Under the pieces are notes generated by a model. The model ran no database searches, was not told the origin of the DNA, and was given only the letters and a program-made list of their open reading frames with translations. From Syntrophomonas sp. DTU018 (lineage in GTDB: Bacteria; Bacillota; Syntrophomonadia; Syntrophomonadales; Syntrophomonadaceae), in assembly GCA_001513155.1 (NCBI GenBank), contig LFSR01000030.1:1-33237 (forward strand): a stretch of 33,237 nt of DNA, in the 5' to 3' direction. Shown one piece after another: positions 1-33,237 of this stretch. Each line of letters begins with the position of its first letter. Position 1 is the stretch's first letter. Position numbers and translations under genes: made by a program.

Positions 1-75
1 TAAGATAAATATTATTTTTCTAAGACCAGGAGTTCCCCCTACTAAATCTTGACACAGACATTACAGATGCTTGAT

Positions 76-104
76 TTGACAAAGATTGATTTGAATTATA
101 TACT
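76..104 (+). promoter_or_regulatory. Sigma-70-type promoter of selC
   Basis: A perfect -35 box TTGACA (76-81) is followed after 17 bp by TATACT (99-104). This places transcription start near 111, about 13 bp before the tRNA 5' end. A second TTGACA at 49-54 has no suitably spaced -10 box. Confidence 0.8.
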
Positions 105-123
105 CTATAGGCGATAATGGTGC

Positions 124-221
124 GGAGGCGGATCGGTCCTGGTGGGCCGCCTGGACTTCAAATCCAGCCGAGCGGTAGTGATCCTGCCGTTGGTGTGTTC
201 GATTCGCACACGCCTCCGCCA
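124..221 (+). tRNA. selC: tRNA-Sec (anticodon TCA)
   Basis: This is the selenocysteine tRNA that reads UGA. It is 98 nt long with an encoded CCA (219-221) and discriminator G218. The acceptor strands GGAGGCG (124-130) and CGCCTCC (211-217) pair over 7 bp; an eighth position, expected for tRNA-Sec, would be G131 against A210. The anticodon stem is CTGGA/TCCAG (151-155/163-167), with loop 156-162 and anticodon TCA at 158-160. A long variable arm pairs CGGTAG with CTGCCG. The T loop is TTCGATT (198-204). The length, long extra arm and UCA anticodon are diagnostic. The selenoprotein gene selD lies 9 kb away; selA and selB are not in this window. Confidence 0.97.
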
Positions 222-308
222 ATTTTGAAAAAATGGCGTTCATAGCGCGAAAATATCATAAACTGAGACTATAATTGCTAGTTATTTGACTGGAATCAGC
301 AGAATGTG

Positions 309-346
309 CCCCCTACTTGGGAAATAGTGAGGGGGTTTTTATTTTT
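309..346 (+). terminator. Rho-independent terminator downstream of selC
   Basis: CCCCCTACT (309-317) pairs with AGTGAGGGGG (326-335), with one bulged G, followed by T-rich TTTTTATTTTT. It lies about 90 bp after the tRNA and would end the selC transcript. Confidence 0.8.
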
Positions 347-701
347 GCGTAAAAAAGTTATCAATTTGCAGCGAAACACCAACAGTGCAACAAATGCTGG
401 AACAATAAGCAAATAGTCTTGACAGCACTCAAGGTTTACCATAAATTGGGATCTATAAACCAATGTGGAACAGAGAGATATGCGAGTAACACCTAATGAA
501 GTACTAAAAATACGCAGCATCAAAGAGTAAAATATATCATTCATAACATGTGATGATTTCACTATATAAGGAAAAGGGAGGTGTAAACCTGGTTGCAATC
601 TACCTTGCAAAGAGAAAATGGTAAATTGAACCTGTCACCTTTCAGGTTTTCTTGGTTCAATATCGACATGGACTGTGTAGATTTTAGCAACCAGGAGGCA
701 A
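347..701. other. Gene-free AT-rich stretch with two competing hairpins
   Basis: I see no convincing coding sequence here. At 625-661, the outer arms ATTGAACC (625-632) and GGTTCAAT (654-661) can pair. The inner arms AACCTG (629-634) and CAGGTT (643-648) can also pair. The two pairings share AACC at 629-632 and are therefore mutually exclusive. The structure ends about 30 bp before the SD of the next gene, so it may be a leader switch, or it may be chance. Confidence 0.4.
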
Positions 702-1916
702 ATGAATAAAAGAATACTTATACTGGTGGTTACAATTTTTTTGCTAATAGGGACTTCTCCGGCCTATGCGGATGTTACCTTAAGCATTAACGGCAAAAGC
801 TACTTTCCGTTAACGCCGGCGTACTTGGAGAACGGTGTGACCATGATCGGGCTCGATAATGTATCTAGGGTCATGGGAGGTACTGTTTTAATCGATGGTG
901 ATCTATATGTCCTGTCCAAAAATGATATCAAATTAGAATTGATGGTGGGCCAAACCACCGCAAAATTAAACGGTAGGACTTATAACCTGGCAGCGGCACC
1001 CAAGATGGTTGATGAAGAGGTTATGGTGCCTCTCAGGTCAGTTATGGAGGCATTAGGGGCTGAAGTGGAATGGCAACCTCAAACTCGGACGGTGGCAGTT
1101 ACTTATCTTGAGACACGCAAAGGCATGACTCCGAAAGAGGTTATGCTAAAGTCCAACCAGGTCTTAACGGAGCATAATACATACAAAATTAGGGCTGAAT
1201 TACTTGAAAAAGCAGATACGGGTATTCCTGACCAATCTTTAAAGAATTTCAGGGTTTTGGATCTGGCGGTCCAGAGGAATCCGGTTCTGGCACATGCGAA
1301 GACTAGCGTGCGGGTAGAAGATCCGTCACCACATCTGGAGACGAGCTCATCAGAGCTTATCATTGATGAACGTGTGATTACATATGAAGGTGAGTTCTAT
1401 ACCGTCCCTAATTTTGAGAGATGGGTAAAGGACATATCTGGGAAGGATAACCAGAATCTATTGGAGGCATTTCTACAGTTTTACGAACCGATGAAGAACA
1501 TAAAAAGACTGTGTGATGCTGGGGCAATTATTAGTTTTGCCGATGATTGCATTATAGATGAGCAGGAATGCTGGACTGTTAGGGTCGTTAGAGAACATAG
1601 ACGGGAACAATTTTATGACAAGCAGCAAGCAGCATCCGAATATGTACGCTGCACTGCCGAAGTTTACGATATTTTTATTAATCAATCCAGCTTTGAATTA
1701 CTATCTATTAAGTCGGAGCTAACATCTCTTTCGCATTGGCAAGATACTGGAATACAGACAAAAACGGAAACGACAGGCTATTATTACATTTATGATCTAG
1801 ATCAGCCGGTTACCGTGCCTGATGTGAGTGATTATATAACTAAGGATGATTATAGACAGATCATACTAGCGCCTGGGGTTCCAGACGATATAAAAGAAAT
1901 GCTGTTAACGGATTAG
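702..1916 (+). CDS. Secreted protein with copper amine oxidase N-terminal-like domain
   Basis: A 404-residue predicted exported protein. Residues 1-23 form a signal peptide (MNKR, hydrophobic core, then SPAYA before DVTL). Residues ~25-140 resemble the 'copper amine oxidase N-terminal' stalk-like domain, with the typical MVPLRSVMEALGAEVEW segment near 107-123. This repeat is common in Firmicute surface proteins and does not itself imply amine oxidase activity. Residues ~145-404 match nothing I recognise; they contain no catalytic motif and read like a globular extracellular domain. The start is well set by AGGAGG (about 692-697) before ATG 702. It lies between selC and a broken selC copy, so it may have been brought in with the duplicated tRNA segment. 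Exact role unknown. Confidence 0.75.
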   Translation: MNKRILILVVTIFLLIGTSPAYADVTLSINGKSYFPLTPAYLENGVTMIGLDNVSRVMGGTVLIDGDLYVLSKNDIKLELMVGQTTAKLNGRTYNLAAAPKMVDEEVMVPLRSVMEALGAEVEWQPQTRTVAVTYLETRKGMTPKEVMLKSNQVLTEHNTYKIRAELLEKADTGIPDQSLKNFRVLDLAVQRNPVLAHAKTSVRVEDPSPHLETSSSELIIDERVITYEGEFYTVPNFERWVKDISGKDNQNLLEAFLQFYEPMKNIKRLCDAGAIISFADDCIIDEQECWTVRVVREHRREQFYDKQQAASEYVRCTAEVYDIFINQSSFELLSIKSELTSLSHWQDTGIQTKTETTGYYYIYDLDQPVTVPDVSDYITKDDYRQIILAPGVPDDIKEMLLTD

Positions 1917-1950
1917 TTAGGAAGATGTTTTTTAGAATTAATTATTGATG

Positions 1951-1995
1951 CTCGACTTCTTATCCAGCCGAGCTGTAGTGATCCTGCCGTTGTTG
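1951..1995 (+). repeat. Degenerate partial copy of selC (anticodon arm to variable arm)
   Basis: Positions 1951-1995 align without gaps to 151-195 of the tRNA-Sec gene with five mismatches (40 of 45 identical). The offset is exactly 1800 bp. Two mismatches fall in the anticodon loop, changing TCA to TCT, and one changes the base of the variable-arm stem. No acceptor stem, D arm or T arm is present, so it cannot be a functional tRNA. It looks like a remnant of a duplication or integration event at selC. Confidence 0.85.
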
Positions 1996-2080
1996 ATATG
2001 GTTTGTTAGTTTTTCGGAGATGAGTGGATAGACTCTTTATTATCTAACGTGCGTGGCGGCACACATAGGGCTAAAACTAA

Positions 2081-2172
2081 AAAAGCAGACCCAAGGATGA
2101 AGGAATGCTCACATGTTGTATAACATGCTACCATTTACATGACCTTCATTTTCCCTACGCCGGTCTGCTTTT
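2081..2172. repeat. 92-bp multi-stem inverted repeat, bidirectional terminator-like
   Basis: AAAAGCAGACC (2081-2091) is perfectly complementary to GGTCTGCTTTT (2162-2172). Nested inside are ATGAAGG (2097-2103) with CCTTCAT (2143-2149), and CATGTT with AACATG around 2112-2127. Both strands end in runs of T, so it could terminate transcription from either side, including the minus-strand gene ending at 2207. The long internal part is unusual for a simple terminator and could also be a small non-autonomous element. Confidence 0.6.
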
Positions 2173-2206
2173 TAAAATAGTATCAACAAATGAACACTAT
2201 TTCAAT

Positions 2207-3178
2207 TTAAGTTTTGCTTTTTTTACTAGCTGAATATGCATTCCTAGCTTTGGATAAATATTTATCATCGTTCTCAATTTTTGCCACGATGAAGTCAACT
2301 AAATCCATTGAATATTTATGTACTTCTGGTTTTTGTAGCAAATAGTGAAATTTGGGGTTACTTTTGATTTTTTCTTTAAAAACAATTGCTTGAAAATCAT
2401 AATTATTAAACGGTACACTAGGAAGACGCTTTTTAACTTCCTCCACTACACCCTTTTGTATCAAAGGATGTGTTTCGTTTACATCTTTAGGGACTTCAAT
2501 AATTATACCCATTTTATCTCCATCCAGTCCTTTTGATAGAACAATATCAGCTTTTCCAGGAGACTTAACCAGTGCAAGTTTGTAGTCTATGGGAATGGAA
2601 TACTCTATACTATTTTCTGTAGTTCTTGTTTTAGTTAATCTTTCTTGTTCAGATTGTATAAATTCTAGGATGTAAGGATCATACTTCTTTTTTAGTTTTA
2701 CGGAATCGATATCCTTGACATCCGTAAACAGACTTAGCATTGCTGGAGAGCATCTATCGGTTATCGACAAAGAAAACCACTGTGCCAAATAAGTAACATA
2801 ATTCAAAACTGCTGATTGGAACAAACCTGTGTATATAACTTCTAATTCTTCAACTAAAAAATGTGTTGCTGCATTTCTAATTTTTGTTATAGAGTCTAAG
2901 TTTTTCTTGACGGGGTTATCCTCAGGAAATACTCTTTTTAAACAATCCTCTATTGATAAAGAACGTCGCTCTTGCCCCCTGCTTTTTTTATAATAAATCA
3001 CTTTTTCATTACCGCTAGTTTCAATCAACCGGGCTTTTAGTAATAACTCCCAAGCATTGATTATAAAAAAGCTGAAACCTTCTATTCGGTATGTTATGGT
3101 TGGTTTATTATATATTTCTAGGGCTAGTAAAAATGCTTCTTGGCTTTTTTGAAGCAATACCCGTGATACCTTTTTCAA
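2207..3178 (-). CDS. DUF3644 domain-containing protein
   Basis: A 323-residue protein resembling the DUF3644 family. The N-terminal half carries the conserved stretch with AFLLALEIYNKPTITYRIEG, then NAWELLLKARL and KIRNAATHF. This last part has a HEPN-like flavour (R followed by four residues and H), but that is my reading, not an established assignment. Family function is poorly known; members often occur in mobile or defence-linked DNA. I place the start at TTG 3178 because GAGGGGG sits about 6-7 nt before it and the homologous part begins there; a longer frame to 3337 has no SD and an unrelated sequence. The gene is AT-rich compared with genes after 3780, consistent with acquisition. The inverted repeat 2081-2172 probably ends its transcript. 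Confidence 0.75.
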   Translation of the reverse strand: MKKVSRVLLQKSQEAFLLALEIYNKPTITYRIEGFSFFIINAWELLLKARLIETSGNEKVIYYKKSRGQERRSLSIEDCLKRVFPEDNPVKKNLDSITKIRNAATHFLVEELEVIYTGLFQSAVLNYVTYLAQWFSLSITDRCSPAMLSLFTDVKDIDSVKLKKKYDPYILEFIQSEQERLTKTRTTENSIEYSIPIDYKLALVKSPGKADIVLSKGLDGDKMGIIIEVPKDVNETHPLIQKGVVEEVKKRLPSVPFNNYDFQAIVFKEKIKSNPKFHYLLQKPEVHKYSMDLVDFIVAKIENDDKYLSKARNAYSASKKSKT

Positions 3179-3481
3179 AGAGAAACCCCCTCGGTTTATA
3201 CTTCTCAGACAGCTATTATCAGAAGTATATTTGTTAATTGATAAGGTAGAATTTATCCGATACGATGTTTCCGATAGCAGACAGTGAAGCATTCCGAGAT
3301 CTCTGTTGGTATTGTTGGCACTATGTCCAAAATTCATCCGTTTATACCACGATTCTGCTTTATTATCAATTTTACATCAATATGTAATAAAATACCATGT
3401 ATAGAAAAGTGTAACACTAATTCTATGATCGTTGTATTTATTTCTCCTACACACATTTAACTTAGCTTCCATATAATTCAC

Positions 3482-3511
3482 TTGTTCTCGGTATCAGACC
3501 CCTGTTATACT
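3482..3511 (+). promoter_or_regulatory. Candidate promoter of an intergenic RNA
   Basis: TTGTTC (3482-3487), an 18-bp spacer, then an extended -10 TGTTATACT with TATACT at 3506-3511. There is no open reading frame downstream on this strand before a strong terminator at 3722-3765. Confidence 0.45.
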
Positions 3512-3517
3512 CTACAT

Positions 3518-3765
3518 ACCCAACATATTTAGGTGTCTAACCTGCAAGGATCGCGAAACGGTATTATTTTTATCCACAAATTGAGCCCAGGGAGTTTAGG
3601 TCTGACTGGGGATAGTCATGCCTGACTGGAGGATGATGGTAGGCAGATGCAGTTAGCCGGACACCCACCTTTTAGGAAAGTGGGTTTCAAAAGAAACCAG
3701 GAACGACTGCGCGGGAAAGACAAAGCCACTTGGGCTTGAGAGCTCAAGTGGCTTTAATTTTTTTT
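3518..3765 (+). ncRNA. Candidate ~240-nt intergenic non-coding RNA (unidentified)
   Basis: This stretch of about 440 bp (3339-3780) has no gene. It holds a promoter-like element, then GC-richer sequence, then a clear plus-strand terminator, although both flanking genes are on the minus strand. Local pairings are visible, for example CCCACCTTTT with AGGAAAGTGGG around 3664-3685. I compared it by eye with cobalamin, c-di-GMP, glycine, SRP, RNase P and tmRNA consensus motifs and found no convincing match. The bounds come from the promoter and terminator only. Confidence 0.35.
3722..3765 (+). terminator. Strong Rho-independent terminator (plus strand)
   Basis: AAAGCCACTTG (3722-3732) pairs perfectly with CAAGTGGCTTT (3745-3755), followed by AA and eight T residues (3758-3765). 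The T run is on the plus-strand side, so it serves a plus-strand transcript starting within 3340-3720, not the minus-strand gene beginning at 3781. Confidence 0.8.
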
Positions 3766-3780
3766 CAGTATAGGAAACGA

Positions 3781-4506
3781 TTAATCAGTAAACCACTGGG
3801 TTACATACAGGTAGCGGCCATCTTGGTAAAAGCCCAGTCCCACCTTCTTAAAATTTTCTCCTAGGATATTCTGGCGGTGGCCGGCAGAATTCATGAACCC
3901 CTCATGAGCGCCTTTGACGCTGGTGGTTTTGGAAATGTTTTCTGCAGCTGTACGGAAGGATATGCCCAGGCTTTTCATCATGTCAAAAGGGCTTCCATAT
4001 AGAGGTGAGTTATGGTTGAAATAGCCGGTTTCAGCCATGTCCTTGGATTTCAGGTAAGCTCCATAGCTTAAAGTGCTGTCCAGGGTGAGGGGTGCTAAAT
4101 TATGCTGGGCTCTGGCTGTATTGATATATTCCAGCATTTCCTCCTCCATAGCCGAGAAATTGTTGGAGAGCTCCTCTTCCGGAGCAGGTTCAGGGATAGG
4201 CTCTGCTTCCTGGGCAGGCACTGGCGCCGGTGTCTCAGGCTGGGGCAAAGGGGACGGTTCCGGTGCCTGAGGTTGTGGCTGGGGGGCCTGGGGATCTGAA
4301 TGGGGCCCTTTATCTTCTGGAGTCTGGCCCGGGTAATTGGTTTTATTCTGAACGGTTTTGCTTGCTTGGTAATCGGGAGGCGCCGTATCTGACCAGGGAT
4401 TGGTTTTCATCAAGGACGCGACCTTAGATGGGTCAAAAAGATCCAAATAGTATAAAGAGGAGCAGATGAGTGCCAACATAATGAACACCATCAGCAGCTT
4501 TTTCAT
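3781..4506 (-). CDS. CAP (SCP/PR1, YkwD-like) domain exoprotein
   Basis: A 241-residue surface or secreted protein. Residues ~1-22 are a hydrophobic signal or anchor segment after MKK. There is a cysteine at 15 but no proper lipobox, so I do not call it a lipoprotein. Residues ~55-112 are a proline/glutamine/glutamate-rich linker. Residues ~118-241 form the CAP domain, with EEEMLEYINTARAQHNLAPL, the histidine in YFNHNSP, AAENI and GHRQNIL, and a final YVTQWF. These match the bacterial YkwD/SafA-associated CAP family, seen in spore-forming Firmicutes; molecular activity is not settled. An SD (AAGGGGG) precedes the ATG by about 9 nt. It appears monocistronic. Confidence 0.88.
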   Translation of the reverse strand: MKKLLMVFIMLALICSSLYYLDLFDPSKVASLMKTNPWSDTAPPDYQASKTVQNKTNYPGQTPEDKGPHSDPQAPQPQPQAPEPSPLPQPETPAPVPAQEAEPIPEPAPEEELSNNFSAMEEEMLEYINTARAQHNLAPLTLDSTLSYGAYLKSKDMAETGYFNHNSPLYGSPFDMMKSLGISFRTAAENISKTTSVKGAHEGFMNSAGHRQNILGENFKKVGLGFYQDGRYLYVTQWFTD

Positions 4507-4629
4507 ACTTATCTACCCCCTTGTCCCCATCCTAACTAAATTTATCCAGCATGCCTAGAGGGCAAATATTACCAGTCCCTGATACTGCAAAATACTTTTG
4601 CCAGCAAGACCATAAATAAACATGGATAA

Positions 4630-5934
4630 TTACTCCATGGAATAAAGAGGCAGAGCGGCAGCTACAGCAGCCCCAATGCTGGAACCATCGGGAGTGAGTT
4701 TCAGCCGGGGTGGGTTTTCCGGCAGCAAGTCGGCCAGCAGTCTTTCCACACCGCTGGTAAAACCGGGCAGGAAATGAAAAACAGCACCATCAACGGCAAT
4801 AGTAGAGGGGTGGATTACTGCGGGAAGGGCAGTTATTATTCCAGCGTAACCGGCAGCTATAAAGCCCATACTGCGCTGAATGATTGCGCTGGCTATGGCC
4901 TGTAATACAGATAATTGCTCAGGTGGATAATGGTCCAGGCCCCATTGCCGGGACCACTGCCGGGAAGAGGGACTGGCAGGATCGGCATAAATATAGCCTA
5001 TTTGTTCCGTGTTTACCGAAAAGGGCTGTTCCAGCCAGGCTAAAGCCGGCGGGGGCAAAACATTTTTCTGCACCATTTCCCAGTAAACCAAACGCCAAAG
5101 CTCTCCCATATATTTGCCGGCCGTCATTTTTTCCAATCGCTGCTGGCCCGGATTTTCAGTGAGGGCATCCAGCTGGGCATCAAAGTCGTTGGCAGGCAGG
5201 AGGTGGAAGTTGCCTGATTCCAGATTAATGATTATCGGAGGATTACCGGGGAAAAACGGGTAAAGACAGCAGGTATTGTGACCGGTACCGCAGATGGAGC
5301 CGGCTATAACCCCTCGTTCCTGGTAGGAAGCAGTTAGAAAGCAGGCGGTGGTGTCGTTAAGAATAGCTTCCAGGGTTATTTCCTGCAAGCCCCGGCGGTT
5401 TAAGGCATCCATCAGCATTTGGTCGATCCTTCTGCCCACCGTGTTGCGGGGCTTCAATTCTTTGGTCCAGCGCAGCAGGCGGGCTTCCTTTCTGCTTTGC
5501 TGCTCCATAGGATAGGAAAAAGTCATGGCCAACTTACGGGTCGGAAAGTGCGCATATGCTTGGGCAACCAGATCAGCCACAAAGTCAAATAGCTCCTCAC
5601 CGTCAGTATCGGCGGTGGTCAGATCATAGCCCTGCTCCGGATCTCGCCAGGGACGCTGTACTTTAGCCTGTACCAACCAGGTCCCATCACCATTTAAGGT
5701 TACCCCGCTGACCCGGATATTGGTTCCTCCCAGGTCAATGGCTAAAAATTTTCCCTGTTCCCGGCCGGTGGCGGCAGGCAGAAATGATGGCAGGGCCTGC
5801 AGGGAGGAAGGCTGCCCCTCTATGGCCTGCAGCATTTGCTCTTTGAAAAGCCCGGCTATGTTGCGGAGGGCTTTTTTATCCACAGCGAAGAGTTCCTTGA
5901 TCTCTTTAACAACCGGATGATTGACCATGACCAT
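4630..5934 (-). CDS. Hexokinase (eukaryotic-type hexokinase family)
   Basis: Predicted ATP-dependent hexose kinase making hexose 6-phosphate in the cytoplasm. The 434-residue length fits a single-unit hexokinase of the hexokinase_1/hexokinase_2 family rather than the ROK or Glk families. Visible motifs are the phosphate-binding AIDLGGTNIRV (DLGGTN at 67-72), FSYPMEQ (139-145), LNDTTA with likely catalytic base Asp194, GTGHNTC (216-222) and NLESGNF, followed near the C-terminus by DGSSIGAAVAAAL. Two Met codons (1 and 3) are both compatible with the SD AAGGAG; I keep the first. No sugar transport or glycolytic gene is adjacent, so its substrate is open (glucose or another hexose). Confidence 0.87.
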   Translation of the reverse strand: MVMVNHPVVKEIKELFAVDKKALRNIAGLFKEQMLQAIEGQPSSLQALPSFLPAATGREQGKFLAIDLGGTNIRVSGVTLNGDGTWLVQAKVQRPWRDPEQGYDLTTADTDGEELFDFVADLVAQAYAHFPTRKLAMTFSYPMEQQSRKEARLLRWTKELKPRNTVGRRIDQMLMDALNRRGLQEITLEAILNDTTACFLTASYQERGVIAGSICGTGHNTCCLYPFFPGNPPIIINLESGNFHLLPANDFDAQLDALTENPGQQRLEKMTAGKYMGELWRLVYWEMVQKNVLPPPALAWLEQPFSVNTEQIGYIYADPASPSSRQWSRQWGLDHYPPEQLSVLQAIASAIIQRSMGFIAAGYAGIITALPAVIHPSTIAVDGAVFHFLPGFTSGVERLLADLLPENPPRLKLTPDGSSIGAAVAAALPLYSME

Positions 5935-6010
5935 CCATCTCCTTATATTCTCTTCTGACTATAATATGCTCACCAGGCGGCAGCCAAATCAAGGGGTGTT
6001 AGAAATACCG

Positions 6011-6107
6011 GAGTATCACCGCCAGGAACGAAGCGACATGGCAAGTCAAAGCTTTCTTGTGTGTTATTGATAGGAACTTGGCAACGAAGCGATCTCGAGG
6101 AACAATG
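6011..6107. repeat. Decayed copy of the dispersed palindrome
   Basis: The 200-bp gap between the hexokinase and TVP38-type genes has no coding sequence. It contains fragments such as GGAACGAAGCGACATGGCAA and GGCAACGAAGCGATCTCGAG. These resemble the GAGCGAAGCGACGTGGCAATCTC core of the repeat family seen intact at 15575 and 17328. It is heavily degraded. Confidence 0.45.
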
Positions 6108-6134
6108 ACTGGGGGAAAATAAAGGGCGCCAATA

Positions 6135-6731
6135 TTAGTGATGCTGGCTGGGGGTTTTGAAGAAGCGTTCTTTGGCATAATAGCGTCCTGCCACTGCTAG
6201 GGCGATGATGGCGGCTATTATAATCAAAGCCAGCTTTATATCACGGGTTCGGAAAAGAGCCAGACCCAGGCCGGTATATAAGACGGCAGAAGGTATTTTG
6301 CCTATGGCGGAGGAAAAGAAAAAGTTCCAGAAGGAAACCCCGCCCACGGCAGCTGCCGCATTTATTATGGGCGTGGGAATGACCGGGACAATACGGGCCA
6401 CCACGATGCTCCAAAAGGCCAGCCAGCCGTCGGTACGGTTCACATCATAGCCAAAGCGCTGTTTGAGCTTGCGCTCGGCCCAATCGGCGGCCAGCAAACG
6501 GCATACCCAATAGGCGATGGTAGCCCCCGCCAGGGCCCCGGACCAGGACAGTAAGAAGCCCAATTTAAAGCCGAAAAGAATCCCGCCGGCTGCGGCCAGA
6601 ATAATGTAGGGGAAGACCGGCAGCGCCGCCTGCACCACGAAAAGGCCGAAAGCAACCAGGGGGGCCATAACTCCAAAAGTTCTTACATAGTCTATAACCG
6701 CATCTATAGTGTTTAAGTCGGTCAGTTCCAA
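6135..6731 (-). CDS. TVP38/TMEM64 (VTT/DedA-like) membrane protein
   Basis: A 198-residue polytopic inner-membrane protein of the TVP38/TMEM64 (SNARE-associated, DedA superfamily) type. Hydrophobic stretches are interrupted by the characteristic FPYIILAAAGGILFGFKLG and GALAGATIAYWVCRLL blocks, then ARIVPVIPTPIINAAAAVGG, which matches the family's re-entrant proline/glycine loop. Members are thought to act in lipid translocation or membrane homeostasis. I prefer the TTG start at 6731 because GAGGTG lies 7 nt before it; an ATG five codons upstream (6746) has no SD. Monocistronic on the minus strand. Confidence 0.85.
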   Translation of the reverse strand: MELTDLNTIDAVIDYVRTFGVMAPLVAFGLFVVQAALPVFPYIILAAAGGILFGFKLGFLLSWSGALAGATIAYWVCRLLAADWAERKLKQRFGYDVNRTDGWLAFWSIVVARIVPVIPTPIINAAAAVGGVSFWNFFFSSAIGKIPSAVLYTGLGLALFRTRDIKLALIIIAAIIALAVAGRYYAKERFFKTPSQHH

Positions 6732-6916
6732 ATCGCTACACCTCATTTAATAATTTACTATGAAGCAGACTTTATATACAATAGCCGGATAAAGCTGGTA
6801 AACCGGGATACAGGTATCAATAAAATATTCAGCCGCCGCAAAATTCATGTAGCGCGGGCAAATTTCCAACAAATTTTTGCCTGAATTCCCCGGAAAACTT
6901 AGCTGCCCTCCTGGTG

Positions 6917-6925
6917 TGCTATAAT
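6917..6925 (+). promoter_or_regulatory. Extended -10 promoter upstream of the CvpA-family gene
   Basis: TGCTATAAT (TG at 6917-6918, TATAAT 6920-6925) is an extended -10 element 30 bp before the TTG start at 6955. A good -35 box is not evident, which is acceptable for extended -10 promoters. The rest of the 223-bp gap (6732-6954) shows nothing else. Confidence 0.55.
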
Positions 6926-6954
6926 ATGGTTGTCATCTTAAGGCAGGTGAGATT

Positions 6955-7587
6955 TTGCAGGCTAACCTGGTTGACCTTATCATACTGGCCCTGATTGTAT
7001 TAAGCGGCCTGGCCGGACTGCGGCAGGGATTGGTTAAGTCCTTTGGCGGCTTGTTCGGAACCATCACCGCCTTTATAATCGCCTTGCTGTTCAGTGACGA
7101 TTTGGTACTGCTGTTGGAGGCCAAGTTTGGCGCCCGGGCGGCCGTGGCGAATGCTCTGGCTGGGCACCTGCCGGTAACGGCCTTGCCGCTGCCGATATCC
7201 CGGATTGCAGGAGATGAACTGGTTGCCGCCACCGCGGCTGATGCTCTGGCCCATTTTATACTTATTCTGGCCTGCTTTTTGCTGATAACTTTTGCGGGGG
7301 CTAAAGTCCTCCAAATACTGTTCAGTATCCTAAACGCCCTGGTTTCCTGGGGAATCCTGGGATGGCTGAATTCCGTCCTGGGCCTGGTGCTGGTGGTGGT
7401 AAAAAACCTGCTCATACTGACGATAATCCTGGGACTGATTCAACCCGCCCTTAACCTGGCGGCCCAATTGGGTTATGCAGCGGCTCAGGGACTGGTCAAT
7501 GCCATGAACGGATCCTATCTGGTTCCCAAGCTGCTGTATGTTTTCATATTGCTGAAAAACCTGCTAGGAATGGGCGGCGGTGCATAG
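6955..7587 (+). CDS. CvpA family membrane protein
   Basis: A 210-residue protein with four predicted membrane segments (about residues 2-20, 28-46, 95-120 and 128-165). The N-terminus LVDLIILALIVLSGLAGLRQG is typical of CvpA (colicin V production family), a conserved inner-membrane protein of uncertain role linked to envelope homeostasis. Translation begins at TTG 6955 behind AGGTGAG; spacing is short but no better start exists. It is followed after 52 bp by the M18 aminopeptidase on the same strand, possibly in one transcript. Confidence 0.8.
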   Translation: MQANLVDLIILALIVLSGLAGLRQGLVKSFGGLFGTITAFIIALLFSDDLVLLLEAKFGARAAVANALAGHLPVTALPLPISRIAGDELVAATAADALAHFILILACFLLITFAGAKVLQILFSILNALVSWGILGWLNSVLGLVLVVVKNLLILTIILGLIQPALNLAAQLGYAAAQGLVNAMNGSYLVPKLLYVFILLKNLLGMGGGA

Positions 7588-7639
7588 ATCCGGAAAAGGA
7601 CAGGGAAACTAATTTTAATTGATTAAAGGAGGCCTAATT

Positions 7640-9031
7640 ATGAAGGAGTTAGGAGAAGATCTCAAAAACAATGCCTGGCTGAAAATGAGCGAAGAAGAAA
7701 TTCAAGCAGCGTATCTTTTTGCTGACTATTATATTGATTTTCTTAATCGGGCTAAAACGGAGCGGGAGGCCGTGGATTATGTACGCAGACTAGCCCAGGC
7801 CCACGGGTTTCAGCCCCTGGATCAGGTCAGCGATATGAAACCCGGCGATAAGATATACATGGAAGCCAAAGGGAAAATCTGTGCCCTGGTTGTTGTGGGT
7901 CACCAGGATCTGCGGCAGGGCATAAACCTGATTGTGTCTCACATAGACACTCCCCGGCTGGATCTGAAACCCCGTCCGTTATATGAAGCCGAGGGGCTGG
8001 GTCTGCTGAAGACTCACTATTACGGCGGGATCAAGAAATACCAGTGGCTGGCCATACCCTTAGCCCTGCACGGAGTGGTCCTGAAAAAAGACGGTACCCG
8101 GGTGGACGTTTGCCTGGGTGAGGACGAGGATGATTTGGTACTTACTATTGCTGACCTGCTGCCCCATCTGGCCAAGGAACAGATGGAACAGAAGATGGCC
8201 GATGCCATCAAGGGAGAAAGCCTCAATGCTCTCATCGGCAGCCGGCCGGAGGGGGACACGGGCAAGGACCCGGTAAAGGCCGCCGTTTTGAAGTTATTGC
8301 AGCAGCGTTATGACATAGAGGAAGATGACTTTACCTCAGCGGAACTCCAGCTGGTACCCGCTTTCAAAGCCCGCCACGTGGGCCTGGACCGCAGCATGGT
8401 GGGCGGGTATGGCCAGGATGACCGGATCTGTGCCTATACCGCGCTGCGGGCCATATTGGACATAGACACACCCCAGCGCACAGCCATGTGCCTGCTGGCG
8501 GACAAAGAGGAAATCGGCAGCAGCGGCAACACCGGCCTGCAGTCCCTGGTAGTGGAGCTGTTTGTAGCTGACCTGATGCAGAAGGCCGGTTATGGGGACT
8601 ATTATACGGTCAGGAAAGCCCTGGCCGATTCCTACGCTCTGTCAGCGGATGTCAACGGAGCAGTGGACCCCAACTATCCAGATGTCTTTGAAAAGATGAA
8701 CAACAGTTTCCTGGGGCGCGGTGTGGTGCTGACCAAATATACCGGTTCCAGAGGCAAGTATGACTCCAATGATGCCAACCCGGAATTCCTCAGCCAGATA
8801 CGCCGGCTTTTCGATGATAACCGGGTCATCTGGCAGGTAGGAGAATTGGGTAAGGTTGATGCCGGAGGAGGAGGTACCGTAGCCCAGTACGTGGCCCGCT
8901 ACGGTATGGAGGTTGTGGATTGCGGACCGGCGCTGCTGGGAATGCATTCGCCTTTTGAAATCTCCAGCAAAGCCGATCTTTACATGACTTATAAAGCTTA
9001 TAAAGCCTTTTTCGCTTCCTTTGCCGGCTAG
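7640..9031 (+). CDS. M18 family aminopeptidase (aspartyl aminopeptidase-like)
   Basis: A 463-residue cytoplasmic zinc aminopeptidase of family M18. Metal and catalytic motifs are present: VSHIDTPRLDL (His101, Asp103), QDDRICAYTAL (bridging Asp), ADKEEIGSSGNTG (Glu290, Glu291), SADVNGAVDPNYP and GMHSPFEISSKADLYMTYKA (C-terminal His ligand). The length matches the family (about 430-480). M18 enzymes release N-terminal residues, often acidic, from peptides. The start is ATG 7640, because AAAGGAGG (7624-7631) sits 8 nt upstream; a TTG at 7619 lies before this SD and is unlikely. selD begins 28 bp later and is probably co-transcribed. Confidence 0.93.
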   Translation: MKELGEDLKNNAWLKMSEEEIQAAYLFADYYIDFLNRAKTEREAVDYVRRLAQAHGFQPLDQVSDMKPGDKIYMEAKGKICALVVVGHQDLRQGINLIVSHIDTPRLDLKPRPLYEAEGLGLLKTHYYGGIKKYQWLAIPLALHGVVLKKDGTRVDVCLGEDEDDLVLTIADLLPHLAKEQMEQKMADAIKGESLNALIGSRPEGDTGKDPVKAAVLKLLQQRYDIEEDDFTSAELQLVPAFKARHVGLDRSMVGGYGQDDRICAYTALRAILDIDTPQRTAMCLLADKEEIGSSGNTGLQSLVVELFVADLMQKAGYGDYYTVRKALADSYALSADVNGAVDPNYPDVFEKMNNSFLGRGVVLTKYTGSRGKYDSNDANPEFLSQIRRLFDDNRVIWQVGELGKVDAGGGGTVAQYVARYGMEVVDCGPALLGMHSPFEISSKADLYMTYKAYKAFFASFAG

Positions 9032-9059
9032 GTCATCCAGAAAGAAAGGGGGATGGAGA

Positions 9060-10109
9060 ATGGAGCAGAAGCGTTTGACCCAGATGGTCAGGGCGGCGGG
9101 ATGAGCAGCGAAAATGGGTCCGGGGACCCTGGAAGAGGTTTTGAAAGATTCCGTTTTCCCCAAGCACCCTGACTTGCTGGTGGGAACTGAAACCCGTGAT
9201 GATGCCGGAGTTTTCCGTATCAGTCCCGATACAGCCCTGATACTGACCGTGGATTTCTTCACCCCTATGGTGGATGATCCCTATCTCTTTGGGCAGATTG
9301 CGGCTACCAACGCTATCAACGATGTTTATGCTATGGGGGGAACTCCCCGGCTAGCCATGAATATTGTATGTTTTCCGGAATGCGAGGATTTGCAGGTACT
9401 GCGGCGTATCCTGGCCGGAGGTCTGTCCAAAGTGGAGGAAGCGGGTGCCCTTTTGGTGGGAGGGCATACCGTCGATGATCAGGAACCCAAGTATGGCCTG
9501 TCCGTTACGGGCATGGTACACCCCGACCATATCATCACCAATGCCGGAGCCCAGCCCGGAGATGTGCTGGTATTAACCAAACCGATCGGCAATGGTATTA
9601 TAGCTACAGCATTGAAAGCCGACATGGCCTCCCAGGAGGCTTATGAGGATGCTGCCTGCTGGATGACCACTCTGAACCGGGAAGCCAGTGAGGCCATGCA
9701 GGAAGTAGGGGTTCATGCCGCAACCGATATTACCGGTTTCGGACTGATGGGGCACCTGCACGAAATGGCAGCGGCGGCCCAGGCAGAAGCCGAGCTGTGG
9801 GCGGATAATGTCCCGTTAATGAAGGGAGCCCTGGATTATGCCTCCATGGGATTGGTACCCGGGGGAGCCTACCGCAACCGGGACTATATAGCCCCTCAAG
9901 TAGTATACGAACAGGATCCTGATGAGGCCGTAAAGGATATCCTGTTTTGCCCGGAGACAGCGGGAGGCTTATTGATTGCCGTCAGCGAGTCCAAAGCAGA
10001 TGCCTTGCTCCAGGCTCTAAAAAACCGGCAGGTTCCGGCGGCCCTGGTGGGAAGGATACGCTCTAAAACCGACGGGCGGCCGGGAACCATATACGTACGC
10101 CGCAGATAG
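9060..10109 (+). CDS. selD: Selenophosphate synthetase, itself a selenoprotein (UGA at codon 15)
   Basis: SelD makes selenophosphate from selenide and ATP, the Se donor for tRNA-Sec. The gene starts at ATG 9060, about 8 nt after AAAGGGGG, reads MEQKRLTQMVRAAG, then an in-frame TGA (9102-9104, codon 15), then AAKMGPGTLEEVL and continues to 10109. The product is 349 residues including Sec, close to E. coli SelD (347). UGA sits at the position of the catalytic Cys17 of E. coli SelD; the following Lys (codon 18) is kept, while the second family Cys is Ala. Downstream family motifs include LLVGTETRDDAGVF, TVDFFTPMVDDP, AATNAINDVYAMGG, GGHTVDD and TDITGFGLMGHLHEM. Automated annotation that treats TGA as stop would begin at Met19 (9114) and lose the active residue. 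Neighbours are the M18 peptidase upstream and DUF951 downstream. Confidence 0.95.
9102..9129 (+). promoter_or_regulatory. UGA-Sec codon with SECIS-like hairpin in selD
   Basis: Eleven nt after the TGA (9102-9104), GGGTC (9116-9120) pairs with GACCC (9125-9129) around a CGGG loop (9121-9124). A short GC stem with a small G-containing loop about 17-20 nt past UGA is where bacterial SECIS elements sit to bind SelB. The fold is mine by inspection; bacterial SECIS sequences vary widely. Confidence 0.75.
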
Positions 10110-10139
10110 CGGACAACATGCGGAGTTGGGAGGGGTTTC

Positions 10140-10340
10140 ATGCAGAGAAAGACCTTTAAGCTGGGAGACATAGTGCGCATGAAAAAGAAGCACCCCTGCG
10201 GCAGCTTTAACTGGGAGGTAACCCGCATGGGAGCGGATATCAAAATCCGCTGCCAGGGATGCGGCCGCTTGGTGATGATGCCCCGCTCGGAGTTTGAGCG
10301 GCGGATGATCAAGGTAGTTGAGACGGCAGATCCATCTTGA
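10140..10340 (+). CDS. DUF951 family protein
   Basis: A 66-residue basic protein matching DUF951 (YyzM-like). The hallmark is FKLGDIVRMKKKHPCGSFNW near the start, then IKIRCQGCGRLVMMPRSEFER. The Cys20/Cys40/Cys43 pattern suggests a small metal-binding or nucleic-acid-associated fold, but function is not established. ATG 10140 is preceded by GGGAGGGG. It stands 30 bp after selD. In many Firmicutes DUF951 sits near rpsF, as here. Confidence 0.88.
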   Translation: MQRKTFKLGDIVRMKKKHPCGSFNWEVTRMGADIKIRCQGCGRLVMMPRSEFERRMIKVVETADPS

Positions 10341-10390
10341 CAACACTTCCTCCCGGGAGTGCATATAATATGGTATCTACCACCGGGAGG
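10337..10390 (+). promoter_or_regulatory. Promoter nested in an SD-masking inverted repeat
   Basis: TATAAT at 10364-10369 would start RNA near 10376. TTGACA at 10337-10342 lies 21 bp upstream, longer than ideal. CCTCCCGG (10349-10356) and CCGGGAGG (10383-10390) are perfect complements, and the second arm overlaps the SD of the gene starting at 10404. RNA read through from selD/DUF951 could fold and hide the SD, while RNA started locally lacks the first arm and leaves it open. Sequence seen directly; regulatory consequence inferred. Confidence 0.45.
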
Positions 10391-10403
10391 AGGGAGAGGT
10401 TAA

Positions 10404-10619
10404 GTGAACCTTAAATTAGTAGGCAAAACAGAATTTCAAATCGGCGATCTGGTAACGGTTAACCACCTGCCCCAGCACTGGCGGTTCTGCATAATCGGTA
10501 TTAAACATGACGAGCAAAACCGGCCCCTGGCCGTTTTGAAAGCCTTGTTTAACGATACATTCATCATTGAGAAACCCTGCTCCGAGTTAAAGAGCCTGCT
10601 TATCAAAGGCTTGCTTTGA
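10404..10619 (+). CDS. Small protein of unknown function
   Basis: A 71-residue product I do not recognise. It starts at GTG 10404 after a purine-rich SD (GGGAGGAGGGAGAGG), has a GDLVTVNHLPQHWRF segment and alternating hydrophobic residues suggestive of a small beta-barrel (SH3-like or KOW-like), and ends in ELKSLLIKGLL. The GDxV spacing is reminiscent of the neighbouring DUF951 protein (GDIV), so the two may be distant relatives, but this is weak. It is placed between DUF951 and the rpsF operon promoter and has its own promoter-like sequence. Confidence 0.6.
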   Translation: MNLKLVGKTEFQIGDLVTVNHLPQHWRFCIIGIKHDEQNRPLAVLKALFNDTFIIEKPCSELKSLLIKGLL

Positions 10620-10655
10620 AAAGATTGAAAATACCAGCCCTTTGACCAATTTCAG

Positions 10656-10685
10656 TTGCGCCCGCTGACATTTATGCGGTATAAT
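10656..10685 (+). promoter_or_regulatory. Promoter of the rpsF-ssb-rpsR operon
   Basis: TTGCGC (10656-10661), an 18-bp spacer and a consensus TATAAT (10680-10685). Start is expected near 10692, giving a ~70-nt leader before rpsF. Confidence 0.65.
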
Positions 10686-10691
10686 GTATGG

Positions 10692-10740
10692 CAGTCCCTG
10701 CTCCGGTTTTTGACCGGAGCCGGCCCATTTATGGGTTAGT
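10692..10740 (+). promoter_or_regulatory. rpsF leader hairpin, possible S6:S18 autoregulatory element
   Basis: CTCCGGT (10701-10707) pairs with ACCGGAG (10713-10719). It is followed immediately by CCG (10720-10722), then a second small hairpin CCCA/TGGG (10724-10735). The known S6:S18 leader motif in rpsF mRNAs has an unpaired CCG next to an apical hairpin, mimicking 16S rRNA. The arrangement here fits loosely; I did not compute a covariance match. Confidence 0.4.
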
Positions 10741-10761
10741 CCAGAGGGAGGAGGTGTAACG

Positions 10762-11055
10762 GTGCGCGCATATGAAATAATGTTTATCCTCAAGCCCGAC
10801 CTTGATGAGGAAGCCGTTAATGAGGTTAAAGAACGCCTGCAGAAGGTTATTGCTGACTTTGGAGGCGAATTCCTGGAAGAGGTTAGCGGCTGGGGCAAAA
10901 AACGCCTTGCCTATAGTATTCAAGACTATACGGAAGGTGTTTATTATTTGTGGAACTTTAACGGCACCCCCGAGACGGTAGCAGAGCTTGACCGCGTTAT
11001 CAAGATATCTGACCGTTTCCTGCGGTATATAATCGTCCGTAAGGATGAGAAGTAG
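10762..11055 (+). CDS. rpsF: 30S ribosomal protein S6
   Basis: A 97-residue protein of the usual S6 length. It has the N-terminal MRAYEIMFILKPDLDEE, central GKKRLAYSIQDYTEGVYYLW and a C-terminal ISDRFLRYIIVRKDE. S6 binds S18 in the 30S platform. GTG 10762 follows GGGAGGAGGTG. It is first in the operon with ssb (27 bp later) and rpsR, the standard bacterial arrangement, so levels are probably co-controlled with S18. Confidence 0.97.
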   Translation: MRAYEIMFILKPDLDEEAVNEVKERLQKVIADFGGEFLEEVSGWGKKRLAYSIQDYTEGVYYLWNFNGTPETVAELDRVIKISDRFLRYIIVRKDEK

Positions 11056-11082
11056 GTCCTTAAGGCTTGGGAGGGAAGAGCT

Positions 11083-11526
11083 ATGCTCAATAGAGTGATA
11101 TTGATCGGCCGTTTAACCCATGATCCGGAACTTCGCTATACCCCTAACGGTACGGCTGTGTGTCGGTTTACCCTGGCGGTGAATCGCCGCTATAACCGGG
11201 AGCAAACTGATTTTATTGATGTTGTTGCCTGGAGAGGGCTGGCAGAGAACTGTGCCAACTATTTGGGCAAAGGCCGTTTGGCGGCTGTGGATGGCAGTCT
11301 CCAAGTCCGTACCTACGAAACCCAGGATGGGCAGAAACGCAAGGTATCGGAAGTGGTGGCCGAGGATATACGCTTTTTGGACCGAGCAGGGACAAGCGGA
11401 TCAGAAGCAAAAGGGTCTTTCCAGAGCCAGCCTAAAAAAGACCAATGGGATGAACTCGGGACCGAGATCAGCCTTGACGATATTGATTTTGTTGACAGTA
11501 CGGAGGATGACGAGATTCCTTTCTAA
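11083..11526 (+). CDS. ssb: Single-stranded DNA-binding protein
   Basis: A 147-residue SSB. The OB-fold begins MLNRVILIGRLTHDPELRYT and includes FTLAVNRRYN, TDFIDVVAWRGLAENCANYL and a GxLAAVDGSLQVRTYETQDG segment (residues 1-105). An acidic low-complexity tail ends DDEIPF, the conserved tip that recruits replication and repair partners. It lies between rpsF and rpsR, with a GGGAGGG SD and 12 bp before rpsR. Confidence 0.97.
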   Translation: MLNRVILIGRLTHDPELRYTPNGTAVCRFTLAVNRRYNREQTDFIDVVAWRGLAENCANYLGKGRLAAVDGSLQVRTYETQDGQKRKVSEVVAEDIRFLDRAGTSGSEAKGSFQSQPKKDQWDELGTEISLDDIDFVDSTEDDEIPF

Positions 11527-11538
11527 GGAGGGATAGGG

Positions 11539-11766
11539 ATGATCAAGAAAGAACGCCGCAAGAAAAAGCGCCAGTGCAATTTCTGCGCAGATAAGATAGA
11601 ACATATAGATTACAAGGAAGTCCCGCGGCTGAGACGCTATATCACCGAGCGGGGCAAGATTCTCCCCCGGAGAATTACCGGCAACTGTGCCCGTCACCAG
11701 CGCCAGTTGACCACCGCTATCAAGCGGGCCAGGATTATGGCTCTGCTGCCCTACACCAGCGAATAA
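11539..11766 (+). CDS. rpsR: 30S ribosomal protein S18
   Basis: A 75-residue basic protein. It has the S18 signature [22 protein letters not shown], then [20 protein letters not shown] and a C-terminal [13 protein letters not shown]. The N-terminal Cys pair plus Cys69-like residue (NCARHQ) suggests a zinc-binding S18 form. SD AAGGAGG precedes ATG 11539. It is last in the operon; a terminator follows 5 bp after the stop. Confidence 0.97.
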
Positions 11767-11770
11767 TAAC

Positions 11771-11799
11771 AAGCCCCCATTTCGGGGGCTTTGCCTTTT
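11771..11799 (+). terminator. Terminator of rpsF-ssb-rpsR
   Basis: AAGCCCCC (11771-11778) pairs with GGGGGCTT (11784-11791) around ATTTC, followed by TGCCTTTT. Position directly after rpsR supports the call. Confidence 0.85.
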
Positions 11800-11880
11800 A
11801 TCAGCCTCCCCGCCAGCACCTGAAACAGCAGGAAAAAGAATAATTGGCGCAGAACTCAGAAATCCGGGGAGGTGTATAAT

Positions 11881-12198
11881 TTGGCCAGTAAAAACCGGGG
11901 GATAGATGTTGCCAAAAACCTGAAGATCATAGAGTGGCTTAAAGCCGAGATGGTAGATTCAGTGGGGGCTTTGTTCAAAGCCCTGTTGAAAACAGGAAAT
12001 GATGCGGCGGCCGACGCGCTGGCTGCTATAATAATCGTAGCCTACCTGCTGGGCAAGCGGGTGGGAGTGAGTTTTTATACCGTGGATGCCAGGATTAAAG
12101 CTCAGCTTATGGCTAATATCAATGACGGCCATGAAGTGGAACAATGGTATGGAGATCTCTCTGATTTGCTGCATTATCTAGAGACTCAAAAGAGGTGA
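11881..12198 (+). CDS. MazG-like family protein
   Basis: A 105-residue protein related to the short MazG-like family of Firmicutes found beside yybS-rplI. The helical pattern is LKIIEWLKAEMVDSVGALFKALLKTGNDAAADALAAIIIVAYLLGKRVG. It lacks a clear complete EExxE metal site of true MazG NTP pyrophosphohydrolases, so catalysis is doubtful. Start is TTG 11881, because GGGGAGGTG lies immediately upstream; a GTG at 11872 falls within this SD. yybS begins 4 bp after its stop, indicating one transcript. Confidence 0.75.
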   Translation: MASKNRGIDVAKNLKIIEWLKAEMVDSVGALFKALLKTGNDAAADALAAIIIVAYLLGKRVGVSFYTVDARIKAQLMANINDGHEVEQWYGDLSDLLHYLETQKR

Positions 12199-12202
12199 TC
12201 CC

Positions 12203-13159
12203 TTGACCCGGTTTATTAAAATTGCCTTATGGACTTCTGCATTCGCTTTACTTATGGCAGCAGTGCCTTTCCTTGCCTTACCTGCAGCTATCTTATGGGG
12301 AAGCAGCCTTTTGATCGGGGCTTTGCACCTGGATACCAGAGGATTAACGGCCATTATTATCCTGAATGTGCTGATTGTTTCTTCCCTGACCGGACTGAAT
12401 AACACCATTACCCTGATGTGTTTTTTCATTATCCCGGCGGTGATGATGAGCTGGTGGGCTCAACAAGGTGCTGATTATTATTTCTTGCAGCGCTGGGGAG
12501 TCATAACCGCTGTCATAGGGGTAAGCCTGTTGCTGGGATGGCTGTATTACAAATCCGGCGGCCTGGCCATGGAGCAGATAGAACAGCAAATGCAGGCGCA
12601 AGTGGAAGAAACTATTAAGTATTATGAAGACTCAGGCATGATGGCATTATACGAAAAACAAGGATTAAGCTCAGAGGAAGTAAAAAAAGCGCTCCTGTCA
12701 TTTATGCACGCAGCAATACGGCATTTGCCGGCTTTTTACTATCTTCAGTCTATAATGGCAGTATTTTTCATGCTTTTTTTGGCCTCTTTTTGGGCCCAAA
12801 AACGCAACCTTAACCGTCTAATAAGAAAACCTTTTGATCAGGAGATCATGCCCTGGCAGATGGCCTGGGTCGTCATCGTTGGTCTTGTCATGTGGTTGTG
12901 GGGCCGTGATCAGCTGTCAGCGATCTACTATGCGGGATCGAATATACTGCTGATCAGCGTACCCATTGCGCTTTATTACGGATTAGCCGCCATTGTCTAT
13001 ATGATAAGGCGGTTCCAGAAGCGCACCCGAAAGATATTGGTGATCGTCCTAGTCGTCCTGTCACTGCTGTTCACTGCTTCAGCAATCATCTTTTTGACGG
13101 TGATCGGGTTGTTTGATTCATTGCTGGACTACCGTAGATTGCGGACGAAGGAGGAATAA
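12203..13159 (+). CDS. yybS: YybS family (DUF2232) membrane protein
   Basis: A 318-residue polytopic membrane protein of the DUF2232/YybS type. Four hydrophobic segments lie within residues ~8-115, a cytoplasmic helical stretch rich in E/Q (~118-165) follows, then more segments to ~305. The family commonly precedes rplI in Firmicutes and is thought to act as a membrane component of unknown process. The TTG start at 12203 follows AGAGGTGATC. Its end contains the SD of rplI (GAAGGAGG), so the two are translationally close. Confidence 0.82.
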
Positions 13160-13161
13160 AG

Positions 13162-13611
13162 ATGAAAGTGATCTTTCTGCAGGATGTGAAAGGACAGGGC
13201 AAAAAAGGTGAAATCAAGGAAGTGGCCGATGGGTATGCGCGTAATTACCTGATTCCCAAGGGATTGGCAGTGGAGGCTACCAAAGCTCGCCTGAAAGAGA
13301 TGCAGGAACAACAGGAAAAACAACGCAAAACCCAGGAAAAAGAAAAAACCGAAGCTGTTAAAATACAGCAGGTTTTGCATGGTCAATCAGTGACCATAAA
13401 AGCACGGACCGGAGGCGGGGACAAGCTCTTTGGTGCAGTAACCGCCAAGGAAATAGCGGAAACCATTGAAAAACAGTTCAAGGTGACCATAGACCGGAAA
13501 AAGATTGAATTGACCGAACCCATAAAACATCTGGGAGAGTATGCGATAAAAATAAAAATTTACCCCTCTGTCCAGGCGGACATGCAAGTTATCGTCACAG
13601 CAGCAGATTAA
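13162..13611 (+). CDS. rplI: 50S ribosomal protein L9
   Basis: A 149-residue protein of normal L9 length. The N-terminal rRNA-binding domain reads [20 protein letters not shown] with [14 protein letters not shown] long charged helix (residues ~40-75, rich in K/E/Q) leads to the C-terminal domain with [17 protein letters not shown] and an IDRKKIEL segment. It begins 2 bp after the yybS stop and is followed 15 bp later by lonC. Confidence 0.97.
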
Positions 13612-13626
13612 CTAGGAGGATAAGTC

Positions 13627-15531
13627 GTGCAGTATGAGGTAAGGAAGAGGAGAAAGAAGGACCATCAGAAGCGCAGAACATCTCAAATACTCTGGAAAAT
13701 AGAAGCAATATACAAGAGTTTGGACCAACTGTACGGTACCCAGGGGTTGATACTCAGAGCCAGCAAGTTGGATGCTATAGATTTAATGAGTTCCCAGGAT
13801 GTCAGAGACCGTATCCTGGCTTTAAAGCGGGTATTATGGGAAAACCCAACCTTAACGGAACTGGACCCCGGAGAGGATCTGGAAAAAACCCTTAATGAAA
13901 TAGAAGACCTGATTGCGGAAAAATTTGCCCGCAAAGCGGTGGAAGAAGACCTGCAGCAGCGCATTCAGGATAAGATGAATGAAAAATACAACGAATACCT
14001 GCGGGATCTTCAGGTCCAGGTATTGAAAGAACAGAGCAGCAGCCGGGAAAATGCCCAAACTCTCAAAAAATATGGCCAACTGGAAAAGATGGAACAAATC
14101 AGCCTGAACCGGTCCGCTCTGGAAATCCTTCGCCCTTCCTCTTTAGAAGAGATCGTTGGCCAGGAAAAGGCTATACGGTCTCTGGTCTCCAAGTTGAATA
14201 CCCCTTATCCCCAACATATTCTTCTTTACGGACCCCCAGGTGTAGGCAAGACCACCTGTGCCCGGCTGGCCCTGGAAATAATCCGCGGAAGGCAGCAGAA
14301 TCCTTTCGGCCCCAATGCGCCTTTTGTAGAAGTGGACGGGACGACCCTGCGCTGGGACCCGCGGGAATCCACCAATCCTCTGCTGGGTTCCGTTCATGAC
14401 CCCATCTACCAGGGGGCGCGCCGGGAACTGGCCGAAGACGGCATCCCTGAACCTAAATTAGGTTTGGTGTCGGAGGCTCACGGGGGGATTTTATTTATAG
14501 ATGAAATCGGCGAAATGGATCAGGTCCTGCAGAACAAACTGCTCAAAGTCATGGAGGACAAGCGGGTTTATTTTGAGTCCTCCTATTACGATCCCCATGA
14601 TGAACGCATCCCCCGCTACATAAAGAAGATTTTCGAAGAAGGGGTTCCGGCGGATTTCGTGCTGATAGGCGCTACCACCCGCAGTCCGGAGGAGATCAGC
14701 CCGGCATTTCGCTCCCGCTGTATGGAGATCTTTTTTGAACCCCTGACCCCGGCCCACATCCAGCAAATAGTGGAGATGTCTGCCCGCAGGCTGCAGATTC
14801 ATATTGAACCAGGGGTGGCCGAGGCCATCGGCAACTATACTGCAGAAGGCCGGGGAGCCAACAAGCTTTTGGTGGATGCCTATGCCCTGGCCTTAAATGA
14901 AGACAACAGGGATCCTGACCATCTGGTGGTCACCTGTGCCCATGTTTACCAGGCAATTCAGAACAGTCGTCTCACCCCGCCGGTATACGCCCGGGCCGGA
15001 CATGAGCCGGAAGTAGGGTGCATCTTTGGGGTAGGTGTTTATGGGTATCAAGGAAGCTTAATCGAACTGGAGGCAATAGCCTTCCCGGCCCAGACGCCCG
15101 GGCAGGGAACTATTCGCTTTAACGATACCGCCGGCTCCATGACCCGGGACTCGGTCTTCAACGCGGCAGCGGTGCTGCGCCAGACCACCGGGAAAAATAT
15201 CAAGGATTATGACCTGCACATCAATGTGGTGGGGGGCGGCAAAATCGACGGACCCTCCGCCGGGGTAGCCATTTACCTGGCTATCCTGTCTGCCATCGAG
15301 CAAAAACCAGTTTACCAGGATGTAGCCGTTACCGGGGAACTGTCAATCCGCGGGCGGGTCAAGGCGGTAGGCGGACTCAGCGAAAAACTGCAGGGTGCCA
15401 GGCAAGCCGGCGTACATAAGATTCTGATTCCCGCAGACAACCTGAGCGATGTGCCCCTGCAAATGGACGGCCTGGAGGTCATTCCGGTAAAACATGTACA
15501 GGAAACCTTTGAGCATGTGTTTGCTGGATAA
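13627..15531 (+). CDS. lonC: Lon-family ATP-dependent protease LonC type
   Basis: A 634-residue cytoplasmic AAA+ serine protease of the sporulation-associated LonC type rather than full-length LonA. Residues ~1-160 are a helical, charged N-terminal region. Residues ~165-440 are the AAA+ module, with Walker A GPPGVGKTT (near 202-210) and Walker B ILFIDEIGEMD (near 287). Residues ~450-634 are the Lon protease domain, with the dyad Ser544 in DGPSAGVA and Lys587 in GGLSEKLQGA. Their 43-residue spacing equals that of E. coli Lon. GTG 13627 follows AGGAGG. Its position between rplI and purA is conserved in some clostridia. Substrates unknown. Confidence 0.9.
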   Translation: MQYEVRKRRKKDHQKRRTSQILWKIEAIYKSLDQLYGTQGLILRASKLDAIDLMSSQDVRDRILALKRVLWENPTLTELDPGEDLEKTLNEIEDLIAEKFARKAVEEDLQQRIQDKMNEKYNEYLRDLQVQVLKEQSSSRENAQTLKKYGQLEKMEQISLNRSALEILRPSSLEEIVGQEKAIRSLVSKLNTPYPQHILLYGPPGVGKTTCARLALEIIRGRQQNPFGPNAPFVEVDGTTLRWDPRESTNPLLGSVHDPIYQGARRELAEDGIPEPKLGLVSEAHGGILFIDEIGEMDQVLQNKLLKVMEDKRVYFESSYYDPHDERIPRYIKKIFEEGVPADFVLIGATTRSPEEISPAFRSRCMEIFFEPLTPAHIQQIVEMSARRLQIHIEPGVAEAIGNYTAEGRGANKLLVDAYALALNEDNRDPDHLVVTCAHVYQAIQNSRLTPPVYARAGHEPEVGCIFGVGVYGYQGSLIELEAIAFPAQTPGQGTIRFNDTAGSMTRDSVFNAAAVLRQTTGKNIKDYDLHINVVGGGKIDGPSAGVAIYLAILSAIEQKPVYQDVAVTGELSIRGRVKAVGGLSEKLQGARQAGVHKILIPADNLSDVPLQMDGLEVIPVKHVQETFEHVFAG

Positions 15532-15554
15532 CCAGTATACATAACCTGCAAGGA

Positions 15555-15574
15555 ACCGGGGAAAATCCCCGGTT
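15555..15574 (+). terminator. Left copy of the lonC terminator hairpin (target duplication)
   Basis: A 20-bp hairpin sequence identical to 15727-15746, with arms CCGGGG and CCCCGG around AAAAT. Unlike the right copy it is followed by GAGAGTGTC instead of a T run. It therefore probably represents the half of a terminator duplicated when the element at 15575-15726 inserted. Confidence 0.8.
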
Positions 15575-15726
15575 GAGAGTGTCAAAAAAGTTGCTAAAAG
15601 AGATCGCCACGTCGCTACGCTCCTCGCGATGACATACCAAAAGGCCATCTTATGTGTCATTGCGAGCCCCGGAGGGGCGTGGCAATCTCGAACGTCTAAC
15701 CGCTAATATACTTCTTTGACAGTCTG
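15575..15726. mobile_element. MITE-like palindromic element, copy A (152 bp)
   Basis: A non-coding element with imperfect terminal inverted repeats: GAGAGTGTCAAAAAAG on the left and the complement of CTTCTTTGACAGTCTG on the right, 13 of 16 matching. Inside, a left arm containing ATCGCCACGTCGCT and TCCTCGCGATGACA folds back on TGTCATTGCGAGCCCCGGAG and GGCGTGGCAATCTC. Nearly the whole element can form one hairpin. It is bounded by 20-bp perfect direct repeats that are a terminator stem-loop. A close relative in the same orientation lies at 17328-17481. Confidence 0.75.
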
Positions 15727-15750
15727 ACCGGGGAAAATCCCCGGTTTTTT
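15727..15750 (+). terminator. Right, functional copy of the lonC operon terminator
   Basis: The same CCGGGG/CCCCGG hairpin as at 15555-15574, here followed by a run of T up to 15750. This is likely the working terminator of the rplI-lonC transcript, now displaced by the element. Confidence 0.85.
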
Positions 15751-15778
15751 CTATGTGCCTATAGCAAAATGCCCAATG

Positions 15779-15807
15779 TTGACACTCCAGGGTGCTTCTG
15801 TTAAGAT
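15779..15807 (+). promoter_or_regulatory. purA promoter
   Basis: Consensus TTGACA (15779-15784), a 17-bp spacer, then TAAGAT (15802-15807), about 63 bp before the purA start. Confidence 0.75.
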
Positions 15808-15855
15808 AGGTTTGCTGGAAAAAACGCTTTAGCAGCCTAAAATGGAGCATTATGA

Positions 15856-17151
<1,296 letters not shown>

Positions 17152-17171
17152 TTTTCTGCAGGCAGTTACCT

Positions 17172-17200
17172 TTGAATATCGCCTGCCGAAATGCTATAAT
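17172..17200 (+). promoter_or_regulatory. tRNA-Val promoter
   Basis: TTGAAT (17172-17177), a 17-bp spacer and TATAAT (17195-17200), with an extended -10 TG at 17192-17193. The tRNA begins 13 bp later. Confidence 0.8.
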
Positions 17201-17213
17201 AAAAAAGCTCACT

Positions 17214-17288
17214 GGGCGCATAACTCAGCGGGAGAGTGCTACCTTCACACGGTAGAAGCCACAGGTTCGAATCCTGTTGCGCCCACCA
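17214..17288 (+). tRNA. tRNA-Val (anticodon CAC)
   Basis: A 75-nt cloverleaf with encoded CCA (17286-17288). Acceptor GGGCGCA/TGCGCCC, anticodon stem CTACC/GGTAG (17239-17243 and 17251-17255) with loop TTCACAC and anticodon CAC at 17246-17248, and T arm with GGTTCGAATCC. CAC reads the valine codon GUG. Confidence 0.95.
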
Positions 17289-17303
17289 TAAGAAGTAATA
17301 ATC

Positions 17304-17327
17304 AGCGAGGGTTACAAGCCCTCGCTT
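17304..17327 (+). terminator. Left copy of tRNA-Val terminator hairpin (target duplication)
   Basis: AGCGAGGG (17304-17311) pairs with CCCTCGCT (17319-17326). It matches the hairpin at 17482-17505 at 23 of 24 positions but lacks a T run. The inserted element begins directly after it. Confidence 0.8.
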
Positions 17328-17481
17328 CAGACTGTCGAAAAAGGCCATGTAAAGAGATCGCCACGTCGCTGCGCTCCTCGCGATGACATACCAAAAGGCC
17401 ATCATATGTGTCATTGCGAGCCCCGGAGGGGCGTGGCAATCTCAAATGTTGAACCGTTAATAGACTTCTTTGACACTCTGT
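17328..17481. mobile_element. MITE-like palindromic element, copy B (154 bp)
   Basis: Same family and orientation as copy A at 15575. The ends are CAGACTGTCGAAAAAG and the complement of CTTCTTTGACACTCTG, 13 of 16 matching as inverted repeats. Internal arms GAGATCGCCACGTCGCTGCG / CTCCTCGCGATGACA and TGTCATTGCGAGCCCCGGAG / GGCGTGGCAATCTC fold into a long hairpin. No coding capacity. It is again flanked by two copies of a terminator hairpin, but a different terminator from copy A, so the duplicated sequence belongs to the target and not to the element. Confidence 0.75.
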
Positions 17482-17509
17482 AGCGAGGGTAACAAGCCCT
17501 CGCTTTTTT
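17482..17509 (+). terminator. Right, functional tRNA-Val terminator
   Basis: AGCGAGGG (17482-17489) and CCCTCGCT (17497-17504) with a following T run to 17509. This is the complete terminator, now 154 bp further from the tRNA. Confidence 0.85.
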
Positions 17510-17595
17510 GATGACGAAATACCTGTAGATAAATCGGCATTTTAAAGTAATAATTAATATCAGCGAAAAAATCCTCGCAAAATTAGCTCTTAAAG

Positions 17596-18762
17596 ATGGT
17601 GATTATACTGAACAAGACAGTGTTACCGGTTAGGGCAGCGGAAATGCCGCCTTTTATCGTTATGGATGTATTGGAAAGAGCCCAGGAAATGGAGGCCAGG
17701 GGGAAAAGCATAATACATATGGAAATAGGCGAACCTGATTTTGACACCCCCCTGCCCATAAAGGAAGCCGCCATCCGAGCCATTACCGCGGGCGATACCC
17801 ATTATACCTCCAGCCCGGGCAAGATGGAGCTGCGGGAAGCGATCGCCGCTCATTATGAGAGGAAATACAATGTAGAGGTGTCCCCCGAGCGAATTTTGAT
17901 CACAGCCGGTACCTCCCCTGGAATGCTGCTGGTTTTTTCAGCGCTGATGGAACAGGGGGATGAGATTATTCTGCCTGATCCTTATTACGCCTGCTATCCC
18001 AATTTCATACGTTACCTGGGCGGGCAACCGGTTTTTGTACCCGTTTGGGAGGAAGACGGATTCAAATACCGCCCGGAAGAAATCAAGAAATCAATCAGCG
18101 CTCGCACCAGAGCGATAATAGTGAATTCACCGTCCAATCCCACCGGTACGGTTTTTTCCGGTGAGGAACTGGCAGCTATGGCTGAGATAGGCCCAACCAT
18201 AATATCGGATGAAATCTATCACGGCCTCATTTATGAAGGTGAAGAACACACTATTCTGGAGTACACCGACCAGGCCTTCGTTATCAACGGTTTTTCCAAA
18301 CTCTATGCTATGACCGGCTGGCGCTTGGGCTGGGTTATTACTCCTCCGGAATATATCCGCGCCATGCAGAAGATGCAGCAGAACTTATTTATATGTGCTC
18401 CTTCCTTTGCCCAAACTGCGGCAATCTCAGCCTTGACCGAATGTGACAGGTATATTGAAGACATGGTACAGGCTTATGACGAAAGGCGGCGCTATGTTCT
18501 AAAGAGACTCAATGAAATGGGGATCGCCACCAGGGTGGCACCCACCGGAGCCTTTTATGCTCTGGCCAATGTGAAAAAGTATACCAGCGATTCCTATGCC
18601 TTCGCTTTTGAAATACTTGAAAAAGCCGGCGTAGCAGTTACCCCCGGCATTGACTTCGGACCCAATTGCGAAGGGTACCTGCGCTTGTCCTATGCCAATT
18701 CATTGGAAAATCTCAAAGAGGGAATGGACCGGATCGAGAGATTCCTGGCTCAATTACCTTAG
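17596..18762 (+). CDS. Pyridoxal-phosphate aminotransferase, class I/II
   Basis: A 388-residue fold-type I aminotransferase. PLP-site features are the N-terminal EIGEPDFDTP, TSSPGKMELREAI, SPSNPTGTVFSGEE, ISDEIYHGLIYEGE and NGFSKLYAMTGWRLGW, in which Lys235 should form the Schiff base, then LRLSYANSLE with the carboxylate-binding Arg. The pattern suits the aspartate/alanine/aromatic aminotransferase group (AspC-like); substrate cannot be told from sequence. The ATG at 17596 has only a weak SD. The gene lies alone between tRNA-Val and a terminator at 18855. Confidence 0.9.
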   Translation: MVIILNKTVLPVRAAEMPPFIVMDVLERAQEMEARGKSIIHMEIGEPDFDTPLPIKEAAIRAITAGDTHYTSSPGKMELREAIAAHYERKYNVEVSPERILITAGTSPGMLLVFSALMEQGDEIILPDPYYACYPNFIRYLGGQPVFVPVWEEDGFKYRPEEIKKSISARTRAIIVNSPSNPTGTVFSGEELAAMAEIGPTIISDEIYHGLIYEGEEHTILEYTDQAFVINGFSKLYAMTGWRLGWVITPPEYIRAMQKMQQNLFICAPSFAQTAAISALTECDRYIEDMVQAYDERRRYVLKRLNEMGIATRVAPTGAFYALANVKKYTSDSYAFAFEILEKAGVAVTPGIDFGPNCEGYLRLSYANSLENLKEGMDRIERFLAQLP

Positions 18763-18854
18763 TAAATCAAGTGCCAATCCAAACCTATGCAACCATGCGG
18801 CACGACAACATTGCAGGAGGAATATCAATAACCGAAAGTGCATTAAACTTTCCA

Positions 18855-18890
18855 AAAAGCCATGTCCTAATTAGGAACCATGGCTTTTCT
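18855..18890 (+). terminator. Terminator after the aminotransferase
   Basis: AAAAGCCATG (18855-18864) is perfectly complementary to CATGGCTTTT (18879-18888). The loop contains a further palindrome, TCCTAATTAGGA. It lies 93 bp after the aminotransferase stop. Confidence 0.75.
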
Positions 18891-18970
18891 GCAATCTGAA
18901 TCGAGCCCAGGTTGATGAATAAAGTCTGTAACAGAAGCAGATAGTGAGAAAAACAATGGGAGGGCAAAAG

Positions 18971-19639
18971 GTGAAAATATTCGCTACGTCAGATATTCAT
19001 GGCAATAAAAATATCATGCAAAAGATAGAACAGGTTTTACAGCAGTATCAGCCAGATATGCTGTTAATCTGCGGGGATGTTCTGGTAAACCCGCGTGCAT
19101 CGAGTTTTGATAAGTATATTCAAAAACAGCATCGCAATTACCAGGAGTTCAAAGAATATGTAAGCAGCCTGAACACGCAGGTTTTCTATATTCTCGGAAA
19201 CGATGATTTTTTAGAAGGCGATGCAACCGATAAATGCTACCTGAACTCTCCCCAGGGGGTCTTGGTACCCTTTGATTCGGTTTCGATTACTCCTTTTTCC
19301 ACCTACCGGGAGGTAACCGTTGAGCAGCAAAGGGTTGAGCTGAGCCAAATCCCGGTACAGCCTGATACCATTGTTGTTGCCCATGATGTTCCCTATGGCT
19401 GCCTGGACCAGATATACAGCGGCCGATCGGTAGGCAGCACTGCCATACTGGAATTCATAAAGGAAAAACAGCCCTCCATATGGCTCTGCGGGCATATCCA
19501 CGAAGCCTTCGGGGCCCAGAGACTTTATAACACTAGCGTCTTCAACTGCGCCTGCGATCCCAGAATCAGCAAGTTGAGGGGATGGATTATAGACACGGAG
19601 AAGGATTACCGAAGTAATTTCATCCGGATTGAGGTTTGA
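18971..19639 (+). CDS. Calcineurin-like metallophosphoesterase
   Basis: A 222-residue cytoplasmic metallophosphoesterase (YfcE/MPE class). All five metal-binding blocks are visible: ATSDIHGN near the N-terminus, CGDVLVNP, GNDDFLEG, VAHDVPYG and CGHIHEAFG. Length matches small MPE phosphodiesterases; substrate unknown. Start is GTG 18971, because GGGAGG sits just upstream and the protein then begins MKIFATSDIHG; an ATG at 18944 lies before that SD. Transcribed alone. Confidence 0.88.
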   Translation: MKIFATSDIHGNKNIMQKIEQVLQQYQPDMLLICGDVLVNPRASSFDKYIQKQHRNYQEFKEYVSSLNTQVFYILGNDDFLEGDATDKCYLNSPQGVLVPFDSVSITPFSTYREVTVEQQRVELSQIPVQPDTIVVAHDVPYGCLDQIYSGRSVGSTAILEFIKEKQPSIWLCGHIHEAFGAQRLYNTSVFNCACDPRISKLRGWIIDTEKDYRSNFIRIEV

Positions 19640-19963
19640 TGAGGGCAAGATGGTTTTCTTTATAGCCCGACAGGTATTAGGGTGGAATGCTGCAAGCGGG
19701 GAAAAATACAAACTATACTTTTTAAAAATACCCGAAAAATATAAAGTATGTTTTACTTTTTTACAATCAAAATGCAAAATATGATTTACATATATGGCCG
19801 CCATAAGGGCGAAAGTGCCGCATATTCGTACTTGCAGGGAAGTTCATTTATCTAAGCTTACTCTATAGGTAATAATTTGGAGCTGAGGTGTAAACCTATT
19901 GACATAAACCAGGGCGGCGGGGATTTCCCCGCCGCCCGGTTCTGCTGCTAAATCCTTATTTGA
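19640..19963. other. Convergent intergenic region with two hairpins
   Basis: No gene is visible. An AT-rich inverted repeat ATACTTT (19715-19721) / AAAGTAT (19743-19749), followed by TTTTACTTTTTT, can end the metallophosphoesterase transcript. A very strong GC hairpin at 19912-19937, with arms GGGCGGCGGGGA and TCCCCGCCGCCC, lies 26 bp beyond the stop of the minus-strand acyl-CoA ligase and probably blocks that transcript, although neither strand has a good T run after it. Confidence 0.65.
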
Positions 19964-21634
19964 TTAGTTTTTGCTCTGTTCCATTTCTTTAAGGGCTTTC
20001 TTGTCGGGTTTGCCCACGGCGGTTCTGGGCAGGGCATCCAGGAACTCGACAATGGTGGGTACTTTATAGGGAGCCAGGCTTTGACGGCAATGGGCAATAA
20101 CGTCTTCCGCGGTCAGGGTCTCGCCCGGTTTCACCACTACAAAGGCTTTTACCGTTTCACCCCGCTTGGGATCAGGTACTCCGATTACACAGGCTTCTAC
20201 AATCTTGGGATGAGCAAACAGGACTTCTTCCACATCGCGGGGATATACATTGAAGCCGCTGCAGATAATCATATCTTTCTTGCGGTCGACGATGAAGACG
20301 AAGCCTTCTTCGTCAATGTAGCCGATGTCGCCGGTGTAGAGCCAACCGCCCCGGATGGCTTTGGCAGTTTCTTCCGGGTTCTGCCAGTATTCTTTGATTA
20401 CCTGGGGACCGCGGCAAATAATCTCACCCAGTTCGCCCCGGGGCATTACCTTGGTGCCGGTCTCCACGTCTACGATGGTTAGGTCGGTATCCGGCCATAC
20501 CAGGCCGACACTGCCGTATTTGCGCACATTAAAGGCATTGGCGGTGATAATGTTCAGGGTTTCCGACAGGCCGTAACCTTCAATGATATAGCCGCCGGTG
20601 AGGCGTTCGAATTCTTTCAGGGTTTCCACTGCCAGAGCGGCTGAACCGCAGAACATGCCTTTCAATGAGCTGATGTCCGCCTTGGCTATGTCGGGATGAT
20701 TTATCAAGCCGATTAGCATCGTGGGAACCGCAGCAAAGATGGTGGGCTTGTTCTTCTGAATGAACATCAGCAGGTTATCGGCAGTTGGCTGGGGCACCAG
20801 CACCATGCTGCCGCCGGTATAGAGGTTAACGCCGATATTGAAGTTGTAGCCGTAGACATGGTTTAATGGGATGGCCGCCAGGGTGCGGTAATCTTCCTTG
20901 GAAACGATGGTAAAGCCCCGGGAGCTGATGGTGGATGTGCGGATGGCCTGGGTCATTACCATGAAATTGGTCAGGACGCATCCCTTGGGGACCCCGGTGG
21001 TACCGCCGGTATACTGCAGCCGGCAGATGTCGTCGCCGGTTACTTCAATATCCGGTTCAGCATTGCTGGCCTTGGCAATAAGGTCATTCAAGTCGTAGAT
21101 TCCTTCCCCGGATTCCACTTCTACTTGCACACTGGGAACCTGGAAGTAGATGACTCTTTTGACGGGGGAATTGGGATCTTTTAATAATTCGATGGCTTTG
21201 GAAGCGAACGGAGCCATAACAATAACGGTTTCCGTGCCGCTGTCAGCAAACTGGTGAGCCAGTTCCGGTACGGTGTAGAGCGGGTTGGTAGGTACTTCGA
21301 TCATACCGGTTTTGAACAGGGCCTGTACAGCCAACACATATTGAGGGACGTTGGGAGCCATAACTGCCACCCGGTCGCCTTTTTTTACTCCCAGGTCCAG
21401 CAGGGCATTGGCAATGCGGCGGCTCATGTCGTTGCATACTCCGTAGGTCAAAACCAGGTCGCCCATTAATAAGTAAGGCCGGTCAGGGTATTCTTCCGCC
21501 CACTTGTTGAACCACCATCTGGGGGGTTCAGAAGGATAATCATAGTGGATAGGGTTCTCCTTGTCCAAACGGGATTCCCAGGTGTGCCGCCATTTTTCCA
21601 CATCAGCTTCAAATTCTTTCAAATAATCTTCCAT
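19964..21634 (-). CDS. AMP-forming acyl-CoA ligase (long-chain fatty acid-CoA ligase-like)
   Basis: A 556-residue adenylate-forming enzyme. It should activate a carboxylic acid with ATP and CoA to acyl-CoA. Motifs are the P-loop YTGGTTGVPKG (208-218), GYGLSE, YTGDIGYIDEEGFVFIVDRK and VYPRDVEEVL, and the catalytic lysine at about 542 in TAVGKPDKK. The length and PPRWWFNKWAEEYPDRPYLL start are typical of long-chain FACL/FadD-like enzymes, but acid specificity is not readable. ATG 21634 follows CAAGGGGG. It is last of the minus-strand cluster, 140 bp after the NMO-like gene, the gap holding a repeat remnant. It may be driven by read-through from the sigma-54 promoter at 26326. Confidence 0.9.
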   Translation of the reverse strand: MEDYLKEFEADVEKWRHTWESRLDKENPIHYDYPSEPPRWWFNKWAEEYPDRPYLLMGDLVLTYGVCNDMSRRIANALLDLGVKKGDRVAVMAPNVPQYVLAVQALFKTGMIEVPTNPLYTVPELAHQFADSGTETVIVMAPFASKAIELLKDPNSPVKRVIYFQVPSVQVEVESGEGIYDLNDLIAKASNAEPDIEVTGDDICRLQYTGGTTGVPKGCVLTNFMVMTQAIRTSTISSRGFTIVSKEDYRTLAAIPLNHVYGYNFNIGVNLYTGGSMVLVPQPTADNLLMFIQKNKPTIFAAVPTMLIGLINHPDIAKADISSLKGMFCGSAALAVETLKEFERLTGGYIIEGYGLSETLNIITANAFNVRKYGSVGLVWPDTDLTIVDVETGTKVMPRGELGEIICRGPQVIKEYWQNPEETAKAIRGGWLYTGDIGYIDEEGFVFIVDRKKDMIICSGFNVYPRDVEEVLFAHPKIVEACVIGVPDPKRGETVKAFVVVKPGETLTAEDVIAHCRQSLAPYKVPTIVEFLDALPRTAVGKPDKKALKEMEQSKN

Positions 21635-21695
21635 ACAATAAACCCCCTTGTTATTAATAAACTGCAGAATTTATTAAAGTTCTGGTATCGGTTTG

Positions 21696-21761
21696 AGATC
21701 GCCACGCCGCTGGGCTCCTGGTGACGACTATTGTTACTCACCCAAGAGGCGTGGCGATCTA
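21696..21761. repeat. Shortened copy of the dispersed palindrome
   Basis: GAGATCGCCACGCCGCTGGG (from 21696) and, inverted, GAGGCGTGGCGATCT (to 21761) flank a short, altered centre. The outer TGTCAAAGAAG ends are missing. It separates the acyl-CoA ligase from the preceding genes of the cluster. Confidence 0.7.
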
Positions 21762-21774
21762 AAGGGCACAATGG

Positions 21775-22746
21775 TTATTGAAATTTGGCCAGTGTTTTCG
21801 CCAGGATCTCTTCAGCCTCTTTAACCATACGGTCCAGCAGTTCCTGGCAGGTCACTACATCGTGAACCAAACCGACAGACTGCCCCACCATAAAAGCGGC
21901 GTAATTAACATCTCCGGTCTTATAGGCTTCTTTCATCCTCTGTCCGGAGATGTATGGCGCCAGTTCGCTCAAACCACCTCCCTTGCTTTCGATCTCCAGG
22001 ATTTTGGCTACAGTATCGTTTTTCAGGGCACGTCCCTGCAGGTTGATACTTTTGTTGATCAGGGTGGTTTCATATTCCTGGCGGTTAATCAGCTCCTGCC
22101 GGAAGTTTTCATGGATTTGGCATTCCTTGGTGGCTATAAACCGGGTGGCCATCAGCACTCCTTCCGCTCCCAGGGCTAAGGCTGCCGCCAGCCCGCGGCC
22201 ATCGGCAATACCGCCGGTGGTTATGACTGGGATGGATACTGATTCAGCGATTCTCGGGGTAAGAACCATAGTGGTGACGTCGTCGTTTAAGGGGTGCCCG
22301 CCTTCTTCAATGCCAGCGGCGATTACGGCGTCATAGCCCAGTTTCTCGATGTTGCGGGCGTGTCTTACCGCACCCACTTTGTGCATGATTTTGACCCCGG
22401 CTTCATGGACCATATCAATATACTTGGTAGCGGGCTTGCCGGAAACTTCGATAGCAGTGACTTTTTCCTCGCAGCAGACCTGGAAATAGTCGTCATAGGT
22501 TTCCTCCGTGATTCTAAAAGAGGGCAGCAGGGTGATATTGACACCAATGGGCTTGTCGGTGAGTTTTCTGGCTTCCCGGATGGCTGCCCGCAGCTCTTCG
22601 CCGGTGTCGTAATTAGCGGCAGTTATGTTGCCCAACCCCCCCGCATTGGATATGGCGGCGCACAGCTGCGGGGTGGAAAGCCACAGCATCCCGCCGCAGA
22701 TAATGGGATACTTGATGCCAAACAGTTCAGTGATCCTGGTCTTCAT
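21775..22746 (-). CDS. Nitronate monooxygenase / FabK-like FMN enzyme
   Basis: A 323-residue TIM-barrel flavoprotein of the 2-nitropropane dioxygenase family, which also includes enoyl-ACP reductase II (FabK). Visible are the N-terminal ITELFGIKYPIICGGMLWLS, SNAGGLGNITAAN, PIGVNITLLPS, GIEEGGHPLN (active-site and FMN region) and PVITTGGIADGRGLAAALALGAEGVLMATRF (FMN phosphate loop). Inside a cluster with an acyl-CoA ligase and a crotonase, a role as an NAD(P)H-dependent enoyl reductase is as plausible as nitronate oxidation, especially in an anaerobe. It lies 28 bp after the crotonase gene, with SD AAAGGAGG. Confidence 0.85.
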   Translation of the reverse strand: MKTRITELFGIKYPIICGGMLWLSTPQLCAAISNAGGLGNITAANYDTGEELRAAIREARKLTDKPIGVNITLLPSFRITEETYDDYFQVCCEEKVTAIEVSGKPATKYIDMVHEAGVKIMHKVGAVRHARNIEKLGYDAVIAAGIEEGGHPLNDDVTTMVLTPRIAESVSIPVITTGGIADGRGLAAALALGAEGVLMATRFIATKECQIHENFRQELINRQEYETTLINKSINLQGRALKNDTVAKILEIESKGGGLSELAPYISGQRMKEAYKTGDVNYAAFMVGQSVGLVHDVVTCQELLDRMVKEAEEILAKTLAKFQ

Positions 22747-22774
22747 TTAGTTCCTCCTTTGCTTGCTGTTGATG

Positions 22775-23557
22775 TTAACGATTTTTGAATACTGGTGGCC
22801 GTTTCTCGATAAAGGCCTGCAAAGCTTCCTTTTGATCTTCTGTCCCGCAGCAGTAGGTGGCCTGGGCTTGTTCGAAGAATAGCCCGGCCGCTACACTGCT
22901 TTCATTGGCCAGGTTGATGCCCAGTTTGGCGAACCTTAACCCGGCCGGCGGGAAGTTACACATATTTTTTGCCATTTTGAAGGCATAATCCCGGACTTCT
23001 TCGGGTTTGACCACTACTTCCACCAGGCCGATGCGCAAGGCTTCGTCCGCCTTGATTTGCTCACAGTTCATAATCAGGCGCTTGGCCTGGCCGATGCCTA
23101 CCAGTTGGGTCAGGCGGGTGGTGCCGCCATGATCCGGGGACAAGCCGAAGCGTACCTCCTGGATGGCGAATTCGCTGTCTTCAGAGGCAATGCGGATGTC
23201 ACAGGCCAGAATTAATTCCGTGGCGATGCCGAAGCACAAACCGTTTACAGCGGCGATCACGGGGATCCCTATTTCCTGCCAGAAGGAGTAAATGCGCTGG
23301 TTGCGGTACAGCTTCTCCATTACCAGCTGGGAGTTCAAGATCCCCAGACTCTTAAAATGAATGCCGGCCGAAAAATGCTTGCCTTTGCTCTGAATAATCA
23401 CGGCTCTTAAAGAAGTATCCTGAGCAATTTCTTCCTGGATGCGGCCGATATCGTCGATAAGCTCCCAGGTGAAAAAGTTGTACCCTTTGGGATCGGTCAG
23501 GCTGATAATGCCGATATTATCAACCACTTCGTAGGCAACGTTGGACGAAAATTCCAT
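22775..23557 (-). CDS. Enoyl-CoA hydratase/isomerase (crotonase) family protein
   Basis: A 260-residue crotonase. Oxyanion-hole segments are KGKHFSAGIHFKSLG and NGLCFGIATEL. Both glutamates used by hydratases appear to be kept (in GIATEL and AIQEV). An aspartate in EVRFGLSPDHGGTTRL aligns with the position used by dienoyl-CoA isomerases and PaaG-type isomerases. Hydration of an enoyl-CoA or double-bond shifting are both possible. It is placed 19 bp after the Fe-S reductase gene and 28 bp before the NMO-like gene, third in the operon. Confidence 0.88.
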   Translation of the reverse strand: MEFSSNVAYEVVDNIGIISLTDPKGYNFFTWELIDDIGRIQEEIAQDTSLRAVIIQSKGKHFSAGIHFKSLGILNSQLVMEKLYRNQRIYSFWQEIGIPVIAAVNGLCFGIATELILACDIRIASEDSEFAIQEVRFGLSPDHGGTTRLTQLVGIGQAKRLIMNCEQIKADEALRIGLVEVVVKPEEVRDYAFKMAKNMCNFPPAGLRFAKLGINLANESSVAAGLFFEQAQATYCCGTEDQKEALQAFIEKRPPVFKNR

Positions 23558-23576
23558 AGCTTTCTCCCCTTTCTTG

Positions 23577-24755
23577 TCATTGAATAACCAGAGTTAAATC
23601 GGTCAGCGGGTAAGCCCGGCAGGAATGAATATAGCCCAGCAAACGATCGGACTGGCGAACCAAAGCAGTGCTGGGCTGGAAAACCTCCCCAGCGGTCATC
23701 TTGATCCGGCACAGGCTGCATTCCCCGGTGCGACAGGCGTTGGGAATAGTCAGGCCGGCCTTTTCCAAGGCGGTCAGGACAGGTTCCCCTGCCTGGGTTT
23801 GTATAGTTACGGTCTCCCCACTGGGTCTCTGGACGGTAAGGATGACCGGTTGGTCTGGCGACACGTTCTTGGGCCAGGCGGGATCATAGAAGACATCGTT
23901 GGGAGAGGTAAAAGCTTCCCGACGGATAGACCGGCGTCTTACTCCCAGGGATTCCAGCTGGCCAGTGCAGAACTTCTGCATGGCCGAGGGCCCGCAGATG
24001 TAGAAAGTTGAGCCGCCGATATCGTCCACTAACTCCTTAATGACATTGGCATCGATAAGCCCGGTGCGGCCCTGGTCATCCGGATCCGGTTCGGACAGGA
24101 CCAGTTCAAACTTGAAATTGGGATGCCGCTCCGCCCGCTCTTTCAGTTCCTGCAGGAACAGGGCATCTTTAACGCTGCGGCAGCCATAGAGCAAGAGTAG
24201 GTCCAGATCCAGGTTTTGATCGGTAAAGGTACGGATCATGCTCATAAAAGGAGTGATGCCGGTGCCGCCGGCCAAAAATACCAGCTTGGTGCCATGGAAG
24301 AGAGGATTGTAATAGAAATTGCCTAACGGCCCGCTGGTGATGAGAGTGTCGCCTGCCTTTACTTCATCTAAAAGGTAGTTGGAAACAAAACCGTCTTTCA
24401 CCCGTCCCACGGTTATATCATAATAGGCAGTTTGGGTGGGGGAAGAGGATATGCTGTAGGGACGGCTGGTGCGAACCCCGTCAATCTGCACGGTTACACT
24501 GATGTACTGACCGGGCAGGAACGGGGGCAGAGCCCGCCCGCTGGCAGTTAAGCGCAGGGTTTTGGTGTTGGCGTTTTCCGGAATGATTTCCGATACGGTC
24601 AATTCCAACTGACGGGGATGGAGCCGGTCGATAATCGCTGCTTTCAAACCTCTTTGCGTGCGGTAATCCCGGCCGTACTTCTGGCAGATTTCCATTTCTT
24701 TTTTGATTTCCTGGTAGCCTTTTAATTCCTCTCTTATATCCTTGCGTGCACTCAT
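23577..24755 (-). CDS. FAD/2Fe-2S oxidoreductase (ferredoxin-NAD(P)+ reductase-type with C-terminal ferredoxin)
   Basis: A 392-residue electron-transfer protein. Residues 1-45 are a helical extension. Residues ~48-150 are an FAD domain with RPYS (98-101). Residues ~155-300 are the NAD(P)-binding part with LAGGTGITPF (161-170) and YICGPSAMQ. The C-terminal ~85 residues are a plant-type 2Fe-2S ferredoxin with Cys341, Cys346, Cys349 and Cys379 (CX4CX2CX29C). This is the domain order of oxygenase reductases and related proteins, but no oxygenase is nearby. It overlaps the FAD-oxidoreductase gene by one base (TAATG), so translation is coupled and a direct electron partnership is likely. Confidence 0.9.
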   Translation of the reverse strand: MSARKDIREELKGYQEIKKEMEICQKYGRDYRTQRGLKAAIIDRLHPRQLELTVSEIIPENANTKTLRLTASGRALPPFLPGQYISVTVQIDGVRTSRPYSISSSPTQTAYYDITVGRVKDGFVSNYLLDEVKAGDTLITSGPLGNFYYNPLFHGTKLVFLAGGTGITPFMSMIRTFTDQNLDLDLLLLYGCRSVKDALFLQELKERAERHPNFKFELVLSEPDPDDQGRTGLIDANVIKELVDDIGGSTFYICGPSAMQKFCTGQLESLGVRRRSIRREAFTSPNDVFYDPAWPKNVSPDQPVILTVQRPSGETVTIQTQAGEPVLTALEKAGLTIPNACRTGECSLCRIKMTAGEVFQPSTALVRQSDRLLGYIHSCRAYPLTDLTLVIQ

Positions 24756-26263
24756 TATTTTCCCCCTCCTAGCTGCTCTAAATAGCGTTTAATGGCTCGG
24801 GCGGCGGATCCGCCGGACATCAGGGAAGGCTGGAAACCGCCCGGTCCCGCCCATGCTCCGGCCAGTGCCAGGCCTTTAATGGGTGAGGTGGGGGGAACGA
24901 AGAAATTGGAGTTTTTGGCAAACTGGTCAAAACCATAAATGGCCCCTCCCGGACTGTTGGTATAACGCATATGGGTTAAGGGAGTTCCTACTTCAATTTC
25001 TTCAATATGGTCCCGGAAGCCGGGGAAAACCTCCTCCACCCGCTGCAGGATTCCGTCAGCGGCTTTGAATTTCACCTGGAGGTATTCCGACGGGGATAAA
25101 GTGAGCCAGGGTTCGGCATATTTCAAGTCCACAATGCAAACCTGGGAGGTACCCGGAGGGGAAGCCTGGGGGTCATCCAGGTTGTAGCAGGATAGCAGCA
25201 AATAATCATCGCGGGTGTCCAGGCGGCTCATGGAGGCAAACTGCTTGTCCGTATCGGGATCGCTGATAATGAAATTGGTGGTATCGTTTATTCCTACCTC
25301 ATGGGGTTCACAGTCCAGCCCCACAAATATGGTAAGGGAGGAGGGGCCGACGGTTTGCCCGGCGAGAATTTTGAACTGTTCTTGGGGAACGTGTTCTTCG
25401 TCTATCAATTCCACATAGGTGTCGATGCTGGAGGCATTGGAAACTACCGCTTTGGCCTTGATCACATCGCCATATTCGGTTTCCACCCCCACTACCCGTC
25501 CGTCTTCCACCAGAATTTTTCTGGCTCCGCAGTTAAAGCGGGCCTGTCCGCCGTTAGCCAGAATATATTCCAGGAGAGCATTGGACAGGGCCTGGGAACC
25601 GTGGCGGATATAGGCGGGTTTCCAATGCAGGTAGGCAAAATACAAGGTAGCGTAGTCGATAAAGGGCAATTTAGATAACGGGACCCCGCTGTAGCCCCAA
25701 TAGATTCCTAGAGCCGCTTTGATCAGCGGATTTTGGAAGTATTCATTCATAACTTCTTCGGTGGGCTGCAGGGAATATTTAGCCATCAACGGGTATTTCT
25801 CGGCGCTGGCTTCCGGATCACGCTGGAAAAACACAGCGGCATGTTCCATAAAGGTGCGGTAGATCAGGTCGATAAAACCCTCGATAGCTTTCTTATCCTG
25901 GGGAAATTGTTTCACTAGAGCTTGGGTAGTGCCTTCACGGTCGGCGGGCAGGGTTATGTCCAGCTGTCCGGGAAGGACCAGGCGGTAGAGGTTTTTCATA
26001 TCTACAAATTCTAAGCGGTCCGGTATGCCAAACTGGCTTAAGAAACCGCGCAAAGGACCCGGGTTGTCAGCCTGGCCGTATCCGCTCAGCTGGTGCAGGG
26101 CTACTTCGAATTCGAAGCGTCCCCGGCAAAAAGAAGTGGCACAGCCGCCCGGGACATTATGGCGCTCTAAAAGCAGGGTTTTGAACCCGGCTTTGGTCAA
26201 GCTGGCAGCAGCAGTGAGACCACCGTTGCCTGCCCCGATGACCACCACATCAAAATCAGTCAT
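24755..26263 (-). CDS. Phytoene desaturase/retinol saturase-like FAD oxidoreductase
   Basis: A 502-residue flavoprotein of the CrtI / carotenoid isomerase / retinol saturase superfamily. It has an N-terminal Rossmann motif VVIGAGNGG (8-16), LLERHNVPGGCATSF, and a C-terminal GLALAGAWAGPGGFQPSLMSG FAD-binding block. The family inserts, removes or moves double bonds in hydrophobic polyenes; no carotenoid genes are nearby, so a different unsaturated substrate is likely. ATG 26263 has AGGAG 8 nt before it; an upstream TTG (26281) lies before this SD and is rejected. First gene of the minus-strand operon, with a sigma-54 promoter 63 bp upstream. Confidence 0.87.
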   Translation of the reverse strand: MTDFDVVVIGAGNGGLTAAASLTKAGFKTLLLERHNVPGGCATSFCRGRFEFEVALHQLSGYGQADNPGPLRGFLSQFGIPDRLEFVDMKNLYRLVLPGQLDITLPADREGTTQALVKQFPQDKKAIEGFIDLIYRTFMEHAAVFFQRDPEASAEKYPLMAKYSLQPTEEVMNEYFQNPLIKAALGIYWGYSGVPLSKLPFIDYATLYFAYLHWKPAYIRHGSQALSNALLEYILANGGQARFNCGARKILVEDGRVVGVETEYGDVIKAKAVVSNASSIDTYVELIDEEHVPQEQFKILAGQTVGPSSLTIFVGLDCEPHEVGINDTTNFIISDPDTDKQFASMSRLDTRDDYLLLSCYNLDDPQASPPGTSQVCIVDLKYAEPWLTLSPSEYLQVKFKAADGILQRVEEVFPGFRDHIEEIEVGTPLTHMRYTNSPGGAIYGFDQFAKNSNFFVPPTSPIKGLALAGAWAGPGGFQPSLMSGGSAARAIKRYLEQLGGGK

Positions 26264-26325
26264 ACAAGTCACTCCTGTCAATTAATATGTTTAGTTTGGC
26301 TGTTTCGGTTTTTATTTATTTTGAT

Positions 26326-26341
26326 AGCAATTTGTGTGCCA
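26326..26341 (-). promoter_or_regulatory. Sigma-54 (-24/-12) promoter
   Basis: On the minus strand the sequence reads TGGCACACAAATTGCT. It matches the consensus TGGCACR-N4-TTGCW at every defined position with correct spacing. Transcription should start near 26315, about 50 nt before the FAD oxidoreductase ATG. A sigma-54 activator gene lies directly opposite. Confidence 0.85.
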
Positions 26342-26415
26342 TCTTGAGGCTATTGGCAAAACCGACATAAAACCCTATATTCCGGCACGAATAGGTGCAG
26401 GTGGCAGCAAGTGAT

Positions 26416-26441
26416 GGACAAAACTGTCCCCAAAAGGGACA
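26416..26441. promoter_or_regulatory. Candidate activator binding sites (UAS)
   Basis: Three half-sites alternate in direction: GGACA (26416-26420), TGTCC (26425-26429) and GGGACA (26436-26441). They form two overlapping inverted repeats, TGTCCC-N5-GGGACA among them. They lie 75-115 bp upstream of the sigma-54 promoter and 106-131 bp before the activator start codon. This is the usual place for enhancer sites of bacterial enhancer-binding proteins and for autoregulation. Confidence 0.65.
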
Positions 26442-26546
26442 AAGTTGACCAAGAAACGGGCAGGTTTGTCGACTGAGGTTGTAATTTGCCGATAGAAGTG
26501 ATAAGTTGGAAACAGTTAAGACCATTTTTATCTGGGAGTGAAATGG

Positions 26547-28364
26547 ATGGTCAACGATACCATTCTGGAAGGCCTGAATTTCTCCAATTTCATTCGTAAC
26601 GGGCCTATTATTATGTTTATTTACGACCAGGATTTTCAATATGTTTGGACTAACCGGGCTTTTCAGAAGTATACCGGCTACAGCAATGAAGAAGCCCTGC
26701 AGATGAAGTTCTGGGAAATCATTCACCCGGATCACCAAGGACTGGTGCGCACAAATGCCCAGGCCCGGCAGCGGGGAGAAAAAGTACCCGACAGCTATGA
26801 ACTGAAGATAATCACCAAAAACGGTGAAGAAAAATGGGTGGATGTATTCCTGTTTGAAGAATGGATGGGGGACCAGCAGTATGTAATGCTGGGGGCTTAT
26901 GGGATCACCGAACGGATCCATGCCCAGACCCAGCTGCAAAAAGCTCACGATCACCTGGACCAGCTGGTACAGGAACGCACCAAGGAATTAACCATTACTA
27001 ACCAGGCTTTGATGCTGAAAGAAAAACTCCTCATGGATATTATCAGCAATATGTCCGATGGGGTCATCATCATTTCCCGCGAGGGAGGCATTGAATTTAT
27101 CAATCAGACCCTCAAAATCATGCTGGGCAGGACGGCGACTGATATCCGGGAACAGTTAAGTTATGAGAGACTGGTAGCTGACAACAAAAACCTGGAGAGG
27201 ATGCTGACCAGGAAACAGGCCTTTCGTGATGAGGAGATTGTTTTGACTATTGAAGGACGGGAAATGCAATTTCTGGCTACCGGAACCCCGATTGAGGATC
27301 CCGGCGGAAGTACCCAGAAGGGCATTGTAATGCTGAAACCTCTGGCGGAGGTACACCGGCTGGTAAATCGCTTCAGCAGTTCCCCGGCCCGGTTCTATTT
27401 TGACGACATACTGACCCGCAGCGAGATTATGCGGGATACCATAGAACTGGCCAAAGCAGCCAGCCAGAACAAGAGCACGGTCTTAATCCAGGGAGAAAGC
27501 GGTACCGGCAAGGAGATGTTTGCCCAGTCCATCCACAATCAGAGCCGCTACGCAGATGGGCCTTTTATCGCCGTTAACTGCGGGGCCATTCCCCGGGAAC
27601 TGGTGGGAAGTGAGCTGTTCGGCTATGTGGAAGGTGCCTTTACCGGAGCGCGCAAGGGGGGAAGTCCCGGTAAGTTTGAGCTGGCCCAGGGAGGAACCCT
27701 GTTCCTGGATGAGATCGGGGACATGCCTTTGGAACAGCAGGCAGCTCTTTTAAGGGTTTTGCAGGAAAAACAGGTGTGCCGCCTGGGAAGTTCCAAAGCT
27801 ATTCCTATTGACGTCCGGGTTATCTGTGCCACCAACCGGGATCTGTACAATGAAGTGCAGAAGGGAACCATCCGCAAGGATTTATATTTCCGGCTGAATG
27901 TTATAAGCTTGAGGATTCCTCCCCTGCGGGAGAGACCGGAAGACATTGATTTGCTGTTCCGGCATTTCCTGGCCAAAGGTGATCCCCAGTGGCTGGAGCA
28001 TTTCCATGACATAGATCCGGTGGTGTGGGATTTGCTGAAGAGTTATTCCTGGCCGGGCAATGTGCGGGAACTGCAGAACTTCGCGGAAAGAATACTGTTT
28101 ACAGTAAAGGATTATACCATTAAGCCGGAAGACCTGCCTGCCGAGATTCAGGCCTTATATGACAAGGATACGGACGGATCCTCCAAGTCCAGGCCTTTGA
28201 AACAGCTGAACATAAAGCAGCAGCTGGCGGAAGTGGAAGCTGAGCAGATCAAAACCCTGCTGAAGCAGTATAATGGCAATGTAAGCAAAGTGGCGGAGGC
28301 TTTGGGAGTTTCCCGCCGCACTGTGGACCGGCGCATCAAAAAGTATGGCCTGAAGAAAAAATAA
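26547..28364 (+). CDS. Sigma-54-dependent activator (PAS-PAS-AAA+-Fis)
   Basis: A 605-residue enhancer-binding protein. Residues ~8-125 are a PAS domain, a coiled-coil follows to ~165, and a second PAS lies at ~165-260. The AAA+ domain has Walker A GESGTGKE (316-323), GAFTGA (363-368; sigma-54 contact) and Walker B LFLDE (Asp388, Glu389), with R-finger region LRERPEDI. A Fis-type helix-turn-helix at the C-terminus contains NVSKVAEALGVSRRTVDRRI. No receiver domain is present, so it probably senses a ligand or redox state through PAS. ATG 26547 is preceded by GGGAG; GTG 26538 is a less likely alternative. It is divergent from the operon it should activate and 32 bp ahead of a second crotonase gene. 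Confidence 0.93.
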   Translation: MVNDTILEGLNFSNFIRNGPIIMFIYDQDFQYVWTNRAFQKYTGYSNEEALQMKFWEIIHPDHQGLVRTNAQARQRGEKVPDSYELKIITKNGEEKWVDVFLFEEWMGDQQYVMLGAYGITERIHAQTQLQKAHDHLDQLVQERTKELTITNQALMLKEKLLMDIISNMSDGVIIISREGGIEFINQTLKIMLGRTATDIREQLSYERLVADNKNLERMLTRKQAFRDEEIVLTIEGREMQFLATGTPIEDPGGSTQKGIVMLKPLAEVHRLVNRFSSSPARFYFDDILTRSEIMRDTIELAKAASQNKSTVLIQGESGTGKEMFAQSIHNQSRYADGPFIAVNCGAIPRELVGSELFGYVEGAFTGARKGGSPGKFELAQGGTLFLDEIGDMPLEQQAALLRVLQEKQVCRLGSSKAIPIDVRVICATNRDLYNEVQKGTIRKDLYFRLNVISLRIPPLRERPEDIDLLFRHFLAKGDPQWLEHFHDIDPVVWDLLKSYSWPGNVRELQNFAERILFTVKDYTIKPEDLPAEIQALYDKDTDGSSKSRPLKQLNIKQQLAEVEAEQIKTLLKQYNGNVSKVAEALGVSRRTVDRRIKKYGLKKK

Positions 28365-28396
28365 AGAATTAACTGCATCGTAAGGAGGGCAAAAAA

Positions 28397-29248
28397 ATGG
28401 AATACCAGCAGATCAAGTACGAAGTTGAAGACCGGATCCTGACCATAACCCTCAACCGCCCGGAACGCATGAATGCCTATACCGAGGTGATGCGGGCGGA
28501 ATTGGTGGATGCTTTTGACCATGCTGATGCCGATGATGAGGTAAGAGCTATTATTGTTACGGGGGCCGGACGGGCTTTTTGTGCGGGCATGGACTTAGGA
28601 GAGGGAGGAGCCACCTTCGATTATACCAGTGTCCCTCAGGATGAGCACCGGGACGGCGGGGGATTAATAGCCCTGCGCATGTACCGCTGCACCAAACCTA
28701 TTATTGCAGCTATTAACGGTGCTGCCGTGGGCATAGGCTTGACCATGACCCTGCCCATGGACATCCGCATAGCTGCCAATAATGCCAAAATGGGGATTGT
28801 CTTTGCCCGCCGGGGAATTGTGGTGGATGCCTGCAGTTCCTGGTTCTTGCCCCGGGTGGTTGGTATAAGCAAAGCCCTGGATTGGGCTATGACGGGACGG
28901 GTTTTCACTGCTCAGGAAGCCTTCGAGAGCGGTCTGGTAAGTCAACTGGTAGAACCGGATCAGGTGATCCCTGCTGCCCGGGCGATAGCCTCAGAGATTG
29001 CCCGTTACTCTGCTCCCGTTTCCGTAGCCTTGATACGGCAGTTGATGTGGAGCATGCTGGGGGCATCCCATCCCATGGAAGCTCACCGCATCGAATCCAA
29101 AGGGTTTCACTATCTGGGACAGCGGCCGGATGCGGATGAAGGAATCAACGCCTTCCTGGAAAAGAGGGAACCGCACTTTACCATGAGCCCCACCAGGGAC
29201 ATGCCGGATTTTTATCCCTGGACGACAGAGCCTCCGTTTAAAGGGTGA
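28397..29248 (+). CDS. Crotonase family protein lacking the hydratase glutamates
   Basis: A 283-residue enoyl-CoA hydratase/isomerase-like protein. CoA-binding oxyanion segments are GAGRAFCAGMDLG and NGAAVGIGLTMTL. The position of the first catalytic glutamate of enoyl-CoA hydratase is Thr (GIGLTM). The second falls in FARRGIVVDACSS, where no Glu is present, though an Asp is. Classical hydration is therefore doubtful; isomerase, hydrolase or other crotonase chemistry is more likely. SD AAGGAGG precedes ATG 28397. It follows the sigma-54 activator by 32 bp and is probably co-transcribed, linking it to the divergent operon. Confidence 0.87.
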   Translation: MEYQQIKYEVEDRILTITLNRPERMNAYTEVMRAELVDAFDHADADDEVRAIIVTGAGRAFCAGMDLGEGGATFDYTSVPQDEHRDGGGLIALRMYRCTKPIIAAINGAAVGIGLTMTLPMDIRIAANNAKMGIVFARRGIVVDACSSWFLPRVVGISKALDWAMTGRVFTAQEAFESGLVSQLVEPDQVIPAARAIASEIARYSAPVSVALIRQLMWSMLGASHPMEAHRIESKGFHYLGQRPDADEGINAFLEKREPHFTMSPTRDMPDFYPWTTEPPFKG

Positions 29249-29286
29249 TAGATTGCCCGTTATTGTTGAAAAAATAGTTCCCCGTA

Positions 29287-29773
29287 AGTTTCATTGCTGT
29301 GAAAATGGCTTTCATGTCAGTAAAAAGGCAACCATTGTGTCATCGCGAGCGCGTAGCGCGTGGCGATCTCAATCGGGGAGACAGATAGACGAATGAGATT
29401 GCCGCGCCCCTTTCAGGGGCTCGCAATGACACATAAGAGGACTTTTCATTTATCGTGGCCTGTTCTTCAGGTGATAATTGCGAGCGCGCAGCGCGTGGCA
29501 ATCTCCATGGTCAGCTAACGGCTTAAGCTAACAGATCGCCGCGTCGCTTCGCTCCTCGCGATGACACAGCGCAGCTAAGCGAATGTATTAGGCCGGCTAG
29601 GAGTCCTGGAGCGAGCCGGCTAATACTCCTGGCGTCCGGCTAACACTCCCGCCAAGCCGTGGTGAGCGTTGATCGGCTTAGAGAACGCCCCTTTCGAGGG
29701 CTTGTAACGACACAAAAGGGACGTTTTCATTCATCGCAGCCTGCGCCGTAAGTGACAATTGCCGGTGAGGGGC
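29287..29773. repeat. Composite array of dispersed palindromes
   Basis: The ~525-bp gap (29249-29773) has no gene. It contains several units of the repeat core in both directions: TCATTGCTGTGAAAATGGCT (29292-29311), GTGTCATCGCGAGCGCGTAG near 29337, GAGATTGCCGCGCCCCTTTC / GCTCGCAATGACAC near 29396-29433, AATTGCGAGCGCGCAGCGCG near 29475 and AGATCGCCGCGTCGCTTCGC near 29532. From 29590 there are short GC-rich repeats of CCGGCTAA-ACTCC. It looks like successive insertion and decay of one family. Confidence 0.75.
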
Positions 29774-30382
29774 TCAATGATCGACTTCCTGCTCCCCAGC
29801 AGAGACGCCGGCCAGCATTTCCGCCAGAACCTTGGCCACCTTCGCAAAGTCAATACTGTTTTGATCCAGCAGGTACTGTATAGTAAGGCCGTCAATAATT
29901 GCCAGGATCAGACCTCCCAGACCGGTCAGGCTGTCCGGGTCGCTGATGCCAAACAGCCTGGAAATCTGCCGGGCTATAATTTCCCGCCAAGTCTGGTATT
30001 TTACCAGGAAACGGTCCCGCATTTCCTCATTGCTCAAAATAGCTTCCTGAAACAAGTAAATGTTCATGCGGCTGGTATCCTGGTCTTTGATCAGCTTTTC
30101 CAGGGTGCGCTGCAAAAGCTTAACTTTATCCCCGTTGGTATGCCGGGGTATGCCGGCTATAATCGAATCGGTCAGCTGAGAAAAATGCTGTTCCAGTATA
30201 TCGTAGATCAGGTCATCTTTGCTCTTGTAGTAATAGAATAGAGTACCCTGGCTGATATGAGCGGCATGAGAAATATCCGCTAGAGTAGTCTGTTTGACAC
30301 CTCTTTCGGCAATGAGATCTCGGGTGACTGCGAGTATCTTTTCCCGAGTAGAAACTTTTTTGGTTACTGTACTGTCTTTCAA
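29774..30382 (-). CDS. TetR family transcriptional regulator
   Basis: A 202-residue repressor. Residues ~10-58 carry the TetR HTH, with TREKILAVTRDLIAERGVKQ, TTLADISHAAHISQGTLFYYYKSK and DDLIYDIL. The rest is helical and should bind a ligand and dimerise. TTG 30382 is chosen as start, because GGAGG sits 8 nt before it; GTG 30397 would include the SD itself. It is divergent from the class III aminotransferase, with two palindromes between them, and probably represses itself and that gene. Many such TetR proteins near acyl-CoA genes bind acyl-CoAs, but this is not shown here. Confidence 0.9.
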   Translation of the reverse strand: MKDSTVTKKVSTREKILAVTRDLIAERGVKQTTLADISHAAHISQGTLFYYYKSKDDLIYDILEQHFSQLTDSIIAGIPRHTNGDKVKLLQRTLEKLIKDQDTSRMNIYLFQEAILSNEEMRDRFLVKYQTWREIIARQISRLFGISDPDSLTGLGGLILAIIDGLTIQYLLDQNSIDFAKVAKVLAEMLAGVSAGEQEVDH

Positions 30383-30492
30383 CTTCCGTTCCTCCACAGC
30401 AGCATTTCTACAACAGTATACTATATGACCTCCCTGGCTGCACCGGCCATCTTAACCTGTGACCGGCGGATAAGCCTGATTACCGCAAACAT

Positions 30493-30512
30493 AATCGGGT
30501 GTATACCCGATT
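30493..30512. promoter_or_regulatory. Palindromic operator O1 (TetR candidate)
   Basis: AATCGGGT (30493-30500) and ACCCGATT (30505-30512) are perfect inverted arms around GTAT. It lies 110 bp upstream of the TetR start and matches a second site at 30605-30624. Confidence 0.65.
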
Positions 30513-30568
30513 TTAATCATTATACTAAAATATTCGCTAATGCCCTACAAAAGTGGAAAATAAAGTGC

Positions 30569-30624
30569 TTGCTGAATTTGTATAAATTACCTATTATAAA
30601 AGTAAATCGGGTGATTGACCGATA
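30569..30624 (+). promoter_or_regulatory. Promoter of class III aminotransferase with operator O2
   Basis: TTGCTG (30569-30574), a 17-bp spacer and TATTAT (30592-30597) place the transcription start near 30604. O2 at 30605-30624 begins AATCGGGTG and ends CCGATA; it shares the first nine bases and the CCGAT arm with O1. A repressor here would block initiation or early elongation. Confidence 0.55.
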
Positions 30625-30658
30625 CTTTGTGTGTGGTAACTAAAAAGGGAAGGAAGGG

Positions 30659-31903
30659 ATGGCAGTGGAAACTTACCGATTCGACAAGTCCTATGAGATG
30701 TTTGAAAAGGCCAAGAAATATGTCCCCAACGGGATATATGGGCCCAGAAGTCCCCTCGGGTTAACCTTTGGATCTTATCCCTGTTTTCTGGTCAGAGGCA
30801 AAGGCAGTCATATCTGGGATGTGGACGGTAACGAGTATATAGACTATATGTGTTCCTTCGGCACCAACATTATCGGACTCTGCAATGACGAAGTGGATGC
30901 GGCTGCCCGGGATCAGATGACCAGGGGAGATGCCTTTACTCTGCCCAGCAATCGCTGGAATGAAATGGCGGAAACTCTGGTTAACCTGATTGATGGCCAG
31001 GATTGGACGGCCTTCGGCAAAAACGGTTCGGATGTTACCACCTATGCAGTTACCATAGCCCGGGGATATACCGGCAAGAACAAGATTATCATGGCCAACG
31101 GGGCTTATCACGGAGCCCATTTCTGGTGTACCCATGCGGTTTACGGAATTCCTCAGGAGTATAAAGCTCATGTCCTCCATTTTGACTATCCCAATCTGGA
31201 ACAGCTGAAAAAATTAGTGGATGAAAATAAAGATGATGTAGCCGCGATAATTCTTACCCCTCATCATCATCCGGCCGGCAGTGATCAGTGGTTGCCGGAT
31301 GCCAGCTATTATGCGGAAATCAAAAAGCTCTGCCAGGAGAACAAGATGCTGCTGATATTGGATGATATCCGCTGCGGTTTCCGGCTTCATCTTCACGGAT
31401 CTCATGTATATTACGGAGCGGATCCGGACATGATCTGTTTCGGCAAAGCTATGGCCAACGGCTACCCCATTTCCGCCATTACCGGTAAGGAATACCTGAA
31501 AGAAGCTGCGGCAGCCACCTTCTTTACCGGTACTCATTTCTTCAGTGCGGTGCCTATGGCCGCTTCCCTGGCTTGCCTGAAGATAATTGAACGGGATGGA
31601 ATCATTCCCAAGATATATGAACTGGGTGTCAAACTGCAAAAGGGCATGGAAGAGCAAGCCCGCAGCATGGGTATAGAGATCAGCTATACCGGCCATCCGG
31701 CTATGCCTTTTATGCGTTTTGTAGGTGATGCGGATCTTTCCTACAATCGCTTCTTCTGCGGGGAAGCCGCTAAACGAGGGGTGTTCTTCCATCCTCATCA
31801 CAACTGGTTTATCTCCGGAGCCCATACAGAAGAAGACATAGACCGTACCTTGCAGGTAACGGAAGAATGCTTCCGCCTCACCAAGGAGAAGTTCTATAAA
31901 TAA
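30659..31903 (+). CDS. Class III aminotransferase (glutamate-1-semialdehyde aminomutase-like)
   Basis: A 414-residue PLP enzyme of aminotransferase class III, closest in style to glutamate-1-semialdehyde 2,1-aminomutases. It has GPRSPLGLTFGSYPCFLVRG and DVDGNEYIDYMCSFG, GSDVTTYAVTIARGYTGKNKII, NGAYHGAHFW, LILDDIRCGFR (PLP-pyridine Asp region), FGKAMANGYPISAITG with the Schiff-base Lys263, and TGTHFFSAVPMAASLA. No other haem-synthesis gene is nearby and it is under a TetR-type control region, so a specialised substrate is likelier than haem synthesis. ATG 30659 follows GGAAGG. Transcribed alone, it seems. Confidence 0.88.
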   Translation: MAVETYRFDKSYEMFEKAKKYVPNGIYGPRSPLGLTFGSYPCFLVRGKGSHIWDVDGNEYIDYMCSFGTNIIGLCNDEVDAAARDQMTRGDAFTLPSNRWNEMAETLVNLIDGQDWTAFGKNGSDVTTYAVTIARGYTGKNKIIMANGAYHGAHFWCTHAVYGIPQEYKAHVLHFDYPNLEQLKKLVDENKDDVAAIILTPHHHPAGSDQWLPDASYYAEIKKLCQENKMLLILDDIRCGFRLHLHGSHVYYGADPDMICFGKAMANGYPISAITGKEYLKEAAAATFFTGTHFFSAVPMAASLACLKIIERDGIIPKIYELGVKLQKGMEEQARSMGIEISYTGHPAMPFMRFVGDADLSYNRFFCGEAAKRGVFFHPHHNWFISGAHTEEDIDRTLQVTEECFRLTKEKFYK

Positions 31904-32215
31904 AAACTGGAGGCTCTGGCCCCCGTCATTGTTCGCCAAAGCTAAAGCTCAGGCTCTGACTGTGATAATAGGCCATGATTCTAAAAATAGAACATGGCCC
32001 AGCGTGGCAAAAAAACTTATTAATAGTTGGAAGTTCGAGATTGCCACGGCATTTCGTGCCTCGCAATTGTCACCAGTAGCACAGGCCACGATAAACGAAA
32101 AACCACCTTTCGTGTCATTGCTGTGAAAAGAGCTCTCTTCGTGTCATCGCAAGGAGCGCGTAGCGCGTGGCAATCTCTTTACATGGCCCTTTCTTCATGT
32201 GACACATGAAACATA
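31904..32215. repeat. Non-coding gap with hairpin and dispersed palindrome copy
   Basis: No gene is visible. GGCCATG-TTCTA at 31971-31983 pairs with TAGAA-CATGGCC at 31988-31999 apart from one mismatch; there is no T run after it. From 32036 to 32178 lies a rearranged copy of the dispersed palindrome: GAGATTGCCACGGCATTTCG, then TGTCATTGCTGTGAAAAGAG (from about 32115), then GGAGCGCGTAGCGCGTGGCA and ATCTC. It is just downstream of the minus-strand YhhN gene. Confidence 0.65.
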
Positions 32216-32893
32216 TCAGATAAACTGCAGGCTTAGGGCGATCAGCAGTTGACCCAGGTAGTACAAAGAGAGGTTAGCGGCCCGCATGGAGAATCTCGGT
32301 GTACCGCCGAAGGTGTTGAAGATTAAAATAACGTCGCTGGCTGTGAATAATACTGCGCCTATAACATACAGCAGAGCACCCGTCGAACCGGGATTGGAAA
32401 CGAGATTACCGATTGCTGCGGCAGTCATTAGGACGATAGCGCCAATATATACATAGCCGAATATTTTAAAGACTTTTTGGACTTCTCCGATCTTGCTGAA
32501 AATCCATCGCAGCAGCAGGGCTGCCGCAATTACGCCACAGATCAGACTCACAAGCAAATTATTGGATAACAGGATGAGTGCAGCCAGATACATGATGTGT
32601 CCGCATAAAAATGAGGCTATGCCCATTAAGAATATCTTCTGAGCGCTTTTCTCAAAAACAAAGCGCAGGTTAAGCAGCACATCACCGATTCCGCCAAGTA
32701 TAAGGCCGATAACCACCAGCGTTGCAAAGCTGGGGTTACTTGTAAACTGAGCGCTTAACACTCCGATGATAATGAATACCGTTGCAGCGCTGCCCTTGAG
32801 TATGACCGCCGGAACATACTTTTTCCTGTTCTCCACCAGGATAAAAGCAACCTGTATGGCAAATCCGATTATACAAAGAAGCAGGTAACGCAT
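32216..32893 (-). CDS. YhhN family membrane protein (lysoplasmalogenase-like)
   Basis: A 225-residue polytopic membrane protein with about eight hydrophobic segments. The blocks GLILGGIGDVLLNL, ASFLCGHIMYLAAL, GAVLFTASDVILIFNTFGG and YYLGQLLIALSL match the YhhN/TMEM86 family, in which conserved Asp residues (GDVLL, SDVIL) are important. Eukaryotic and some bacterial members hydrolyse lysoplasmalogens; clostridial-type anaerobes often contain plasmalogens, so this role is plausible but inferred. ATG 32893 follows GGGGGAGGGG; a GTG six codons upstream overlaps that SD and is rejected. An AT-rich region with TATAAT-like sequence near 32925-32940 may be its promoter. Confidence 0.85.
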   Translation of the reverse strand: MRYLLLCIIGFAIQVAFILVENRKKYVPAVILKGSAATVFIIIGVLSAQFTSNPSFATLVVIGLILGGIGDVLLNLRFVFEKSAQKIFLMGIASFLCGHIMYLAALILLSNNLLVSLICGVIAAALLLRWIFSKIGEVQKVFKIFGYVYIGAIVLMTAAAIGNLVSNPGSTGALLYVIGAVLFTASDVILIFNTFGGTPRFSMRAANLSLYYLGQLLIALSLQFI

Positions 32894-33007
32894 GTTTGGC
32901 CCCTCCCCCACAAAATATTAAGTTGATTATATTATATTACAAATTTAACCACGCTTATTGTTCGGGAGAGGCAGAAAAATACAGCTAAGGGAAAAACCAC
33001 TTCAGAC

Positions 33008-33230
33008 TGTCAAAAAAGACCATGTAAACAGATCGCCACGTCGCTTCGCTCCTCGCGATGACATAACCAAAAGCCCATCATATGTGTCATTGCTGTGAAA
33101 ATAGCTCTCACGTCAGAAAAAAGTAACTATAATGTCATTGCTGTGAAAACGGCTTCCTAGTATGTCATGGCTGTGAAAATAGCTCCCAATTGTGTCATTG
33201 CGAGCGCGTAGCGCGTGGCAATCTCTATGG
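33008..33230. repeat. Composite dispersed-palindrome array at window end
   Basis: The left end AGACTGTCAAAAAAGACCAT (33004 onward) and the GATCGCCACGTCGCTTCGCT arm match copies A and B. The right half is replaced by reiterated units starting TGTCAT at 33085, 33133, 33163 and 33193. The first three read TGTCAT-(T/G)GCTGTGAAAA, the last TGTCATTGCGAGCGCGTAG and GCGTGGCAATCTC. The array runs close to the window edge, so its right boundary is unknown. It explains most of the gene-free stretch after 32912. Confidence 0.7.
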
Positions 33231-33237
33231 CAACTAA

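Follow-up and report, generated by a model that had tools for sequence, protein, structure and literature searches.

The window analysed here is a 33,237-nucleotide stretch of Syntrophomonas sp. DTU018, namely contig C13 of a draft genome that comprises 2.56 Mb in 59 contigs (hereafter G000). It contains a tRNA-Val gene and two copies, A and B, of a short MITE, together with a third, larger element that has the same ends (Table 1). As judged from its sequence, the MITE is a non-autonomous element without a transposase gene, in which two IS1182-family ends enclose an unrelated palindromic repeat. As the original prediction had it, copy B is bracketed by a near-identical pair of tRNA-Val terminator hairpins, and copy A is flanked in the same manner by two identical repeats; moreover, the hairpins of the two copies differ, every MITE copy being associated with a different, host-derived hairpin. 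For the third element, a clear hairpin adjoins the right end only.

Table 1. Features of the window discussed in the text
Feature	Position	Strand	Basis or remark
Copy A, upstream hairpin copy ACCGGGGAAAATCCCCGGTT, 20 bp	15555..15574	+	Flank comparison
MITE copy A, 152 bp, ends GAGAGTGTCAAAAAA and TTCTTTGACAGTCTG	15575..15726	+	Flank comparison
Copy A, downstream hairpin copy ACCGGGGAAAATCCCCGGTT, 20 bp, with T-tract	15727..15746	+	Single hairpin here in G003
tRNA-Val gene (anticodon CAC); copy B targets its terminator	17214..17288	+	ARAGORN; Rfam RF00005
Copy B, upstream hairpin copy AGCGAGGGTTACAAGCCCTCGCTT, T-tract gone	17304..17327	+	Direct repeat D1, 23/24 identical
MITE copy B, 153 bp, ends CAGACTGTCGAAAAA and TTCTTTGACACTCTG	17328..17480	+	Genome matches; ends as in the IS1182 element of G259
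Copy B inner part: separate palindromic repeat of wide occurrence, two units	17354..17443	+	Families D2/D4
Copy B, downstream hairpin copy, T-tract kept at 17504-17509	17482..17505	+	Direct repeat; terminator scan
Third, larger element with the same ends	33003..33237 (in window)	+	Extends to contig position 33404 (L136)

The palindromic repeat within the MITE (GAGATCGCCACG...GCGATGACA / TGTCATTGCGAG...GCAATCTC) also occurs without IS1182 ends, both elsewhere in the window (positions 21693-21763, 29339-29565, 32035-32179 and 33027-33227) and in two other genomes (G008 and G013), in each of which its 35-nt core is found alone. Among the other features of the window are a tRNA-Sec gene (124-221), and, 1.8 kb downstream of it, a 45-nt stretch (1951-1995) that is 89% identical to part of that gene and is perhaps a duplicated fragment of it. 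An Rfam DUF3800-VII RNA is matched at 2079-2169 on the minus strand (49.7 bits, E = 2.4e-07).

Empty sites in a sister species

In the sister species G003, the sites of both copies are empty, each with a single hairpin: the empty tRNA-Val site reads TAGCGAGGGTTTTAAGCCCTCGCTTTTTTAA, and the empty copy A site reads ACCGGGGGGCGACCTCCGGTTTTTAG. Because these single-hairpin sites lack the element, the hairpin belongs to the target DNA, its second copy having been produced by the insertion. The comparison supports the proposal that insertion targets terminators and duplicates the hairpin, as does the finding that the hairpins are specific to their sites; it also answers the two doubts attached to that proposal, namely, that the hairpin pairs might be older than the element, which is refuted at both sites, and that the element might carry variable hairpins of its own, which is refuted since the hairpins are host sequence and differ from copy to copy. 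In two further sister species, G001 and G002, the flanks of MITE copies are arranged as in G000, and in G001 a related element occupies the same tRNA-Val hairpin. For a site pair on contig C58, an orthologous empty site was not found. Separately, G001 and G002 carry ORFs that, from their translations, resemble tryptophan-biosynthesis genes (L100 1676-3635 and L101 1194-6060, respectively) between lonB-like and purA-like genes; these ORFs are absent from the same interval in G000 and G003.

Genome-wide survey of the MITE

G000 holds some 50 elements of 114-374 bp, mostly of 152-154 bp; a search with copy B returned at least 41 matches, and a pattern based on the end sequences matched 47 times per strand, versus one or two times for the reversed control. 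The flanking arrangement seen at copies A and B extends well beyond them, since alignment of the flanks reveals hairpin sequence on both sides of all 30 best-scoring copies. These flanks are mostly perfect or near-perfect direct repeats, with a few that have decayed, and they match within a site but not between sites. Three copies in separate places (copy A and those on contigs C56 and C2) are identical over 152 bp; this identity, together with the many perfect duplications, suggests that the MITE family has been active recently.

By a strict repeat score, and with size variants included, direct repeats are present at 41 insertions. The anticipated duplication is borne out, although its length, put at about 20-24 bp, was too narrowly drawn: the repeats span 17-35 bp and track the hairpin. 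The axis of the repeat coincides with that of the hairpin in 35 of the 41 insertions, against 12 of 2050 (0.6%) random windows of equal length drawn from the same loci. The correlation of duplication length with the span of the best stem-loop is weaker (r = 0.53), because pairing between the A-tract and the T-tract lengthens the predicted stem past the duplication, and because long hairpins with bulges are split; of the two measures, the axis test is therefore to be preferred. On these genome comparisons, what is targeted is an intrinsic terminator stem-loop in its entirety, a copy of which appears on the other side of the element, with the length of the duplication following that of the hairpin.

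Consequences for termination

For transcription coming from the upstream gene, a pattern scan predicts a single terminator at each of copies A and B, and this is the downstream hairpin; the upstream hairpin has lost its T-tract to the element. The idea that insertion keeps a working terminator is supported at the level of the sequence, as both the T-tract and the terminator call fall on the downstream hairpin copy alone. Across the 41 duplications, there is a T-tract on the right only in 19 cases, an A-tract on the left only in 8, both in 10 and neither in 4. Where a left A-tract is combined with a right T-tract, each hairpin copy retains one tract, so that transcripts from both directions should still be terminated. 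Since the tracts lie outside the duplication, transcription from either side would meet a complete terminator, and insertion would be nearly neutral. This suggests a safe-site strategy for compact genomes: the element enters between the stem-loop and the T-tract, and the stem-loop is copied, such that transcription from either side still finds a complete terminator.

Search for the mobilising element

No IS1182 transposase was found in the 59-contig draft of G000, although its presence there is not essential to an IS1182 origin for the MITE, and no match to the MITE DNA was found in the plasmid collection. A profile search detects IS1182-type matches in 23 of the 63 genomes of the order. In one of these relatives, a pseudo-element (L146 of G019) has the right end CAGAGTGTCAAAGAA, which is followed directly by a 33-bp hairpin. 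With the L146 protein as query against 398 genomes of the phylum, an intact match was obtained in another Firmicute, G259: an IS1182-family insertion sequence of 1501 bp with a single ORF, which is present in three copies (L254, L273 and L282). Its transposase matches model NF033551 above the cut-off (6e-116) and contains the Pfam domains DUF772 and DDE_Tnp_1_6. The ends of this element, CAGACTGTCAAAGAA and CAGACTGTCAAAAAAG, equal both ends of the MITE; the two elements share CAGACTGTCAAAGAA and CAGACTGTCRAAAAAGG, and in the three individual copies the ends read CAGACTGTCAAAGAAC and CAGACTGTCAAAAAAGG, again as in the MITE. Moreover, all three copies lie inside perfect hairpin duplications (of 34, 22 and 27 bp, respectively), and duplication of the whole hairpin is, therefore, common to the MITE and the autonomous element. 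An IS1182 element of G003 (L141/L144, with ends CAGACTGTGTGA) was considered as a partner and rejected, as it has different ends and lies within a palindrome, without a duplication.

Hairpin duplication among IS1182 relatives

A scan of the GTDB genome collection with a related transposase as query yielded 80 loci, in Bacillus, Neobacillus, Romboutsia, Clostridium, Lachnospiraceae, Christensenellaceae, Enterococcus and others, and these were scored together with the loci from the G-numbered genomes. Direct repeats of 19-35 bp accompany 62 of the relatives, 59 of them free of mismatches, and the centre of the repeat falls exactly on the hairpin in 60 of the 62. A hairpin adjoins both ends in 73 of the 78 readable elements, one end in the other five, and neither end in none; at a random position, a hairpin is equally close in 11% of cases. 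Perfect duplications also occur on plasmids: 27 bp on Enterococcus faecium DO plasmid 2, 22 bp on another E. faecium plasmid and 21 bp on Listeria pLIS32. A single rule, that the duplication is the hairpin, fits these 60 relatives and the MITE; it would explain the variable duplication lengths of the IS1182 family, and should help annotators to locate the ends of its members.

Some intact IS1182 elements have a different hairpin at each end (L183, L186, L187, L211, L228 and L241). These probably arose by recombination between copies, in which case they may mark genome rearrangements.

The order also contains IS1182 groups whose ends read CAGACTGTGTGA or GAGACCACTGAAAAAGT; these are inserted in the middle of a palindrome and have no duplication (L144 1355-2977, L145 1350-2979, L148 1351-2976, L149 1372-3054 and L152 1284-2960); the arms of the palindrome often read GGGGACGG or GGGGACGT. 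They may represent a second, REP-like class of target. In a tree of the transposases, these groups branch outside the duplicating group, and all 40 of the sampled duplicating proteins fall into one clade (support 0.969); because the proteins were sampled by similarity, the tree provides only a weak hint of a single origin of hairpin duplication.

A model for insertion

Taken together, we consider it probable (roughly 0.8) that the MITE derives from an IS1182 element and is mobilised in trans by a DDE transposase of the IS1182 type that joins it to both 5' feet of a terminator stem-loop, duplicating the whole hairpin. The substrate of the enzyme would be an extruded, cruciform hairpin, in which there is one 5' stem-loop foot per strand; each foot would receive one 3' end of the element. 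At the four-way junction, these feet would face each other whatever the length of the stem, and filling of the gaps would then duplicate exactly the hairpin; a stagger of 17-35 bp would be explained, because the feet would meet at the junction irrespective of stem length. The hairpin-duplicating outcome corresponds to pathway b in the model that Wan et al. (2017) put forward for IS1272 (PMC5678879). The mode actually observed for IS1272, the best-studied relative, is, however, loss of the hairpin (PMC5678879), which counts against this explanation, as does the fact that the mobiliser is not seen in place, since G000 is without an IS1182 transposase.

An unlikely, though not negligible, variant retains the same element and enzyme family and dispenses with the cruciform: each arm of the linear inverted repeat would be read by one transposase subunit, as half of a dyad, and cutting would take place at the outer edges with a flexible stagger. 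It too predicts repeats that are centred on inverted repeats, and extruded and linear palindromes look alike in genome data; however, the stagger would have to range from 17 to 35 bp, which is about 1.6 to 3.3 helix turns, with varying register and face, and the arm sequences have no motif in common across sites.

That the mobiliser was instead an IS1634-family element is very improbable. Direct repeats of 8-514 bp are reported for IS1634/IS1549, with no mechanistic model (PMC2266710), and G000 does contain a decayed IS1634-like fragment, on contig C33; yet this is its only trace of such an element and has no matching ends nearby, the corresponding transposase model (NF033559) was not encountered in combination with matching ends, and an IS1182 element that duplicates its target in the same way agrees with the MITE at both ends. 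Hardly any weight can be given to the notion that the hairpin pairs predate the element or travel with it, for which the elements with unlike hairpins at their two ends could be cited: recombination between copies accounts for the mismatched pairs, the hairpin sequence differs at nearly every site while matching within it, and for copies A and B the single-hairpin sites of G003 exclude it. The suggested analogy with single-strand hairpin targeting by the HUH transposases of IS200/IS605 or REP-associated (RAYT) systems, prompted by the hairpin targets and by the short, palindrome-rich element, is contradicted by the terminal inverted repeats and target duplications of the MITE and by the DDE transposases, with DUF772 in the matching autonomous element, of its IS1182-family relatives, and is equally hard to credit.

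Returning to integration at the extruded hairpin, it is possible to generalize: an entire clade of IS1182 transposases, spread across the Firmicutes, would integrate at the junction of an extruded hairpin, with the structure of the DNA, not the enzyme, setting the length of the duplication. This broader reading we would place only slightly on the favourable side of even. If it is true, the same chemistry on the other foot would give the hairpin-deleting mode of IS1272, the duplications of 2-60 bp given for the family would reduce to a single rule, and the elements would report, in living cells, on terminators that are extruded as cruciforms, and may thereby offer an in vivo assay of such extrusion.

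Comparison with known systems

Group IIC introns insert beside intrinsic terminator hairpins, as does the MITE; unlike it, they are retroelements, and have neither hairpin duplication nor terminal inverted repeats. The RUP, BOX, SPRITE and Chunjie MITEs resemble the present element in being short, non-autonomous and intergenic (PMC10969869); the same review of bacterial MITEs mentions no link to IS1182, and describes no MITE that duplicates a terminator. IS1634/IS1549 likewise generate direct repeats of variable length, but these span 8-514 bp, are not linked to hairpins in the part of the report available, and are made by a transposase of another family (PMC2266710).

Within the IS1182 family, for which ISfinder gives duplications of 2-60 bp (as quoted in PMC7335449), IS1272 and TnSha1 of staphylococci target stem-loops and confirmed terminators by structure rather than sequence (PMC5678879, PMC4923244). 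They delete the hairpin wholly or partly and make no target duplication, whereas the MITE keeps the hairpin and doubles it; Furi et al. found them to cut into RNA-seq-confirmed terminators without duplication (PMC4923244). Replacement of the hairpin in the IS1272 manner was not encountered here, as the hairpin is present twice at filled sites and once at empty ones. Hairpin targeting by IS1182 elements, with deletion of the hairpin in IS1272, is known, then, as is the duplicating mode as a model pathway. The rule that the duplication equals the hairpin, its spread, and a MITE that uses it were not found in the open papers and are apparently new, although ISfinder entries or reviews may hold a prior mention. 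In the IS1182 clade with ends CAGACTGT... (NF033551; Enterococcus, Listeria, Bacillus, Romboutsia and Lachnospiraceae), the ends, the target and the duplication of the whole hairpin are the same as those of the MITE, which differs in having no transposase gene and, in its interior, an unrelated palindromic repeat.
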